DNA from: Pedobacter sp. W3I1
Lineage (GTDB): Bacteria > Bacteroidota > Bacteroidia > Sphingobacteriales > Sphingobacteriaceae
NCBI RefSeq assembly: GCF_030816015.1
Contig: NZ_JAUSXN010000001.1
Location: forward strand, 4,650,001-4,714,000
Direction of reading: 5' to 3'
DNA length: 64,000 nucleotides
The position numbers and the translations under genes were made by a program. Within the stretch, counting starts at the first letter, position 1, and each line of letters starts with the position of its first letter. Under the pieces are notes generated by a model. The model saw only the letters and a program-made list of their open reading frames with translations. It was not told the origin of the DNA and did not search any database. Below are positions 1-64,000 of the stretch, in pieces.

Positions 1-695
1 TAAAATAATGCCTGAGTAGGATATTTCGCGGCATTTAAATCCATTACCAGACAGTTAGGCTGTAACGATTTAATTAGGTAATAGATATCCTCAAAAGGTA
101 CCTGATCATAAGAAATCCTCGACCATGGCGCATCCCATCCATCGATAATAAGGGCAGTAATCTCACCATAATTGGTTAGCAGTTCGGTAATCTGATCTTT
201 GATCATCTTAACGTTGGCTGCTGTAATCTGATTTGGGCGGATGCCATGGTGGGTATCTAGTATAGAATAATATAACATTACCTTTAATCCGTTTTTACGG
301 AAAGCATCTGCATATTCTTTAACCACATCTCGTTTTAGCGGCGTATTCATCACATTATATGTTGTAGTTTTGGTATTCCAGATCGGAAAGCCACTGTGGT
401 GTTTGGTAGTAAGGCAGCCATAGGTCATGTTAGCAGATTTTGCGGCTTTTGCCCATTGATCAGCATTGAGTTTTGGCGATTGGAACAGTGAAAGATCGGC
501 GTCCGGATCAGACCAGTCCTGATCCATAAAAGTAGGCATCCCGTAATGGATAAACATGCCCAGTCCAAGATCGACAAAATCCTGCTGAAGCTCTGGTAAG
601 GATTTATTAGCCGATTTTTGCTGGGCCATTGCCGGGTAAATAGATGTCGTTCCCGAAACGATAAGTAATAATGATAAAATCCTTTTAAAGGTCAT
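1..695 (-). CDS. Alpha-L-fucosidase, GH29 family (3' end outside window)
   Basis: About 231 N-terminal residues are visible; the gene runs off the left edge. The product starts with a signal peptide (MTFKRILSLLLIVSG... cut near the AMAQQ site), so it is exported. It then has the GH29 pattern: GLGMFIHYGM near residue 45, a TTKHHSGF block near 95, and ALIIDGWDAPW near 185, whose first Asp is at the place of the GH29 nucleophile. The family releases alpha-L-fucose from glycans. It is transcribed away from the histidine kinase at 932. A FucP-type transporter and sugar-acid enzymes lie at 40.8-44.7 kb, so fucose use is plausible but the link is inferred. Family assignment is firm; exact linkage is not. 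Confidence 0.9.
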   Translation of the reverse strand, partial: MTFKRILSLLLIVSGTTSIYPAMAQQKSANKSLPELQQDFVDLGLGMFIHYGMPTFMDQDWSDPDADLSLFQSPKLNADQWAKAAKSANMTYGCLTTKHHSGFPIWNTKTTTYNVMNTPLKRDVVKEYADAFRKNGLKVMLYYSILDTHHGIRPNQITAANVKMIKDQITELLTNYGEITALIIDGWDAPWSRISYDQVPFEDIYYLIKSLQPNCLVMDLNAAKYPTQALF

Positions 696-861
696 TTCTG
701 TTGTTTTTGGTTTACGTATTTGTGTTAGTTAATTGAAAGATGGGACCGGCCTGCTTATTAATCAATTTCGATCAATCAATAAAAATCTGATTTACAGGCG
801 GCATCAAACTTTATTATTCAAAGCTACACCCGACATGGAAAGAATTTGTCGAACGAAAACG

Positions 862-887
862 TAACAGAAACCTAACAAAAGCTTAAC
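862..887 (+). promoter_or_regulatory. Three TAAC direct repeats at exact 11-bp spacing, likely OmpR-type regulator site
   Basis: TAAC occurs at 862, 873 and 884, so each copy lies on the same face of the helix. Winged-helix OmpR/PhoB regulators usually bind direct repeats at 10-11 bp. The site is 45 bp upstream of a histidine kinase gene that is followed by an OmpR-type regulator, so autoregulation is the natural inference. Binding is not shown by the sequence. Confidence 0.45.
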
Positions 888-931
888 GTTATGGTATTTA
901 TGAAATAATACGTCTATTTTTAAGGGATAAA

Positions 932-2365
932 ATGAAAGATCGTATATATAAATCAGTAGTATTGGTCAGTTTTCTGATTTTGCTTCTGGTACAGCTCAGG
1001 TTAACCTATAATTCTTATGTATTGAGGGACAGAGACTATAGTTTAAAGGAAAAAACGCTGATTAACGATGAATATGGACGCAGTATATCAGAAGATAAAG
1101 TTTATAAAGGCGGAGGAAAGATTATTGATTCGATTCTCTCCAGGAATATGCCTCAGCTCAAACAAGCTTATTTAAACAACAGGAAAGAATTTGTTAGATT
1201 GTCGCAAAGCATTAGCAATACACTGCTGAAAGAACTGCAAAAGCAAAGTACCATGGACAGTGTTTTCCGCTCGATTGTAAAAAGGAACGGTTTAGATAGC
1301 AACTTACAATACCTGCTTACATTCCAGTCAATAGAGATTAACTTCGATACCAAAATCGGGAATATTACCATATTCGACAACCAAACTCATACCGATTTTA
1401 AAGCAGACCAAAAAACCCCGTTTGGCGTTATCATTGATGGTACATTAACTGATCCAAATATTCAGAACAGGGTAACCAACCTTTCTGTTAGTGGTAAACT
1501 GGTTTACGATTATAGAATTACCTTTAATCTTTTTGTTGATCCTCCGGGCCGTACTTTAAAAGTAGCGTATCAAATGTTACCTACGTTTTTGCTGGTTGCC
1601 CTGTGTATTGTCATTATTGTAGGCATTAATTATTACACCTATATCAGCTGGATGCGGCAGAAAAAAGAAACAGATGTTAAATCTGATTTCCTAAACAGTA
1701 TTAAACATGAATTTAACACCCCCATTACCACCATATTAGTGGCCAGCAAAAGCCTGCATGAAGATGAGGTGCTTAATGACAGGGCACGCGTAGATGCGCT
1801 TGTAAATATTGTAGAGAGACAGGCCCGCCGGCTTCATTCCCACATTAACCAGATGCTGGAAATTTCGGAAATCAACAACAACATCAACCTGGAGGAAACA
1901 GATCTTAATTATGCAATTCTCACTTTGGTTAACGACTATAAAATAAAAGTCCAGGCTCCAAATAGCCTTACTTTTGATCCTCATGGTTCGGAAATAATGA
2001 TCATGATCGATCCTTTTGTGTTTACCACCATGTTACAGAACATCCTCGACAACTCTTTTAAGCACAATCATAGCGAAATAAAGATGACGGTGCTCTTTAT
2101 TACAAGCAATAATGGCGGATATACCATCCATATTAAAGATAACGGAAAGGGAATTGAAGATACAATGAAAGAAAAAATATTCGACAAGTTTTTCCGTGCG
2201 GGCAAAGATAATGTTATTTCAGGGCTGGGGCTGGGCTTATATTACGTTAAACAATGTATTGATATTCATGGCTGGGAAATCAGCGTAAGAACAGCACTGG
2301 GAAAAGGGACCGAATTTATGATTCATATTCCTGGCGAGCAGGCCATAATTAGTGCCAATCATTAA
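932..2365 (+). CDS. Membrane sensor histidine kinase
   Basis: A 477-residue two-component sensor. It has a transmembrane segment near residues 9-27, a periplasmic sensor region of about 185 residues with no recognised fold, and a second transmembrane segment near 213-240. The HisKA dimerisation domain follows, with the phospho-acceptor in the H-box SIKHEFNTPI (His259). The HATPase_c domain has the N-box (LDNSFKHN), G1 (DNGKGI) and G2 (GLGLGLYYV). The gene is followed after 13 bp by an OmpR-family regulator, its probable partner. The stimulus is unknown. TAAC repeats upstream (862-887) suggest the pair controls itself. Confidence 0.93.
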   Translation: MKDRIYKSVVLVSFLILLLVQLRLTYNSYVLRDRDYSLKEKTLINDEYGRSISEDKVYKGGGKIIDSILSRNMPQLKQAYLNNRKEFVRLSQSISNTLLKELQKQSTMDSVFRSIVKRNGLDSNLQYLLTFQSIEINFDTKIGNITIFDNQTHTDFKADQKTPFGVIIDGTLTDPNIQNRVTNLSVSGKLVYDYRITFNLFVDPPGRTLKVAYQMLPTFLLVALCIVIIVGINYYTYISWMRQKKETDVKSDFLNSIKHEFNTPITTILVASKSLHEDEVLNDRARVDALVNIVERQARRLHSHINQMLEISEINNNINLEETDLNYAILTLVNDYKIKVQAPNSLTFDPHGSEIMIMIDPFVFTTMLQNILDNSFKHNHSEIKMTVLFITSNNGGYTIHIKDNGKGIEDTMKEKIFDKFFRAGKDNVISGLGLGLYYVKQCIDIHGWEISVRTALGKGTEFMIHIPGEQAIISANH

Positions 2366-2378
2366 CCCGAAGAATTTT

Positions 2379-3083
2379 ATGATTTATGATATCGTAATAA
2401 TTGAAGATGAAACAGACCTGGGCAATGTGATTTCAGAATACCTGAAGTTGCGGGGATTTAGTGTGCTCTGGTTCAAAACTGCTTCAGCAGCATTGGCGTA
2501 TTATAGCGCAAACTGGCTGGATAACAAACTGGTTATTGTGGATGTACAGTTACCAGATATGAACGGCTTTGACCTTGCATCAGAGCTGGTAAAAATCAAT
2601 TCCAATCAACCTTTTTTCTTTCTAACGGCACATAACGAAAAACAGGACCGCCTTCGGGGCCTCAAAATTGGTGCAATAGACTATATATCAAAGCCATTCG
2701 AAATCGAAGAACTGGTATTAAGGATAGGAAATATCATCAATAAGTTTTCCAGCAATCCAAAGACACAGTCAGCGCCCAGCCTGGGATTTATCCATATTGG
2801 CGATATCCGGTACAAAAAAGACCAGCTGTTTGTGCTAATGCCCGATGACAAAGAGATTTCCCTCACCGTAAGGGAATCCGAAGTACTGGATCATTTGGCA
2901 GGCAATATTAATCAGGTAGTTAAAAAAAAGGATATTTTGTTAGCATTATGGGGAAATGATGATTATTTCAATGGAAAAAGCCTTGAAGTATTCATTTCAA
3001 GGCTGCGCAGGCTTTTTAAAGTTTCAGAACAGGTTAGTATAGAAAATGTATATGGATTAGGATATATTTTAAAGGTTAAATAA
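2379..3083 (+). CDS. OmpR/PhoB-family response regulator
   Basis: The receiver domain carries the acidic pair E9-D10, the phospho-acceptor Asp55 (VIVDVQLPDMNG), the conserved Thr in FFLTAHN and Lys in ISKPF. A C-terminal winged-helix DNA-binding domain follows, with the ESEVLDHL and FISRLRRLF parts of the trans_reg_C fold. An upstream ATG at 2352 would overlap the kinase gene. The start at 2379 is preferred because the receiver fold begins directly there (MIYDIVIIEDE) and leaves a 13-bp gap after the kinase. It is probably co-transcribed with, and phosphorylated by, the kinase at 932. Confidence 0.92.
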   Translation: MIYDIVIIEDETDLGNVISEYLKLRGFSVLWFKTASAALAYYSANWLDNKLVIVDVQLPDMNGFDLASELVKINSNQPFFFLTAHNEKQDRLRGLKIGAIDYISKPFEIEELVLRIGNIINKFSSNPKTQSAPSLGFIHIGDIRYKKDQLFVLMPDDKEISLTVRESEVLDHLAGNINQVVKKKDILLALWGNDDYFNGKSLEVFISRLRRLFKVSEQVSIENVYGLGYILKVK

Positions 3084-3244
3084 TGGAGATCAGTTGTTAA
3101 TTTAACAATTGCGGAATAAATAAGGCCTGATCTTTACAATCAGTAATGAGATATTTTCATACCGGGCAGCTGTTTTGATCGGTTAATGGCCAATAAGGTT
3201 ATACCATGATCATGAATAGCCGCTTAACGGGGGGGGATTCTAGA

Positions 3245-3889
3245 TCAATTCGTCTTTCCCTTACAGCTCAATATAATTTGGTAAACATACAAAGGCACCG
3301 ACCATCCCACCCAAAATAGCGAGGGCGATATATCAGCGGAGCTACCAAGACCCTGAATAAATGGGATTTTTAAAGCTGATCCTGAAATAATAAATGCAAG
3401 TGTTACAATATAACTTCTGGTCATCCACTGTTGATGCAGTCTAAACTTCCGTTTAGTTGCAGCATAATATGCTATCGAGGTTGAACTTATCCAAACGCTG
3501 ACCCATATTTGCAGCGAAAAAGCATACGCCCAATTAACTTCTTTTGCTGTGGTAAAAGCCAATATTACAGCACAAAGGCTACTCAGTAATATAGCCATTA
3601 AATATAGTAGTCCTATAATCCTGTGGACTTTCGGATTTAGTTCCCTTAGCTTGGTCCAAAATTGAATGAGCCCAAGTATTAGCGACCCTCCTCCTGCTGT
3701 AATATGTGCTATCAATATCCATTTAAACTCAAAGTACTTACCAAGTGCCTCCTTAGTGAGGGTAAGAAAACGATCAGCTCCGTGCATAAATTGCCAGGTC
3801 AGAAATAAGATTATCAGCCATATTAATATAAATTTAAAATCGGATCTGTCTAACTTTAAAATTCTGTTTCTTTTAATGCTGTTTGCCAT
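3245..3889 (-). CDS. DUF2306-type integral membrane protein
   Basis: A 214-residue protein with about six hydrophobic segments. It fits the DUF2306 pattern: a HITAGGGSLILG helix, then KVHRIIGLLYL, and a later LHQQWMTRSY motif; the conserved His and Arg sit at helix ends. The family's biochemical role is unknown. It is divergent from an HxlR-type regulator gene at 4056, with 166 bp between the starts, so that regulator probably controls it. A G-run (ggggggg) lies just beyond its stop, near 3230. Confidence 0.75.
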   Translation of the reverse strand: MANSIKRNRILKLDRSDFKFILIWLIILFLTWQFMHGADRFLTLTKEALGKYFEFKWILIAHITAGGGSLILGLIQFWTKLRELNPKVHRIIGLLYLMAILLSSLCAVILAFTTAKEVNWAYAFSLQIWVSVWISSTSIAYYAATKRKFRLHQQWMTRSYIVTLAFIISGSALKIPFIQGLGSSADISPSLFWVGWSVPLYVYQIILSCKGKTN

Positions 3890-4055
3890 AATTATATAGA
3901 AGTTGTTTAAGGATGTGCTTTTACCGTTTTATTCTAATTATTTCCTGACAAAGTTGGCGATCAGATTCTTATCTGGAAATAACCGATAAAAGAATAGGTA
4001 TGCCGCCTGTTGAACCGATAAGCTTATTTGATTATTTTGCGCTAAAATATAAACC

Positions 4056-4409
4056 ATGTATACAAAAAAGATAGAGGAAAATCTGGACTGCGGTATTCGC
4101 GTTGCCTTTAAAATCTTCGGGGGAAAATGGAAAATGTGTATTATTGATGCGATCAGCAGAGGAATAGTCCGTCCTGCGGATATTCAAAAAGAAATCCGAA
4201 CAGCTGCTTTACGGGTAATAGAGGTGCAATTAGCGGAGTTACTACTCTATGGAATTGTTGAAAAATGTGTAGAAGACGTTTATCCCAAAAAATCCGAATA
4301 TGAACTTACACCGTTAGGGAAAACCATACTTCCGATATTAGCCGACATTGATCAATGGGGAACAACTAATTCGGCTTTTGTAAAATCAAAGCAACCAGAA
4401 TTACAATAA
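4056..4409 (+). CDS. HxlR-family winged-helix transcriptional regulator
   Basis: A 117-residue single-domain regulator with the HxlR layout: a Cys near the N-terminus (Cys12), a GGKWKMCIIDAI helix, a recognition region (AALRVIEVQLAELLLYGIV) and a beta-wing ending in YELTPLGKTI. The usual RF.EL segment is changed here to a RPADIQKEI form, so it is a divergent member. HxlR proteins often sense electrophiles, oxidants or small aromatic compounds. Its divergent neighbour, the DUF2306 membrane protein, is the likely target. Confidence 0.85.
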   Translation: MYTKKIEENLDCGIRVAFKIFGGKWKMCIIDAISRGIVRPADIQKEIRTAALRVIEVQLAELLLYGIVEKCVEDVYPKKSEYELTPLGKTILPILADIDQWGTTNSAFVKSKQPELQ

Positions 4410-4946
4410 ATGGAGAAAGAAGGTAGAGTCCTTCCTAATAATAATCTGGGCATTCTTAATGATCTTGTTACGAGCACCCAATTTAAATTGCAGGAATGTG
4501 TTCCGAAACCTCCCCAACCATGAGACGGAAAGATTTTTAGAACACCACAAATTTACTTTTTCTTTAATTTTTCTAATTTATTCTCGTAAGTGGTTTTTCG
4601 CTAAAATCCTTTCCAGAATCTCTAAAGAAGCATGAAATGTGTTCAAAGAATTCATCATTCCCTGTACAAAAAAAACGAACGAAAACCTTTTGGAAAGGAA
4701 AGGTTTTCTTTATTTACAGAAGAAAAAGGATCGATCTAAACCCTCCTTCAACATAGGTCAATTTTTCTTTGAATACCAATTTATTAAAGAATGCTTCCTA
4801 TGTATAAAAAATAAAGTAAGGGGCCTCATCCTCTCGTGGCATAAGGTGCTTCATTGTTCTTGATTGATATTTATAAACGGCAAAGCCGAACTCTTAGAAA
4901 GAAAGGGGGTTGAAGTGATTACTCCAACCCTACACCGGCTTGAAAA
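4410..4946. other. Intergenic region with a decayed tRNA-Leu 3'-flank copy
   Basis: No convincing gene. A 74-codon open frame at 4639-4863 has no recognisable fold and overlaps repeat sequence, so it is not called. From about 4660 to 4735 the sequence resembles the segment just after tRNA-Leu at 7095: gtac followed by an A-rich stretch, a cgaacgaaaacc block and an imperfect aaacctttt/aaggaaaggtttt hairpin. It then shares a tttatttacagaagaaaaa segment with the second copy at 6447. Confidence 0.5.
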
Positions 4947-4977
4947 CTAAAGGCTCATTCCGCCGTCCATGACGATT

Positions 4978-5694
4978 TCAGCGCCCGTAAATAAATTTGG
5001 CTGCATCACTGCAGAAGTAGGCGACCATTTTTGCAACATCCCCGGGATCGCCAAACTGCTTCAGGGGCACACGTTCCAACATCCAGTTATCCAAGTTTTT
5101 CCGGGCGGCCTCGTCTAGTCCCAATTTATTCAGTATCTCAGTTTGGGTCGGTCCAGGGCTGACAGAATTTACACGTATCTTCCTCGGTGCCAGTTCGATC
5201 GCCGCAGCCTTCATCACTGAATTCAAAGCAGCCTTACTTGATGAATAAATAGAGGCATTTGCTCCGTGCATACTGGCAGTGTTGGATGATAGGAACACTA
5301 TTGATGCACCATCGTTCAGTAAAGGGATAAATTTGCTCAGTGTAAAATATGCACCTTTGTAATTGATACCAATTACCTGATCAAAGGTCTCTTCCGTAGC
5401 GGTCTCAATAGCTGATCCACTGACTATCCCTGCATTAATAAAGAGTATATCGACTTTCCCAAAACGGTCTTTTACCGTAGCGGCAAGGTGTTCAATTGCA
5501 GACACAGAAGCTTGGTCTGCGAGGAAACCAGTGACACCCAACTCTTCGGCGGCGGCATTAACCGCCTCCTGCCTGCGTCCTGTGATAATTACTCTAGCAC
5601 CCTGTAAACTCAACTCTTTCGCTGCAGCATAGCCGATGCCACTGTTGCCACCGGTCACTAATGCTATTTTTCCTCCTAAATTTTTCATGATCAT
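4978..5694 (-). CDS. SDR-family NAD(P)-dependent oxidoreductase with C-terminal frameshift
   Basis: A classical short-chain dehydrogenase: Rossmann motif TGGNSGIG, NAG motif (FINAGIV), catalytic Ser near 140 and YSSSK. The frame ends early at 4978, in AAKFIYGR. Dropping one T from the ATTT at about 4995 restores the standard ending FITGAEIVMDGGMSL with a stop at 4947, so one inserted base removes about the last 13 residues. The start is one of two ATGs (5694 or 5688); the longer open frame begins with a TTG inside the promoter. It is divergent from an HxlR regulator at 5766. The substrate is unknown. Confidence 0.85.
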   Translation of the reverse strand: MIMKNLGGKIALVTGGNSGIGYAAAKELSLQGARVIITGRRQEAVNAAAEELGVTGFLADQASVSAIEHLAATVKDRFGKVDILFINAGIVSGSAIETATEETFDQVIGINYKGAYFTLSKFIPLLNDGASIVFLSSNTASMHGANASIYSSSKAALNSVMKAAAIELAPRKIRVNSVSPGPTQTEILNKLGLDEAARKNLDNWMLERVPLKQFGDPGDVAKMVAYFCSDAAKFIYGR

Positions 5695-5709
5695 TTTTTT
5701 TTGTTGATG

Positions 5710-5763
5710 CAAACTTATCTTATATTTGGTATACTTTTGTTACCAGTATAACAGAGTATACCA
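5710..5763. promoter_or_regulatory. Divergent promoter/operator between SDR and HxlR genes
   Basis: Two nested inverted repeats share one centre: TGGTATAC (5727-5734) with GTATACCA (5756-5763), and TGTTA (5738-5742) with TAACA (5749-5753). Bacteroidota -7 elements overlap them: TATATTTG (5721-5728) and TACTTTTG (5732-5739) facing HxlR, and TAAGTTTG on the minus strand (5717-5710) facing the SDR gene. A dimeric HxlR protein bound here would block both promoters. Confidence 0.6.
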
Positions 5764-5765
5764 CT

Positions 5766-6140
5766 ATGGACGAGAAATTGATGAAAGAGGTTCTGTCTGA
5801 ACCGCGAAATGAAAAGGCAGAAATACAGGCCCTGCAGGACACAATATATGTAATTGGGGGCAAGTGGAAACTGCCAATCATCAATTCGATATGTAACGGT
5901 AACCGCCGTTTTAGGGAAATTGAGCGTAGCATTCCTGGCATCACCACTCGTATGCTTTCCCGTGAGTTAAAAGACATGGAAGCCAATAAGCTTCTTAAGC
6001 GTACTGTGCAGCCAACAAGCCCGGTGATTGTCGAGTACTCACCTACCGATTATTGCCACTCATTTGCCAACATCATATTGCATATGATCAAGTGGGGTAA
6101 AGAACATCGTGAAAAAATAACCAGAAAGGAAATTATATAA
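5766..6140 (+). CDS. HxlR-family transcriptional regulator
   Basis: A 124-residue winged-helix regulator with a near-canonical HxlR core: IGGKWKLPIINSI, RRFREIERSIPGITTRMLSRELKDME and a wing that leads into VEYSPTDYCHS. It lacks the N-terminal Cys typical of the redox-sensing members, so it may respond to a ligand rather than an oxidant. It is divergent from the SDR gene, with an inverted-repeat operator in the 70-bp gap, and probably represses that gene and itself. Confidence 0.9.
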   Translation: MDEKLMKEVLSEPRNEKAEIQALQDTIYVIGGKWKLPIINSICNGNRRFREIERSIPGITTRMLSRELKDMEANKLLKRTVQPTSPVIVEYSPTDYCHSFANIILHMIKWGKEHREKITRKEII

Positions 6141-6383
6141 ACGCCCATCACCCATGAGCATTTGATTCCGCAGTGTAAATTGAAAGCTAACATTAGGGTT
6201 ATTTATGGAAAATCTGTATCTATGAATTGATAAGGATTGTAGTACTTTAAATCAATTTACTCAAGTATTGCAGGATTTGTGTGGTAGGTAATTTGATATC
6301 CTGAATTTAAAGTTTCAGTGCGCAAATTGTGCGTTCAAAATTTTCAGATTAATATAACTCTGTAATAGATTATTTGGGATTAA

Positions 6384-6406
6384 GTTCGATTCCCGCCCCG
6401 AGTACA
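6384..6406 (+). repeat. Duplicate of the tRNA-Leu 3' end (att-like direct repeat)
   Basis: These 23 bases are identical to 7074-7096, the T-arm, acceptor strand and tail of tRNA-Leu(TAA). The similarity continues downstream through the tRNA terminator hairpin (aacctttcagaaatgaaag). No tRNA 5' half precedes this copy. Such partial copies are typical of attachment sites used by tyrosine integrases, but could also be left by deletion inside a former tandem tRNA array. Confidence 0.75.
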
Positions 6407-6516
6407 TACAAAAAATCAAACGAAACCTTTCAGAAATGAAAGATTTTTTTTTATTTACAGAAGAAAAAAAATCAATTATGTGAATTTCCAAACACAGAGC
6501 AGAGGTTTAATTTATT

Positions 6517-6732
6517 TTAATGTTCTACGTTTTGGTCATTAACCAGATATCTATTATTAACATATCCTTTAATGCCTTCAAAAACCACATTACTCCATTC
6601 GTCTTCTCTCGAAATTTCGCTAAGATAATCGCCTTTTAAAATAACTTTTTTCTTTCTCGAAGTAAGAGATGGTCCTGTTCTGAGGTTTAAAGCTGTTTCG
6701 ATTTGCCCAAAACAAAAAAGCTCCTGTAAACC
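6517..6732 (-). pseudogene. Remnant of a bacterial SH3 (SH3b) domain gene
   Basis: Read on the minus strand, one frame gives LNLRTGPSLTSRKK, then VILKGDYLSEISREDEWSNV and a GIKGYVNNRYL ending before a stop at 6517. This is the SH3b pattern (LNVRSGPS ... W..V ... G.GYV...YL). The frame has no ATG and is closed upstream by a stop at 6733-6735, so the 5' part, probably with a signal peptide, is lost. SH3b domains bind cell-wall peptides or other ligands. The fragment sits between the duplicated tRNA-Leu 3' end and the intact tRNAs. Confidence 0.6.
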
Positions 6733-6804
6733 CTAATTTTAAGAAAACCTATCCCGCTGATTTTTAAGCACTAAGACTTGTATTCGAAAAATTTATTTTA
6801 TTTT

Positions 6805-6835
6805 TTTGATTTGGAAAGTTTAATTTCTATATTTG
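6805..6835 (+). promoter_or_regulatory. Bacteroidota-type promoter of the tRNA-Gly/tRNA-Leu unit
   Basis: A -33 element TTTG (6805-6808), a 19-bp spacer and a -7 element TATATTTG (6828-6835) fit the housekeeping sigma consensus of Bacteroidota. The predicted RNA start is about 25 bases before tRNA-Gly. Confidence 0.75.
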
Positions 6836-6867
6836 CAACCCCAAAGGAATACAACAAGTATTAATTT

Positions 6868-6940
<73 letters not shown>

Positions 6941-7010
6941 CTAAATGCCTTCCTACCAGAAGGCATTTATTTTAAAGTTAACCTACCGAAGGATTTCGGA
7001 ACAGGCTAAT

Positions 7011-7094
7011 GCTCGGGTGGTGGAACTGGTAGACACGCAGGACTTAAAATCCTGTGCTTTCAAAGGCGTGCGGGTTCGATTCCCGCCCCGAGTA
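7011..7094 (+). tRNA. tRNA-Leu (anticodon TAA)
   Basis: An 84-nt class II tRNA with a long variable arm. The acceptor stem is GCTCGGG with CCCGAGT (G-T first pair), the anticodon loop is CTTAAAA and the T-arm contains GGTTCGATTCC. It lies 70 bp after tRNA-Gly. Its 3' end is repeated at 6384. Confidence 0.96.
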
Positions 7095-7114
7095 CAACAA
7101 AAGAATCGAACGAA

Positions 7115-7142
7115 AACCTTTCAGAAATGAAAGGTTTTTTTG
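7115..7142 (+). terminator. Terminator of the tRNA unit
   Basis: An 8-bp stem AACCTTTC/GAAAGGTT with a 6-base loop is followed by a run of T. Degenerate copies of this hairpin occur at about 6422 and 4676. Confidence 0.85.
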
Positions 7143-8028
7143 TTTAGCAACTAAACTTCAGCACCTGTTTACCTTCCTTAAAAAATTTATAAATCCTGCA
7201 AAGCGGGTATAAGTGGTAAATTTTTACAGGAAACAAACAAGGTGGTCATTAATTAAGTTCGGGTAGCAGGGCAAAAGTTTTACCTATCAGTTACGAATCT
7301 GTCATCGCCCCTCCAAAACGCTAACCTCTATCATTGACAAAATCCATTAATGTGGTCGTCATTCTCGCGCAGGCGGTAATCTTAAAGCGCTTGCATTAAG
7401 ATTATCTACGATGAGCACTTCGTAGTTTCCAATCGAGTTACCAATGACAGATTCTAAAATTGGCGTCACGACCGAAGCAGATGCGGAGTGGGAGAGATCT
7501 TTGGACTATGTTAAAAGATCTCTCCACTCCGGTCGAGATGACGATTTATCCTTACCTGTCACCCAACTCCTTTGTTTTTGCTAAAAAACTGACCTCTGGG
7601 AATGACGATACCTCGAGGCTATTCATTCCCTAAAAACCAGTCATTTATATGATTTCACAATAAATTAATCCTACCATTGACGTTATTTCACAAATATTAT
7701 TAATCAGTATTTTAACCAATTTGCATTTCCATCCAGCTAGGCCATACCACCGTATCCCCGTTCTACTTAAATCCGGCCTAACAAATTTTTCGGGCTGCAC
7801 TGTTCTTACCGCACAACTGGCTTCAAAAGAAAAATTTTCAGCCGGCATTTTTTGTTTCTTTTTGATGCCAAAAAGAAAGAGCCTTTCGGCGGCGGCAAGC
7901 CGAGGCAAGACCGTGGTGTATGGAAAAAGAAATCAATTACACGTCACTCATATTGATTTTTATAAAATAAATTATCCCTCAGTATGACAATTTATTTATG
8001 ATACACCTCTTGCCAGAAAATTATCTGC
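7143..8028. repeat. Repeat-rich intergenic region
   Basis: No gene is supported. It holds at least two dispersed palindromic elements. One is near 7358-7450 (gtcattctcgcgcaggcggtaatc...). One at 7464-7548 has arms that read as agatct-type inverted repeats ending in CGGTCGAGATGACGA. The second arm contains, on the minus strand, TCGTCATCTCGACC, which is the intact form of the site where the IS110 element at 11733 is inserted. The last 330 bp (7660-7988) is a long repeat shared with 52604-52937. The open frames here are shadows of that repeat. Confidence 0.7.
7660..7988 (+). repeat. Long dispersed repeat, copy 1
   Basis: About 330 bp closely similar, in the same orientation, to 52604-52937. The middle part (from the ggccata near 7740 to the final catattgattttta block) is nearly identical. 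It contains a short inverted repeat (tttctttttgatgccaaaaagaaa) but no convincing coding frame. Function is unknown. Confidence 0.8.
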
Positions 8029-8283
8029 TTAACTTAGCATAATCTGGTAGTTTACATTTACTCTTTTCGGATAATTGCTTTCTTCGTTATTTAAGGAAAC
8101 AAATGCGGCATGGCTATGAACTTCATTTTTCAATGCATGTTCATAATGCGATTGAATAGTTTCTTGATAATCGTGTTGAAGGTTTTTCGTTGTTTCTGTT
8201 AAAAGATTCCTATCATTCAGGTTTTCTGGCAATAACGTAATATCGCAGTTTCCATCACTGATTTCTTTGACTAAGTATTTCAT
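8029..8283 (-). CDS. Small hypothetical protein
   Basis: An 84-residue protein starting MKYLVKEISDG. It has no signal peptide, membrane segment or motif I recognise. It is mostly polar and likely alpha-helical in the middle (residues 28-55). The next gene, a lone receiver-domain protein, is divergent from it across about 350 bp. It is called because it has a good ATG, ordinary codon use and no repeat overlap; it could still be a chance frame. Confidence 0.5.
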   Translation of the reverse strand: MKYLVKEISDGNCDITLLPENLNDRNLLTETTKNLQHDYQETIQSHYEHALKNEVHSHAAFVSLNNEESNYPKRVNVNYQIMLS

Positions 8284-8633
8284 TTTGGTTTTAAATCTTC
8301 GTTTCCTGTTTTATAAATAACATTTCGAGAACGGTCAAAAATATGGTAAGTCTTTATTTTGTATGTAATCTAAAAGTTAATTTTTTACTTAAAATGATGT
8401 ATTAATTTTAATGCAAGCCACATGACTATAGCTACATTTTTTCCACAACGATTAAGATAATCAGGAGTCCGCAAATTATTTTTTCGATTGGATTAAAGGC
8501 CCGTTCAAAACTGACCGTTGTATGTTAACAGAAATAGATTGAAACCTTTTGTCTCCACCTTTGTTAATTAATCACAAGTTATTTATATACAATACGTTAA
8601 TGCAATCATAATAACCTGGTGGAGAACGAGAAA
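8284..8633. other. Intergenic region between divergent genes
   Basis: AT-rich, about 350 bp, with no gene or clear repeat. TTTG-like boxes occur near 8550-8567 (cctttg twice) but no good -7 element could be paired with them. Confidence 0.4.
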
Positions 8634-8996
8634 ATGAAAAAAATATTAGTGGTTGATGATAATCAGGAAATACTGGAGCTTATAGAATTAGTTTTAGGAC
8701 TGGAAGGCTACCGGGTAAGTGGCTTAATGGATGCAAGTCATTTTAACCAGCGGATTACCGAATTTAAACCCGATTTAATTTTGCTGGATGTGATGCTTGG
8801 GGCCTTAGATGGAAGAGATCTTTGTAACCGGCTAAAAGCAGACCAGTTAACCTTACACATTCCGGTAATTATGATTTCGGCCAGTCATAACTTGAACGAT
8901 ACGGAAGGCAGTATTTGCCATCCCAACGATTTCATTGCCAAACCATTCGATATCAGCAATCTGATTAATAAAGTAAGTGCGCAGCTTGCTGCCTAA
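8634..8996 (+). CDS. Single-domain response regulator (CheY-like receiver)
   Basis: A stand-alone receiver domain of 120 residues: acidic pair in LVVDDNQE, phospho-acceptor in LILLDVMLG, Ser in MISASHN (place of the switch Ser/Thr) and Lys in IAKPFD. There is no output domain, so it must act through protein contacts or as a phosphorelay intermediate. An in-frame GTG at 8619 lies upstream, but the ATG at 8634 is preferred because the GGAG at 8619-8623 makes a ribosome site for it. No cognate kinase is adjacent. Confidence 0.87.
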   Translation: MKKILVVDDNQEILELIELVLGLEGYRVSGLMDASHFNQRITEFKPDLILLDVMLGALDGRDLCNRLKADQLTLHIPVIMISASHNLNDTEGSICHPNDFIAKPFDISNLINKVSAQLAA

Positions 8997-9003
8997 ACAA
9001 TTT

Positions 9004-9822
9004 TTAAGGTTTTGCGCTAAAATAATTGCTTAAGAACACGCTCTGAAATTTAATAGCATTGGCCCAATAATCCCAGTTATGTACACCGGGTCTGGTGGTA
9101 AAATCGTGAGGAATATTGTTATACAATAGCTCATCATGCAAACGTACATTCATTTTATAGAAAAAATCTTCGGTACCACATTCAATGGCAATGGCAAGTG
9201 CCCCAGGTTTAATGCGATAGATCATGTCAATTACACTGTTCTGTTTCCACCGTTCAGGAAATTCATCCTGTGTACCTAACCTTTTTGAGATATTCCACCC
9301 ATTTGGAAAAGGTTTAATATCTACCCCGCCGCTCATACTGCCCACGGCACCATAAACATCCTGATGTTTAATGGCCAGGTATAATGCACCATGACCGCCC
9401 ATACTCAAACCTGTAATACCCCTGCCCCTCTTTTCAGCAATGGTTTTATAATGTTCATCAATATAGCTAACCAACTCTTTAGCCACATAGGTTTCATATT
9501 TCCATTCAGAATCTACCGGACTATCGAAATACCAGCTGGTAACATTACCATCAGGGCAAACAATAATAAATTGATATTGATCGGCCAGGTTTTTAATCCC
9601 CGGTACTTTTTTGACCCATTCTGCATAGTTACCTCCAGCTCCGTGGAGCAGATAAACCACCGGAAAAGTTTTTCCAGTTTTATAGCTATCGGGCTTAATT
9701 ACTACCGCTTTAATATTTTTTCTCATCGATTTGCTATAGGTTAAAGCGGTGTCTACTTCAGCAGCACTTAAAACAGGACTAAACAAAAACAAACAGATGG
9801 CTATTAAAAAGCTATTTTTCAT
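9004..9822 (-). CDS. Secreted esterase, esterase-D/FrmB-like alpha/beta hydrolase
   Basis: A 272-residue protein with a signal peptide (about residues 1-20, cut after VLSAAE). The alpha/beta-hydrolase core has the oxyanion region VYLLHGAGGNYAEW and the nucleophile elbow GLSMGGHGAL. A likely catalytic Asp lies in the ECGTEDFFY region and His in RPGVHNWDYW. It belongs to the putative esterase group that includes FrmB, the mycolyl transferases and feruloyl esterases. Export fits hydrolysis of polysaccharide esters rather than formaldehyde detoxification; that is inference. Confidence 0.85.
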   Translation of the reverse strand: MKNSFLIAICLFLFSPVLSAAEVDTALTYSKSMRKNIKAVVIKPDSYKTGKTFPVVYLLHGAGGNYAEWVKKVPGIKNLADQYQFIIVCPDGNVTSWYFDSPVDSEWKYETYVAKELVSYIDEHYKTIAEKRGRGITGLSMGGHGALYLAIKHQDVYGAVGSMSGGVDIKPFPNGWNISKRLGTQDEFPERWKQNSVIDMIYRIKPGALAIAIECGTEDFFYKMNVRLHDELLYNNIPHDFTTRPGVHNWDYWANAIKFQSVFLSNYFSAKP

Positions 9823-10005
9823 GGGTAGTTTTTAATTATTAATATAATATGGTGTTAAATTTATAAAATAACCAGGTATTCTTTGCCATTTCTGCCAATT
9901 GAATTAAAAAATAATTATGCTCCGGTCATCTATTCCTGAAACAGCTAAAAAACTTTAAAACAATTTTGTTACCTTATGGTTGTTGAACGGTGAACCCATC
10001 TAAAA

Positions 10006-11100
10006 ATGCTTAAAAACTACCCATTTTACATTAAAGCGCCTGTAATTCTTTTAGGATTAGTAATTACAGTATTTATCATGAGTGTGCTGAGAGATATTCT
10101 TGTGCCACTTGCTTTCGCAGCACTGATTGCGATATTACTCAACCCACTTACCAATCGTTTCGAAAGAAAAATGCCTAAAATAGTCAGCATTATGCTCGCT
10201 ATGATTATCGGTATTGTGGTTATAGCTGTCATAGTCTATTTTCTATCCTCACAGGTAGCCCACTTTTTTGATGACCTGGACAGCATTAAACAGAAATTAT
10301 TACAACTGCTGGAAGAAATCAGAAATTGGCTCCGAACTACCTTTGGCATCTCCTCGCAAAAACAGATGCAAATGGTTAATGATGCGGCAAACGGCAGCAA
10401 AGCCTTAATTGGTCAAACCTTAAGCGGCTTAATGGGGGTACTCAGCGTGGTTTTCCTGATCCCGGTTTATACCTTCCTGATCTTACTGTACAAAACATTG
10501 ATCCTTAATTTTATTTATGAAGTGTTTTCGGAGGAGAATACACAAAAAGTTGCCGAGATTTTGGGCGAAACGAAAGCAGCAATCCAAAGCTATATTATCG
10601 GTTTATTGATCGAAACTTTTATTGTTGCAGTAATGAACTCTGCTGCCCTGCTCATTCTGGGTGTACAAAATGCCATCCTGATTGGCGTTATCGGGGCAAT
10701 ACTGAACCTGCTCCCTTACATTGGTGGCATTATTGCCATTGCCTTGCCTGTGTTAATGGCCACTTTAACCATGGATGGTTTTACTACCCAACTCTTAATT
10801 ATAGGTGCTTATGCGCTGATCCAGTTTATTGATAATAATATACTTGTGCCGCGCATTGTTTCGAGCAAGGTACAGATCAATGCCCTTATTTCTATCGTAA
10901 TTGTATTAATGGGTGCTGCACTTTGGGGCATACCCGGCATGTTCCTTTCCATTCCATTTATTGCGGTAATGAAAATCATCTTTGATCGGATTGATGGTCT
11001 TAAACCCTGGGGAAAATTGCTGGGTGATAATATCCCGACCGAACATATGGGGCAGGTGAAAAGGTTTAGAAGGAAGAAAAAGTTGGTTACGGACAATTAG
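10006..11100 (+). CDS. AI-2E/PerM-family membrane permease
   Basis: A 364-residue protein with the AI-2E transporter family layout: paired N-terminal helices (PVILLGLVITVFIMSVLRDILVPLAFA), an extramembrane coiled segment around 85-125 and five or so C-terminal helices. It has the conserved LNLLPYIGGIIA and NNILVPRIVSSKV motifs. Members move AI-2, sodium/protons or other small molecules; the substrate cannot be told from sequence. It appears to be a single-gene unit. Confidence 0.9.
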   Translation: MLKNYPFYIKAPVILLGLVITVFIMSVLRDILVPLAFAALIAILLNPLTNRFERKMPKIVSIMLAMIIGIVVIAVIVYFLSSQVAHFFDDLDSIKQKLLQLLEEIRNWLRTTFGISSQKQMQMVNDAANGSKALIGQTLSGLMGVLSVVFLIPVYTFLILLYKTLILNFIYEVFSEENTQKVAEILGETKAAIQSYIIGLLIETFIVAVMNSAALLILGVQNAILIGVIGAILNLLPYIGGIIAIALPVLMATLTMDGFTTQLLIIGAYALIQFIDNNILVPRIVSSKVQINALISIVIVLMGAALWGIPGMFLSIPFIAVMKIIFDRIDGLKPWGKLLGDNIPTEHMGQVKRFRRKKKLVTDN

Positions 11101-11732
11101 CATCTTTCAACACCCAGCCGATCATCTGAATACTGTCCGTGCCACTTAGACCCGATTGAAGTGAGCACGAAGCCGCAGGCAAAGTAAAACGGAAAGCGGG
11201 AACAAGCTTTGATCCCTTGCAACAAATTGCTCTCCTACCCTTCGACTCCGTTCAGGGGGACAACCGAATGGGAATTGCCAGACATGATCTTTTATGTTTT
11301 TTGAAAACGAACATTCAGTGGTCCTTCGGGAACAGCAGTCCCGTTATCCGCTTTATCCCGATAGAAAACCTGTGAAACAAGCAAGCACACTAAAACATAA
11401 CATGAACTAGTGCTTAAATCGGGATGTCCGCTACTACCGGGTTTATTAACAAAGTTAACTGCACAAACGGAGAATTCGATAAAAAATATCTCATTCATGC
11501 TAAACACCCAGCCTATAATCTTCTTACAGGCCGCGCCACCTAGACCAGATTGTAGTGAGCATCCCGATAATTCATCGGGATAAAACGGAAAGCGGGAGGA
11601 AACCCATATGTGTTGTACTGGCAGTGCTCTCCTAAATAATATTGAACTAGTAATGTATTTAAATTACCCCTCGACCCCGCTCAGGGTGACAACCGAATGG
11701 AAAAATCGCCAGACTTCAATAGAATGATCGTC
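11101..11732. repeat. Intergenic region with dispersed palindromic repeats
   Basis: Two related blocks, 11125-11275 and 11510-11700, share the order taga-cc-gatt-gagtgagc ... aaaacggaaagcggga ... ctcctacccttcgac-cc-cgttcaggg-gacaaccgaatgg. They belong to the same families as the repeats at 26.75, 39.6 and 63.85 kb. The 71-codon frame between 11292 and 11507 has no recognisable product. The region ends with the TC core that borders the IS110 element. Confidence 0.6.
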
Positions 11733-11806
11733 CTTTAGATTTGTTTTGATATTTTATTTAAGGATAATAACTATTTACTTTGCTTAAATTATAAATCAGA
11801 TTACCT

Positions 11807-11944
11807 AAAACGGTAGCGGCACATTAAAAGTTCGTCAAGGTTTTTATACCTATGAGATGATGCAATCCGCTACCGTTTTTTCCCTTAGTGACCAGATAAC
11901 AATTAGGGCAATACCCATTATTAAGGACTAGGATCGATGGGGTA
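11807..11944 (+). ncRNA. Predicted bridge RNA of the IS110 element
   Basis: A perfect 13-bp stem, AAAACGGTAGCGG (11807-11819) with CCGCTACCGTTTT (11867-11879), encloses a 47-nt loop. Within it TCGTCA (11832-11837) equals the left target strand and GAGATGA (11854-11860) is complementary to the right target TCATCTC. A second structure, CTTAGT (11884-11889) with ACTAGG (11927-11932), holds ATAACAAT (11896-11903), identical to the right end of the element (13020-13027). It also holds AAGGA (11923-11927), complementary to its left end TCCTT (11731-11735). These are the target and donor guides known from IS110 bridge RNAs. Transcription itself is inferred. Confidence 0.7.
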
Positions 11945-11982
11945 AAAATTAGGTAACCACTACAAACATAAAAAATAACAGG

Positions 11983-13005
11983 ATGATTGGCACTACAAAA
12001 TTTTTTATCGGGATTGATGTTTCCAAACCTTACTTCGATGTTGCATTGATGGCCGTTGTGAACCATGTAAAACAGGAGATAGCAACCGCACGGTTTGACA
12101 ACACAGCACCAGGGATAAAGCTATTTGAGAAGTGGTTGAAATCGCAGAAAACCACGTTCAATGAGGACTCCTTGATTGTCATAGAAAATACCGGGATCTA
12201 TCACCGTTTAATATGGACTTTCTGCAGCAACAGAAATCTGCCCATCCATATTGGCAATGCAGCCCATATCAAATGGAGCTTTGGGATAGCAAGGGGTAAA
12301 AATGATAAAATAGACAGCATACGTTTATGCAACTATGCATTTAAGGAAGCGGATGATCTAAAGGCGACAGCTGCCCTGGATCCCGAGCTGATGCTCCTGA
12401 AAGATCTGATATCAGCTCGGACAAAGCTGCTCAAACAAAGGTCTGGCATTAGCGTTTCGGTAAAAGAACTTGGTAATGTCAATGGTAAAGAACATCAGAA
12501 ACTGATTGAAAAAGCACTTAAAAATGCAATTGAGGGTATAGCCAAATCAATCAAGAACCTCGAAGATCAGATCAAAAAAATCATTACAGGAAACCAGGAT
12601 TTCAAGCAGAACTACAAATTATTGCTCAGTATCCCTGGGATAGGGCATGTTACAGCAGTATACCTGATTGGCTGCACGGGAAATTTTGCAGGGCGGCCCA
12701 GCGGAAAAGAACTGGCCTGTTATGCAGGGGTTGCTCCATTTGAACACAGCAGTGGTATAAGTATCAAAGGTAAATCCAAGGTACACCGGATGGCCAATAA
12801 AGAACTTAAAAGATTGCTGCATATGTGTGCATTATCTCTAATTCAACACAATCAGGAATTCAAGACATATTACAATAGAAAAAAGGATGAAGGGAAGCAC
12901 AGCATGAGCATAATTAATGCCGTTAGAAACAAGATAGCATTAAGAGTTGCTGCAGTTATAAAAAATCAAGCTAGCTATAAAAATAATTATAATATAGCTG
13001 CTTAA
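11983..13005 (+). CDS. IS110-family transposase (DEDD recombinase)
   Basis: A 340-residue intact transposase. The N-terminal DEDD (RuvC-like) domain shows FIGIDVSK (Asp12), VIENTGIY (Glu near 68) and NDKIDSIRL (acidic pair near 105-108). A coiled region follows at 150-205. The C-terminal transposase_20 domain has LLSIPGIGHVTA and YAGVAPFEHSSGISIKG, whose Ser is the predicted catalytic nucleophile. It is preceded by a non-coding left end with a bridge-RNA-like structure, which places it in the IS110 rather than the IS1111 subgroup. All key residues are present, so the element may be active. Confidence 0.93.
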   Translation: MIGTTKFFIGIDVSKPYFDVALMAVVNHVKQEIATARFDNTAPGIKLFEKWLKSQKTTFNEDSLIVIENTGIYHRLIWTFCSNRNLPIHIGNAAHIKWSFGIARGKNDKIDSIRLCNYAFKEADDLKATAALDPELMLLKDLISARTKLLKQRSGISVSVKELGNVNGKEHQKLIEKALKNAIEGIAKSIKNLEDQIKKIITGNQDFKQNYKLLLSIPGIGHVTAVYLIGCTGNFAGRPSGKELACYAGVAPFEHSSGISIKGKSKVHRMANKELKRLLHMCALSLIQHNQEFKTYYNRKKDEGKHSMSIINAVRNKIALRVAAVIKNQASYKNNYNIAA

Positions 13006-13026
13006 AATTTGTTTTTATCATAACAA

Positions 13027-13305
13027 TCATCTCGACCGAAGCACAGCGGAGTGGAGATCTTTGAACTATGCTATTGAAATCGAATTTGAAGATTTTGCTT
13101 CGCCGAGCCTTCGGGTTCTCGACTACGGTCGAAATGACGACACTTCTAATCGGCTCACCTCTTTTAAATTCTCCTGTAATAGATTTTTATACCATAAATT
13201 ACCCCTCGGGGTAACAATCCCTTGGTTACCAATCATACAAGTAAAATATTTGAGGAAATGCACATCAATTGTAAATTTTACTACTTTTGATTTATTCTCA
13301 TCAAC
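13027..13305. repeat. Dispersed palindromic repeat flanking the IS
   Basis: From about 13029 to 13142 a palindromic element runs from catctcgaccgaagcacagcggagtggagatct to ctcgactacggtcgaaatgacgac; its left edge is where the IS is inserted. An 82-codon frame over this element is a shadow. A possible -7 box TACTTTTG lies at 13282-13289 just before the SGNH gene. Confidence 0.65.
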
Positions 13306-14499
13306 ATGAAACGAATCTCACTTCTTTGCCTGACGCTATTGTTTACAGCAATAATTTTCAAAGGCTTTGCCCAAAACAAGTTACAATCTTCCTCGTTTAT
13401 TACTTTTAATGGCTATAGCTCTACCATAGCTGAAAAGTTTGGAAAAAGCGAAGCGGTAACCGTTGCCTTTTTAGGTGGATCGATTACCAATATGGAAGGC
13501 TGGCGTGGAATGGTATGTAGCTATTTGACCAAAATATATCCACAAACAAAGTTCAGGTTTATTAACGCAGGCATTCCATCATTGGGCAGTTTGCCGCACG
13601 CATTCCGGCTTCAACGCGATGTACTCGACAGTGCAAAAATTGATCTCTTGTTTGTAGAATCGGCTGTTAACGACCATGTCAACAAAACAGCAGAGCAAAC
13701 GCAACGCCGGGCTTTGGAGGGCATTATCAGACACACGTTAAGTAAAAATCCGAAAACAGATATCGTAATGATGGCTTTTGCTGATGAAGATAAAAATGAT
13801 GATTTTAATAAGGGTAAAATCCCTACCGAAGTAAAAGTACACAGCGATTTAGCTGAATATTATCATTTGCCATTTATTAACCTTGCTTTAGAAATTGATA
13901 AACGTATAGCCAATGGCGAATTTACCTGGGCAGCTGATTTTAAAAACCTGCATCCTTCGCCCTTTGGTCAACATCTTTATTTCAATACGATAAAAATTTA
14001 TCTGGAAGAAAATCAGAAAAACGCAAGCAAGAAAGCTTCGACAAGTCTTCCTAAAATCATTGATAAATTTGCTTATACCAAAGGACAGTATATCAGTATT
14101 AATGCTGCCGAAAACCTAAATACTTTTAGCATAAACAAAAACTGGAAGCCAACTGACGGACTGGAAGGAAGGCCAGGTTTTGTTAATATCCCAGTACTCG
14201 AAAGCAGCACAAGGAATAGCACCTTCGATCTGATTTTTAAAGGCAATGCTGTGGGCATTGCTATATTATCAGGTCCGGATGCCGGAGCACTCCACTACCG
14301 TATAGATGATGAAGAAGAAAAAATGATCGACCTGTATACGGAGTGGAGCTCGAGTCTACATTTGCCTTGGTATCTGTTACTCGGCGATCAACTGACTAAC
14401 GGTACGCATAAATTAAGTGTACGGATCAGCGATCAGCACAATTTAAAATCAACAGGTTATGCTTGCCGTATTGCTTACTTTTTAGCAAACTCAAATTAA
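13306..14499 (+). CDS. Secreted SGNH/GDSL-family hydrolase
   Basis: A 397-residue protein with a signal peptide (cut after GFAQ, about residue 22). The N-terminal half has the SGNH blocks: FLGGSIT (block I Ser, with GGS instead of GDS), NAGIPSLGS (block II Gly), VESAVNDH (block III Asn) and NLHPSPFGQHLY (block V His). The family hydrolyses ester bonds, often acetyl groups on sugars. The C-terminal 150 residues look like an all-beta domain of the kind attached to carbohydrate esterases. It is probably a polysaccharide deacetylase or esterase acting in the periplasm or outside. Confidence 0.85.
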   Translation: MKRISLLCLTLLFTAIIFKGFAQNKLQSSSFITFNGYSSTIAEKFGKSEAVTVAFLGGSITNMEGWRGMVCSYLTKIYPQTKFRFINAGIPSLGSLPHAFRLQRDVLDSAKIDLLFVESAVNDHVNKTAEQTQRRALEGIIRHTLSKNPKTDIVMMAFADEDKNDDFNKGKIPTEVKVHSDLAEYYHLPFINLALEIDKRIANGEFTWAADFKNLHPSPFGQHLYFNTIKIYLEENQKNASKKASTSLPKIIDKFAYTKGQYISINAAENLNTFSINKNWKPTDGLEGRPGFVNIPVLESSTRNSTFDLIFKGNAVGIAILSGPDAGALHYRIDDEEEKMIDLYTEWSSSLHLPWYLLLGDQLTNGTHKLSVRISDQHNLKSTGYACRIAYFLANSN

Positions 14500-14690
14500 T
14501 TTCAACCGATATTTTTTCATTTTAATGCGAATCTCATATCGTCCCCGCTTGAAACGGGGATGAACGAAAAAAGTGATTTTATCACCATTAGATTTCGCCT
14601 TTGAAACATCAATCCACTAATCACTATTGTAAACGTGTGTTAAATCTTTGAGACTATCGAAATAGATTTCTAATCTGTAAATAAGCGTTC

Positions 14691-14698
14691 TATATTTG
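14691..14698 (+). promoter_or_regulatory. Likely -7 promoter element for the lipoprotein gene
   Basis: TATATTTG matches the Bacteroidota -7 consensus, but the -33 region (ttct, 19-20 bp upstream) is weak. It would give a leader of about 70 nt before the ATG at 14773. Confidence 0.45.
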
Positions 14699-14772
14699 CC
14701 AGTACTTAATCGATTTAGTTTAGTTCATTCAAACAATATTGATTCTCGATTGCTTATAAACAAAATCATCTC

Positions 14773-15294
14773 ATGAAAAACATCAAATTAATTGTCCCAG
14801 CACTATTATTATTATTCTCTGCCTGCAGCGAGGCCACAAGAAATACCGCTAACACCAAAAGCGATAGCATAACACAAACAGGCACTGCCAGCAGAACTGA
14901 TTCCCTGGAAGCCAAAATCAAAGTAAATGGCAATGTAGCCGTGGGCGATCCATTAATGTTAAGATTTGTGGTATACAATAATTCTGATACCACTAAAAGT
15001 TTTTGCATCTGGCATACGCCCTTTGAACCGTTAATGAGTAGTTATTTAAGCATCACCAATGAAAAAGGAGAAGAAGCTCAATACAAAGGTGCAATGGCCA
15101 AAAGGATGATGCCTCCGCCTGCATCCAGCTATTCTACAGTAAAACCTGGTGATAGCCTGGTTGCTAACGCCGATCTGTTAAAGGCTTATGACCTGAAAAA
15201 AGGATCGAGCTATAAAGTAGTTTACACTGGTGAGAATATGAGCGGACTGGTATCCAGAGATACCATTACCTTTGTTTATACTGAATTACACTAG
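14773..15294 (+). CDS. Lipoprotein with a domain like the M35 metalloendopeptidase propeptide
   Basis: A 173-residue lipoprotein: signal peptide with lipobox LFSAC (Cys18), a low-complexity Ser/Thr linker to about 42, then one all-beta domain. The domain pattern is LEAKIKVNGNVAVGDPLML, WHTPFEPL, a YKGAMAKR stretch, ASSYSTVKPGDSL and a LLKAYDLKKGSSYKVVY ending. This order strongly recalls the N-terminal pro-domain of peptidyl-Lys/deuterolysin metalloendopeptidases (NTPLEG ... Y.G..VKR..P...DY..L.PG.S ... YD). No HExxH protease follows, so it is a stand-alone form. A role as an inhibitor or binding protein is inference. Confidence 0.7.
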   Translation: MKNIKLIVPALLLLFSACSEATRNTANTKSDSITQTGTASRTDSLEAKIKVNGNVAVGDPLMLRFVVYNNSDTTKSFCIWHTPFEPLMSSYLSITNEKGEEAQYKGAMAKRMMPPPASSYSTVKPGDSLVANADLLKAYDLKKGSSYKVVYTGENMSGLVSRDTITFVYTELH

Positions 15295-15523
15295 CAAAAG
15301 GGCATAATTACGCCACATTATAGTTTTTAACTACAGATGCACACTGATAAATACAGATCGTACTGATATAAGAGTGCATCGTTTTTACCTTGCGAAAACT
15401 GGAATACGTTGTGGTTAGTGATATACCTGTCGTGGTATTTCACCCCCTAATTTGTCGCATTTACACTTTCTGAGTTGTTAAAGTTCCCATAACTTTATTG
15501 AACAAATTTAAACAAATAAAAAA

Positions 15524-15943
15524 ATGGAAAATAGCACATCAATCACTGTAGAAACAACCGTAAATGCACCTGTAGAAAAAGTTTGGGAATTCTGGAACAA
15601 TCCCGATCACATCACTAAATGGAGCTTTGCTTCGCCCGATTGGCATACCCCTTTTTCAGAAAACGATTTAAAAGTTGGCGGTAAATTTAAAAGCACCATG
15701 GCGGCAAAAGATGGCAGCATGAGTTTTGATTTTGGCGGAACCTATACCACCGTTGACCAGAATAAAAAAATCGAATATACCATGGAAGATGGCAGAAAAG
15801 TGAGTATCGTTTTTGATTCACTAAGCGAGCAAACCAGGGTAACCGAAACTTTCGATGCCGAATCGACCAACCCTATCGAAATGCAACGTGGTGGATGGCA
15901 GGCCATTCTGGATAATTTTAAAAGCTATACCGAAGAATCGTAA
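15524..15943 (+). CDS. SRPBCC/AHSA1-family protein (START-like fold)
   Basis: A 139-residue protein with the typical start of the Activator of Hsp90 ATPase homologue 1-like family: VETTVNAPVEKVWEFWNNP, then ITKWSFASPDWH, DLKVGGKF and a final GGWQAILDNFKSYTE. The fold is a deep hydrophobic cup that binds small apolar ligands. Cytoplasmic; ligand and role unknown. It stands alone, with repeats after it. Confidence 0.9.
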   Translation: MENSTSITVETTVNAPVEKVWEFWNNPDHITKWSFASPDWHTPFSENDLKVGGKFKSTMAAKDGSMSFDFGGTYTTVDQNKKIEYTMEDGRKVSIVFDSLSEQTRVTETFDAESTNPIEMQRGGWQAILDNFKSYTEES

Positions 15944-16468
15944 ACACCTTGTTAATAACGTCTTGCGAGATAACAAGTCTGGACAGGCTATCATTGCAGA
16001 TTCCAATAGAAAATTCGTCATTGCGAGGTACGAAGCAATCTTAAAGCGCTCGCTACTAACGATAGTTGTAAGATTGCTTTGTCGGCTGAAAAAGCCTCCT
16101 CGCAATGACGATTCCTCGTCGCCACATAGCACTAAAAATCCGCTGTCACTAATATTCATTTTTATGATACAGCCCTCTTGTTATTTTTAACCTGAGTTCG
16201 ATAATTAAATACTGATTTGATTATCTAACTCAGTTTTGGGTTAAGTCGGTCGTCACCCTGAATTTATTTCAGGGTCTTTCCTGCCAAAAAAGATGCTGAA
16301 ACAAGTTCAGCATGACGATGGGGTTAGGAATAAATCTTGTCTGATAGTTATTTTTACAATACAATAATCGAACTCAGGTTTTTAGCAACAGAAATTGTCC
16401 CTTTTTAACCCTTAAGTAACAATTCGATTATTATTTGATTCGCATAATTATTGATTTGAACCGAATAC
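15944..16468. repeat. Intergenic region with two palindromic repeats
   Basis: A first element (16014-16108) has arms cgtcattgcgaggtacgaag and ctcctcgcaatgacg around aagcaatctt/aagattgctt. A second (16251-16318) has two hairpins, ccctgaatttatttcaggg and gctgaaacaagttcagc, bounded by cgtca and tgacg. The open frames on both strands here are shadows. Confidence 0.7.
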
Positions 16469-16497
16469 TTTGATATTGCCGCCATAATTTACATTTG
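16469..16497 (+). promoter_or_regulatory. Promoter of the RND efflux operon
   Basis: -33 TTTG (16469-16472), a 17-bp spacer and -7 TACATTTG (16490-16497). The RNA would start only about 12-15 nt before the ATG at 16516, which also argues against the in-frame TTG at 16495 as start codon. Confidence 0.65.
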
Positions 16498-16515
16498 CCG
16501 TGTAAATTATACACT

Positions 16516-17907
16516 ATGCCTCGTATATCTTTATTTTATCTTTCGTTATTCTTATTTATCAGTCTATCCATCGGCGTAAGCGCACAAACGCTGAGTTTAA
16601 AGCAAGCTGTGAACACCGCATTAAGCAATTACGGCACCATTAAAGCCAAAGATAATTACGCAAACGCATCCAAATCATCTATCCAACAAGCCAAAAGGGA
16701 GTATTTGCCCAATTTTAGTCTCAGTGCCCAACAAGATTATGGAACCATTAATGGCCAAAATGGTCCACAATATGGTTTAGGTGGTTTAGGAACTGCTTCC
16801 TCTGGTCCTTCGTTAGATAAACAGAACTGGAATGCCGCATTTGGCGGGTTGTATCTGGCTAACGTAAACTGGGATTTCTTCACTTTTGGAAAAATCAGGG
16901 AACGCATTAAAATTGCCGACGCCACTTACCAAAGAGACAAAAATGACCTGGAACAGGAAAAATTCCAACAGGAAATCCGTGTTTCTGCAGCATATTTAAA
17001 TTTGCTTGCTGCGCAAAGGTTAAGCAAATCGCAACAGAAAAATCTCGACCGTGCTATTACCTTTAAAAATACGGCCGTAGTCAGGGCCAAAAATGGATTA
17101 ACGGCAGGGGTAGATTCTTCTTTCGCAAAAGCTGAAGTTTCTAACGCTAAAATCGCTTTAACAAAAGCTAAAGATCTGGAACAGGAACAAGCCAACCGTT
17201 TGGGCGTTTTAATGGGATTAACCGCAACATCATACGAATTAGATACCGCTTCAATTACGCGTATCCCTGGCAATCTGCTCGAAGATACAGTGATCAAAAG
17301 CTCACATCCACTGTTAAAGTTTTACCAAAACCGTGTTGATGTTAGCCAGCAACAAGTTAATTATTTCAAAAAACTATACTACCCTACGTTTAGCTTATTC
17401 GGTGTAATGCAGGGCCGTGGTTCGGGTTTTAGTCCAGGTTATGCCTTAGATCAGGCTGCTTATTCAACCAGTTATGCTGATGGTATAAACCCTACCCGCG
17501 GAAACTATTTGATTGGCATAGGAATGACCTGGAACCTGTCAACCTTACTTAAAAATCGTCCGCAGGTACGTGCGCAGGAATACATTAGTCAGGGTTTAAA
17601 GGAAGAATACAACCTTATTGATCAGCAGTTGAAAGCACAATTAGCCCTTGCCGAAACTAAATTAACCAATGCTTTGGCCAATTACAGGGAAGCACCCATC
17701 CAGGTAAAAGCAGCATCCGATGCCTATCTACAAAAAAACACTTTATACAAAAACGGACTCACCACTTTGGTAGATCTTACACAGGCACTTTTTACCTTAA
17801 ACCGGGCCGAAACCGATCGGGATATTGCCTTTACCAATGTTTGGCAGGCTTTGTTGCTAAAATCAGCAGCGCTTGGCAATTACGACATATTTATCAACGA
17901 ATTTTAA
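16516..17907 (+). CDS. TolC-family outer-membrane efflux protein
   Basis: A 463-residue outer-membrane factor. A signal peptide (cut after SVSAQ-like GVSAQ) precedes two OEP repeats, starting LSLKQAVNTALSNYGTIKAK and near residue 280 in the second half, with long alpha-hairpin segments rich in Ala/Gln. It forms the trimeric exit duct of a tripartite pump. The RND pump gene follows after 13 bp and the adaptor after that, so all three parts are in one operon. The start at 16516 is chosen because the upstream TTG lies in the promoter. Confidence 0.92.
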   Translation: MPRISLFYLSLFLFISLSIGVSAQTLSLKQAVNTALSNYGTIKAKDNYANASKSSIQQAKREYLPNFSLSAQQDYGTINGQNGPQYGLGGLGTASSGPSLDKQNWNAAFGGLYLANVNWDFFTFGKIRERIKIADATYQRDKNDLEQEKFQQEIRVSAAYLNLLAAQRLSKSQQKNLDRAITFKNTAVVRAKNGLTAGVDSSFAKAEVSNAKIALTKAKDLEQEQANRLGVLMGLTATSYELDTASITRIPGNLLEDTVIKSSHPLLKFYQNRVDVSQQQVNYFKKLYYPTFSLFGVMQGRGSGFSPGYALDQAAYSTSYADGINPTRGNYLIGIGMTWNLSTLLKNRPQVRAQEYISQGLKEEYNLIDQQLKAQLALAETKLTNALANYREAPIQVKAASDAYLQKNTLYKNGLTTLVDLTQALFTLNRAETDRDIAFTNVWQALLLKSAALGNYDIFINEF

Positions 17908-17920
17908 TCTGGGTATATAA

Positions 17921-20900
17921 ATGAATTTAATACGTTTCGCACTCCGCAAACCCATATCCATCTTAGTTTTAGTAGCTGGATTGTTCTTTTTCGGTATTGG
18001 GGCCATCAATCAGATCAAGGTTGATATCCTTCCCCAGATGAACCTTCCTGTAATTTATATTGCGCATCCATTTGGCGGTTACACACCCGACCAAATGGAG
18101 GCTTATTTCGGCAAACAATACGTTAACATCCTGCTTTTTGCAAACGGTATTAAAAGTATCGAAACCAAAAATACACAGGGTTTGATGTTGATGAAACTGA
18201 CTTATTACGAAGGCACCAACATGGCTCAGGCAGCAGCAGAACTAAGTGCGCTATCTACAAGGGCGCAAGCCATTTTCCCACCAGGTTCGCAACCACCATT
18301 CGTGATCCGTTTTGATGCTTCATCGCTTCCCGTTGGACAATTGGTATTAAGCAGCCCTATCCGCACCAACAACGAATTGCAGGATCTGGCCAATACTTAT
18401 GTACGGCCCAGTTTCTCGGCTATACCAGGTTTGCTTTCGCCCGCCCCTTTTGGTGGTAGTCCAAGAACGATAGAAATTAACGTGAATCCGTCACTTTTGC
18501 GCTCCCATAACCTTACGGTAGACCAGGTGGTTGAAGCCATCAGGCTAAATAACCAGACTGCGCCATCAGGAAATGTGAGAATTGGCGATAAAAACTATAT
18601 CACACCTACCAATTACACCATTAAAAAGGTTAAAGATTTCGAAAACATTCCCTTATTTAAAGGCAGTGTACAAAATTTGCAGCTACGCGATGTAGCAACC
18701 GTTAAAGATGGAGCCGATTTAGTAGCAGGTTATGCTTTAATTAATGGCAAACGCTCCGTATATTTAAGTATCGCTAAATCCGGAGATGCTTCTACCTGGG
18801 ATGTGGTTAAAAACTTAAAGAAAAACCTGCCGAACATCCAAAATACCTTACCAGAGGATGTTAAACTTTCTTACGAGTTCGACCAATCTGTTTATGTAAT
18901 CAACGCTGTAAAAAGCCTGGTTAGCGAGGGAGCAATTGGTGCAATATTAACAGGACTGATGGTTTTGCTTTTCCTGGGCGATAAACGTGCAGCATTGATC
19001 GTAATCCTCACCATTCCAACATCCATTATTGCCGGCGTTTTGTTTCTTAAATTATTCGGGCAAACGATCAATATCATGACGCTGAGCGGATTGGCGCTAG
19101 CCATTGGTATCCTGGTAGATGAATCGACAGTAACGATAGAAAACATCCACCAGCATTTTGATATGGGCAAACCCAAGGCACTGGCCATTTGGGATGCCTG
19201 TAAGGAAATCGCTTTCCCGAAACTATTGATCCTCTTCTGTATTCTTGCCGTATTTGCACCCGCCTTTACCATGACTGGCATCCCGGGAGCATTATTCTTA
19301 CCACTGGCACTGGCCATCGGCTTTTCGATGGTGGTTTCATTCCTGTTATCGCAAACTTTTGTACCGATTATGGCCAACTGGTTGATGGTTGCACACCCTA
19401 AAAAAGGCAGTGAACATCACCCAGGCATTACACAAGATGAAGCTGATTTTGCAGCAACTGGCATTACACTCGAATCGGAAAAAGACACCCTGAACCAAAA
19501 AAGAGTACTGGTTGAACGTGAAGATTTTAGTGGTAATGGTAAAATCGGCTTCTTCGATAGGTTCAGAAACCGTTTTATGCGTTTCCTTGATCGGATACTG
19601 CCTTACCGAAAATCTGTTGTTTTGGTTTATTTGGTGGTCATTATCGGTCTGGCAGCGTTGCTATTGGCTAATATTGGTCGCGATGTTTTACCAAGGGTAA
19701 ATTCGAGCCAGTTTCAGTTGCGTTTACGTGCACCCGATGGAACACGTTTAGAACGTACCGAAGAAAAAGCGAATGTGGTTTTGGCTGAGCTGAAAAAAAT
19801 GGTTGGCGAAGAACATATGGGTATATCATCCGTTTATGTTGGTCAGCACCCTGCCCAGTTTTCGGTAAACCCGATCTACCAGTTTATGGCCGGTCCCCAT
19901 GAAGCTGTTTTCCAGGTAAGTTTAAAAGACTTTGAAGAAGATATGGATGATTTCAAGGATCAGTTCAGGGAGAAAATCAAAAAAGTGCTGCCTGATGTTA
20001 AACTTTCTTTCGAGCCCATAGAGCTAACAGATAAGGTATTGAGCCAGGGCTCCCCTACTCCTGTTGAAGTGCGCATTGCAGGCAAAAACAAAAAGCTGAA
20101 TGAAAAGTATGCCAATAAAATCCTCGCAGAATTGAAGGAAATCCCGTACATGAGGGATGTTCAGCTAGCACAACCCATTAAATATCCATCATTAAATATC
20201 GATATCGACAGGACCCGTGCCGCACAGATTGGGGTAGATATGGCTGATATTTCGAGATCATTAATTGCCTCAACTTCATCATCCCGTTATACGGATAAAA
20301 ATATCTGGTTGGATGAAAAAGCGGCGTTGCCTTACAGTGTCCAAGTTCAGGTACCGCTTAACCAAATGACCAGCAAAGATGATATAGGAGAAATTCCTTT
20401 ATTGAAAAATTCGGCACGACCAGTTTTGAGCGATGTGGCAAAAATCACGCCTGATACCACTGCGGGTGAAAATGATAACATTGGTGCTATGCCTTTCCTT
20501 TCTGTAACGGCAAACCTCTACCATACTGATCTGGGCACAGCATCAAAAGATGTAGAAAAAGCCATCAAAGAGGTAGGCGAATTGCCAAGGGGGCTAAATG
20601 TTACCGCCATCGGGATGAGTAAAGTATTAACAGAAACCTTAGATAGCCTACAATCTGGTTTATTGGTTGCTATAGTGGTCATTTTCTTAATGCTGGCCGC
20701 CAATTTCCAGTCGTTTAAAGTACCATTGGTTATTTTAGCTACTGTACCCGCTGTTATTTTAGGTTCACTATTGTTATTAACCATTACCGGATCAACCTTA
20801 AACCTGCAATCGTATATGGGAATTATCATGTCGGTTGGGGTGTCTATCGCCAATGCGGTATTGCTCATCACCAATGCAGAGCAACTAAGAAAGCACAATG

Positions 20901-21205
20901 GCAATGCCCTCGAATCGGCACGGGAAGCTGCTGCATTACGTTTACGCCCAATCATCATGACGAGCATTGCGATGATTGCAGGGATGTTGCCCATGGCCAT
21001 CGGTCATGGTGAAGGTGGTGGAGCAGTTTCGCCATTGGGCAGAGCCGTTATTGGTGGTTTACTGGCCTCAACATTCGCCGTACTCATTATATTGCCACTG
21101 GTATTTGCATGGGTACAAGGAAAACAGACTACTGATTCGATGTCGCTTGATCCGGAAGACGAAGAAAGCATCCACTACATTAAAGGTTTACAAGAAAACG
21201 AATAA
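17921..21205 (+). CDS. RND-family efflux pump, inner-membrane transporter
   Basis: A 1094-residue pump with the standard RND layout: TM1 near 10-30, a first periplasmic loop to about 325, TM2-6 to about 490, a cytoplasmic amphipathic link, TM7 near 570, the second periplasmic loop, and TM8-12 to 1070. Motif GLALAIGILVDESTVTIENI (TM4) has a Ser-Thr pair after the Glu rather than the Asp-Asp of HAE1 drug pumps. It therefore may not use the usual TM4 proton-relay Asp pair, and belongs to a divergent CzcA/AcrB-like group common in Bacteroidota. Substrate unknown. Confidence 0.92.
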   Translation: MNLIRFALRKPISILVLVAGLFFFGIGAINQIKVDILPQMNLPVIYIAHPFGGYTPDQMEAYFGKQYVNILLFANGIKSIETKNTQGLMLMKLTYYEGTNMAQAAAELSALSTRAQAIFPPGSQPPFVIRFDASSLPVGQLVLSSPIRTNNELQDLANTYVRPSFSAIPGLLSPAPFGGSPRTIEINVNPSLLRSHNLTVDQVVEAIRLNNQTAPSGNVRIGDKNYITPTNYTIKKVKDFENIPLFKGSVQNLQLRDVATVKDGADLVAGYALINGKRSVYLSIAKSGDASTWDVVKNLKKNLPNIQNTLPEDVKLSYEFDQSVYVINAVKSLVSEGAIGAILTGLMVLLFLGDKRAALIVILTIPTSIIAGVLFLKLFGQTINIMTLSGLALAIGILVDESTVTIENIHQHFDMGKPKALAIWDACKEIAFPKLLILFCILAVFAPAFTMTGIPGALFLPLALAIGFSMVVSFLLSQTFVPIMANWLMVAHPKKGSEHHPGITQDEADFAATGITLESEKDTLNQKRVLVEREDFSGNGKIGFFDRFRNRFMRFLDRILPYRKSVVLVYLVVIIGLAALLLANIGRDVLPRVNSSQFQLRLRAPDGTRLERTEEKANVVLAELKKMVGEEHMGISSVYVGQHPAQFSVNPIYQFMAGPHEAVFQVSLKDFEEDMDDFKDQFREKIKKVLPDVKLSFEPIELTDKVLSQGSPTPVEVRIAGKNKKLNEKYANKILAELKEIPYMRDVQLAQPIKYPSLNIDIDRTRAAQIGVDMADISRSLIASTSSSRYTDKNIWLDEKAALPYSVQVQVPLNQMTSKDDIGEIPLLKNSARPVLSDVAKITPDTTAGENDNIGAMPFLSVTANLYHTDLGTASKDVEKAIKEVGELPRGLNVTAIGMSKVLTETLDSLQSGLLVAIVVIFLMLAANFQSFKVPLVILATVPAVILGSLLLLTITGSTLNLQSYMGIIMSVGVSIANAVLLITNAEQLRKHNGNALESAREAAALRLRPIIMTSIAMIAGMLPMAIGHGEGGGAVSPLGRAVIGGLLASTFAVLIILPLVFAWVQGKQTTDSMSLDPEDEESIHYIKGLQENE

Positions 21206-21218
21206 ATCATCATCACAA

Positions 21219-22319
21219 ATGAATACGAAGATATTTTCAACAGGATTATTAAGTACCGGATTTTTAGTATTAACGGCCATATATGGCTGTGGGCACTCGG
21301 AATCGAAAGTAACACCCAGGAAAGAAAAAGATGCAGCGATAGCGACATTCAACCTTAAAAAGGAGAAACTATCTACCAAACTGAGTTTACCAGGTGAATT
21401 AATTGCTTTGCAACAAGTTGATTTATACGCTAAAGTAAGCAGTTTTGTAAAAACTTTAAAAGTTGATATCGGGTCAGAAGTAAGCAAAGGTCAGCTGTTG
21501 ATGACTTTGGAAGCACCTGAAATGACTTCGCAGCTGGCTGCAACGCAATCAAGAATTAAGGCACAAGAAGCGATTTATACTGCCAGCAAAGCCAATTACA
21601 ACCGCTTGTATGAAACCAGTAAAACGCCCGGAACCATCTCTACAAACGACCTAGACCAGGCGATGGCGAAAAAAAATGCAGATCTTGCACAGCTCGAAGC
21701 CGCAAAAGCGGCCTATAAAGAAGTGAGTTCGGTTCAGGATTATTTAACCATCAGGGCACCGTTCAGCGGTATTATTTCGGCAAGGAATGTGAATTTAGGA
21801 GCCTACGTTGGTCCGACAGGCAAAGGTTCTGATTTACCTTTGTTTACTTTACAAGATCAGAAAAACCTGCGTTTGGCCGTTTCCATTCCAGAAGTTTATA
21901 CCGGATATTTAAAAGCTGGTGATGAGATTAGCTTTACAGTTAAATCATTGCCTAGCCAAACCTTTAAAGCTAAAGTGAAGCGTTTATCAGGTGCTTTAGA
22001 TCTGCGCTTACGCTCTGAACGTATTGAAATGGACGTACCCAATGCGTCGAAGGTTTTATTACCGGGTATGGTGGCAGAGGTAAACATCCCGTTACCGGCC
22101 AACGCCAGTACCTTTATCATTTCTAAAAAGGCATTGTTAGATACCAGCGAAGGATTATTTGTACTCAAAGTAGCCAATAACAAAGCGGTTAAAGTGGGGG
22201 TAAAAAAAGGCAGAGAAACCGACGATAAGGTGGAAGTTTTTGGTGATTTAACAGAAGGTGACAAATTAGTGGCAGAACCGATCGAGGAAATGCACGAAGG
22301 AATGACGATTAAACCATAA
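21219..22319 (+). CDS. RND efflux adaptor, HlyD/AcrA-type membrane-fusion lipoprotein
   Basis: A 366-residue adaptor. The N-terminus has a lipobox-like IYGCG, so it is anchored as a lipoprotein. Then come a biotinyl-lipoyl half-motif (LYAKVSSFVKTLKVDIGSEV), an alpha-hairpin (residues 100-165), the second lipoyl half (LTIRAPFSGIISARNVNLG), a beta-barrel and a membrane-proximal domain. The longer open frame beginning at 20976 is rejected because it overlaps the pump gene; the ATG at 21219 lies 13 bp after it. Third gene of the pump operon. Confidence 0.92.
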   Translation: MNTKIFSTGLLSTGFLVLTAIYGCGHSESKVTPRKEKDAAIATFNLKKEKLSTKLSLPGELIALQQVDLYAKVSSFVKTLKVDIGSEVSKGQLLMTLEAPEMTSQLAATQSRIKAQEAIYTASKANYNRLYETSKTPGTISTNDLDQAMAKKNADLAQLEAAKAAYKEVSSVQDYLTIRAPFSGIISARNVNLGAYVGPTGKGSDLPLFTLQDQKNLRLAVSIPEVYTGYLKAGDEISFTVKSLPSQTFKAKVKRLSGALDLRLRSERIEMDVPNASKVLLPGMVAEVNIPLPANASTFIISKKALLDTSEGLFVLKVANNKAVKVGVKKGRETDDKVEVFGDLTEGDKLVAEPIEEMHEGMTIKP

Positions 22320-22345
22320 CTTTACTTGTATTAAGCACTTAAAAT

Positions 22346-23287
22346 ATGTTGACAAAAAATCAAGAGCTTTCTACCCTTCAAAAAAAGGAAACATTAGAGG
22401 ATTTTTACAATAAATTAAAAATCACCAGGCCTGAAATTCCAACGCCAAGTTTAGGGATGATTAACGACATTGGGCACTTTAATGTTTTTAACCGAAGTAC
22501 CGTTTGTACCAATGTACCATCTGCTTTTAGCCGCAGAGATTTTTATAAAATATCGCTGATTATTGGCAATGGTATTTTGCATTACCCTGATGCCCAAATC
22601 GAAATTAAAGGACGGGCATTGCTGTTTACCAATCCGAATATTCCATATTCATGGGAAAGTACTTCTCCAAAACCTGCTGGTTTCTTCTGCTTATTTACAG
22701 AGAATTTTATCCATAACCGTAACGAAACTCTCCGCGATTCTTTATTGTGGCGCATTAATGATAGTCCGGTAATTCATATTAACGAGGAACAGGAAGTTAT
22801 CTTAACAGATATCTTTACTAAAATGATGAAAGAAATGGATGGCGATTACATCCATAAATACGATCTGTTAAGAAACTATGTGCAGCTTATTGTTCACGAA
22901 GCACTAAAGGTTAAACCTCAGGATGTTGTTTTTAAACAGAATAATGCATCGGCTCGTTTAACTTCATTATTTATTGAATTATTGGAAAGGCAGTTTCCAA
23001 TTGGCTCTACCGAGCATATTTTGGAGTTGAAAACAGCTCACGATTTCGCCTTCCGCTTACTGGTGCACGTAAATCACTTAAACCATGCGGTAAAAGAAGT
23101 AACGGGCAAAACCACTTCTGAGCACATTTCGAGAAGGATAGCAACCGAAGCGGTGGCCTTGCTGAAACACACCGAATGGAATATCGCACAGATAGCCTAT
23201 TGTTTGGGTTTCGAATACCCGGCAAATTTTAACATATTTTTTAAACGTCAGATGCATTGTACCCCAAAGGGTTTTAGAGCAAATTGA
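22346..23287 (+). CDS. AraC-family transcriptional regulator
   Basis: A 313-residue regulator with an N-terminal cupin-like sensing domain (about 40-150) and a C-terminal double HTH (about 215-310): HVNHLNHAVKEVTGKTTSEH in the first motif and WNIAQIAYCLGFEYPANFNI, then FFKRQMHCTPKGFR in the second. It follows the adaptor gene by 26 bp on the same strand and is closed by a terminator, so it is the last gene of the efflux operon and probably controls it. Confidence 0.9.
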   Translation: MLTKNQELSTLQKKETLEDFYNKLKITRPEIPTPSLGMINDIGHFNVFNRSTVCTNVPSAFSRRDFYKISLIIGNGILHYPDAQIEIKGRALLFTNPNIPYSWESTSPKPAGFFCLFTENFIHNRNETLRDSLLWRINDSPVIHINEEQEVILTDIFTKMMKEMDGDYIHKYDLLRNYVQLIVHEALKVKPQDVVFKQNNASARLTSLFIELLERQFPIGSTEHILELKTAHDFAFRLLVHVNHLNHAVKEVTGKTTSEHISRRIATEAVALLKHTEWNIAQIAYCLGFEYPANFNIFFKRQMHCTPKGFRAN

Positions 23288-23323
23288 TTAGAATCGTATT
23301 AAACTTAGTCGTTTAAATATCCG

Positions 23324-23361
23324 AAGCGCCAATCCTGCAATGAGGAAATGGCGCTTTTTTA
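23324..23361 (+). terminator. Terminator of the efflux/AraC operon
   Basis: An 8-bp stem AAGCGCCA/TGGCGCTT with a 17-nt loop followed by TTTT, 37 bp after the AraC stop codon. Confidence 0.8.
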
Positions 23362-23833
23362 TTGACCAATAACTAAATGATGCGTCATCCCCAGTAGTCT
23401 CGTCCTTTCGAGCGGAGCACAGCGAAGTCGAGAAATCTTTTTAAAGATGCTACAAAACCAAGTTCGAAGATTTCTCCACTGCGGTCGAAATGACGATACC
23501 CCTAGAGATTTCTCATAAAATTTTTCAATCCAATCATCCGCCATTTCGAGCGGAGCGTCACGAAACCTGGAATCTATGGAGAGGGTCGTCACCCTGAACT
23601 TGTTTCAGGGTCTTATCAATAATGATTTTCAAAAACAGATGAGGTTGTTTCATAAAGGTGATTTACCGCAGATGGTGTCATGTTGAGCTTGTCGAAACAT
23701 CTTATAGAGTATTTAATAGGCCCTTCGACAGGCTCAGGGTGACAAATCTATATTTATGATTCAACCTAAGGACGCTCCTTTGAATGAGAATCTCCTGTAT
23801 TAGCGATTTATTTTTTGATATTAAGGATTAAAT
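23362..23833. repeat. Cluster of palindromic repeats
   Basis: Three elements lie here: about 23390-23500 (tcgagcggagcacagcgaagtcgagaaatct ... agatttctccactgcggtcgaaatgacg), 23585-23617 (cgtcaccctgaacttgtttcagggtct) and 23678-23743 (gttgagcttgtcgaaac ... cttcgacaggctcagggtgac). They sit between a terminator and the 3' end of a convergent gene. Confidence 0.7.
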
Positions 23834-24427
23834 TTAACCAATCTTTAACCAGCCTGTAATACTCATCCTTTGTTTATGGGTAAGTAGTACTTCGTGCGCC
23901 AGATCAGAACTCTTAAAAAAAACACTTTTACCGTTATCGGGCGAGATATTCTGTTCTTCATTAGCATGATAAATCCGCAGCTCTCCCCCATCTGCTATTT
24001 TCCAATCGGCATTTAAATACATAATCATCGAATATTGTCTGCTTCCGTTGTGCTGAAACTGATCGATGTGTTTTTTGTAAAATGTACCCGATTCGTAAAG
24101 CGTATAATGAAATTCGTATCCGGTGATACCCGTATAACAGGTACGGTTTAAATAAAGCACAAATTCGTCCATCAGATCAAAGAAATCATTTTCGTATTGG
24201 TTTTCGTGTTTTCTATCGAGCCAGTAAATGACATCGCTCCTGATCAGTTTATCCTGATTCACTACTGAATCATTACCCACACCAGCATTCAAAAGTTTTT
24301 TGTTTTCAAATAACCCGATCAGGTTATCTTTAAGATGGGCAGCTAAAGAAACATTTAAAAAGTTTTCGGCAATGCCCACTCTATCTTCGATAAAACTATC
24401 GATAAGGCAATTAAATATTTTCTCCAA
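23834..24427 (-). CDS. 2OG-Fe(II) oxygenase family protein
   Basis: A 197-residue protein resembling prolyl-4-hydroxylase-type dioxygenases. The iron ligands are H-x-D in YKKHIDQFQ and a distal His in DLAHEVLL, followed by the 2-oxoglutarate-binding Arg in KQRMSITGW. GGELRIY precedes the last strand. It would hydroxylate a protein or small substrate using Fe(II), O2 and 2-oxoglutarate. The frame has only a TTG at the expected start and no usable ATG, so the start is uncertain. It is divergent from the kinase-like gene at 24537. Confidence 0.85.
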   Translation of the reverse strand: MEKIFNCLIDSFIEDRVGIAENFLNVSLAAHLKDNLIGLFENKKLLNAGVGNDSVVNQDKLIRSDVIYWLDRKHENQYENDFFDLMDEFVLYLNRTCYTGITGYEFHYTLYESGTFYKKHIDQFQHNGSRQYSMIMYLNADWKIADGGELRIYHANEEQNISPDNGKSVFFKSSDLAHEVLLTHKQRMSITGWLKIG

Positions 24428-24536
24428 CAGATTAGATTAATCTTAAAACAGCTTGCCTAAGGGGTGTAAGGTAGTCTTATTTAACGAAGATGTCGTTTTA
24501 AAAATTTATATTTAAAACCCCAAAGCCTATATTCCC

Positions 24537-25541
24537 ATGCAGAATTTCTTCCCAGCCCAATACTCCACTTTATCAGCCGCTGCTTTAAAAGATTATTTAA
24601 TTAAAGTTTATCAGTTAGATCCATCCACAACATGCCGTTTATTAATCAGAAATGTAAGTGATACTTATATTCTGGAAAATCAAACTCAGAAATATATCTT
24701 CAAAATTTACCGCGATGCCCACCGTAAATGCGACGAAATTGAAGCTGAATTAGAATTGCTTAATATTTTAAAAGCGGAGGGGAATTCGGTTTCCTATCCA
24801 ATTACAGATGTCGCGGGAAAACAGATCCAACAATTTAATGCCATAGAAGGTATAAGAAACGGTGTACTATTTTCTTTTGCGGAGGGAAAGGTAATTTTGG
24901 ACCTTGATAGCGCACATCTTACGCAATTAGGCCGCGATATAGCCAAACTGCATCAAACTACTTCTTCATTAAAGCTCAATAACCCAAGGCCTGTATTTAG
25001 TTTCGAAACCACTTTATTTGAGCCCTTAAAAGATCTGAAGCCTCATTTTTCGGAAATGATAGAAGAATATGAATATTTGAGCAACATTGCTGATAAAGTG
25101 GTTAAAAAGTTCGAAGAATTTGATACTTCAAAGTTCAATTATGGGTATTGCCATTATGACTTTTTTCCAAAGAATTTCCATTTTGATGAAGCAGGAAAAA
25201 TTACCTTCTTTGATTTCGATTTTGCAGGCCAGGGTTACCTGATCAACGATTTAATGTCGTTCCTTAACCATTATTTCTTCCATCAGTTGAATAACCTAAT
25301 CTCCAGAGAACAGGCAGAAAAGGATTTCAATACCTTTATAAATGCTTATCAACAAGTGCGGCCTTTAACGGATGATGAATTAAAAGCCATTCCTTATCTG
25401 GGTATTACCTTTCATATCTTCTTTTTGAAATTCTTTTATGATAATTACGATGATTGGTCGAATGCTTTTTTAACACCCAGATATACGAAACACCGTGTAA
25501 CGCTGATTAAAAAATGGGAAGAGATGTATTGTAACTTTTAG
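24537..25541 (+). CDS. APH-family phosphotransferase (homoserine kinase/aminoglycoside kinase-like)
   Basis: A 334-residue protein with the aminoglycoside phosphotransferase fold: an ATP-binding N-lobe (SDTYILEN... YIFKIYR, Lys near 63), an acidic helix (CDEIEAELELLNILK), the catalytic loop YCHYDFFPKNFHF and the metal-binding ITFFDFDFAGQGY. It phosphorylates a small hydroxyl compound; the substrate is not clear. Nearest types are the homoserine kinase ThrB2 and YihE/SrkA-like groups. Single gene. Confidence 0.87.
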   Translation: MQNFFPAQYSTLSAAALKDYLIKVYQLDPSTTCRLLIRNVSDTYILENQTQKYIFKIYRDAHRKCDEIEAELELLNILKAEGNSVSYPITDVAGKQIQQFNAIEGIRNGVLFSFAEGKVILDLDSAHLTQLGRDIAKLHQTTSSLKLNNPRPVFSFETTLFEPLKDLKPHFSEMIEEYEYLSNIADKVVKKFEEFDTSKFNYGYCHYDFFPKNFHFDEAGKITFFDFDFAGQGYLINDLMSFLNHYFFHQLNNLISREQAEKDFNTFINAYQQVRPLTDDELKAIPYLGITFHIFFLKFFYDNYDDWSNAFLTPRYTKHRVTLIKKWEEMYCNF

Positions 25542-25603
25542 GCAATGCTACCTCAAATCTCGCCATCCTTTTTTATCTTGTATGGTAATTCAAAATCAAT
25601 AAG

Positions 25604-26467
25604 ATGGATCAGAAAATAATCAACCTGTACGATGAGTACACCCATAGTCAGGTAAGCAGAAAAGATTTTATGAGAAAGCTGGCTCTCCTGGCTGGTAGTA
25701 CAGCATTGGCTATGACTATTCTGCCTATGCTGGAGAATAATTATGCCGCTGCTGCAGATTTTAACAGTGATGATATCGAAGTTGAAAATGTCACCTACGC
25801 TGGTGTAGAGGGTGAAATGAAGGCTGTACTGGCTAAACCAAAAGGTAAAAAGAATTTGGGTTGTGTACTGGTTATTCATGAAAACAGAGGCTTAAATCCA
25901 CATATTATTGATGTAACCAAACGTATTGCCGCCGAAGGTTTCCTGGCACTTGGTGTTGATGCCCTTTCGCCGCTTGGTGGAACACCAACAGATGAAGATA
26001 AGGGGCGCGAGTTAATCGGTAAATTAGATCCTGAAAAAAACTTACAGAACTATTTAAAGGGCCTGGATTATTTACGCAAAAGAAAAGATGGGAACGGTAA
26101 AGTAGGTTGTGTTGGCTTTTGCTGGGGCGGTGGAATGGCCAATAAATTAGCGGTTAATGATCCTAAACTGCAGGCAGCTGTGGCTTACTATGGCGCACAG
26201 GCTAATGCAGCAGATGTTCCTAAAATTAAGGCCAGTATAATGCTGCATTATGGCGGTTTAGACGAACGGATTAATGCCGGAATTCCAGCTTACGAGCAGG
26301 CTTTAAAAGACAATAAAATTGATTATAAAATTTACATCTACGATGGGGTGAATCATGCCTTTAACAACAATACGTCACCTACCAGATATAACGAAGCCGC
26401 TGCAAAACTAGCCTGGAGCAGAACAATTGATCTGTTTAAACAGAAATTAGCGATATTGACGAGGTAG
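25604..26467 (+). CDS. Dienelactone hydrolase family protein
   Basis: A 287-residue alpha/beta hydrolase. The triad fits dienelactone hydrolase: Cys in VGCVGFCWGGG, Asp in HYGGLDERI and His in YDGVNHAF. The N-terminus (SRKDFMRKLALLAGSTALAMTI) is a signal-like segment preceded by a polar stretch, typical for DLH proteins of this phylum. The family cleaves dienelactone or related esters; broad carboxymethylenebutenolidase-like activity is likely, exact substrate unknown. Confidence 0.9.
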   Translation: MDQKIINLYDEYTHSQVSRKDFMRKLALLAGSTALAMTILPMLENNYAAAADFNSDDIEVENVTYAGVEGEMKAVLAKPKGKKNLGCVLVIHENRGLNPHIIDVTKRIAAEGFLALGVDALSPLGGTPTDEDKGRELIGKLDPEKNLQNYLKGLDYLRKRKDGNGKVGCVGFCWGGGMANKLAVNDPKLQAAVAYYGAQANAADVPKIKASIMLHYGGLDERINAGIPAYEQALKDNKIDYKIYIYDGVNHAFNNNTSPTRYNEAAAKLAWSRTIDLFKQKLAILTR

Positions 26468-26901
26468 TAGTTAGACAACATACTGAAAAAAGAAGTCCAA
26501 TGTTAAAACCTAGAGCCGTCACCCTGAATTTATTTCAGGGTCTACTTTGCAAAAAAAGATGCTGAAATAAATTCAGCATGACGATCGTCTTAGTATTGGA
26601 TGCTAAAAACAAATATAAAATTAACAAAGGTGTGTCCATACATAGCACCCTTTCAGGACAGGCTATCGTCCTCTATGCAATAACGATTTCTCTATTTTGG
26701 AAACGTGCGTTCAGTATTTTACAGGTGCTGTGGCCCCGCCATCGCTTATAGTCCTCACTGCGTTGCGGGCTATTCCGCTCTGTCGGGTTTATTTAACAAT
26801 GGTCGGTAGAATAATCTTAAATAGTACCGTTAACTCTGCCCCTTAAACCCGATTGCAATGTAAAGCCCACAGCGAGGCACGAGCGAGGACTTGGAATAAA
26901 A
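26468..26901. repeat. Intergenic palindromic repeats beside the second IS
   Basis: One element at 26518-26587 carries two hairpins (ccctgaatttatttcaggg, gctgaaataaattcagc). From about 26750 to 26901 there is a longer inverted structure: tagtcctcactgcgttgcgggct faces agcccacagcgaggcacgagcgaggactt. The IS110 element starting at 26904 is inserted at the edge of the second one. Confidence 0.65.
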
Positions 26902-27009
26902 AGGTACTGTCTTTAAAAGCAAATAAAAGTTGATAAAAATTTAGCTTCTGAGAAGCATTAACTTAAATGCCTTCCATTTGTAAAACAGCACAATAACTTT
27001 ACCTTTGTT

Positions 27010-28087
27010 TTAGTGAAAACTTCCATCTGGAATTTTATCATGTGTAGCTCTGGATTTTTCTGGAGCTATTATTTTTTCTAAATAATTGAATTGAGGATTG
27101 TATCTCTGCTCATTTTTCCAAAGATGGTACATCATTACCAATAGTTTCTTTTGCACGGCAACATAGCCCTTCATTTTAAATCCTGTTCGCTCAACAACTC
27201 TTTCATAAAGACTTTTAAATTGCGGCTGGTCATCCCTTACCGCACAAAATGCTGGCATAAACAGAATTCTTCTGATCCGGGAATTCCCCTTTTTTGATAT
27301 TTTTGTTTTTCCTATATGTTTGCCCGATTGGTTTTCTATCACATCGTAACCTGAGTATTTTACCAAGGATGCCGAATTTTTAAACAATGTAAAGCCATTA
27401 GTTTCAGCTACGATTACGCAAAAAGATAGCAGGTTAATTCCTTTTATTGCCGTAATGTTTTCATAGTGAAGATTTAAGACCTTGTCTGTTTTTAACAAGC
27501 TTTCCCATTGCCTTTTCCATTTCTGCTACTTGTTGCTCAAGCAGTTTTATCGTTTTGTTCAGCTGCTTTATAACTTCCCTGCTTTGGAACTGGGCATGGG
27601 TCAGTGCCTCAAGCTGGTTACCGATAACATTGATGGTCTCTTTTAGGTTTTGATGCTGACGGGTATAGTGTCTGAGTTCATACAATTTCTCACTTCCTGG
27701 TGTCCAAGGTTCCAGGTTCTTTTCTGCACCAATCTTAGCAAGGCCGCGGGCATCTATACTGTCATTTTTAGAGTTTGCTCCGTCTGCCTGTAAGTACTTC
27801 TTAGCTTTGTTTGGCAATAAAATACTTAACACTAAGCCTTTGGAATGCAGAAACCATGCAAGTTGTTCATGGTACACGCCAGTGGCTTCCATTACGATGC
27901 GCAGGGGCAGCTCTTCTTTCTGGTGCTGTTTGATCCATGCCAAAAACTCTTTAAAACCGCCAGGGCTGTTAGATAACTTACGGCTGGATTTTACAGTTAC
28001 TTTCTGGCTACTGTCTATGACCGACAAACAGCAATGAAAATCTTTTTTTGATACATCAATTCCGATGGAATACTTTAAGTTCATCAT
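27010..28087 (-). pseudogene. IS110-family transposase, split by a +1 frameshift
   Basis: The first frame (28087-27461) holds the DEDD domain: SIGIDVSKKDF, VMEATGVYHE and NDSIDARGLA, then a coiled coil. The second (through 27010) holds the transposase_20 domain: VKYSGYDVIENQSGKHIGKT and SKKGNSRIRR. They join if one A is removed from the five-A run at about 27488 (KLVK then TDKVLNLHYENI). IS110 enzymes are normally one frame, and the run is not a standard slippery heptamer. The copy is therefore inactivated, or carries a sequencing error. Confidence 0.85.
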
Positions 28088-28174
28088 ACCTTTATTATTT
28101 AGATAGAATAATCAATAATCTCTCTTAGTTTTTGTTCATGATATAGATGATCCAAATACAGCGAAATGGTCAAT

Positions 28175-28280
28175 AGGTACTGTTCAAACTTTAAGAAATA
28201 AAAAAGGGAGGGTTATCCTTTTACATCGACATCGATGAATTCTCGTGTCTAGCGGGACTACAAGTTTTTCTCCCTCTTTT
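28175..28280 (-). ncRNA. Predicted bridge RNA of the second IS110 element
   Basis: On the minus strand an 11-bp stem (28280-28270 with 28210-28200) encloses a 59-nt loop. In it AGTCCCGCT (28259-28251) is identical to the left target DNA (28319-28311). GTAAAAGG (28224-28217) is largely complementary to the right target, best to the consensus CTTTTAC of the repeat family. After the stem, ACAGTACCT (28183-28175) is identical to the right end of the element plus core (26910-26902), as a donor guide should be. No convincing second donor guide was found. Confidence 0.62.
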
Positions 28281-28312
28281 GATTATTTTTATTATAAAGG
28301 TAAAGATATGAG

Positions 28313-28471
28313 CGGGACTGCCAATACCGAAAAGCACTGTAACTGATTTCAAAAAAACTTAACTAACCTTGCATAAACCCTTACAGCAATGACGATTTCT
28401 TGCGACAGTGATAATTAATCGGCACGATACTTCTTAGCTGCGCTCAGGTGTCTTAGGTGGTAAAAACCAAC
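28313..28471. other. Short intergenic region after the IS
   Basis: Contains the left part of the repeat split by the IS and another fragment (acagcaatgacgatttcttgcga). A weak hairpin, ttaggtggtaaaaaccaacctaa, overlaps the end of the next gene. No gene seen. Confidence 0.4.
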
Positions 28472-29434
28472 CTAAAACAAATCCGTTTTCAGCATGGTCT
28501 TCAAAATATTCGATTGCACATCGAAATTATTGAGGTGATTTAAGAAATTAATATCTGATATTTTATGATAACTATCTTCTAACAAATTAACAACCTCGTT
28601 TGGAATAGCTGTTTTTAAAACCGCAGCATTACTTTTTAACTTATCATTTTTATATTGCAGTTCTTGTACAATCCGTTCCCACTCAGAAAGATTGTTAGAC
28701 ATATCCAAATCTTTTAAAATGGTTAAATCGCAGAACAAGAACAGGTTTCTGCTTGGGAAAAACAGGTAATAACTGTCTATATCCAAAAATTTATACACTT
28801 CAATTACCAGTTCGCCCGATTTTAAACCAATATAAAATTCGGTCCGGAAATCGTACTTACACAACTTGCCCATCAACTTTTTCTCAATGGTGGCATAAAC
28901 ATTAGTATATACTTGTTTATCCTGAAAATTAATCAGCTTAGCAAATTGATCGGTAGTCAGATCGAAATAAAAATCGTTTGCGTATTTGGAACTAAAAACA
29001 TTGATGTTTTTTGAAAAAGGGAAATCGGAACTGAGGTCAGAAAGAACACTGAATAGTTTCCGCAGCGATAGGTTCACTTTTAACGATTGCTTCTGTTTAT
29101 CCTGCTGAAAACTTTTCTGATCAACAAGCGCATCTGCCATACGCTCGATCAGCGCTTCATTCAGGTCAATTTCATCGTAGATGAGTGATACGTTTTTCTC
29201 ATTGCTCTTTTTAATCTTTTTGAGCAGTTCAATCACGCTATCGGTAAACTGCAGATGGAAAAGATCTAATTTTTCGATCTCCAGTTCTTCGTTGTTGGCA
29301 AAAAGTTGATGAATAACCTGGCTTCTCAGGTAAATTTTATAAATCACCTCATCATCAAAAAACACAGAGAGCAACTGTAAACGATTGATCTCTGCGCTTG
29401 ATTTTTTGATAATATTTAAACGGTATTCATCCAT
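28472..29434 (-). CDS. Uncharacterised protein of the Ter operon
   Basis: A 320-residue protein I do not recognise. It is soluble and mixed alpha/beta, with a Lys-rich helical segment at 75-120 and a likely coiled coil near 250-290 (SNNLSEWERIVQELQYKNDKLK). No signal peptide, membrane helix or catalytic motif is visible. It starts 7 bp after the telA stop, so it is co-transcribed as the last gene of the operon and probably works with the TelA protein. Confidence 0.8.
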   Translation of the reverse strand: MDEYRLNIIKKSSAEINRLQLLSVFFDDEVIYKIYLRSQVIHQLFANNEELEIEKLDLFHLQFTDSVIELLKKIKKSNEKNVSLIYDEIDLNEALIERMADALVDQKSFQQDKQKQSLKVNLSLRKLFSVLSDLSSDFPFSKNINVFSSKYANDFYFDLTTDQFAKLINFQDKQVYTNVYATIEKKLMGKLCKYDFRTEFYIGLKSGELVIEVYKFLDIDSYYLFFPSRNLFLFCDLTILKDLDMSNNLSEWERIVQELQYKNDKLKSNAAVLKTAIPNEVVNLLEDSYHKISDINFLNHLNNFDVQSNILKTMLKTDLF

Positions 29435-29441
29435 ATTTTAA

Positions 29442-30539
29442 TTAACTCACCCTCGTCACGTTCTTTTTCAACTCTGTTTCCAAAGTTTTAAGCTCGCCAT
29501 CCAACACTCTTCTACTCTGTGCACCCGCTTCATGGATTTGTTTCACCTCATTAAGCGTTTCAATCAACGATGAAGTAGTTTGTTTCAAGGTTTCCAAAGA
29601 TACTACTGTTTTTTCATTCTCTCTGGCTACATCAATACTGTTTTGTTTCAACATTTCAGCATTCTTCTGCAAAATGGTATTTGTGGTATCCGAAATTTTC
29701 TTTTGCATCTCTACATTGGCTTTCTGCCTTTGTAAAGCAACCGCAATGGTCAACTGGTTTTTCCAAACCGGAATGGTTGTAGATACAATAGACTGTGCTT
29801 TTTCTGCAATCGAGGTGTTGTTATTTTGTACCACCCGGATCTGTGCTAAAGATTGCAGCATAATGAAACGAACAATCTTCATATCGGCCAGTCTTTTATC
29901 CAGGCGACTAATAAAATCCCGTAAATCGGCAATTTCATAATCCTGATAATCGGCAGGTCGGCCTTCCATTTCAGCAAGTTTAATGTTCAGTTCGTTGTAC
30001 TTTAACTGACCTGCAATAATCAGTTCTTCCATTTGGTGGATGTAACTAACATTACTATCGAACATGGTTTGCAGCGAACTGTTGTCTTTAATGGAGTTTA
30101 ACCTTCCAGCTTTAATTTTGTTGGTGATTTTATCAATGTTATTCACCACCACATCATACTTTTGGAAAAGTTTTTTCACATCAACAACAAGGCTTTTTAA
30201 AAACGGAATTTTTGAAATAAAATTCTTAAAAGCACTTTGCTCCAATTCAGAAACATCGATATAATTCAGTTCGGTAAGCAGTTCGTTAATTAAACCGCCA
30301 ACTTCGCCACTGTTATAGGTCCGTACAGACGATAAAAACTCATTACTGTATTTTTCCATTGAGTTTTGGGCATCGCTTCCGTAATTCAGGATAGAATTTA
30401 CATCTGATGGTTCCAGCGATTTTGCAATCTCATTGTATTTAAGCGTTTCCTCTGAGCTTATTTTCTCAAGATCCACATTGCCATCTTTATCCAGTTTAAC
30501 CGGAGTAAGGGCTTGGGTAACGTTTGGGTTGGTTTCCAT
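29442..30539 (-). CDS. TelA/KlaA-family toxic anion resistance protein
   Basis: A 365-residue, almost wholly alpha-helical protein matching the TelA family: an early LEPSDVNSILNYGSDAQNSM segment, FISKIPFLK at about 105-115, a TNKIKAGRLNSIKDNSSLQT region and the STTIPVWKNQLTIAVALQRQ block near 250. TelA proteins are partners in Ter-type tellurite and stress resistance systems. Here it lies 27 bp after a terD gene. Molecular function is not established. Confidence 0.9.
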   Translation of the reverse strand: METNPNVTQALTPVKLDKDGNVDLEKISSEETLKYNEIAKSLEPSDVNSILNYGSDAQNSMEKYSNEFLSSVRTYNSGEVGGLINELLTELNYIDVSELEQSAFKNFISKIPFLKSLVVDVKKLFQKYDVVVNNIDKITNKIKAGRLNSIKDNSSLQTMFDSNVSYIHQMEELIIAGQLKYNELNIKLAEMEGRPADYQDYEIADLRDFISRLDKRLADMKIVRFIMLQSLAQIRVVQNNNTSIAEKAQSIVSTTIPVWKNQLTIAVALQRQKANVEMQKKISDTTNTILQKNAEMLKQNSIDVARENEKTVVSLETLKQTTSSLIETLNEVKQIHEAGAQSRRVLDGELKTLETELKKNVTRVS

Positions 30540-30566
30540 AGTTTGATCAATTACCAGCTTTACGGC

Positions 30567-31181
30567 TTATAAGTAGTTTTGAGTTACGGTTTTAACGGTA
30601 TCTTCGAGCTTTTTATCCTTCGTTGGCTCGCCAATGGCATTAAATTTCCATTCGCCGTTTTTCTTGTAAAAAACACCCATTACCATCGATACGTGACCAG
30701 CAAAATTAGCGCCGTTAGCAATATCGAATTTAGCAAAAACCTCGTTAACACGTTTTGTTGTTCCTTCATAAATACGAATGGAAGCAAAAGGAATCGTACC
30801 AAAATCATGACCTCTAAAGCTGTTCAAAACAAAGGCAACATAGTTTACATTAGCATCTAACTGAGAGAAATCAAGTGTGATAATCTCGTTATCTAAACCA
30901 TCATCGCCGCCCATATCGCCAGTTAAATCATCGCCACTGTGTTTTACAGAACCGTTTTTAGATTTTAGGTTACCGAAATAAACTACCTCTAAAAGTTGTT
31001 TGCTTTCGTTATATAATGCGCAGCTTCCATCTAAATCTACAGCTTCTTTTGATGATCCGAAACCGAATAGGCCTTTCTTTTCAATTGCACCCCAGTTAAT
31101 ACCTACACAAACATTCTCAAGTTTGCTGCCGTTACTTTTTTCCAGACTGATACGCTGTCCTTTTTGAAGATTGATTGCCAT
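30567..31181 (-). CDS. terD: TerD-family calcium-binding stress protein
   Basis: A 204-residue TerD-domain protein: MAINLQKGQRISLEK start, VDLDGSCALY strand, and the acidic metal-binding segment SGDDLTGDMGGDDGLDNEI. It is longer than its neighbour because of an inserted segment before the first Asp strand (GINWGAIEKKGLFGFG). The family binds Ca2+ and forms part of a membrane-linked stress complex with TerC. Second of two tandem terD genes, 4 bp apart. Confidence 0.93.
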   Translation of the reverse strand: MAINLQKGQRISLEKSNGSKLENVCVGINWGAIEKKGLFGFGSSKEAVDLDGSCALYNESKQLLEVVYFGNLKSKNGSVKHSGDDLTGDMGGDDGLDNEIITLDFSQLDANVNYVAFVLNSFRGHDFGTIPFASIRIYEGTTKRVNEVFAKFDIANGANFAGHVSMVMGVFYKKNGEWKFNAIGEPTKDKKLEDTVKTVTQNYL

Positions 31182-31185
31182 AATA

Positions 31186-31740
31186 TTATTGATATTTATT
31201 TAAATAATCCTGTAAACCACCTTTCATACCTACGCCAACGGCTTCAAATTTCCATTTACCTTCGCGTTTGTAAATCCTGCCAAATTCTACTGCTGTTTCG
31301 ATAGAGAAATCCTCTTCTAATTCATATTTCAAGATCACCTCATTGGTTACAGCATCAAAAATCCGGATGAAAGAATTTCTAACCTGACCAAAATTTTGTC
31401 TTCTGTTATCAGCATCGTGGATGGTTACCACGATACAGATCTCGCCTACTTTAGCATCAGCCTTGGTTAAATCAATTTTGATCTGCTCATCGTCGCCATC
31501 GCCATCACCGGTTAAGTTGTCACCTGTGTGTTCAACCGATCCATCTGGAGAAACCAAATTGTTGTAGAACACGAAGTTTTCGTCTGAAACCAGTTTTTTC
31601 TGATCGTTCAGGATAAAAATTGAAGCATCTAAATCGAATGCAGAACCTGTTGAAGAGCTGTTGGTATCCCAACCTAAACCTATTGTAAATTTAGGAGCAT
31701 CGATATTTTCTCTTTGCCCCTTTTGCAAATTAATAGCCAT
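31186..31740 (-). CDS. terD: TerD-family calcium-binding stress protein
   Basis: A 184-residue canonical TerD: MAINLQKGQRENIDA, LGWDTNSSSTGSAFDLDAS, and the Ca2+-binding HTGDNLTGDGDGDDEQI. Length and motifs fit TerD/TerE exactly. It starts two bases after the PRTase stop codon, so translation is probably coupled. With the other TerD it would form the calcium-sensing part of the system. Confidence 0.95.
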   Translation of the reverse strand: MAINLQKGQRENIDAPKFTIGLGWDTNSSSTGSAFDLDASIFILNDQKKLVSDENFVFYNNLVSPDGSVEHTGDNLTGDGDGDDEQIKIDLTKADAKVGEICIVVTIHDADNRRQNFGQVRNSFIRIFDAVTNEVILKYELEEDFSIETAVEFGRIYKREGKWKFEAVGVGMKGGLQDYLNKYQ

Positions 31741-31742
31741 AT

Positions 31743-32579
31743 TTAAATTAATTTATAATTGTTGTTTTTGATATAGTCTTTTATAAGATGTAAATTTTCC
31801 GAATACGCCTCTATGGTATGGTAATTATTCCCTAAAGATAGATCGTAAAGCTGGTTAATAAAATCGGTACTTCTGCGTTCTAAAAACAAATTAAAACTGC
31901 TCGAAGTCGTATTTAAAATGTATTTTACAATACGGGTATTAAACCTAAAATTGCCGCCATCAATAATCTCTTCCAGATCAAAAATAGATTTGATCTGATG
32001 GTAATTCAGAAAATTTTCTACATTGGGATGGATGTTTTTATTGACCAGTTCGGCGAAATAAAGCATATGCATTTCGTTACTTAAACCGTATTCCTTAGCC
32101 ATTTTTAAGATCATCCGCTCGTGGCTTCCCGTAATTTTAATATCATCCAGAAACAATAAGGTTTTACCTGCCAGGAAATCCTTATCGATATGGAATGAAT
32201 CGTTACCGATCAGTAAAAGCCTTTCTTCGGCGCTTAACTCACCATAATCTTCTTTATAGGTAATGGTTCTATGCACTTTGGTTTCCTGTACAGCTAAACC
32301 ACCATTTTCGACCAGCCAACGGTTAAGCTGGCAAACAAAATAGTTTTTCATGGCAAAAGTTGCCGTTGGAATAAAACTATAAGGACTGGAAATAACCACA
32401 ATCTGATCGGTAATTACATTATCAGCTAAATAATAGCGGATAAACCCATCAGCTAAATCTTTTCCGAAAGATCGCGCTACCAGGTCATCGCCAAATTTAA
32501 AACGGCTATATTCGTCGGCACTGAAACCAAAATTGGCTGTATTGTCTATTTTATGAAGTGAATAACTATACGGTATCAT
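31743..32579 (-). CDS. Phosphoribosyltransferase-like protein of the Ter operon
   Basis: A 278-residue protein with a PRPP-loop-like motif LLFLDDIKITGSHERM (about 138-153), as in type I phosphoribosyltransferases, after an N-terminal segment rich in aromatic residues. Enzymes of this type accompany TerD genes together with HAD phosphatases and were proposed in comparative work to make a nucleoside-like metabolite. Its gene overlaps the HAD gene by 14 bp, which supports a joint pathway. Substrate unknown. Confidence 0.82.
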   Translation of the reverse strand: MIPYSYSLHKIDNTANFGFSADEYSRFKFGDDLVARSFGKDLADGFIRYYLADNVITDQIVVISSPYSFIPTATFAMKNYFVCQLNRWLVENGGLAVQETKVHRTITYKEDYGELSAEERLLLIGNDSFHIDKDFLAGKTLLFLDDIKITGSHERMILKMAKEYGLSNEMHMLYFAELVNKNIHPNVENFLNYHQIKSIFDLEEIIDGGNFRFNTRIVKYILNTTSSSFNLFLERRSTDFINQLYDLSLGNNYHTIEAYSENLHLIKDYIKNNNYKLI

Positions 32580-33270
32580 AGAGTAGGTTTAAGATAGATA
32601 GGTGATTAGAATTGATGAGCATGCTGTTAATTCCCATGGCTTCTGCCCCGCGAACATCAGCATGTGGGTTGTCACCAACGTGTATTACATCTTTTAACAT
32701 AAGCTCGGGATGTTTTTCCTTATCGATGGTGTTTAACATCAACTGAAAAAAGCCGGCATTGGGTTTAGACATCCTTACCTCATCAGAATACAGTTGGAAA
32801 TCGATAAACTGATCAATCCCCAAATGGTTGACTACTTTTTTAAGGGTTTTACCTTTTATAAAACCTGTATTGCTTAAAATATTGATAGAGCTTTTGTTTG
32901 ATTCTTTAATTTTAGCCAATACATCCAGGCAATCGCTGCAATACAATAAAGGCATGTAGGTAAATATGAGTGCTTCCATTTCAATATAAAGCTGGTCCAG
33001 GTCGATATCGTGAAAGTTAAAATCGTAATCGTTGATCATACCAATGACCATTAAATACATTTCATCGGCATCTACATTTTTCCCGGTTTTCTCGTTAATG
33101 GCATTCACCATTAAATCTACCTGGCGAAAAATGACAGCAATTTCTGCTATACTTTTATGCTTGGTATTAAATTTTTGATAAAAATGCTGTGTCCGTTCTT
33201 GTTTAAATGCTGGATTTGATTTAATCAACGTTAACCAAAGATCGAATGAGTAATGTTTGTAAAAAGCCAT
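32566..33270 (-). CDS. HAD-superfamily hydrolase of the Ter operon
   Basis: A 234-residue HAD phosphatase: motif I YSFDLWLTLI (nucleophile Asp), motif II ILSNTGF, motif III Lys in RMSKPNAGFF and motif IV HVGDNPHADVRGA. A helical cap lies between motifs I and II (residues 20-105). It overlaps the start of the PRTase gene. The pair may remove and add phosphate or ribose groups on a small molecule linked to the Ter response; that is inference from the gene neighbourhood. Confidence 0.88.
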   Translation of the reverse strand: MAFYKHYSFDLWLTLIKSNPAFKQERTQHFYQKFNTKHKSIAEIAVIFRQVDLMVNAINEKTGKNVDADEMYLMVIGMINDYDFNFHDIDLDQLYIEMEALIFTYMPLLYCSDCLDVLAKIKESNKSSINILSNTGFIKGKTLKKVVNHLGIDQFIDFQLYSDEVRMSKPNAGFFQLMLNTIDKEKHPELMLKDVIHVGDNPHADVRGAEAMGINSMLINSNHLSILNLLYDTV

Positions 33271-33372
33271 TGCACCCTGTTTCCTAATCTGTTTTATAAA
33301 ATCTAATATTACAAATTTGATTGTAAGATTAGAAACGTTTGATTGTAAGATTTATCACAGATAAGCCTTAAC

Positions 33373-34188
33373 TTAAGATTTATCCAATACCTTTTCGGCA
33401 TCGTCCGAAATGATAATATCGCTTTTGTGTTTTTTGGGATAGTTAAACAATAAGGAGGTTAATACGGGTATGATGAAAATGGCTACCGTAAAAATTGACA
33501 CAAAAAGATCTGTTTTTTCGCCTTCAATAGCATGAGAAATAGGCGATTCAGGATAGAAATGCGTGACTAACGACGAAGTAAGTTTAATGCCTAAAACACC
33601 AATTACGATGAACGCTACCGTTTCTAAAAAGGTAAATTTCTCCATCAGTTTTACAAATGCCTGTGCTACAAAACGCATAGCCAAAATCCCGATAAAAACA
33701 CCAATATAGATTAACCAGATATGATCGGTAAAAGCTACCGCGGCAAAAACATTATCGATAGAGAAAGCCAAATCCATTACTTCTACTAAAGCAACAGTTG
33801 CCCAAAAAGTACCCATCACACCCACAGTAGATTTATAAATCCAGCTTTTGCTTTTGTCTACTTCCTCTTCTTCTTCCTTGCCTTTATTGTTCTTTTTTCT
33901 AAAATAATCGAAAGCCAGATATAACAGGTATAAACCGCCTAGTGGTTTTAACCACCAGATTTTCACCAACCATGCTGCCAGGAACAAACAAATGCCTCTA
34001 AAAACATAAGCACCAATAATACCATATTTTAAAGCTTTTTCCCTTTGCGATTTTGGCAAATCCATTACCATGGTAGCCAAAACAGCAGCATTATCAACCG
34101 AAAGCAAACTTTCGATCACAATTAAATTCAAAATAATTAGTAATCCGGCCTGTATATCGTCACCTAAAATTGTGTGCAAAAAATCCAT
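33373..34188 (-). CDS. terC: TerC-family integral membrane protein
   Basis: A 271-residue TerC protein with seven or so membrane helices and the acidic membrane motifs ESLLSVDNAAVLATMV near 25 and VMDLAFSIDNVFAA near 135. These residues are thought to bind metal ions. A charged loop (KKNNKGKEEEEEVDKSK) follows helix 3. It is the first gene of the Ter operon, 102 bp ahead of the HAD gene. The family supports manganese export and tellurite/stress resistance. Confidence 0.94.
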   Translation of the reverse strand: MDFLHTILGDDIQAGLLIILNLIVIESLLSVDNAAVLATMVMDLPKSQREKALKYGIIGAYVFRGICLFLAAWLVKIWWLKPLGGLYLLYLAFDYFRKKNNKGKEEEEEVDKSKSWIYKSTVGVMGTFWATVALVEVMDLAFSIDNVFAAVAFTDHIWLIYIGVFIGILAMRFVAQAFVKLMEKFTFLETVAFIVIGVLGIKLTSSLVTHFYPESPISHAIEGEKTDLFVSIFTVAIFIIPVLTSLLFNYPKKHKSDIIISDDAEKVLDKS

Positions 34189-34339
34189 TGAGCGAGTGTA
34201 TGTTTTAAATTAAAGTTTTAGTTGATAGCAAAGAAACAAAATTTTATCAATCTCAATGCTTCAATCTTTTTTATTTTTTGAATTGTTTTACTGATTAGAT
34301 ACTTAATCAATACAACTGTTACGTAATAGGGCTGAAATT

Positions 34340-35359
34340 TTATTTATTGATCTCCATTTGATAGATATTGCCTTTTTCTCCGGCCAGAATAATCTGTTTA
34401 CCTTTTTTGGCTTTTTGAACAGCATTAAAGCTTTTATCCGAAATGTGTTTCCAGTTCTGACCGCCATCAGTAGAAATATCTGTTCCTGAAGTACCCGTAG
34501 CAATTAAGGTTTTAGCATTAATATAGGTTACGCCCGATCGGAAGCCTAAAACAGGTGTACCTGGCTTTTGCCAGGTTTTGCCTCCATCAGTAGTTAAAAG
34601 TACATTATTAGAATTGTCTTTATCTTTTAAATAGTTACCGCCAACAGTTACACCGATTTTTTCATTAAAAAAATCGATGGAAAAAGGGCCAGTACTCCCT
34701 TCGCCTTGTATAATCGGGCATTTAAATACCTGCCAGCTTTGTCCATAATCCGGAGAAAAGTAAATGTTAGATACTGTTCCGCCTGATGCAATCCAGGTTT
34801 TGCCACCAGGTAATGTTTTAATGGTTGTTCCACTGGCTGCAAAACTGGCTTCGCCTTTGCTTAATTTTGTTTTGAGATTTGCAGATATATCCTGCCAGCT
34901 TTTACCTGCATCTACGGTTTTAAGTAATTGCATTTTATCATTTATAGGATCGCCGAAAATGATTCCCTTATTTTTATCCCAGAAACTTACTCCATCAAGA
35001 AATATCGCTGAATCTACATTTTTATAATTTTCTGTCCAGGTTTCGCCGCCATCTACGGTTTTCAAAATATATGCAGGAGTGGCAATGCCCACAATAATGG
35101 CCCGCTTATCATCGAAAGCTTCGATATCCCTGAAATCGATTTTCTCGTACCCTTTTGGTTTTAACCATTTCCAGGTTATACCGCCATCAGTAGTTTTTCC
35201 TACCGACCCATTACTACCACTTACCCAGGTAACCTGGTCTGAAACTACACTTAACCCGCGTAAACTGGTTTTGGTGTTCTCGTTTAAGGGTTTAAAGGAA
35301 TACGACTGTGCAGCGCAAAAAAAAGGTGCCATTAAAAGGCACCATAAAATTTTCTTCAT
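34340..35359 (-). CDS. Secreted YCF48/BNR-repeat beta-propeller protein
   Basis: A 339-residue protein with a signal peptide (cut after FFCAAQ). It has repeated motifs of the BNR/YCF48 type: KTTDGGITWKW, KTVDGGETWTE, KTVDAGKSWQD, SPDYGQSWQV, TTDGGKTWQK and STDGGQNWKH. The repeats are about 45 residues apart, giving a six- or seven-bladed propeller. It is related to photosystem II assembly factor YCF48 by fold only; in heterotrophs the function is unknown, often in carbohydrate or surface binding. Confidence 0.88.
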   Translation of the reverse strand: MKKILWCLLMAPFFCAAQSYSFKPLNENTKTSLRGLSVVSDQVTWVSGSNGSVGKTTDGGITWKWLKPKGYEKIDFRDIEAFDDKRAIIVGIATPAYILKTVDGGETWTENYKNVDSAIFLDGVSFWDKNKGIIFGDPINDKMQLLKTVDAGKSWQDISANLKTKLSKGEASFAASGTTIKTLPGGKTWIASGGTVSNIYFSPDYGQSWQVFKCPIIQGEGSTGPFSIDFFNEKIGVTVGGNYLKDKDNSNNVLLTTDGGKTWQKPGTPVLGFRSGVTYINAKTLIATGTSGTDISTDGGQNWKHISDKSFNAVQKAKKGKQIILAGEKGNIYQMEINK

Positions 35360-35366
35360 CTATAAA

Positions 35367-35798
35367 TTATTTTACCCGTCTAAAAGTTTCTGATCTTCCT
35401 AAAAGTGAGATACCAACATAACCGCGAACGTTTAACACATCGTTACTCTTTAAAGACAGGTTACAGCTGTACGTTTTGCCACTTTTCGGATCGTAAATCG
35501 TTCCATCAGTCCACTTACCATCATCGTAAACAAAATCTTTCAATATTTCCAGATTCAATAAAGCACGTTTCTGTAGCTTTTCATCAGGGTTTTTTGCATC
35601 TAATTTAGGTTTACCATTTAAATTCGGTTCCTTCATCCAGGCTAATTTCCCATAATATTTATCGCCTTTTTTATAAATTTCTATTTGCCCTTCTCCTGAA
35701 GGGTTAAGCCATTTGCCCACAATAGCATCTTTGTTCTGTGCAAATGCAGAAAACGATACCGCAACAAAAAGCAACATTAAAAATGATAATTTCCTCAT
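35367..35798 (-). CDS. DUF2147-family secreted protein
   Basis: A 143-residue protein with a signal peptide (cut after FSAFAQ). It shows the DUF2147 pattern VGKWLNPSGEGQIEIYK, YYGKLAWMKEP, the LQKRALLNLEIL segment, WTDGTIYDPKSGKTY and a final LRGYVG-like NVRGYVGISLLGRSE. The fold is a lipocalin-like barrel; the role is unknown. It lies 7 bp upstream of the YCF48-like gene and is probably co-transcribed with it. Confidence 0.9.
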   Translation of the reverse strand: MRKLSFLMLLFVAVSFSAFAQNKDAIVGKWLNPSGEGQIEIYKKGDKYYGKLAWMKEPNLNGKPKLDAKNPDEKLQKRALLNLEILKDFVYDDGKWTDGTIYDPKSGKTYSCNLSLKSNDVLNVRGYVGISLLGRSETFRRVK

Positions 35799-35898
35799 AT
35801 TTTTATTTCTAGTTAGTTTTTTAAAGATAATAATTACACCTTATATCGAAACACTAAATAAAGAGAAAAAGTATGAGAATTTTTAAAAACGATAAAAT

Positions 35899-36279
35899 TT
35901 ACTTTGAAACGATCGGTAGATACTTGGCACGATACGCATAAAGCAGGAACAAATTAAACAATAACATCACAGCTGACATCGGAAGATCTTTAGGCTGGGC
36001 CAAAAATGCGGTATACAAAAAGATATTCAAGGTAACAGGAAAAATAATGATTGATGCAAGTGGTGCTGTTCTACCAATCAACAACATTACGCCACATAAC
36101 AATTCTGTTATTTTAATCAGTGGAAAAAGGTACACAGAGGCCATCAAGCCAGTCATAAAACTCGTTTGTGCGGCTGTCATTTCCGGTGCCTTCGGCATTA
36201 AATTAAGAAAATAGCTTACGGAAGCAAAAAGATACATGGCGGCTAAAAGCACGCGTACAATAATAACTGCAATTTTCAT
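35899..36279 (-). CDS. DoxX-like membrane protein
   Basis: A 126-residue protein with four hydrophobic helices, beginning MKIAVIIVRVLLAAMYLFASVSYFL. Its ITELLCGVMLLIGRTAPLA segment resembles the DoxX/SURF4 group, whose members act in thiosulfate or thiol redox reactions in some organisms. Function here is unknown. Confidence 0.75.
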   Translation of the reverse strand: MKIAVIIVRVLLAAMYLFASVSYFLNLMPKAPEMTAAQTSFMTGLMASVYLFPLIKITELLCGVMLLIGRTAPLASIIIFPVTLNIFLYTAFLAQPKDLPMSAVMLLFNLFLLYAYRAKYLPIVSK

Positions 36280-36495
36280 AGTGGTTTAATTTTTGGTTTC
36301 TAAATTTAAAAATAATAAAAGTTATTGGTTAGTCATTGGCTTATTAATCATTTGCTCATTAGTCATTGATAACTGAAGTAATCTGATTTAGTTAATGGTC
36401 TATAGTCCATGGCATGAACCATAGACCATTCTTCATCTAAATAGGTTAAGTGTAACCACTGTTTTGTTATTTTCTCCCTTCAGGATAGTTAATTA
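36280..36495. other. Intergenic palindrome
   Basis: A perfect 10-bp inverted repeat, AATGGTCTAT (36394-36403) with ATAGACCATT (36421-36430), lies around a loop that is itself nearly palindromic (agtccatggcatgaacc). It is preceded by several tcattg/tcattag near-repeats. No T-run is present, so a terminator is doubtful. Confidence 0.4.
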
Positions 36496-36879
36496 TTATT
36501 TGCATTCGATTAGTTTAATCCAATTATTTACAAACTGCTCGAGCGCAGGTAGTTTCACTTCAATATCATCCAAACTGTAAAATCTTGCTTCGCGCCTGTC
36601 TTTCCAACTGCCCTGTAATAAAGATGAATCTTCGATCATATTTCCATCGTAAAAAATAAAAATGATCTGCACATATCCATTTGCCCTAAGGTTAAAAGCA
36701 GCCAAATCTTTTATATAGTAAAAACTTGGCGAATTCCATTTCACTCTTTCCTGCAGTTTAGGATTTGCATTCAGTATGATACTCCGCAAACGCTCAATTT
36801 CCTGTTTAAAAGGATGCTCGAGCTTTTTCATGTAATCATCAATCTGATCAGCTTTTTGCATACGCTGCTTATTGCTCAT
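36496..36879 (-). CDS. DUF1801-family protein
   Basis: A 127-residue YdhG-like protein with the DUF1801 core: IDDYMKKLEHPFKQEIERLR, a VKWNSPSFYYIKDLAAF strand-loop and a C-terminal DIEVKLPALEQFVNNWIKL helix. The family is small, cytoplasmic and of unknown biochemical role. The TTG at 36885 is rejected in favour of the ATG at 36879; the gene overlaps the upstream one by 11 bp, so they are co-transcribed. Confidence 0.85.
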   Translation of the reverse strand: MSNKQRMQKADQIDDYMKKLEHPFKQEIERLRSIILNANPKLQERVKWNSPSFYYIKDLAAFNLRANGYVQIIFIFYDGNMIEDSSLLQGSWKDRREARFYSLDDIEVKLPALEQFVNNWIKLIECK

Positions 36880-37288
36880 CTGCAAGTCTTGTTAATTTGA
36901 TATCCATCCAAGGCACCCAGTTTTTACCATCAAACTGTTCCCACATTCCTTCAATGGTATCGACTTTAAAATTTCCTTTAAATCGCTCGGTATCGGCAAA
37001 TATTAAAATGATATCATCGTAAATTTTCAGGGTAGATATAGAGATATTACCTTCATTATCGAACGATTGCGACCTAAAAACATCCTCCATATCATCATAA
37101 TGCATAATTTCTAACAATCGGACATTTTTATCGCCGAACATTACATCTACCTGGTGGGTTAAGAAAAAACCACCATCAACCCACTCATAGGTATCTGTTC
37201 CAACGATTATATCACCTGATTTTGTTAAACCTTCTGTTTTCCATTTACCGATATAGGAATTTAATAGATTAAGCCTGTTGTTTCTCAT
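36869..37288 (-). CDS. DUF1579-like/heme-binding-barrel-like conserved protein
   Basis: A 139-residue all-beta protein starting MRNNRLNLLNSYIGKWKTEG, with TYEWVDGGFFLTHQVDVMFG and MWEQFDGKNWVPWMDIKLTR. The pattern resembles DUF1579-type lipocalin-like barrels that report on small lipid-like ligands. The upstream TTG (37315) overlaps the preceding gene, so the ATG at 37288 is used. Middle gene of a small operon (DinB, DinB, this, DUF1801). Confidence 0.7.
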   Translation of the reverse strand: MRNNRLNLLNSYIGKWKTEGLTKSGDIIVGTDTYEWVDGGFFLTHQVDVMFGDKNVRLLEIMHYDDMEDVFRSQSFDNEGNISISTLKIYDDIILIFADTERFKGNFKVDTIEGMWEQFDGKNWVPWMDIKLTRLADEQ

Positions 37289-37301
37289 AAATTTAGTTAA
37301 A

Positions 37302-37808
37302 TCAATTGGTATCAAGCTCGCTGTAAATATTTTTTAATTGATGTAAGTGTCGTTGTGTATGATAAATTACAAAATAAATGGCCTCCAATCGGGTTAAAAA
37401 GCCATATCCTGGTAGCTCGTAAGCGGTACATGTTTTAGTTAAATCTAAGCCGGTTACCGCATTTGATATCCCCTCCCTGATCTGCTTTAAACTTTTCAAT
37501 AATTCCGGCTGATGATATGTCTTATCTTCAGGGTAAATCTCTTTTGGTGAATCGTATTTCACATTAAAATTTAAAAAATCTTTCTTAATTTCATTTACTA
37601 ATAAATCAGCCGGCTTATCCGTTTCGGCTACTGGCCCATTAATTACTTCCAGGAAACCCGAATTCGACAAAACCATATGCTCAGCCAATTGACCGGCGGT
37701 CCAGCTTCCTTTAAAAGGTACTGCATTAATCTGCAGGGCATCAAATCTCGACAACTCATGTTCTAATGCCGACAAAGTTTCATCGGCTTCTCTAATTATC
37801 TTTTCCAT
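37302..37808 (-). CDS. DinB-family protein
   Basis: A 168-residue four-helix bundle of the DinB/YfiT superfamily. Metal-binding His residues are in AGQLAEHMVLSN and the YHTQRHLHQL pair near the C-terminus. Some members are thiol-dependent transferases (bacillithiol-type); the activity here is unknown. It starts 3 bp after the other DinB-fold gene, so both are in one transcript. Confidence 0.88.
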   Translation of the reverse strand: MEKIIREADETLSALEHELSRFDALQINAVPFKGSWTAGQLAEHMVLSNSGFLEVINGPVAETDKPADLLVNEIKKDFLNFNVKYDSPKEIYPEDKTYHQPELLKSLKQIREGISNAVTGLDLTKTCTAYELPGYGFLTRLEAIYFVIYHTQRHLHQLKNIYSELDTN

Positions 37809-37811
37809 AGT

Positions 37812-38306
37812 TTACATGTAATTCATCCCAGGGTATCCTAATAATCTCCGCCATAATGCAATCTGCCCAATACAGTTGGCTTCACGGTAGCTGCTAAAAC
37901 TGATCATTTCAAACAATGTAATTTCCATTCCGGGCATAATCAGTTTTTCTGCTAATTTCTCATCGGTAGCCTGGGTTAAAGCTTCCTGTAGCTTTGGAGA
38001 AATTGCTGCCCAGTCTTTAATGAAATCTTCCAATGATGGATAATCGGCATCATCCACAATCCCTTTATTGTTGGCAAAAAGTTCATCGGTTATAGATGGG
38101 AGGTCGATGCCGAATGATTTGGCCAGAAAATAGCGGCCATGCACCACACTCCCGGTAATCCATGCAATATGGTTGGCTTTGGTATCTAATCTTTTTTGGG
38201 CATCCTTTTGGTCTATGCCATCTAAAGCCCTTAATAAAAAATCTGTTTGCATTTCGTAAAGCACAATAAAGCCATACATTCTGCTACTCGTTGGTGTGGT
38301 TTTCAT
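37812..38306 (-). CDS. DinB-like protein
   Basis: A 164-residue protein with the DinB superfamily pattern: FLLRALDGIDQKDAQKRL, NHIAWITGSVVHGRYFLA (first His region) and REANCIGQIALWRRLLG. The C-terminal His pair of the neighbour is replaced by a helix with N and Q, so the metal site may be incomplete. First gene of the operon leading to the DUF1801 gene, divergent from the GlxA-type regulator. Confidence 0.8.
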   Translation of the reverse strand: MKTTPTSSRMYGFIVLYEMQTDFLLRALDGIDQKDAQKRLDTKANHIAWITGSVVHGRYFLAKSFGIDLPSITDELFANNKGIVDDADYPSLEDFIKDWAAISPKLQEALTQATDEKLAEKLIMPGMEITLFEMISFSSYREANCIGQIALWRRLLGYPGMNYM

Positions 38307-38441
38307 ATCGGTTGTTGATTAGGTAATTAACTTGAATAAAGTTAGGTGTTAATTTAGCTGAACACCGTTGCCGTAAAAGTCAATCTTAAGGGGCATTTCA
38401 GACAATTTTTATATATTTACGATACCTTAATTTTTAACCAA

Positions 38442-39401
38442 ATGATACAAGTAGGTGTTTTACTTCCCCAAAACTTTAGATTATTAAGCATAGCAGCTAT
38501 TTTAGACGTATTTGATACTGTTAATGGTTTTTACAGAAAAGATGAGCTTGAAGCGCCATTTAACATTAGTTTAATAACCCTTGACGATAAAAATTATAAT
38601 TTTAGCACACATCCCTATGTGCCCTTACAAGAAGCCGGGCAGTTTGGACTGATTTTAGTTCCATCATTTGCAACCAATGATATTAAAGATTGCATCGGAG
38701 CCAACAGCGGCTACATCCCATGGTTAAACAAACAGCATGCAGCAGGAGCAGAAATTGCTACCTTTTGTACCGGTGCATTTTTACTTGCCGCATCCGGACT
38801 GTTGGATGGTAAAGCGGCTACCACACATGTTGATGCCTGTTCTGCTTTTTCTTCTGCATTCCCATTGGTTCATTTAAAGGCTGATAAAACGGTAACCCAA
38901 GACGGCAAATTGTTTACAAGTGGTGGGGCAACCTCTACTTTTCATTTATTGTTGCATCTTTTACAGCTTCATTGCGGAAAAAATATGGCCGTTAAGGTGG
39001 CCAAAATTTTTGCAATCGATATGGATCGTGTAAACCAATCGTACTTTAGCACCTTCCAGCCTATCCGTCATCACAATGATGATATTGTTGCCTCTGCTCA
39101 GGAAAAAATTGAAAATAATTACCATGATGTGGCCACCATTGAAGAAATGATAAAAGATATTCCTTCCAGTAGAAGAAATATTGTACGTCGCTTTAAACAG
39201 GTGATCGGTATTACCCCTATTGAGTATCTTCAACAAACCCGCATTGAAGCGGCTAAAAAGTTATTAGAGCAAACTGCCCAGCAAATGACAGAGGTGATTT
39301 ATAACTCCGGATACAACGATCCAAAAGCATTTAGAAAAGTGTTCAGAAAATCAGTCGGGATGACGCCTACGCAGTATAGGGATAAATTCCAGGCGAGATA
39401 G
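38442..39401 (+). CDS. GlxA-family regulator (DJ-1/PfpI domain plus AraC HTH)
   Basis: A 319-residue regulator. The N-terminal DJ-1/PfpI-like domain (to about 170) includes ATFCTGAFLLAASGLLDGKAATTH, with a Cys at the nucleophile-elbow position. The C-terminal AraC domain has IEEMIKDIPSSRRNIVRRFK and MTEVIYNSGYNDPKAFRKVF. This group often senses amines or other metabolites. It is divergent from the DinB operon, which it may regulate. Confidence 0.9.
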   Translation: MIQVGVLLPQNFRLLSIAAILDVFDTVNGFYRKDELEAPFNISLITLDDKNYNFSTHPYVPLQEAGQFGLILVPSFATNDIKDCIGANSGYIPWLNKQHAAGAEIATFCTGAFLLAASGLLDGKAATTHVDACSAFSSAFPLVHLKADKTVTQDGKLFTSGGATSTFHLLLHLLQLHCGKNMAVKVAKIFAIDMDRVNQSYFSTFQPIRHHNDDIVASAQEKIENNYHDVATIEEMIKDIPSSRRNIVRRFKQVIGITPIEYLQQTRIEAAKKLLEQTAQQMTEVIYNSGYNDPKAFRKVFRKSVGMTPTQYRDKFQAR

Positions 39402-39719
39402 ATAGATAAATTAGTTTATTTTCTGAAAACGAGCCATATTTAGAGGAGGCTGTCTCATAAATATAGAAATTGTCATCCTGAGCTTGTCGAAGGACCTGTT
39501 TTAAATGTCTTACAAGGCGTTTCGACAGGCTCAACGTGACAAATGCGAAGTAAATTACAATTTATGATACAACCTCTTGACTATTTGAAGCGCAAAGCCT
39601 GTGGTGCTTGGTAAACAGCTGTCCCGCTTTTACTCCAAGTCCTCACTCATGCTTCGCTCCGGGCTTTCCGTGCAATCGGGGCTATGGATGGTTGTTATCT
39701 GCACTCACATCAAAAAATA
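39402..39719. repeat. Palindromic repeats between convergent genes
   Basis: One element (39467-39541) has cttgtcgaagg facing gcgtttcgacaggctca. A second (39587-39690) has ctgtcccgcttttactccaagtcctcactcatgcttcgctccgggc in two parts; bases 39619-39650 are the undisturbed form of the target used by the IS110 element at 26904. Confidence 0.7.
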
Positions 39720-40589
39720 CTATTGTTTCGAAAAAGCCTGCTGATATTTCAAGGGTGTTTTGCCAGTTATCTCCCTGAAATATTTATGGAAACTGGTGAA
39801 ATTATAAAACCCACAGTCGTAGCAGATTTCTTTTACCGTTAGATCATTTTCAATCAGTAATTTACAGGCCTGCCCAACTCTAATCTCGTTCAGAAACTGT
39901 GTATACGTTTTTCTACTTTTAGTTTTAAAGAATTTACAGAACGAATTGGGACTAATTTTAGCTACCGCAGCAATTTCCTTTAGTTCTATTTTATTCTTGT
40001 AATTGCTAATGGTATAGTTATAAATAGATTGGATCCTGTCTTTTTCGTTCTCTAAAAAGTTTGGCTTAAAGCCTAACGAAACCAATATGTTTTTTTCTTC
40101 GCAATTGGCTATTTCTGTTAATACCTCGAGTATTTTTATAATCCTCATGGTGCCAGTAGCCTCAATAATCTGTGGCATTAAACTGGCTATTTTCTCTTTC
40201 GAGGTTCCTTGCAGCTGAATTCCCTGTGTAGATTGCAGCAACACTTTTTTAATCTCCTGATTTTCGGGGAGATCGAGAAAATCCTTTCCTAAAAAATCCT
40301 CCTTAAAATGAATCACATACACATCAACTGATTCTTCACCTGTTTCATCAAAAAACTCTGGATCGAAGCGCCAGTAATGCGGCAAGTTGCTTCCAAGTAA
40401 AACCACATCGCCGTCCTTAAAATTTTTAATACTATCGCCAATAAACTGCGTGCCTCTGCCTTTTTTAACGTAGATCAATTCTAATGCCGAGTGGTAATGC
40501 CAGCGGTTGTTTATATCGGGCATAATATCTCTTCGGGCGCTAAAAGAATCTACCGAATTAGTAGATACATTAAGTAAATGCGGTTTCAT
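39720..40589 (-). CDS. AraC-family transcriptional regulator with cupin domain
   Basis: A 289-residue regulator: N-terminal cupin (WHYHSALELIYVKKGRGTQF, GDVVLLGSNLPHYW) that would bind a sugar or sugar acid, and C-terminal HTH (LKEIAAVAKISPNSFCKFFK, CYDCGFYNFTSFHKYFREI). It is divergent from the fucP-uxaA-SDR genes with 176 bp between, so it is their likely activator. Confidence 0.92.
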   Translation of the reverse strand: MKPHLLNVSTNSVDSFSARRDIMPDINNRWHYHSALELIYVKKGRGTQFIGDSIKNFKDGDVVLLGSNLPHYWRFDPEFFDETGEESVDVYVIHFKEDFLGKDFLDLPENQEIKKVLLQSTQGIQLQGTSKEKIASLMPQIIEATGTMRIIKILEVLTEIANCEEKNILVSLGFKPNFLENEKDRIQSIYNYTISNYKNKIELKEIAAVAKISPNSFCKFFKTKSRKTYTQFLNEIRVGQACKLLIENDLTVKEICYDCGFYNFTSFHKYFREITGKTPLKYQQAFSKQ

Positions 40590-40765
40590 AAAATCTTAAA
40601 AAATCAATCTAATATGCAAAATTATTTTGCAATGTAAAAAATTGAGCCAATATCATTTAATAATTAGGTAATAAAGTTAAATTTTTATTAATGCTTATCG
40701 GTTTAATTTGTAATACAACAACTAACCAAAAAGAACCTGCATAAACCATTTATAACCAACAAAAC

Positions 40766-42109
40766 ATGAGCCACACTCCATCAACGAACTTTAAAGTATC
40801 CGATACACCAAAAAATGGTAAGGGATATTTATTTCCATTAATTTTGGTCACCAGCCTATTTTTCTTCTGGGGCTTTGTTCACAATCTCGATCCCGTATTA
40901 ATTCCGCATTTACGTAAAGCTTTTCAGTTAAATGTTTTCGAATCTACCCTGGTCGATTCATCTGTTTTTATTGCCTATTTTTTATTGGCACTACCTGCAG
41001 GCTACATTATGCGCAAGTATGGTTATAAAAGTGGTATTATTTTAGGTCTTGTTTTATTCGCCATCGGCTGTTTATTATTTATACCTGCAGCCAATACCGC
41101 ACAATATATATTTTTCTTAGGCGCACTTTTTATTATCGCCTGTGGTTTAACCTTTTTAGAAACCGCCGCAAATCCTTACGTTACTGTGCTAGGACCGCCA
41201 GAAACGGCTACACAGCGATTAAATTTCTCTCAGTCTTTTAATGGTTTGGCTGCATTTTTAGCGCCAGTACTTGGCGGTAAATTTATTTTTACCGAAGTAA
41301 AATATACCGATACGCAATTGGCAAAAATGTTGCCTTTAGAAAAACAGGCTTATATACTCGAGGAGGCATCGACGGTAAAAGGACCTTATTTAATTTTGGG
41401 TGTTCTGATTATTGTGGTGGCTATCCTATTCATTTTTACCAAGCTGCCCGATATTAAGGAAGAAGAGGATACCAAAGAAAAAAGCAGTTTTGGCCATGTA
41501 TTGGGTCATAGCCATTTGCGCTGGGCCATTATTGGGCAGTTTTTTTATGTTGGTGCACAGGTTTGTGTACTGAGTTTATTCATCAGTTTCGTCACCTCAT
41601 CGGCAGCTATCAGTCAGGATGCAGCAAAATGGTACGCTGGTGCGGCAGGCCTGGCTTTTATGATAGGCAGGTTCGCTGGAACGTTCTTCATGAGATACGT
41701 AGCTGCCCATAAACTATTGATGCTTTACGCATTAATCAGTGCTTTACTTACCCTCGTATCTATTTTTGCAAGCGGCATGATTACCGTTTATGCTTTAATC
41801 GGTGTTGCTTTCTTTATGTCGATCATGTTCCCAACCATATTCTCCTTGGGTATAGCAGGTTTGGGTAAGGATACCAAATTGGGTTCGTCATTAATTGTGA
41901 TGTCTATTGTTGGCGGTGCCTTTTTACCGCCGATATTAGGTTTGATATCAGACGCCACACACAATATACAATATGGATATTTAGTGCCTTTCGTATGTTT
42001 TTTAGTGGTTTTCTACTTTGGTTGGAAAGGATGGAAACCCAATCACATTGAAAAAGAAATAAGTTTAGATTATAAAATTGACAATGAAAAAATTAGTCAT
42101 CAAGATTAA
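40766..42109 (+). CDS. fucP: FucP-type L-fucose:H+ symporter (MFS)
   Basis: A 447-residue MFS transporter with 12 predicted helices. Family signatures include FFFWGFVHNLDPVLIPHLRK in TM1 (with the proton-coupling Asp), LFIIACGLTFLETAANPYV and RLNFSQSFNGLAAFLAP, both typical of the FucP/GluP group. Import of L-fucose or a related sugar is likely. The UxaA gene starts inside its last codons, so both are one operon. Confidence 0.9.
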   Translation: MSHTPSTNFKVSDTPKNGKGYLFPLILVTSLFFFWGFVHNLDPVLIPHLRKAFQLNVFESTLVDSSVFIAYFLLALPAGYIMRKYGYKSGIILGLVLFAIGCLLFIPAANTAQYIFFLGALFIIACGLTFLETAANPYVTVLGPPETATQRLNFSQSFNGLAAFLAPVLGGKFIFTEVKYTDTQLAKMLPLEKQAYILEEASTVKGPYLILGVLIIVVAILFIFTKLPDIKEEEDTKEKSSFGHVLGHSHLRWAIIGQFFYVGAQVCVLSLFISFVTSSAAISQDAAKWYAGAAGLAFMIGRFAGTFFMRYVAAHKLLMLYALISALLTLVSIFASGMITVYALIGVAFFMSIMFPTIFSLGIAGLGKDTKLGSSLIVMSIVGGAFLPPILGLISDATHNIQYGYLVPFVCFLVVFYFGWKGWKPNHIEKEISLDYKIDNEKISHQD

Positions 42110-43721
42110 CCATGCGGATAATGTTTTGGTTGCGTTGCAAGATTTGCCACAAGACACCAAAATAGTGCATGAAGGAAATACCTACGTTACTGTTGATGAA
42201 ATCCCTGCCAAGCATAAATTTTTTATGCAGGATATGAAAGCAGGCGATGAGGTAATGATGTACGGCGTTTTGGTTGGAAAGGTACAGTTTGATGTAAAAG
42301 CTGGCATGCGTATGAATGTAGAGAATACCAAACATGCTGCAGAGCCATTTGCCTATCGCAATGTTAATTACAAATGGGAAGCACCTGATGTGAGTAAATA
42401 TGCCAACCGCAGTTTTAATGGTTATCACCGTAAAAACGGTGCAGTGGGCACCGCAAATTATTGGTTGTTTATCCCGACTGTATTTTGCGAGAACAGAAAT
42501 CTGGATATCATTAAAGAATCGCTTTATAGTGAGTTGGGTTATGCGGTAGATGATAAATATAAATCTTACACCCATAAACTGGTTCAGGCCTACGAAAATG
42601 GAGAAGACATTAATAATATTAGTTTTGAACCGAAAGTAAATAAAGCCAGCCGTACCTTTAAAAATGTGGATGGGATTAAATTCCTCACGCATAATGGCGG
42701 TTGTGGCGGTACACGTCAGGATGCTGATACTTTAAGCAAATTATTGGCGGCTTATGCCCATCACCCCAATGTGGCCGGTATAACGGTTTTAAGTTTGGGC
42801 TGTCAGCATTTGCAGGTAGAAGATTTTAAACGTGACCTGTTTGCACTTGATCCTGATTTTGATAAACCACTTTTAATTTTCGAGCAGCAAAAAGCACAAA
42901 GCGAAGAGCAATTGATCCAAAATTCGATCCGCAGTACATTTGAAGGATTGATGTTCATTAATAAACAAGCGCGTACAGCAGCGCCATTAAGCAAATTATG
43001 TGTAGGCGTAAAATGTGGAGGAAGCGATGGTTTTAGCGGCATTTCTGCCAATCCAGCGGTTGGTTATTGTGCCGATTTATTGGTAGCCTTAGGTGCAAAG
43101 GTTTTATTAGCCGAGTTCCCTGAGCTTTGTGGCGTAGAGCAGGAAATGATAGATAGATCTGTTGATCAGCCAACTGCAGAAAAGTTTATCCGCTTAATGA
43201 CAGAATACGATGATTTGGCGCATAAAGTTGGTTCTGGCTTTTACATGAATCCTTCTCCAGGCAACATTAAAGATGGTTTAATTACCGATGCGATTAAGTC
43301 GGCAGGTGCTGCTCGTAAAGCGGGCTCCGCTCCTGTTGTAGATGTTTTAGATTATACCGAACCTGCTACTAAACCTGGCTTAAGTTTGGTATGTACCCCG
43401 GGGAATGATGTAGAAGCAACCACAGGTAAAGCTGCTGCCGGTGCAACCTTAATTTTATTCACCACCGGTTTGGGCACGCCAACAGGAAACCCGGTTTGCC
43501 CCACCATTAAAGTAGCTACCAATTCGATCCTGGCCAAGCGCATGAGTGATATTATCGATATCGACACAGGAGCAGTGATTAATGGCGAAAAAACCATTAA
43601 CGAAATGGGCGAAGATATATTGGAATACTGTATTAAAGTGGCCAGTGGCGAAGAAATCCCTAAAGCTGTACAGCTTAATCAGGATGATTTTATCCCATGG
43701 AAAAGAGGTGTAAGCCTTTAG
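42084..43721 (+). CDS. UxaA-family sugar-acid dehydratase (altronate dehydratase type)
   Basis: A 545-residue fusion of an N-terminal SAF domain (to about 90) and the UxaA catalytic region, with THNGGCGGTRQDA, GVKCGGSDGFSGISANPAVG and a C-terminal FTTGLGTPTGNPVCPT. Enzymes of this family remove water from altronate, galactarate or L-fuconate-like acids using Fe2+. Next to FucP and an SDR, L-fuconate is a reasonable substrate but not proven. The ATG at 42084 is used; it overlaps fucP by 26 bp. Confidence 0.88.
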   Translation: MKKLVIKINHADNVLVALQDLPQDTKIVHEGNTYVTVDEIPAKHKFFMQDMKAGDEVMMYGVLVGKVQFDVKAGMRMNVENTKHAAEPFAYRNVNYKWEAPDVSKYANRSFNGYHRKNGAVGTANYWLFIPTVFCENRNLDIIKESLYSELGYAVDDKYKSYTHKLVQAYENGEDINNISFEPKVNKASRTFKNVDGIKFLTHNGGCGGTRQDADTLSKLLAAYAHHPNVAGITVLSLGCQHLQVEDFKRDLFALDPDFDKPLLIFEQQKAQSEEQLIQNSIRSTFEGLMFINKQARTAAPLSKLCVGVKCGGSDGFSGISANPAVGYCADLLVALGAKVLLAEFPELCGVEQEMIDRSVDQPTAEKFIRLMTEYDDLAHKVGSGFYMNPSPGNIKDGLITDAIKSAGAARKAGSAPVVDVLDYTEPATKPGLSLVCTPGNDVEATTGKAAAGATLILFTTGLGTPTGNPVCPTIKVATNSILAKRMSDIIDIDTGAVINGEKTINEMGEDILEYCIKVASGEEIPKAVQLNQDDFIPWKRGVSL

Positions 43722-43874
43722 CCCATGGAAAATGGACAATCGATCCGTCATTTCGACTGAAGCGCAGCGGAATGGAGAAATCTATAGAAGCAAGGCTAAA
43801 TACCCCTCTATGTTCTCTGTGAAAACTCTGCGTTCTCTGTGGTTTTAACAACAAAACAAAAACATTAACCAAAT
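43722..43874. repeat. Half palindromic repeat inside the sugar-acid operon
   Basis: At 43744-43785 there is one arm of a dispersed element (cgtcatttcgactgaagcgcagcggaatgg) without its partner arm, between uxaA and the SDR gene. The two genes are 153 bp apart. Confidence 0.5.
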
Positions 43875-44657
43875 ATGAATTTAAATTTAGAAGGCAAAAT
43901 AATCCTGGTGAGCGGTGGTGCAAAAGGCATTGGCGCGGCAATTGTTAAGGCTTTGGCCATTGAAAATGCTTTCCCTATCATTATAGGCCGTAATGAAAGC
44001 GATAACCTGAAAATGCTTCAGGAAATAACAGATTTAGGTTTAAAAGCAGACTATTTTACAGCAGAACTCACTGTGCCCGAGAGCTGTAAAACTATCGTTG
44101 ATGTTATATTGGCAAAGTACGGCAGAATAGATGGCCTAGTAAATAATGCTGGTGTTAACGATGGTGTTGGTCTTGAAAATGGTACTTATGAAGGTTTTAT
44201 GGAATCGCTACATAAAAATGTGGTACACTATTACCTATTGGCTAAACATGCCCTGCCGGCACTTAAACAGAGCAAGGGTTCGATTTTAAATATCGGTAGC
44301 AAAACCGCAGAAACCGGACAAGGCGGAACATCTGGTTATGCCGCATCGAACGGTGCCAGAAATGCCTTAACCCGTGAGTGGGCTGTAGAATTATTGCCTT
44401 TTAGCATTCGTGTTAATGCGATTATTGTTGCTGAAGCCTGGACCCCACTATACGAAAAATGGATTAACTCTTTTGAAGATCGGGATGTAAAACTCAAAAA
44501 CATAACTGATAAAATCCCTTTTGAAAACAGAATGACCAGTGTGGATGAGATTGCCAATATGGCTGTATTTCTATTATCAGATAAATCTAGTCATACTACA
44601 GGCCAACTAATCCATGTAGATGGTGGTTATGTACACCTGGATAGGGCGCTTTTGTAA
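43875..44657 (+). CDS. SDR-family oxidoreductase, L-fucose-dehydrogenase-like
   Basis: A 260-residue classical SDR: VSGGAKGIG Rossmann motif, NNAGVNDG, catalytic Ser in NIGSKTA and YAASNGARN in place of YxxxK (Tyr kept, the Lys position is Asn). The end is GQLIHVDGGYVHLDR. The missing Lys is unusual for an SDR and should be checked. Position after fucP and uxaA suggests oxidation of L-fucose or 2-keto-3-deoxy-fuconate. Confidence 0.82.
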   Translation: MNLNLEGKIILVSGGAKGIGAAIVKALAIENAFPIIIGRNESDNLKMLQEITDLGLKADYFTAELTVPESCKTIVDVILAKYGRIDGLVNNAGVNDGVGLENGTYEGFMESLHKNVVHYYLLAKHALPALKQSKGSILNIGSKTAETGQGGTSGYAASNGARNALTREWAVELLPFSIRVNAIIVAEAWTPLYEKWINSFEDRDVKLKNITDKIPFENRMTSVDEIANMAVFLLSDKSSHTTGQLIHVDGGYVHLDRALL

Positions 44658-44676
44658 AACATTTATCCTAACTCCT

Positions 44677-44742
44677 CGGTCTGTGTCCTCACAGACCGAA
44701 ACACAAACTAAACTTAAAGTGGTCTGTGGAGACACAGACCAC
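44677..44742. repeat. Two perfect hairpins with related arms
   Basis: CGGTCTGTG-TCCT-CACAGACCG (44677-44698) is followed by GTGGTCTGTG-GAGA-CACAGACCAC (44719-44742). The stems share the GGTCTGTG sequence, so the arms can also pair with each other. No T-run follows either one. Confidence 0.6.
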
Positions 44743-44746
44743 GGAT

Positions 44747-44785
44747 TAGAAAGGGTTACGCACAAAAGTGTAATCCTTTTTTATT
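44747..44785. terminator. Terminator between the SDR operon and eboF
   Basis: Stem GGGTTAC/GTAATCC (with one G-T pair) flanked by AAA upstream and TTTTTT downstream. It lies between convergent genes and the A/T runs on both sides allow action in both directions. Confidence 0.65.
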
Positions 44786-44822
44786 TAGAAACCGACTTGA
44801 TTAAATATGCTTTGGCATCAAT

Positions 44823-46173
44823 TTAAACCGTTAAACTATCCCAAATCACCTGATAAACATCCGGTGCATTTAAGGTTTTATCTATTGCCTTCGAAGTAAC
44901 CAGAACAGGTTTAAACTTATCGGCTACATTAATGCTGCCATGCGACCCTTTAACCAGCTTAGCATCGAGCGGAATTACATCCATCACATAACGGAAGCCG
45001 GCTTTTTTTCTTAAAAGTTTATATCCTGCCCTCAATTTAGAGGTCATGAACATTTCTACAGGATCGTAGCCAGGTTTTTTATGAATATCAACTACCCGAG
45101 CATAATCTGGAGCTTTAGCATCATCCAACCAGAAATAATAGGTAAACCAGCTGTTTTCTTTTGCCGTAAGAACCAGATCTCCGGAACGTTCGTGGTTAAT
45201 GTGATGTTGCTCCTGTTCTGCCTCATCCAGTATCAATTCAATATCAGGTACACTTTTCAATAAAGCCTTCACCTGCTCTGTTACACTTTTATCATTAATG
45301 TAAACATGTGCTACCTGGTGGTCGGCCACTACAAATGCTTTAGAAGCACCCGGATCAAGCAACTCCAGCCCTCTTTCTTCACGGATCTGAATCAAACCGT
45401 TTTCCCTGAACAAACGGTTAAGGTGGATTGGCTCATTTACAGGCGCAATACCATATTCGGAAAGTAAAATGATGCGGGCACCCCTGCTTTCAATAAAACC
45501 GCACCAGTTCTTCTACCACCTGATCGATCTCTTTCAGTTCCGTACTGATTTTATCCAGCTCTGGACCAAACTTTTGCAGACAATAGTCTAAATGGGGCAA
45601 ATAAATTAATGTAAGCGTAGGATTGTGCAACTTTTCAGTTTCCATGGAGGCATCTGCAATCCACCTCGTTGATTTAATATTTGCGCCAGGGCCCCAAAAC
45701 TGAAACAAGGGGAACTGTCCCAGTTTATTTTGTAAATGATCGCGCAATTCGGCTGGTTGCGAATAACAATCTGGCAATTTACGGCCATCAGCAAGGTAAT
45801 TTGGTCGTGGTGTAACCGAAAAATCGGCTGTCGAGTACATGTTGTACCACCAGAACATATTGGCGCAGGTAAAATTAGGGTCTTCCTTTTTAGCCTGATC
45901 CCATATTTTTTCAGCATTCACCAGTTTGTTAGACTGTTTCCAGAATTTGATTTCAGCATCCGCATGATCATACCATCCATTGCCCACAATACCATTTTCT
46001 GAAGGGTATTTACCCGTGAGATAACTCGACTGCACAGCCGTTGTAACTGCAGGCAATAAAGGTTCTATGGTTGTTAAATGGTTCTCAGCAATATATTGCT
46101 GAAGAAAAGGCGTATGCGCTCCGATTACGGATGTAGATAAGGCTACGATATCGATAACAACGGTTTTGTGCAT
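44823..46173 (-). pseudogene. eboF: EboF-type alkaline phosphatase/phosphodiesterase family protein, frameshifted
   Basis: The first frame (46173-45490) has the type I phosphodiesterase N-terminus (VVIDIVALS, LLPAVTTAVQSSYLTGKYPSENGIVGN, with the Thr nucleophile region). It ends in EELVRFY-stop. The second (through 44823) continues with RGARIILLSEYGIAPV, which holds metal ligands, and a C-terminal domain. Removing one T from the TTTT at about 45505 gives VRFIESRGARIIL and a single frame of about 450 residues. It is the last gene of the ebo cluster. It is either inactivated or a sequencing error. Confidence 0.85.
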
Positions 46174-46181
46174 GTTCTTAT

Positions 46182-47387
46182 TTATAATAAATTTTTAACC
46201 CAGGCCAGCTCCCTAATGATTGAATCGTTCAAAGGCGCTTTTAAAGCTGTTGGTAAAACCTCCCAGGTATAGGTTTCTACTTCTAAATGAGCGGTGAAAG
46301 GATTACTTTTTTGCAAGTTTAATACTTCGGTAATATCCGATTGTGTAGATTGGATCAAGCCCATATCCTCAACAAAAATGGGTACATGGAAATGTGCGCG
46401 CCATTCCGTTACCGTTGGGTCTTCTCCTTCTGCCAATGCATCCTTAAGATCAGGATAACGGACCAGACTGCAATCATTTTTTCTGGCTATTACCTGATGG
46501 AGATAAGTAGGCTCATCAAAGCGACTCAGCTGATCCAACACTGCAGTTCTTTCTGAAGCAGATACGGGCAATTTAGCTTTTAGCGCAGCACTGATCTGGA
46601 TTTTTCCAATCTGAATGCCTTTCTCCTGTAATTCGTTGATGATGGCGGTATGTGGTTCATAACCGATTGCAAAATGACAAACATCGTAACACAAACGGAT
46701 GTGTGTTTTAATCAAATCCTCTGTATCAATCGCACTCAAACCTGATTGCTCATCAAAATATGTTTTTCCAATTGGTAAAAGTTCATTCTCAAACCAGTTA
46801 ATAAATTCTGGACCCGATTCAAGAAAACCATCCGGTTCTGGTTCGATATCGAGGTGGATGATTTTAGCTGTTTGCTGATAGATTTTTGCCAAACCTCCGG
46901 CAACTTCCAAGATATGTGTGCTGGCAGTAACCGTAGCTTTTTCTTTTTCTAAAGCATCCTTAAACCAGGGTTTATAGCTTAATGGCGAGGTCGAAATACC
47001 GCCATCCATACCCTCTGGAAGTAATTGCGATAGAATTTCAGCTAAACGGAGTGTATAGTCAACACGGTCTCTGGTCGTCCAATCGGGTGCATGCACCTGG
47101 TCTTTAACCCTGGTATGGTGAAAACCGCCATAGGGAAATCCGTTCATGGTAAAAACATACCCACCTTGGTGCTCAAGCCATTGTTTAAATGTTTCCAGAT
47201 GATTTTCTTCCAACAATTCGATACTGGCCAGATTAGAAAGGCGTAAACCGATGCCCATTGGCGCCTCTGGCGACAACTGGGCCTTTAATACGGGAAAACT
47301 ATCTTTCAACACGGCAAAATGTGCTGTCCAGTTTTCACCTGCATAAATATTTGTACAGAACGTTAAATGTCCGGAAGTTAATTTCAT
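46182..47387 (-). CDS. eboE: EboE, xylose-isomerase-like TIM barrel protein
   Basis: A 401-residue protein matching the metabolite traffic protein EboE: MKLTSGHLTFCTNIYAGENW start, TMNGFPYGGFHHTRVK near 80 and IHLDIEPEPDGFLE near 195, with acidic metal ligands as in sugar-phosphate isomerases. Proteins of the ebo cluster were shown in a cyanobacterium to help deliver a scytonemin precursor to the periplasm; EboE's reaction is unknown. It starts 4 bp after eboD. Confidence 0.93.
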   Translation of the reverse strand: MKLTSGHLTFCTNIYAGENWTAHFAVLKDSFPVLKAQLSPEAPMGIGLRLSNLASIELLEENHLETFKQWLEHQGGYVFTMNGFPYGGFHHTRVKDQVHAPDWTTRDRVDYTLRLAEILSQLLPEGMDGGISTSPLSYKPWFKDALEKEKATVTASTHILEVAGGLAKIYQQTAKIIHLDIEPEPDGFLESGPEFINWFENELLPIGKTYFDEQSGLSAIDTEDLIKTHIRLCYDVCHFAIGYEPHTAIINELQEKGIQIGKIQISAALKAKLPVSASERTAVLDQLSRFDEPTYLHQVIARKNDCSLVRYPDLKDALAEGEDPTVTEWRAHFHVPIFVEDMGLIQSTQSDITEVLNLQKSNPFTAHLEVETYTWEVLPTALKAPLNDSIIRELAWVKNLL

Positions 47388-47390
47388 AGC

Positions 47391-48554
47391 TTAATGTTGA
47401 ATAAGAGCGGTTTGGTTATTTAAAATTTCGGCAGCCTGTTTTAAAATATCAGCATCAATTTCATGAACTTCTTCTCCACTCCCCAGGCCTGTAAGCAAGG
47501 TGATCGTCAGCTCTCCGCCAAGATGCTCCCTGAATTCCTCTAACCCTTGCAAAATCGGGCTCCCCTTCTCAGTAACCTGTAACAAAGGATGGGTTAATTC
47601 GAAACCCAGTTGCTGGATCAGGGTAATTACTCTCTGTGCGTCCTCAGTACTGATCCTGCCCGATAAATTGGAATATACAGCATCTAAGGCAATCCCCATG
47701 GCAACGGCCTCACCATGCCTCACTTCAAAATTAGTCAGGTATTCTAGTTTATGTGCACTCCAATGGCCAAAATCCAACGGACGGGCCGAACCGTTTTCGA
47801 AAGGATCGGCACTGCGGATATGCTCCACATGGAGTTTCGCACATTTCCAGATCTGGTAGTTCATGGCTGTTAAATCTCGTTGTGCAAGCGCAGTCGCATT
47901 CGCTTCCAGCCACTCAAAAAATTCGCGGTCTTTAATCAGTGCCACTTTAATCGCTTCAGCAATACCTGAACGCCAATCGCGATCGGATAAAGTGCTTAAC
48001 AATACTTCATCATTAAAAACCGCAACGGGTGGCGAAAAAGTGCCCAAAAAGTTCTTTTTATTGAAATAATTAATTCCGTTTTTAACCCCAACACCCGAAT
48101 CGTTCTGCGAAAGCACAGTACTCGGAATCCTGATGTGTTTAATTCCGCGGTGCGCAACCGTAGCCGCATAACCCACCATATCAAGCACAGCACCACCACC
48201 AATGGCAGCCACAAACGAATGCCTGTCGATACCATGAATACTGATGGCTTCTAACACCTGATCAAAATATTGAGTATCGTTTTTTACCTGTTCTCCCCCC
48301 GGGATAATCAAAATATCCTGAACTAACTGCGTTTGAGGGTATTTGGTAAAATAGGCTTTAATTTGATTATTAAGGTCTTTGTGTGCATTCGCTACACCCT
48401 CATCTATAACAAATAAGATCTTCTTTACTGCAACCGCCGGATTTAGGTTAACTAAAAAACTGTTTAACAACTCGTTTTCAGGCAAAAAAAGCGATGAAGT
48501 AAAAAAAACATTATAATTATATTGTACCGTAAAGGATTGATGTAAATGTTCCAT
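47391..48554 (-). CDS. eboD: EboD, 3-dehydroquinate-synthase-like protein
   Basis: A 387-residue DHQS-family protein: LVQDILIIPGGEQVKND, AAIGGGAVLDMVGYAAT (NAD binding), SGVGVKNGINYFNKKNF, the IAEAIKVALIKD Lys region and GHWSAHKLEYL metal-ligand His. It belongs to the ebo-specific DHQS paralogues, not the shikimate enzyme, since the cluster is complete around it. A cyclised sugar-like product is possible but unknown. Confidence 0.93.
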   Translation of the reverse strand: MEHLHQSFTVQYNYNVFFTSSLFLPENELLNSFLVNLNPAVAVKKILFVIDEGVANAHKDLNNQIKAYFTKYPQTQLVQDILIIPGGEQVKNDTQYFDQVLEAISIHGIDRHSFVAAIGGGAVLDMVGYAATVAHRGIKHIRIPSTVLSQNDSGVGVKNGINYFNKKNFLGTFSPPVAVFNDEVLLSTLSDRDWRSGIAEAIKVALIKDREFFEWLEANATALAQRDLTAMNYQIWKCAKLHVEHIRSADPFENGSARPLDFGHWSAHKLEYLTNFEVRHGEAVAMGIALDAVYSNLSGRISTEDAQRVITLIQQLGFELTHPLLQVTEKGSPILQGLEEFREHLGGELTITLLTGLGSGEEVHEIDADILKQAAEILNNQTALIQH

Positions 48555-48580
48555 ATCAATTGGTCATGTGTGTTTGATGG

Positions 48581-49453
48581 TTAAGTAACAGCGAATAATT
48601 TAGAAAGCCACATGGATAATGGCAATAAAGCTGCAATGATAAAAGCCAAAATCAACGCATCGAAAGTTACGGCCCAGGCTGCATCCATCAAAATAAGTGA
48701 AATTACGCCGGCTTTTACTGCCCCGCCGATATTTTTACCAACAGGCTCTTTTATCGCTTTTAAAAGTGGCCTGAAAATCATAAAGGTAAAAGGAACCAGA
48801 AACAGTAGCGACCACAGCAACCTATCGTTTACAAAAGCGAAATAAGCAATAGCGCAAATCACGATTGCATACAGAAAGGCGGCCAAATATAGATTTTTAG
48901 CATGGCCTCCGTGAACTTCGCCACGGCTGGTCATGGTGATCGAGAAAATATAAATCACAGGGATTATAGCTAAATAATAATGGCTGTAAAGCATTTCCAG
49001 CACAATACTTAACCCCAGCAGCAGGTTAAACCCACGGCATAAGCCCATATTCAACGGTCCGAAAAAAGAATGGTGTTTGCCAAATTTATTATAAAGCAAA
49101 GCGAAAACGGCCACCAAAAGGGCCAATAGGCCCGAAGTTAAACTATTTAATGCGGCCAAAGCAATTCCGGCAAAAAGCAACAAGCTTCCTAAAATGGTAG
49201 CACCTTGTAAACTGATCAAACCACTTGGAATGGCTCTTTCGGGACGTTCTATTTTATCCAGATCGGCATCGAAAACATCGTTAAAAACGATTCCTCCCCC
49301 ATATAAACAGGCGGTTGATGCGGCCAAAAACAAGATAGAAAACCATGGAATGGACAATCCAGTGCTTAAAACCCCAGAAATGGCAATCCCTGCCAAAATA
49401 TCGGCTACTGAAGTTACAATATTGGCAGGGCGCATCATGCGCAGATAGACCAT
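48581..49453 (-). CDS. eboC: EboC, UbiA-like membrane prenyltransferase
   Basis: A 290-residue membrane protein with eight or so helices and the UbiA motifs: NDVFDADLDKIERPERAIPSG (first Asp-rich motif) and SRGEVHGGHAKNLY in the second site, where the usual DxxxD is altered. It would move a prenyl chain onto a polar molecule. The longer frame starting at 49540 overlaps eboB; the ATG at 49453 (MVYLRMMRPANI) gives a 16-bp gap and starts at the typical UbiA N-terminus. Confidence 0.92.
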   Translation of the reverse strand: MVYLRMMRPANIVTSVADILAGIAISGVLSTGLSIPWFSILFLAASTACLYGGGIVFNDVFDADLDKIERPERAIPSGLISLQGATILGSLLLFAGIALAALNSLTSGLLALLVAVFALLYNKFGKHHSFFGPLNMGLCRGFNLLLGLSIVLEMLYSHYYLAIIPVIYIFSITMTSRGEVHGGHAKNLYLAAFLYAIVICAIAYFAFVNDRLLWSLLFLVPFTFMIFRPLLKAIKEPVGKNIGGAVKAGVISLILMDAAWAVTFDALILAFIIAALLPLSMWLSKLFAVT

Positions 49454-49469
49454 AATTTTTTTCAATACT

Positions 49470-50456
49470 TTAGCTGATGATGATAGACGATTTATCTGTT
49501 CTCGGCTGCTGTCCGCCACGCAAAATGGTATTGCCCTCAAATTTTTCAGTAAGGTCTACATTTTTTTGCGCATTAAAATCGGCTTCATCCAGCTGTCCGC
49601 TCTGTGCAAATGCAGTAATCGCATTGCGGTAAGTCACCAGTTCAATAGCCTCATCGCTTAAACCACGCATTTTCATTAAAGCAGCCGTTTTTGGTACGGC
49701 TAAAGGATCGCTGATGCCCCAATCGGCGGCAGAATTAACCATAATCCGCTCTGGGCCGTACTGCTTTACAATTTCCACCATGCGCTCGTTGCCCATTTTG
49801 GTAAACGGATAAATGGTAAAAGCCGCCCAAAAACCTCGATCTAACACCTCTTTTACCGTTTCTTCGTTATTGTGATCGATAATTATACTATAAGGATCGA
49901 GCTCATGCTCCAAGGCAATATCCATACTGCGCTGGGTACCTTTTTTCTTATCGCGGTGTGGCGTATGTACCTGTACAGGTAAACCTGCTTCTTTGGCCAG
50001 TTGAAGTTGTAATCTGTAATATTTTTCTTCGGCTGCAGTCTGATCGTCGAAGCCGATTTCGCCTATGCCAACTACTCCTTCTTTATAGATAAACAATGGC
50101 AATATTTCCATTACCTGCTCTGCCAGGCTTTCGTTATTGGCTTCTCTTGAGTTAAGGCCGATGGTGCAATAATGTTTTATACCAAACTGCGAGGAACGGA
50201 AGCGCTCCCAACCGACTAGGCTACTATAGTAATCTCTAAAGCTATCCAAGCCGGTACGTGGCTGCCCCAGCCAAAATGCGGGTTCTATCAAAGCAACAAC
50301 TCCTGCATCGGCCATGGCCTGGTAATCGTCTGTTGTTCTCGAAGTCATGTGAACATGTGGGTCGAAGAATTTCATCCCCTTTACCGCACTGATATCAAAC
50401 GCCTCAGGCTCTCCCATCAATGCTTTATCTCTTTCAATTGAACTACTGCAACACAT
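49470..50456 (-). CDS. eboB: EboB, TatD-like metal-dependent hydrolase
   Basis: A roughly 328-residue TatD-type TIM barrel: FFDPHVHMTSRT (first HxH), VGIGEIGFDD, VQVHTPHRDKKKG, YSIIIDHNNEETV and a final NSAADWGISD Asp. The longer frame to 50498 overlaps eboA, so the ATG at 50456 is preferred; 50417 is another choice. Part of the ebo cluster; substrate unknown. Confidence 0.9.
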   Translation of the reverse strand: MCCSSSIERDKALMGEPEAFDISAVKGMKFFDPHVHMTSRTTDDYQAMADAGVVALIEPAFWLGQPRTGLDSFRDYYSSLVGWERFRSSQFGIKHYCTIGLNSREANNESLAEQVMEILPLFIYKEGVVGIGEIGFDDQTAAEEKYYRLQLQLAKEAGLPVQVHTPHRDKKKGTQRSMDIALEHELDPYSIIIDHNNEETVKEVLDRGFWAAFTIYPFTKMGNERMVEIVKQYGPERIMVNSAADWGISDPLAVPKTAALMKMRGLSDEAIELVTYRNAITAFAQSGQLDEADFNAQKNVDLTEKFEGNTILRGGQQPRTDKSSIIIS

Positions 50457-50482
50457 ATATCTCTGTTTTGAATTTCTAATGG

Positions 50483-51340
50483 TTAAAATGAATCCCAATT
50501 TAAGTTTCCTTCTAAGAGGGCTAACTTAAGTTCAGGAAAAGTGCTAATATAATCTTTTGCCGGTTGATAGTTAGACTGAGAAACAGCAAGTGCAATAGCA
50601 CGTTGTTCAATTTGGTCGTAATGCTGTAAACCTACTTTAAGGGTCTCAAAAATTTCCGCATTGATAAATTTACCAACCAAACGCCAAAGTTGTGGGTTTA
50701 CCTTTCGCCCGGCAGCCCAGCGTTCTTTTGCATAATCTATCAACGTTGATGCAAGGTCCAGATTAGCACGTTTATCTAAACCCACAATGAGCTTGATGTT
50801 TTTTTCGGTAAAAAAAGCTTTCAGTACCAATTGGTTCCACGCGGCTTCATCCAGATTTTCTGCAGGATAAGGATTATTTTCCATAATTGCTTCCAAAACC
50901 GATCCGATATTGCTCCTGATTCCTTCAGCACAACGTTTAACCCAAATTTCCGGGTGAGCTAAAAATGGCAATGCCGAATACAAAGCTACCGCTTCATTCA
51001 TTTCTGCGGCCAGGAACAAACGATCGACAGTTGCGTGGAGTTTATCCTGATCTTCAGAATTTAAAGCACTGAGCAACCAAACGCGGCAAAGCCTGTAAAT
51101 GGTCCAGTTACTGATATAACTGATTCCAACCTCTTCTATTAAAACCTTTTGCTCGTCGTTAAGCTGAATAATCGATTTCCCCGTTTTGCGCGGTACCATC
51201 ACGAATGCCTGACTAATCTTATTGCTTTGATCAGCTGATTGTATTATGCTTTCCAACCAGTTTTGGCTTTCTGCACTTACATTGCTTTTTACAATAGCTG
51301 ATAAAGCATTTTGCATAGCCCTCGTATCATCACGTTTCAT
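50483..51340 (-). CDS. eboA: EboA-family protein
   Basis: A 285-residue alpha-helical protein with repeat-like helices (LYSALPFLAHPEIWVKRCAEG, IRSNIGSVLEAIMENNPYP, DEAAWNQLVLKAFF), typical of EboA. No catalytic motif is visible, and a scaffold role is possible. Together with eboB to eboF it completes the ebo gene set in the usual order. Confidence 0.9.
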   Translation of the reverse strand: MKRDDTRAMQNALSAIVKSNVSAESQNWLESIIQSADQSNKISQAFVMVPRKTGKSIIQLNDEQKVLIEEVGISYISNWTIYRLCRVWLLSALNSEDQDKLHATVDRLFLAAEMNEAVALYSALPFLAHPEIWVKRCAEGIRSNIGSVLEAIMENNPYPAENLDEAAWNQLVLKAFFTEKNIKLIVGLDKRANLDLASTLIDYAKERWAAGRKVNPQLWRLVGKFINAEIFETLKVGLQHYDQIEQRAIALAVSQSNYQPAKDYISTFPELKLALLEGNLNWDSF

Positions 51341-51357
51341 AAAGTATAAATAATCTA

Positions 51358-51738
51358 TTAGCTGGTGATACCCGCTGAAACAAAATAATTGATTAACAAT
51401 GCACCGGCAATAATCAATAGACCAAAAAACTCTCTCGTTTGTTCGATATAAGGTTTAGTTGCCTGCATGCTTTCAACCAGGCTTGGCCGCTTATATTTCC
51501 TAATCCAATCTCGTACACCATCTTTGGCAAAAAACAGGATAACAGCATAAATTAAATAGAAAGCAGTTAAAAACAAATATGCGAAAGGATAAAATTTACC
51601 CGCCGCGGCCAATCCGCAGCATATTGCAGCACTTAAATAGATAGACACCCAAAGAAAAGCATCGTTATCATTTAAATTTACATAAGCAAAGCCTAAAAAC
51701 GAGATGCAAAAAATAATGTTGAGAATAATTAAAAGCAT
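51358..51738 (-). CDS. TMEM220-family membrane protein
   Basis: A 126-residue protein with four membrane helices and the family motif YVNLNDNDAFLWVSIY. It begins the ebo transcript, 17 bp before eboA, and is often found at this place in Bacteroidota. Function unknown; the position suggests it works with the Ebo proteins in the membrane. Confidence 0.85.
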   Translation of the reverse strand: MLLIILNIIFCISFLGFAYVNLNDNDAFLWVSIYLSAAICCGLAAAGKFYPFAYLFLTAFYLIYAVILFFAKDGVRDWIRKYKRPSLVESMQATKPYIEQTREFFGLLIIAGALLINYFVSAGITS

Positions 51739-52180
51739 TTTAAATTATTTGGTTTAAAACAAGCTAAATCGATTTCCCGATTTTTTTCATTGAAAAACAA
51801 AGTTATTTAAACTGAATGCTTTTTTTGCTTAAAAAATGTAAATTATATACTGCTATAAAAGTTTTTTTTGATTAAAAATGAATGCAGGAGATATTCAAAT
51901 ACAGGTACAGTTTAAGATTCTGATAGAAGGGTCGTCATTGCGAGAAGGAACGACGAAGCAATCTTTCATGCTAGTGATACTGCAATAAAGATTGCTTTCC
52001 CGAAAGGTTCCATCGTGTGAGAACATCTTTTTAAATCTGAATTTGTTTTTGCCCCTTGCCTAAGGCGATCGTCATGCTGAATTTAGTTCAGCATCTTTTT
52101 TTTGCTACTAGCGAGCTCAATTCAAAAGCCGTCGTTTTGAGTACAAAAATATTTTTATTTTTCCGCTCTTTGCCGCGGAG

Positions 52181-52442
52181 GCATGGTACTTTGGAGCGCC
52201 AAAGTACCCAAAGCGCTCTGTCAATCCAGCAATGGGCCTTTTACACAACCCTACACTCATCAAAAAAACAGCGGCACTTCGTTTTGTGTTCAATATTTCT
52301 TAAAGCTTTAAATTAGCGTATATGAACACAAAACCACTGCGTTTCAGGTTTGGTAGTACTATTTGTTCTTTCCTGCAACTGTTTTTTTGATTTCCCAGGC
52401 CCTTGGGATTGACTGTGTTCTTCGGTAAAGATTGTGGTTTAT
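52181..52442 (+). repeat. Long inverted-orientation repeat, copy 1
   Basis: About 260 bp matching the reverse complement of 59383-59636. It starts with a 10-bp-arm palindrome (GGTACTTTGG-AGCG-CCAAAGTACC) and includes catcaaaaaaacagcggc, acacaaaaccactgcgtttc and gttcttcggtaaa segments. Differences between the copies are not in multiples of three and include internal length changes, so coding is unlikely. Confidence 0.8.
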
Positions 52443-52603
52443 TAAAGCCAGCTAGCATGATGCCCAAACCATTCTTAAAAAAGATGTATCCACACGAGAG
52501 TGAAAATCGGGACAGGCTGTCGACTGAAAAAGCCTTCTTATAATGACGATTCATCGCAACCAATACACTAAAAATCTTATGTCATCTACATTGATTTTTA
52601 TAC

Positions 52604-52937
52604 AATAAATTAACCCTACCATTTGTTATTTTGTAATTATTTAAATATGAGTGGTTTATATCTAATGTGTATTTCCGCCCAACCAGGCCATAGCACGGTA
52701 TCCCCGTTCTACTTAAATCCGGCCTAACAAATTTTTCGGGCTACACTGTTTTGGCCGCACAACTGGCTTCAAAAGAAAAATTTTCAGCCGGCATTTTTTG
52801 TTTCTTTTTGATGCCAAAAAGAAAGAGCCCTTCGGCGGCGGCGAGCCGAGGAAAGATCGTGGTGTATGGCAAAAGAAATCAATTATACGTCACTAATATT
52901 GATTTTCATACAATAAATTAACCCTCAGAATGACAAG
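52604..52937 (+). repeat. Long dispersed repeat, copy 2
   Basis: Partner of 7660-7988 in the same orientation; see that entry. The copies differ by a few substitutions, for example gggctgcactgttcttacc versus gggctacactgttttggcc. Confidence 0.8.
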
Positions 52938-52989
52938 TAAAATATAAAAACGAAATTTAAAGGTCCAGATTAAACAGCGTAAACCATAC

Positions 52990-53856
52990 TTAATCTCCAA
53001 AAACAAGTTTTAAAATATTCGCAAGCACCGGATTGTGGTCATCGGCCCGCCAATTGATTAATATATCGGTTTTAAAAGGCAAGGGGATAAACCGCAGGCC
53101 AGGACTTTGGTGATGCATATAAGAATCTGGCAAAATAGCTATTCCCAATCCTTTCCGCACCAGTGCGATAATTGTAGATCCGAATTCGGAATGCAGAAAT
53201 ACATCAGGAACAAAATCATAAAATTTGAAAAGTGCCTGAATAATTTCGCTATAGCTACTGCCCTCATCCTTAGTAGGCAGAATAAACTTTTGCACTTTAA
53301 GGCTTTCTGTGGATAAATCCTCAATTTTTTTAAAAGAATGTGCTAACGGCACCACTAAAGCCAGGTGATCGGAGTATATTTTTTTTGATTTAATACCTTG
53401 CTCACTGGTAATATCCCTCGTAATGGCCAGGTCAATCTTATAGTTCTTCAAAAAATCCAGCTGATTTTCATATAATACCTGTACCAACTTAATTTGAAGC
53501 TGTGGAAATGCCTGCGTAATCTTAGCCAAAATATCGGGCATGATAGAAGCCGATATAGAATCAGGATGCGCAATGGTAATGGTTCCACGCTCACCTAAAT
53601 GGATCTGTTTTGCAAATTGGTGAATATATTCGAGTTCACTTAACTCTACTTCCCACTTTTCTTTTAAGAATTTACCCGCCGGGGTGAGTTTCACATTTCG
53701 TTTATTACGCTCGAAAAGTTGCAAACCCAATTCTTTTTCAAGCGACTGAATCTGGCGGCTAAGGGCTGATTGTGTGATATTTACCTTCTCTGCCGTTTTC
53801 CAATAATGAAGCTGTTCTGACAGGGCCAAAAAATACTTAATTCGTTGAAGATCCAT
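52990..53856 (-). CDS. LysR-family transcriptional regulator
   Basis: A 288-residue LTTR: N-terminal HTH (MDLQRIKYFLALSEQLHYWKT ... SALSRQIQSLEKELGLQLFERNKR) and a two-lobed periplasmic-binding-like effector domain from about 90. It is divergent from the GNAT-EamA operon, with an LTTR box overlapping its own start codon, so it probably controls both. Confidence 0.93.
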   Translation of the reverse strand: MDLQRIKYFLALSEQLHYWKTAEKVNITQSALSRQIQSLEKELGLQLFERNKRNVKLTPAGKFLKEKWEVELSELEYIHQFAKQIHLGERGTITIAHPDSISASIMPDILAKITQAFPQLQIKLVQVLYENQLDFLKNYKIDLAITRDITSEQGIKSKKIYSDHLALVVPLAHSFKKIEDLSTESLKVQKFILPTKDEGSSYSEIIQALFKFYDFVPDVFLHSEFGSTIIALVRKGLGIAILPDSYMHHQSPGLRFIPLPFKTDILINWRADDHNPVLANILKLVFGD

Positions 53857-53876
53857 TAATGCAAAATACGCATTAA
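53856..53876. promoter_or_regulatory. LysR-type operator (T-N11-A inverted repeat)
   Basis: TTAATGC (53856-53862) and GCATTAA (53870-53876) form a perfect 7-bp inverted repeat with a 7-bp spacer. The T at 53860 and the A at 53872 give the T-N11-A core of LTTR sites. The left arm includes the first base of the LysR start codon, as expected for negative autoregulation. Confidence 0.7.
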
Positions 53877-53928
53877 TAAATGATAAAATAGCATTTTATT
53901 ACATTTAAAGAGTTGTTACATTCGTGCC

Positions 53929-54474
53929 ATGGAGCAGATCATCATCGAAAGGGCAACACCGGCTGATATTAAAAAATTACAGGAGATTGGAAGAACAACA
54001 TTTTCCGAAGCTTTTGCCGCGGTAAACACAGAGGATAACATGAAAGAGTACCTCGAAAAAGGCTTTTCGGAAGAAAAACTGAATGGGGAATTGAATAATC
54101 CAGATTCTCAGTTTTATTTTGCGGTGCTTGATGGAAAAGCGATTGGTTATTTAAAAATCAACATTGGGCAAGCGCAAACCGAAAAGCTAAATCTTGATGC
54201 ACTTGAAATTGAGCGAATTTACCTCCTAAAAGCATATTACGGTCAAAAAGTTGGTCAGCTGCTTTATCAAAAAGCCATTGATATTGCCCAGGAAATACAG
54301 GCCAGTTATGTATGGCTTGGTGTGTGGGAAGAAAATTACAGAGCATTAAGATTCTACGAAAAAAATGGTTTTATAGCTTTCGACAAACATAAGTTCTGGC
54401 TTGGCGATGATGAGCAAACAGATTTGATGATGAAAAAAGTATTGGTTAACGATAATGAATTAAAAGTATCGTAA
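53929..54474 (+). CDS. GNAT-family N-acetyltransferase
   Basis: A 181-residue acetyltransferase: IIERATPADIKKLQEIGR start, LDALEIERIYLLKAYYGQKVGQLL with the acetyl-CoA pyrophosphate loop, and WLGVWEENYRALRFYEKNGF. It resembles polyamine/amino-acid acetyltransferases. Its stop codon overlaps the start of the EamA gene by one base (TAATG), so translation is coupled; modification plus export of the same compound is a plausible pair. Confidence 0.9.
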   Translation: MEQIIIERATPADIKKLQEIGRTTFSEAFAAVNTEDNMKEYLEKGFSEEKLNGELNNPDSQFYFAVLDGKAIGYLKINIGQAQTEKLNLDALEIERIYLLKAYYGQKVGQLLYQKAIDIAQEIQASYVWLGVWEENYRALRFYEKNGFIAFDKHKFWLGDDEQTDLMMKKVLVNDNELKVS

Positions 54475-55373
54475 TGGAAAAAAGAAACCTCTTTTTAATT
54501 TTATTGATACTGGGTACCGCTTTCTGGGGAATTTCATTTTCTGTTACCAAGCTTGCTATTGGCCAGCACCAACCAGTTCTGTTTTTGTTCTACCGTTTTT
54601 TACTCGCCACAATGGTGTTATCGGTTATTTTCTGGAAACATGTAAAAAAGCTTGATTTAACCACTATTAAAAAAGGCGCCAGTTTGGCTATTCCGCTGGT
54701 ACTGGGCATTTATTTGCAAACACTGGGCATTACCCATACCTCAGCATCGCAATGTTCATTTGTAGCAGGCATAACGGTTGTCATGATTCCGGTGATAAAA
54801 CTTTTTATTTATCGAAAACCTGCGGTGCTAAAAATATGGATTGCGGCATTCACGGCGCTAATTGGGCTGTTTGTAATATCGGTTACGGATACATTCAGTA
54901 TCGGAACCGGCGATATATACACCATTATCGGCGCTTTCTGCTTTGCCATATATCTCATCCAGATTGAAAAGGAATCGATGGCAGGCGATATTATCCCGAC
55001 CATTGTACCCATGTTTGCCACTTGCGCTATGTTAACTTTGCTATTAACCTTAATTCAGGGTAATCTCACCTTGATTCCGCAGCAAGAAACATTTTGGATT
55101 GGCATTATTTTTTGCGCACTATTTTCGACGGCATATATGTACACCATATCGAATATTGCTCAAAAATACATTAGCGCCGAAAGGGTATCCATCATCTATC
55201 TTTTCGAACCCATTTTCGGAGCTTTTGCAGCGCATTTTATTTTGGGAGAAGAAATTACATCGAGGCTATTGATTGGAGGCGGAATGATATTTTTGGCAAC
55301 ACTGATCTCCGAACTGAAGTGGAGAATGCCAAACCAAGCTGCAATCAGGGTATTGAGGGCGAAAAAGTATTAG
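54474..55373 (+). CDS. EamA/DMT-family exporter
   Basis: A 299-residue drug/metabolite transporter with ten helices in two EamA repeats: LGTAFWGISFSVTKLAIGQHQPVLFLFYRF in the first half and VSIIYLFEPIFGAFAAHFILGE in the second. The substrate is unknown, and amino-acid or amine export is common in the family. Co-transcribed with the acetyltransferase and probably under the LysR protein. Confidence 0.92.
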   Translation: MEKRNLFLILLILGTAFWGISFSVTKLAIGQHQPVLFLFYRFLLATMVLSVIFWKHVKKLDLTTIKKGASLAIPLVLGIYLQTLGITHTSASQCSFVAGITVVMIPVIKLFIYRKPAVLKIWIAAFTALIGLFVISVTDTFSIGTGDIYTIIGAFCFAIYLIQIEKESMAGDIIPTIVPMFATCAMLTLLLTLIQGNLTLIPQQETFWIGIIFCALFSTAYMYTISNIAQKYISAERVSIIYLFEPIFGAFAAHFILGEEITSRLLIGGGMIFLATLISELKWRMPNQAAIRVLRAKKY

Positions 55374-55531
55374 GTTTAATTTATCAGCGACAAGGATACT
55401 TTTCATTCAATAATTAAGATTTTTCTTTGTGATTTAAAATTTTGTTTCTAAATTGCCTATGCGAATTACTAATTAATATCATCATTCACTTAAACACAGA
55501 GCTAAAATCAATTAAATTTCTTTAACAATAT

Positions 55532-55636
55532 TCCTGGTCGAGTGGTAGTCCCACATTTTCAATTTCTCTGTGAAGAGTTATTTGGTAGTTCGCAGCGACC
55601 AGGATACTTTATTTTACGGTTATGCGAACTACCAAA
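55532..55636 (+). promoter_or_regulatory. Pseudoknot-like inverted repeats covering a start codon
   Basis: Stem 1: TCCTGGTCG (55532-55540) with CGACCAGGA (55596-55604). Stem 2: TTTGGTAGTTCGCA (55581-55594) with TGCGAACTACCAAA (55623-55636), 14 perfect pairs that include two bases of the ATG at 55622. The left arm of stem 2 is inside the loop of stem 1, its right arm outside, which is pseudoknot topology. A third small hairpin, GTGG-TAGTC-CCAC, starts at 55542. As RNA this would hide the start codon. Confidence 0.55.
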
Positions 55637-56260
55637 AGTAAAAACCAAAACACACAGCTCCCTGCTCAGGTTGCAGCTGAATCAGCCAACACTAATGTAT
55701 TACCTTCCATTTGCGCGGTAAAGGCTACCTTACATCATATTGATGGCAATGTTTCTGAAATCATGATGACTCTGCCACGCTACACCGGATGGGCAGAATT
55801 TTTAGAAGATGGGCAAAATTCCATTCGGGAATATGTGTATCAGCTCACCCGGCATTGGATTCAAATCACCCATTTCTTTATAGAAACCGGAACCATCACC
55901 ACCAATGGCACAATAACCTCTTGTTTTTTGCCACGCCGCTTCGATATCCCTTTAGGCAAATTTTATAAACCAATGGCTAATGGTGCCTGGGTATCGGCCA
56001 ATCAACACCCGCATCATCCAAAATATAATCAAAAAGGATCGGGCAAAAATTTATCAGCATTGATGGCTATTGCAAACAATAGAAATGATGTTGTTTATCA
56101 TCAAATAGAACCTAATACCATTCTTTGCGGCATTCCATTCGAAAGTAAATCAGCTTACTTTGAAAAAGGTGATATTCCTATAGGATATTTTGAAAAGAAC
56201 GGCATCGAATATATGGTAATTTACAGTTATGTTGCTGATGGGAAAGGAAGTTTTGAGTGA
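55622..56260 (+). CDS. Hypothetical protein behind a structured leader
   Basis: A 212-residue protein that I do not recognise. The first 30 residues are polar and Gln/Asn/Ala-rich, without a signal peptide. The rest is mixed: a helix with WAEFLEDGQNSIREYVYQLT, a beta region around TNGTITSCFLPRRFD, a His-rich loop NQHPHHPKYNQKG, and a C-terminal beta part. There is no catalytic motif. The His-rich loop could bind metal. The start codon lies in a strong inverted repeat (55581-55636). Confidence 0.65.
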   Translation: MRTTKSKNQNTQLPAQVAAESANTNVLPSICAVKATLHHIDGNVSEIMMTLPRYTGWAEFLEDGQNSIREYVYQLTRHWIQITHFFIETGTITTNGTITSCFLPRRFDIPLGKFYKPMANGAWVSANQHPHHPKYNQKGSGKNLSALMAIANNRNDVVYHQIEPNTILCGIPFESKSAYFEKGDIPIGYFEKNGIEYMVIYSYVADGKGSFE

Positions 56261-56645
56261 TGAGGGAGGGGTAAAAGAAAAGATAATTTGAATTTGAGCT
56301 CCTGCAGATTGTGGGGGCTTTTTATTCCAGGAGTTAAACATTATGCTCCTTCAACGTACAACATTTAAGAAATTGGAAGATGTTATTAAATCGGTAGCCA
56401 GTTTAACCTGAATAGAGTAGTAACTTCCGGGGTTTTCTCCACTTTTGGTAGTTAAATTATTCAGATCCAATTTCCTTTAAGAAAACACTCTAATAACGTA
56501 TTATGAAAGGGCTTGGGATCATCTATATTTAGTTAGGCTCTAGGCTTACTAATGAAATTGGGAAAGAACCCATTTCACTGAAATATACAACTTGAGCATC
56601 ATTATTAAAATATTAACTGTATATTTTCATTTCAATATTCTAAAT
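56261..56645. other. Intergenic region with nothing recognised
   Basis: AT-rich. A weak hairpin near 56297-56325 (gctcctgcagattgtgggggctttttatt) may be a terminator for the preceding gene. No other repeats or small genes stand out. Confidence 0.35.
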
Positions 56646-57632
56646 ATGTCACCGAACTTCTTTTGGCCCGTTTATATCAACTTGGAAACTGAACTCAATT
56701 CGCTGATGACAAACATACATGTCGATGATGCGCAGCTCAATGTATATTCATCCAAGATATCTGACCTGTTGTTAAGGGCGAGCATCGAAATCGAATCCAT
56801 TACAAAGGAAATATTTAAAAACCAGTTCGGAACTCTTAAAAAGAATTTCAAGTTTGATTTTGACGGTCTTGATGTACTCAATCCAATCTATTTCCTGGAG
56901 GTAAAGGAAGTGATCGTGAGTTCGGTGAATTGTTTCCAGACAAATAGAACAATCCTACCGTTCGCAAAAAACACCAAAAACACCATCACTCAAAAGGATA
57001 CCTACGGTTGGAATAACGCGTATCAGAACCTAAAGCACGACCGTGCAAATTCCTTTACATTCGGTAGCTTAAAATATCTTTTCGATGCACTAGCGGCATT
57101 GTTTCTTTTGAATATTTACTTCAAGGATGAGATCCAGTATATGGGCAAACAGATTGAAGCGACAAAGAGTTTTAAAGAAAGCCAGGGCTCAACGATATTC
57201 TCGATCAAGCTTGACAACAACTGGGGATTTGATGACTATTCAAGATTTGCGAGATATCCAAAGGCAAACCCTAGCTGTACCTTTATTCCTATTCCAGAGC
57301 TAAATTCCTATAATTCAAAAGCCCCAACGATGAGGGAGTTTAACAATATTAGGAAAAGATCGGTATTAGAGAGATTAACAAAACTTGTTCAGGACGATCC
57401 AAAGATGTTCGAAGGCAAAAGTCCAGAGGAAGCTGATATTCTTTTTAAGAAAAACTCATTTCATGCAGATGATTTCAAGGCAGCTGGAGAGTATCTGGCT
57501 AAACAAAACAGGCTTAATCCCGGCAGTGCGTTCAACGTTGACTATGAGGCGCATATTATCAGATCTACTCCACCTGAACCGATTCCAGAGCCCGATCTTT
57601 TTGAATTCTTAGTTCCTCATCAATCTACATAA
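56646..57632 (+). CDS. Hypothetical protein, possible HEPN-like domain
   Basis: A 328-residue soluble protein. Helices at 20-55 (LLLRASIEIESITKEIFKN) and 115-160 resemble a HEPN helical bundle: YGWNNAYQNLKHDRANSF then LKYLFDALAALFLLNIYF. The KHDR segment is like the polar motif in several HEPN families, but the exact RxxxxH form is not present. The C-terminal 120 residues are charged, ending in a Pro/Glu-rich tail. The TTG at 56592 is rejected for the ATG at 56646. No antitoxin-like neighbour is seen. Confidence 0.65.
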   Translation: MSPNFFWPVYINLETELNSLMTNIHVDDAQLNVYSSKISDLLLRASIEIESITKEIFKNQFGTLKKNFKFDFDGLDVLNPIYFLEVKEVIVSSVNCFQTNRTILPFAKNTKNTITQKDTYGWNNAYQNLKHDRANSFTFGSLKYLFDALAALFLLNIYFKDEIQYMGKQIEATKSFKESQGSTIFSIKLDNNWGFDDYSRFARYPKANPSCTFIPIPELNSYNSKAPTMREFNNIRKRSVLERLTKLVQDDPKMFEGKSPEEADILFKKNSFHADDFKAAGEYLAKQNRLNPGSAFNVDYEAHIIRSTPPEPIPEPDLFEFLVPHQST

Positions 57633-57902
57633 TACATGCAAAGCCGAAAGAAATATGTTTATTTCCGAACTGTTGTAAACCCTCCACCGAATTACATCCC
57701 TTATTTATAAGATATGTGAATGGGTAAATACCTAACGGGCGATTTAGGAGTGCAAATACACTCACATTAATCGTGATCTATAATTAGATTGGAAGGAAAG
57801 TTGACTAATCTCTATGCCCTTTCCTGTCCCAAGTCGTATATAGTTACCAAATTAATTATTCTTAATAATCATTTTTACTAAAACACAAATCCATAGGAAA
57901 TA
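57633..57902. other. Intergenic region, nothing recognised
   Basis: About 270 bp without gene-like frames, promoter boxes or repeats of the families seen elsewhere. Confidence 0.35.
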
Positions 57903-57940
57903 AAAAACCGAAGACAAGATTAAAAAACTTGATCTCCGGT
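57903..57940 (-). terminator. Terminator of tRNA-Leu(GAG)
   Basis: On the minus strand ACCGGAGATCAAG pairs with CTTGTCTTCGGT (12 pairs, one bulge), followed by TTTTTT, directly after the tRNA. Confidence 0.8.
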
Positions 57941-57944
57941 GAAG

Positions 57945-58028
57945 TACCCAAGAGGAGATTCGAACTCCCACACCCATACAGGCGCCAGCCCCTCAAGCTG
58001 GTGCGTCTACCAATTTCGCCACCTGGGT
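57945..58028 (-). tRNA. tRNA-Leu (anticodon GAG)
   Basis: An 84-nt class II tRNA. Acceptor ACCCAGG pairs with CTTGGGT, the anticodon arm is CCAGC-TTGAGGG-GCTGG, there is a long variable arm and the T-arm contains GTTCGAATC. It lies 45 bp from the 3' end of the MBL hydrolase gene on the same strand. Confidence 0.96.
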
Positions 58029-58073
58029 TTATGCTGCAAATATAATTTAATTTTGGATTTGTGAAACAATCAT

Positions 58074-58838
58074 TTACAATTCTATTTTTAAACCGTCATA
58101 AGCCAACCGAATATGTGCAGGCAAGTCCTTTTCTACGTCGGCATGTTTACCCAAATTATGACTGATGTGCGTAAGATAAGTGGTTTCTGCACCTACCCTC
58201 TCTGCAAAGGCAATGGCCTCGCCTAAAGTAAAATGAGAAATATGCGGTTCTTTCTGCAAAGCGTTGAGCACCAATATTTTTGTTCCCTTTATTTTTTCAA
58301 AACTTGGTTCCGATATGGTTTTAGCATCGGTAATGTAAGTAAAATCGCCAATCCGGTAGCCGGTAATGGGTAACAAATGATGCATCACTTCAAACGGAAT
58401 AATTGTACTTTCGCCAATTTTAAAATCTTCGCCATTGGTTACCGTGTGGAGATTAATCTGCGGCAAACCGTGGTATTTGGTTTCAGCAAAAATGTAATAA
58501 AATTCCCTTTTCAACGCCGTTTGCACCCTATCGGTCGCATAAACATCAATTACCTTATGCAGCAGGTAATTAAATGGCCTGATATCATCTAAACCGGCAA
58601 TGTGATCTTTATGTTCGTGGGTAAAGAGAACAGCATCCAGATCTTTTACCTTTTCGCGCAAAAGCTGGTAACGGAAATCAGGACCACTATCTACCACAAT
58701 CGTTTTATCAATAGTTTCTATTAAAATCGATGTCCTTAACCGGTTATCTCTTTGATCAGCAGATAAACAAACTTCGCAACTACACGCAATTACAGGAACG
58801 CCTTGTGATGTACCAGTGCCTAAAAAAGTAACTTTCAT
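58074..58838 (-). CDS. PhnP-like MBL-fold metallo-hydrolase
   Basis: A 254-residue metallo-beta-lactamase-fold phosphodiesterase. A zinc-binding Cys pair occurs in ACSCEVCLS near residue 20, as in PhnP. Active-site motifs are FTHEHKDHIAGLDD, the VMHHLLPITGYR His and the THISHNLG His. PhnP hydrolyses cyclic phosphates of ribose or nucleotides. No phosphonate genes are near, so the substrate is probably a general cyclic phosphate. Confidence 0.9.
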   Translation of the reverse strand: MKVTFLGTGTSQGVPVIACSCEVCLSADQRDNRLRTSILIETIDKTIVVDSGPDFRYQLLREKVKDLDAVLFTHEHKDHIAGLDDIRPFNYLLHKVIDVYATDRVQTALKREFYYIFAETKYHGLPQINLHTVTNGEDFKIGESTIIPFEVMHHLLPITGYRIGDFTYITDAKTISEPSFEKIKGTKILVLNALQKEPHISHFTLGEAIAFAERVGAETTYLTHISHNLGKHADVEKDLPAHIRLAYDGLKIEL

Positions 58839-58887
58839 CTGTTTAAACTTTCCTTTCTGTTGATGTAATTGTAGTTTTTTATCTCCA

Positions 58888-59160
58888 TTAAAATAATTCT
58901 GTTTGTTGTAGGGATAGATAAAATTGTCGTTGTTTTTCTTCTAACAAATTTTCGTCGGTATTGGTTTGCTTAACCAGGGTAACCAATGCGGCAATTTTTC
59001 CTTCCAGGTTTGAAAATTTATTTACTACAACAACCTTATTGTGCTCGAGCAGGCAAGAACCCGTTTTAAAGTTCCCTTTCTCGTAACGCACCTTATAACC
59101 CATAGCAAAAAGCAGGGCTTCTAATTTCTCTAAAGTATGGTTTGTTAGTGGCAATGACAT
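58888..59160 (-). CDS. Small conserved protein of Bacteroidota type
   Basis: A 90-residue protein starting MSLPLTNHTLEKLEALLFAMGYKVRYEKGN, with KTGSCLLEHNKVVVVNKFSNLEGKIAALV. The fold looks alpha/beta; no motif known to me. The open frame runs on upstream to 59196. However, those extra codons contain the same sequence that precedes ftsK (a TAAGTTTG -7 box), so they are promoter, not protein. The mRNA may then be nearly leaderless. Confidence 0.75.
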   Translation of the reverse strand: MSLPLTNHTLEKLEALLFAMGYKVRYEKGNFKTGSCLLEHNKVVVVNKFSNLEGKIAALVTLVKQTNTDENLLEEKQRQFYLSLQQTELF

Positions 59161-59166
59161 TGGAAA

Positions 59167-59174
59167 CAAACTTA
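59167..59174 (-). promoter_or_regulatory. -7 element before the small conserved gene
   Basis: TAAGTTTG on the minus strand, preceded by ATGCTGCGCAGATTTATC. The same block (one base different) lies before ftsK at 63254-63276, which suggests a shared promoter type. Confidence 0.5.
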
Positions 59175-59382
59175 GATAAATCTGCGCAGCATTCATAAAT
59201 ACCCGATGAAAAATTTATCAACCACTATGTTCATTTCTAAAACATTTAGAAAATCAGGCTTCTGCAGCAATTGGTTACGAATTCCTGCCATCCGCTTTAC
59301 TCATCCCGAACAATTTCAGGAATCGTGCCCGTCCCTGTTTATTGCACCTGGGTTAGGCGCTTTGCTAACTTACGTCAATAAA

Positions 59383-59636
59383 CCACAGGTTTTACCGAAG
59401 AACGCCGTCAATCCCAAGTGGCAGAAGAATCAAAAAAACAGGTGTAGAAAAGAACAAGTAGCACTACCAAGCCTGAAACGCAGTGGTTTTGTGTTCTTAT
59501 CCGCTGCGTTTAAGGTTAAAAGGTATTGAACACAAAACGAAGTGCCGCTGTTTTTTTGATGAGCGTGGGCGGTGAGAAAGCCACATTGCTGGATTGACAA
59601 AGCGCTTTGGGTACTTTGGCGCTCCAAAGTACCATG
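59383..59636 (-). repeat. Long inverted-orientation repeat, copy 2
   Basis: Reverse complement of 52181-52442; see that entry for content. Confidence 0.8.
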
Positions 59637-59854
59637 CCCCGCGGCATAGAGCGGAAAAAATGACATTTGTGCCTTCTTAAGGAAGCAAGGCCAGTTAATA
59701 GCTGGAAAGATGCTGAAACAAGTTCAGCATGACGACCGCCTTAGGACTATACATAATAAAACTTAGGTGATTAAGGCATTTTACCCATCCTAGCTTTTTC
59801 ACCACCTAAGTCATATTAGCGCATCTTAGTTATAAATGGCTAAATTGTTATTAA

Positions 59855-59888
59855 ACAAAAAAGGTTCAGCTGCTTCCAACTGAACCTC
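59855..59888 (-). terminator. Terminator of the ftsK-lolA transcript
   Basis: On the minus strand AGGTTCAG pairs with CTGAACCT and is followed by a T-run (TTTTTTG), about 35 bp after the lolA stop codon. Confidence 0.8.
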
Positions 59889-59921
59889 CAGGTTTCATCC
59901 CGCCTTGGCGGTAATAAATTA

Positions 59922-60572
59922 TTATCTTAAATCTACCACTTCAACACCAGGATATTTTTTGGCATCGAAAGCAAAAGTAGTTTCTGGTACATTTACGTTT
60001 GGAGAAAAAGTTCTTACGTTGTAGGTGTATTTGTTGCCATTTTTATCGAACAATACCACATTGGCAATTTGTTTAGCCGCTTTATCGATACTCAAACGAA
60101 CTTTAAAAATCGATTTTTTAGCATCAACAGGCGTTAAATCAATCATTTGATAAGTTTTGGCACCTGCTTTTTGTTCACCAGTGTACACATACTTAAATCC
60201 TTTTTCATAAACCATAAAAATCTTAGCAGGATTAATGGCATCGCCACTATTATCTACATTGCTCACTTGCACCTCTTTGTCTTTTTTCAAATAAGTCCAT
60301 TGGCTTTTACCATCGCTAAATAACTCCTGGTTAGTCATGGCTACTTTATACTTATTGGAATTGGCTTTAACATACAAAGTACCTTGCTGGGTTTCTTTTA
60401 CTTTAGCTTTTGGATTATCCAAAGTGAAGGTAAAATCTGTTTTTACAATATTATACGATTTGTATTTTTTACTTACCTCTGCTAAAATGGCTTTAGCTTT
60501 CGCATCAGTTTGAGCATAAGTTGAAGTTGTAAAAGCAACTACAACCATTAATGCTGAAATTAATTTCTTCAT
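59922..60572 (-). CDS. LolA-like outer-membrane lipoprotein carrier protein
   Basis: A 216-residue periplasmic protein with signal peptide (MKKLISALMVVVAFTTSTYAQ) and the LolA-type half-barrel: VKTDFTFTLDNPKAK, GTLYVKANSNKYKVAM, LFSDGKSQWTYLKKDKEVQV and a C-terminal YPGVEVVDLR. It carries lipoproteins across the periplasm. The longer frame to 60647 overlaps ftsK and is rejected; the ATG at 60572 begins the signal peptide. It follows ftsK by 61 bp. Confidence 0.9.
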   Translation of the reverse strand: MKKLISALMVVVAFTTSTYAQTDAKAKAILAEVSKKYKSYNIVKTDFTFTLDNPKAKVKETQQGTLYVKANSNKYKVAMTNQELFSDGKSQWTYLKKDKEVQVSNVDNSGDAINPAKIFMVYEKGFKYVYTGEQKAGAKTYQMIDLTPVDAKKSIFKVRLSIDKAAKQIANVVLFDKNGNKYTYNVRTFSPNVNVPETTFAFDAKKYPGVEVVDLR

Positions 60573-60633
60573 CTTTTCTTTTTTAAATTTTTCCTTTGAA
60601 ACGTTAGAGTAGATTTTTTTGTATTGGTTTAAT

Positions 60634-63225
60634 CTAGTCTTTGTCATTCATATTATTCAAGAACTGTTCCAAAGAATATTCATCGGGATATAAAACCTCG
60701 CGGGCCTTGCTTCCTTCAAAAGGGCCAACAATACCGGCGGCCTCTAATTGGTCGATAATCCGGCCTGCCCTGTTGTAGCCTAATTTAAGTTTACGCTGTA
60801 TTAATGAGGTAGAACCCTGCTGATGCATTACAATGAGTCTGGCTGCATCTTCAAAAAACTTATCACGCTCGTTAGGATCAAAATCGGCCTTACTTCCCTC
60901 TCCTGCTTCATCTATATATTCTGGCAGTTGGTAAGCATCGGCATAACCACGTTGGTTACCAATATATTCAGAAATGCGGTCTACCTCAGGTGTATCAACG
61001 AAAGCACACTGTAGCCTGATTAAGTCGCTTCCTGTAGATAAAAGCATATCACCACGGCCAATTAACTGATCGGCGCCACCACTATCCAAAATGGTCCGCG
61101 AATCGATTTTCGATAACACCCTAAAGGCTAACCTGGCCGGGAAGTTAGCTTTAATAGTACCTGTAATAATATTTACCGATGGACGCTGTGTAGCCAGAAC
61201 CAAATGGATCCCGATCGCCCTGGCCAATTGTGCCAAACGTGCAATTGGTGCTTCAACCTCTTTACCTGCCGTCATCATTAAATCAGCAAACTCATCAACC
61301 ACTAAAACAATGAAAGGTAAAAAACGGTGACCGTTATTTGGATTAAGCTTGCGTTTTACAAACTTATCGTTATATTCTTTTAAATTCCTAACCTGCGCAT
61401 CTTTCAGTAAATCGTAACGTTGATCCATTTCGATACAAAGTGAGTTTAAAGTATTTACTACTTTTTTAGTATCGGTAATAATGGCATCGGCCTCTCCCGG
61501 TAGTTTAGCTAAAAAGTGCCTTTCAATTCTGTTGAATAGGGTTAACTCTACTTTTTTCGGATCGACCAGTACAAATTTAAGTTGTGCAGGGTGTTTTTTA
61601 AATAACAGCGAAACCAGGATGGCGTTAATACCCACCGATTTACCCTGACCTGTTGCCCCAGCCACCAATAAGTGAGGCATTTTAGCTAAATCTGCTATAA
61701 AAACCTCATTACTAATGGTTTTACCTAAAGCAATAGGCAAATCCATCGTGTTTTGAACCCATTTCTCGGTATTTAGAATACTGCGCATCGGCACCATTTC
61801 CGGGTGTTGGTTGGGTACCTCGATACCAATGGTACCTTTACCTGGCATTGGTGCGATAATACGGATACCTAAGGCTGCTAATGAAAGTGCAATATCATCT
61901 TCCAGGTTCTTGATCTTCGAAATCCTTACCCCAGGGGCCGGAATAATTTCGTAAAGGGTAACCGTTGGGCCAATGGTTGCCTTAATCTTATCAATTTCAA
62001 TATTGTAATGATTAAGCGTTTCTACAATTTTATTTTTATTGGCTTCCAATTCTTCGGCATTTACCGAAATTTTATTGGTACCGTAATTTTCGAGCAAATC
62101 AATTGTTGGATACTTGTAACCAGATAAATCTAATTTTTCATCATAATTACCAAACTGCTCAACCAGATCGTCCGACTTTTTATCATCTTCATTTTTTTCG
62201 ATCGTAAAAGCAGGTTCCTTTTCAGCTTCAATTGGTGGCTCTACCACTAAAGGCAGTGATGAAGCCGCAGCAGTAGCCAATGGCAAATTGGTAGCCAATG
62301 GAGATAATACAACAGGTGCCACAGTTTCTTCCGCTTCTTTTTCTTCATAACGGCTTGGCTGTAATACCACATTTTGTTGCTTACGTTCGTTACCTACTGG
62401 CTTATCGCGTACCGGAAATTCAATGGGTGTTGATGGTTCTTCGAAAGGATTGTTTTTTACAGCTTGCTCCCTAATGTCGTTTACGTAATCTGGCGTTTCG
62501 TTATCAAGGTAAACTTCTTTCTCTTTACGCTCAGGAAATTTAAAATCGATATTATACGCAATGATTAAAATAGTTAATCCGGCAAAAGCGATTAATCCGG
62601 CAACACCAGCTGCGCCAATTTGGGCACCTAATAATTTACTGCTCCAATACCCAAACTCGCCTTCTAAATAATGTGGCGATTCTGACCAAAAACTATGTGC
62701 GAAACCTAAGGTTAATGAAATAAACAGTAAAAAGAAAAAGCTATAACCTAATGTTTTAGAGATAGAAAGGATTTTAACTTTAAACAATAAACGGTAACCA
62801 ATAATAAAAAAGGCCAAAACGAACAGGAAAGAGGCAATACCGAACCATTCGTAAATAAACTGGTGCGATAACAGGGCACCAAACTTGCCTAACCAGTTTT
62901 GAACTACAGGTATGGAAACACCAGCTTCTTTTAGTTCTTCTGTTGTTTTAAAAAGATTGCTCCAACCGCCATTTGCGTCGATTACGTAACTCTGATCATC
63001 TTGCCAGGTAAATAAATACGAGGTAAAAGCAATTAAAAAGTATAATGACAATATCACAAAAAACAGACCTGCAATTTTAACTGCACGGCCGTCTGCCAAA
63101 TCGAAGCTTGGCAAAAAATCTCTTTTTTCTTTCGGCTGTCTACCTGATGATGATCTGCCGGGTGCACTTTCTGCACCTTTATCTCTGAATGTATTGGTTT
63201 TAAACTGGTTACCCCTTACCGACAT
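60634..63225 (-). CDS. ftsK: DNA translocase FtsK
   Basis: An 863-residue FtsK/SpoIIIE protein. Four or five membrane helices occupy residues 50-225, then a Pro/Glu-rich linker to about 370, then the motor: alpha domain (LSAlAlgI-like DIALSLAALGIRI), Walker A GATGQGKSVG, Walker B FIVLVVDEFADLMM and LATQRPSVNIITG. A C-terminal winged-helix gamma domain (STSLIQRKLKLGYNRAGRII) recognises orienting DNA sequences. It pumps chromosome ends through the septum during division. LolA follows in the same transcript, a common pair in this phylum. Confidence 0.97.
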   Translation of the reverse strand: MSVRGNQFKTNTFRDKGAESAPGRSSSGRQPKEKRDFLPSFDLADGRAVKIAGLFFVILSLYFLIAFTSYLFTWQDDQSYVIDANGGWSNLFKTTEELKEAGVSIPVVQNWLGKFGALLSHQFIYEWFGIASFLFVLAFFIIGYRLLFKVKILSISKTLGYSFFFLLFISLTLGFAHSFWSESPHYLEGEFGYWSSKLLGAQIGAAGVAGLIAFAGLTILIIAYNIDFKFPERKEKEVYLDNETPDYVNDIREQAVKNNPFEEPSTPIEFPVRDKPVGNERKQQNVVLQPSRYEEKEAEETVAPVVLSPLATNLPLATAAASSLPLVVEPPIEAEKEPAFTIEKNEDDKKSDDLVEQFGNYDEKLDLSGYKYPTIDLLENYGTNKISVNAEELEANKNKIVETLNHYNIEIDKIKATIGPTVTLYEIIPAPGVRISKIKNLEDDIALSLAALGIRIIAPMPGKGTIGIEVPNQHPEMVPMRSILNTEKWVQNTMDLPIALGKTISNEVFIADLAKMPHLLVAGATGQGKSVGINAILVSLLFKKHPAQLKFVLVDPKKVELTLFNRIERHFLAKLPGEADAIITDTKKVVNTLNSLCIEMDQRYDLLKDAQVRNLKEYNDKFVKRKLNPNNGHRFLPFIVLVVDEFADLMMTAGKEVEAPIARLAQLARAIGIHLVLATQRPSVNIITGTIKANFPARLAFRVLSKIDSRTILDSGGADQLIGRGDMLLSTGSDLIRLQCAFVDTPEVDRISEYIGNQRGYADAYQLPEYIDEAGEGSKADFDPNERDKFFEDAARLIVMHQQGSTSLIQRKLKLGYNRAGRIIDQLEAAGIVGPFEGSKAREVLYPDEYSLEQFLNNMNDKD

Positions 63226-63253
63226 TTTCTATCCTAAATAATTTAATATTGAA

Positions 63254-63294
63254 CAAACTTAGATAAAACTGCGCAGCATTAACGAAAGCCTAAC
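63254..63294 (-). promoter_or_regulatory. Promoter region of ftsK
   Basis: -7 TAAGTTTG (63261-63254 on the minus strand), preceded by ATGCTGCGCAGTTTTATC. Just upstream, read on the plus strand, TAAC occurs at 63280 and 63291, again 11 bp apart, as in the site before the histidine kinase gene at 932. The match may be chance. Confidence 0.45.
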
Positions 63295-64000
63295 AAAAAA
63301 AATAATTACAAATTGCAACCATTGCTGTTATATGCTTCCTACCATGCCTCCTCTTTTCAAAACAACGCATCTAACCAGAGGATATATATAGTTATACCTT
63401 TTATTTATAATGTGCCTTAAATTAAATAAAAATATTCATCAGGCATTAAACCTTAAACAGAAATTATTGTCTATTATTTTAACAACACACAAGTTGTTAC
63501 GTTTTATCAAATGAAACGGATTTTGTTTTAGGTTTTGTCCCGTTTTGCCTGGAGAGGTTAAACGGGATTTTTATTATAAACCTTATAACTTCAGCTCTAT
63601 TAGTTTTTATTCACAGCGCCCAATTTTAGGCACTTTTCCTAACGCGTTCGTCATGCTGAACTTGTTTCAGCATCTGTCCTGCTAGATCGACCCTGAAATA
63701 AATTCAGGGTGACGACAAAGAATTAAAAATATCTACAGGAGGCCTTTAAAGGTATGTTATATATCGAACACAGACCTAATAGGTGACTTTGGCTGTTCAT
63801 ATTATTCTGAAAAGCAGGCTTCTGCGCACTTCTGTTATAACAGTCCTGCTATCACTTCAAGTCCTCACTCATACCTCGTTCCGGGCTTTTCGTTCTATCA
63901 GGTTTATTTAACTCAAGTCTGTAATGCTTAGGCTTTAAGATTAATTGCTAATTAAAATGGTGGGCCCTTGCGTTAGGGATGGTAAGGGTTCAGTGCCGAT
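63295..64000. other. Non-coding right end of the window
   Basis: No gene-like frame. It holds an orphan terminator-like hairpin (63538-63575), a two-hairpin palindromic element (63648-63718; gctgaacttgtttcagc and ccctgaaataaattcaggg) and a repeat with cttcaagtcctcactcatacctcgttccgggc (63855-63890). The last 45 bases contain cccttgcgttaggg, a 14-base sequence with an inverted ccct/aggg. Confidence 0.5.
63538..63575 (+). terminator. Orphan terminator-like hairpin, possible small RNA 3' end
   Basis: TCCCGTTT (63538-63545) pairs with AAACGGGA (63560-63567) and is followed by TTTTTAT. No plus-strand gene precedes it; ftsK is divergent at 63225. A second hairpin, ACAAC/GTTGT, lies at 63482-63497. 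A short plus-strand RNA ending here is possible. Confidence 0.5.

Follow-up and report, generated by a model that had tools for sequence, protein, structure and literature searches.

The analyzed window, a 64,000-nucleotide stretch of a Pedobacter-type genome, harbors at 11733-13026 what is, judged from its sequence, an intact and autonomous insertion sequence of the IS110 group, which combines a DEDD/Ser recombinase with a two-loop bridge RNA in its left end and is predicted to move. With a probability of about 0.94, the element moves by bridge-RNA-guided recombination as in IS621. This reading is built on an intact gene, a two-loop RNA with compensatory changes, the agreement and covariation of guides with flanks, empty sites in relatives, and multiple copies.

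In the proposed mechanism, the recombinase would excise the element as a circle that is joined across the TC core, and the joined ends would rebuild a Bacteroidota-type promoter from which the bridge RNA would be transcribed out of the left end. The first loop of the RNA would pair with one target strand through TCGTC and with the other through TCATCTC, the second loop would pair with ATAACAA-TC-CTT, where the ends are joined in the circle, and strand exchange by the recombinase would take place at TC. Many sites should be open to the element, since the palindrome whose arm the guides read occurs in several hundred copies. Transcription, circle formation, and strand exchange are predicted steps, and the element is presumably still active.

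Ends, recombinase, and candidate promoter boxes

The element, its core dinucleotides, its gene, and its candidate promoter boxes are located as follows:
11733-13026, + strand: IS110-group element of 1,294 bp, present in 6 copies in G000, the genome under study
11731-11732, + strand: left copy of the TC core, the dinucleotide common to both junctions in 6/6 own copies
13027-13028, + strand: right copy of the TC core, from the same comparison of the 6 own copies
11983-13005, + strand: IS110 recombinase of 340 amino acids with D12, E68, D108, D111, and S257, from profile matches and alignment
11736-11743, + strand: TAGATTTG, which fits the Bacteroidota -7 box TAnnTTTG and is found at the same place in 19/19 distinct end pairs with a left end
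13008-13011, + strand: TTTG in the right end, a candidate -33 box on the joined circle (20-nt gap) with a putative function, TTG being found at this spacing in 18/19

The first-pass annotation had placed the element at 11733-13028; its start stands, and its end is moved to 13026, with the TC at 13027-13028 being the shared core. The noncoding left end takes up 250 nt and the right end extends 21 nt beyond the stop codon, which is the layout of the IS110 group and not of IS1111. No terminal inverted repeat of at least 10 nt was found between the two termini; they are connected by an imperfect 18-nt direct repeat (83%), and the target duplication is limited to the two-base core.

The recombinase reaches 170 bits against the NCBIfam profile NF033542 (cut-off 140) and carries the Pfam domains PF01548 and PF02371. 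The hallmarks of the IS110 family are present, namely a DEDD RuvC-like domain and a C-terminal Transposase_20 domain with the catalytic serine. Matches to solved structures comprise two chains only, IS621 and ISCro4 (PDB 9t56), and the ISCro4 alignment spans residues 7-331 of the recombinase. The catalytic residues were placed from the printed alignment together with the residues named in PMC11208158; the two later aspartates, which the HMMER alignment puts off by three residues, were set right by eye. The intact state of the element that had been claimed from the letters is borne out by the 340-residue IS110 recombinase with its five catalytic residues, all of which are kept in 16/16 aligned sequences (the element and 15 relatives; L070, with a stop after 296 amino acids, was excluded). 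Named relatives of the recombinase with 75-93% identity are from Pedobacter, which points to this genus for the genome itself. Protein searches (E ≤1e-80) of sampled genomes, 399 from the family and 395 from the class, gave matches solely within the genus, and relatives outside the genus were taken from a separate search. A PADLOC search gave no match, and the Rfam families found across the window at the gathering threshold amount to three tRNA matches.

A second IS110 recombinase gene is located in the window at 27085-28078 on the minus strand (L020, L021). It consists of two overlapping pieces with one stop, is ∼25% identical to the 340-residue recombinase, and has a weak match of the RNA model R1 (see below) beside it (E 0.2). 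Another IS110 type is present in G000 in five copies (L014-L018; ∼25% identical) with differing surroundings and roughly located ends, and R1 has no match in these copies. Contigs of draft genomes stop within the element described here (L152-L154, L159, L161, L163, L164, L167, and L168), as is expected for a multi-copy sequence that the assembler leaves unresolved.

The usual spacing between the two promoter boxes is 19 to 21 nt. The left end of the element starts with CTTTAGATTTG, and the fourth base of the box varies in relatives (TAGA, TAGC, TAGG) with TAnnTTTG being kept. Joining the ends gives TTG-N20-TAnnTTTG in 18/19 distinct ends, L069 being without the TTG, and the stretch between this TTG, which lies at a fixed spacing, and the donor sequence is variable. 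L065, which is without a right end and stands outside the 19, reads TAGATTTA at the place of the -7 box. Judging by these boxes, the circle junction would rebuild a Bacteroidota-type promoter. The Bacteroides fragilis consensus consists of TTTG at -33 and TAnnTTTG at -7 (PMC2483708, PMC7366714). For Flavobacterium johnsoniae, RNA-seq confirmed the -7 box and identified no -33 box (PMC7366714). The junction of IS621 rebuilds a sigma-70-like promoter (PMC11208158, PMC11208160).

The bridge RNA and its guides

The predicted RNA takes on two loops inside of a closing stem:
11801-11808, + strand: 5′ strand of the closing stem, UUACCUAA, which pairs with 11949-11956, the complementarity being kept through changes
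11811-11875, + strand: target-binding loop with an outer stem (11811-11819/11867-11875) and an apical stem (11838-11840/11849-11851); compensatory change in 8/9 outer-stem pairs
11832-11836, + strand: left target guide TCGTC, equal to the left flank at 11728-11732
11854-11860, + strand: right target guide GAGATGA, complement of 13027-13033
11861, + strand: handshake U after the right target guide, facing the donor A; an invariant T in 22 aligned RNAs, with its role assigned by analogy to PMC11208158
11889-11936, + strand: donor-binding loop with an outer stem (11889-11893/11931-11936) and an apical stem (11906-11908/11914-11916); compensatory changes
11896-11903, + strand: left donor guide ATAACAAT, equal to the right end plus the first core base at 13020-13027
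11923-11927, + strand: right donor guide AAGGA, complement of the core plus the left end at 11731-11735 and invariant in 22 RNAs
11928, + strand: handshake C after the right donor guide, facing the target G; C in 21/22

Both loops are enclosed by the closing stem UUACCUAA/UUAGGUAA, whose complementarity score across relatives is 393 compared to a permutation mean of 326 and a maximum of 380 (0/5,000 reach the score). In L068, the best stem found is not homologous to this closing stem. In the alignment of 22 RNAs, the 5 helices comprise 22 pairs; 98.3% of the cells show a formed pair, and double changes are found in 33 cells compared to a shuffled mean of 6.5 (0/500 reach the observed value; slid controls give 4 at most). 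Further pair types, one of five covariation measures, do not rise above the shuffles (14 compared to a mean of 14.9, with 423/500 shuffles at or above the observed value). One pair in the outer stem of the donor loop, which lies outside the 22 and was read with one gap moved by script, changes from A-U to G-C to U-A. The compensatory changes support both loops, and the four guide segments lie inside of these as the first-pass annotation had assigned them.

The covariance model R1, which was built from the RNA stretches without flanks, locates the RNA at 11801-11957 and its guides in the expected loops; this placement is not independent, because the model includes this sequence. Under stricter filters, R1 matches are found in 24/145 genomes of the genus. 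R1 has three further hits in the window, all of them weak and taken as chance: one on the opposite strand of the same stem (E 0.0097) and two at E 0.12 and E 0.2. A single-sequence fold (z -3.0) recovered the stem of the target loop but placed the left donor guide inside another hairpin, and the alignment was used instead. The pair set that RNAalifold gave for the donor loop differed and was replaced by the outer and apical stems that show compensatory changes.

Four guide strings had been read from the letters, TCGTCA at 11832-11837, GAGATGA at 11854-11860, ATAACAAT at 11896-11903, and AAGGA at 11923-11927, and all of them sit exactly there. The same holds for their partners, TCATCTC at 13027-13033 (reverse complement GAGATGA), ATAACAAT at 13020-13027, and TCCTT at 11731-11735 (reverse complement AAGGA). 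The left target guide, however, has to be shortened to TCGTC and ends at C11836, as A11837 belongs to the scaffold and is invariant in 22/22 aligned RNAs even where the target base differs (e.g., L082). When the 250-nt left end was shuffled 5,000 times with its dinucleotides preserved, the four strings never occurred together in order. Singly, TCGTCA occurred in 17, GAGATGA in 26, ATAACAAT in 139, and AAGGA in 2,034 of the shuffles, which renders AAGGA weak evidence by itself.

The pairing with the donor rests mainly on complementarity, since the right donor guide is invariant and the left one varies at a single position (A or G), at which it matches the right end wherever distinct ends were read (14 A, 6 G). 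In L077, the first base of the left end is changed. In IS621, the bases that adjoin the right guides pair with the other DNA once the strands are exchanged (PMC11208158). The sole exception to the corresponding C after the right donor guide is L062, which carries an A there and a T at the target position (one event).

IS621 has a CT core whose second base is nearly always T (PMC11208158). Such a core is not seen here: it reads TC in the register used, and a one-base shift would put the T second. As GT, AT, and TT cores also work in cells for the IS621-type system (PMC11208158), a TC core is compatible with membership in the bridge-RNA family. L063, L065, and L070 have CC at the left junction, which is read as CC by the left guide, and their right guide reads TC; in the two whose right end can be read, TC stands at the right junction. 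These junctions fit a top-strand cut after the first core base, by which the target would supply the left core and the donor the right one, and a right guide adapted to the incoming donor strand would be expected to give this pattern.

Target sites, flanks, and retargeting

The genome is a single 6.40-Mb contig, and five of its six element copies are identical (window copy included), with three substitutions in the sixth. In 6/6 copies, the flanks are TCGTC on the left and TCATCTCGAC on the right, and the site TCGTC/ATCTC is one arm of a dispersed palindrome. TCGTCATCTCGACYGNAG is found at 452 places in the genome (≤2 mismatches) compared to 1 for the reversed control pattern, which confirms the dispersed repeat that the first-pass annotation had named as the target. 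Its continuation on the right side of the element is:
13027-13140, no strand assigned: remainder of the target palindrome, with the opposite arm at 13127-13140 on the minus strand (T variant)

All copies in a genome have one guide and one target in common, so a single genome cannot separate recognition by the protein from recognition by the RNA. It is conceivable in principle, though very improbable, that the recombinase itself recognizes the palindrome and that the matches between RNA and flanks come from coincidence or from a shared ancestry of element and target. The relatives speak against this. Their RNA scaffold is conserved while the target guides vary with the flanks, several of which are unlike the palindrome (TCAGCTA, TCGCACT, TCCAGCC), and where a relative has a different right guide, its right flank differs accordingly, rather than the same loops being found at unrelated targets.

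The 35 elements parsed carry 20 guide sets, with identical loci from two collections entered once. For the right guide, L065 and L073 are omitted as they have no right flank, and the remaining 18 sets agree with the right flank (TC and the next 5 nt) at 86/90 noncore positions, compared to a permutation mean of 36.5 and a maximum of 58 in 20,000 permutations that ignore phylogeny. With one representative per distinct guide, the agreement is 67/70 in 14 guides (permutation mean 25.2, maximum 47, phylogeny likewise ignored). The position past the five noncore nucleotides agrees in 0/18; because agreement stops here, the right guide is taken as 7 nt including the core. The four mismatches are found in L080, L084, L070, and L062, the last of which is a possible G-U.

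In the left guide, the core and the next two bases agree in 17-19/19 and the following two in 11/18 each, and the agreement fades further out. This count omits the whole G093 set, because the left end of its representative L074 is duplicated; the outer left flanks in this set are TCGTC in three copies and CCGTC in two. Over six positions in 12 distinct guides, 60/72 agree, compared to a permutation mean of 43.7 and a maximum of 55 in 20,000 (phylogeny ignored). Mismatches include L162, the two of five G093 flanks with CCGTC, and the core base of L084.

R1 matches provided 25 further stretches. The 16 with a standard left end, 15 of them new places (L158 is the same place as L073), were compared to their left flanks; L165 and L169-L176 stand outside this comparison. 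The left flank matches the left guide over at least 5 contiguous nt in 14 of the 15 new places, and in L162 over 3. Most left flanks have TCGTC in common, so only two genomes are informative: G019, with a T for C in guide and flank alike (2/2 copies), and G038, in which 2/3 copies match 8 nt of the left guide. The guide of the seven G060 copies is that of L073, already part of the model. In the L060 genome, a second family, read by eye and kept outside the 86/90 and 60/72 counts, shows TTGTGTC/TCACTCA at three places (L106, L107, and L109). In two distant relatives, L173 and L174 (G027 and G071), the right guides ATCTCGAT and ATCCTGAT match the right flanks TCGAGAT and TCAGGAT; their sites are candidate dispersed repeats by resemblance, and a left guide was not identified in L173.

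A natural one-base change in the guide is tracked by the choice of site, with 13/13 and 5/5 insertions in three genomes in which both site types are similarly frequent. The C-type right guide (TCATCTC) sits at C-type sites in 6/6 insertions of G000 and 7/7 of G122, and the T-type right guide (TCATTTC) of G093 at T-type sites in 5/5. C-type sites make up 197/453 of all CGTCATYTCGA sites in G000, 162/355 in G122, and 157/282 in G093, which puts the chance of this outcome at ∼5e-7 if sites are taken as available and insertions are treated as independent. L090 and L094 were first set aside for their equal 14-nt flanks; their guides were then read and included in the 7/7 of G122. No flank match of at least 150 bp was shown that links them to the copies they resembled, and L090 and L088 have 177 bp of right flank in common at 78.5%. 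That site choice follows a one-base guide change argues against recognition of the palindrome by the protein.

Slightly less probable still is that the left-end structure acts mainly as a regulatory leader of the recombinase gene and that the guide matches are secondary. The modeled RNA ends ∼25 nt ahead of the start codon (11957 to 11983) and could affect translation, but the guide stretches are among the variable columns of an otherwise conserved RNA and track the flanks.

The insertion site in the window lies between two genes. In the orthologous intergenic region of a related species (G122), the element sits in the other arm of the palindrome in opposite orientation, and the arm used in the window is uninterrupted (TCGTCATCTC, then other letters). 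At the same locus, G086 has the whole palindrome free of the element. Upstream of the orthologs of the downstream gene, G068 has one arm, elsewhere placed, and G130 has none; four such loci were compared besides the own one. Hardly credible is a spread of the copies via homologous recombination between the dispersed palindromes, which occur hundreds of times and could recombine, as the breakpoints are base-identical in 6/6 copies, no flank-to-flank match of at least 150 bp was seen among the six own copies, and the insertion in G122 is inverted in the opposite arm.

It is tentatively proposed, as a possibility that is more doubtful than probable, that bridge RNAs are retargeted in nature in two ways: by point changes in the 7-nt right and the ∼5-nt left guide, which track the palindrome variant present locally, and by duplications in tandem that copy a complete target loop. 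The CC-target/TC-donor subgroup belongs to this reading as well. In two of the five G093 copies (L074 and L085), which differ in place and flanks, the same 157 bp of the left end are duplicated in tandem, and this adds a complete second target loop. In L171 (G042), two unlike hairpins that resemble target loops lie in tandem; they contain ATCCTACGGGC and AACTTGCGGGC and differ in their left guides. The left flank CTTGCGGGC fits the second hairpin, the folding of the stretch is unremarkable (z -1.07), and the relatives L165 and L172 have one loop. The right ends of L165, L171, and L172 were looked for and not found, with a GC core being a candidate there. The double loop of L171 is a lead only, possibly toward a two-target bridge RNA. 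The duplication in G093 appears fresh and that in L171 older. In L169 (G010), the element is broken: repeated DNA of a different type cuts the bridge-RNA left end short after the left donor guide.

Relation to known systems

The element adds a new, well-supported member to the known IS110 bridge-RNA elements and is not a new kind of system, because the mechanism is known (IS621, 2024); bridge-RNA guidance and the targeting of palindromes have already been described for IS110 elements (PMC11208160). No description of this family was found in the main text of mainly open-access articles on IS110 elements or bridge RNAs in Bacteroidetes or Pedobacter, or on palindromic repeats of Pedobacter; such elements may be among the 5,511 target pairs of PMC11208160. 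There is demand for programmable bridge recombinases as tools for rearranging DNA, and solved structures turned up for two relatives only. With its natural guide-target pairs, single-base retargeting among them, and its empty site, this Bacteroidota recombinase family makes specificity rules readable from nature. It also places a bridge-RNA element in a palindromic repeat of another phylum, in parallel to IS110 elements and REP sequences.

The closest parallel is IS621 from Escherichia coli (PMC11208160, PMC11208158), which likewise has a DEDD/Ser recombinase and an RNA in a long left end, with a target and a donor loop that each hold a left and a right guide around a dinucleotide core. Further common features are a promoter that spans the joined ends, the targeting of palindromic repeats, and handshake bases adjoining the right guides. 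In contrast to IS621, the core is TC and not CT (or another register applies), and the promoter boxes are of the Bacteroidota type, whereas those of IS621 are sigma-70-like. ISCro4 (PDB 9t56) also has an IS110 recombinase, and the likeness is at the protein level. As in the IS1111/IS110 seekRNA elements (PMC11187229), an RNA from a noncoding region guides the choice of target. IS1111 elements differ in carrying their RNA in the right end and in having long subterminal inverted repeats (PMC11208160).
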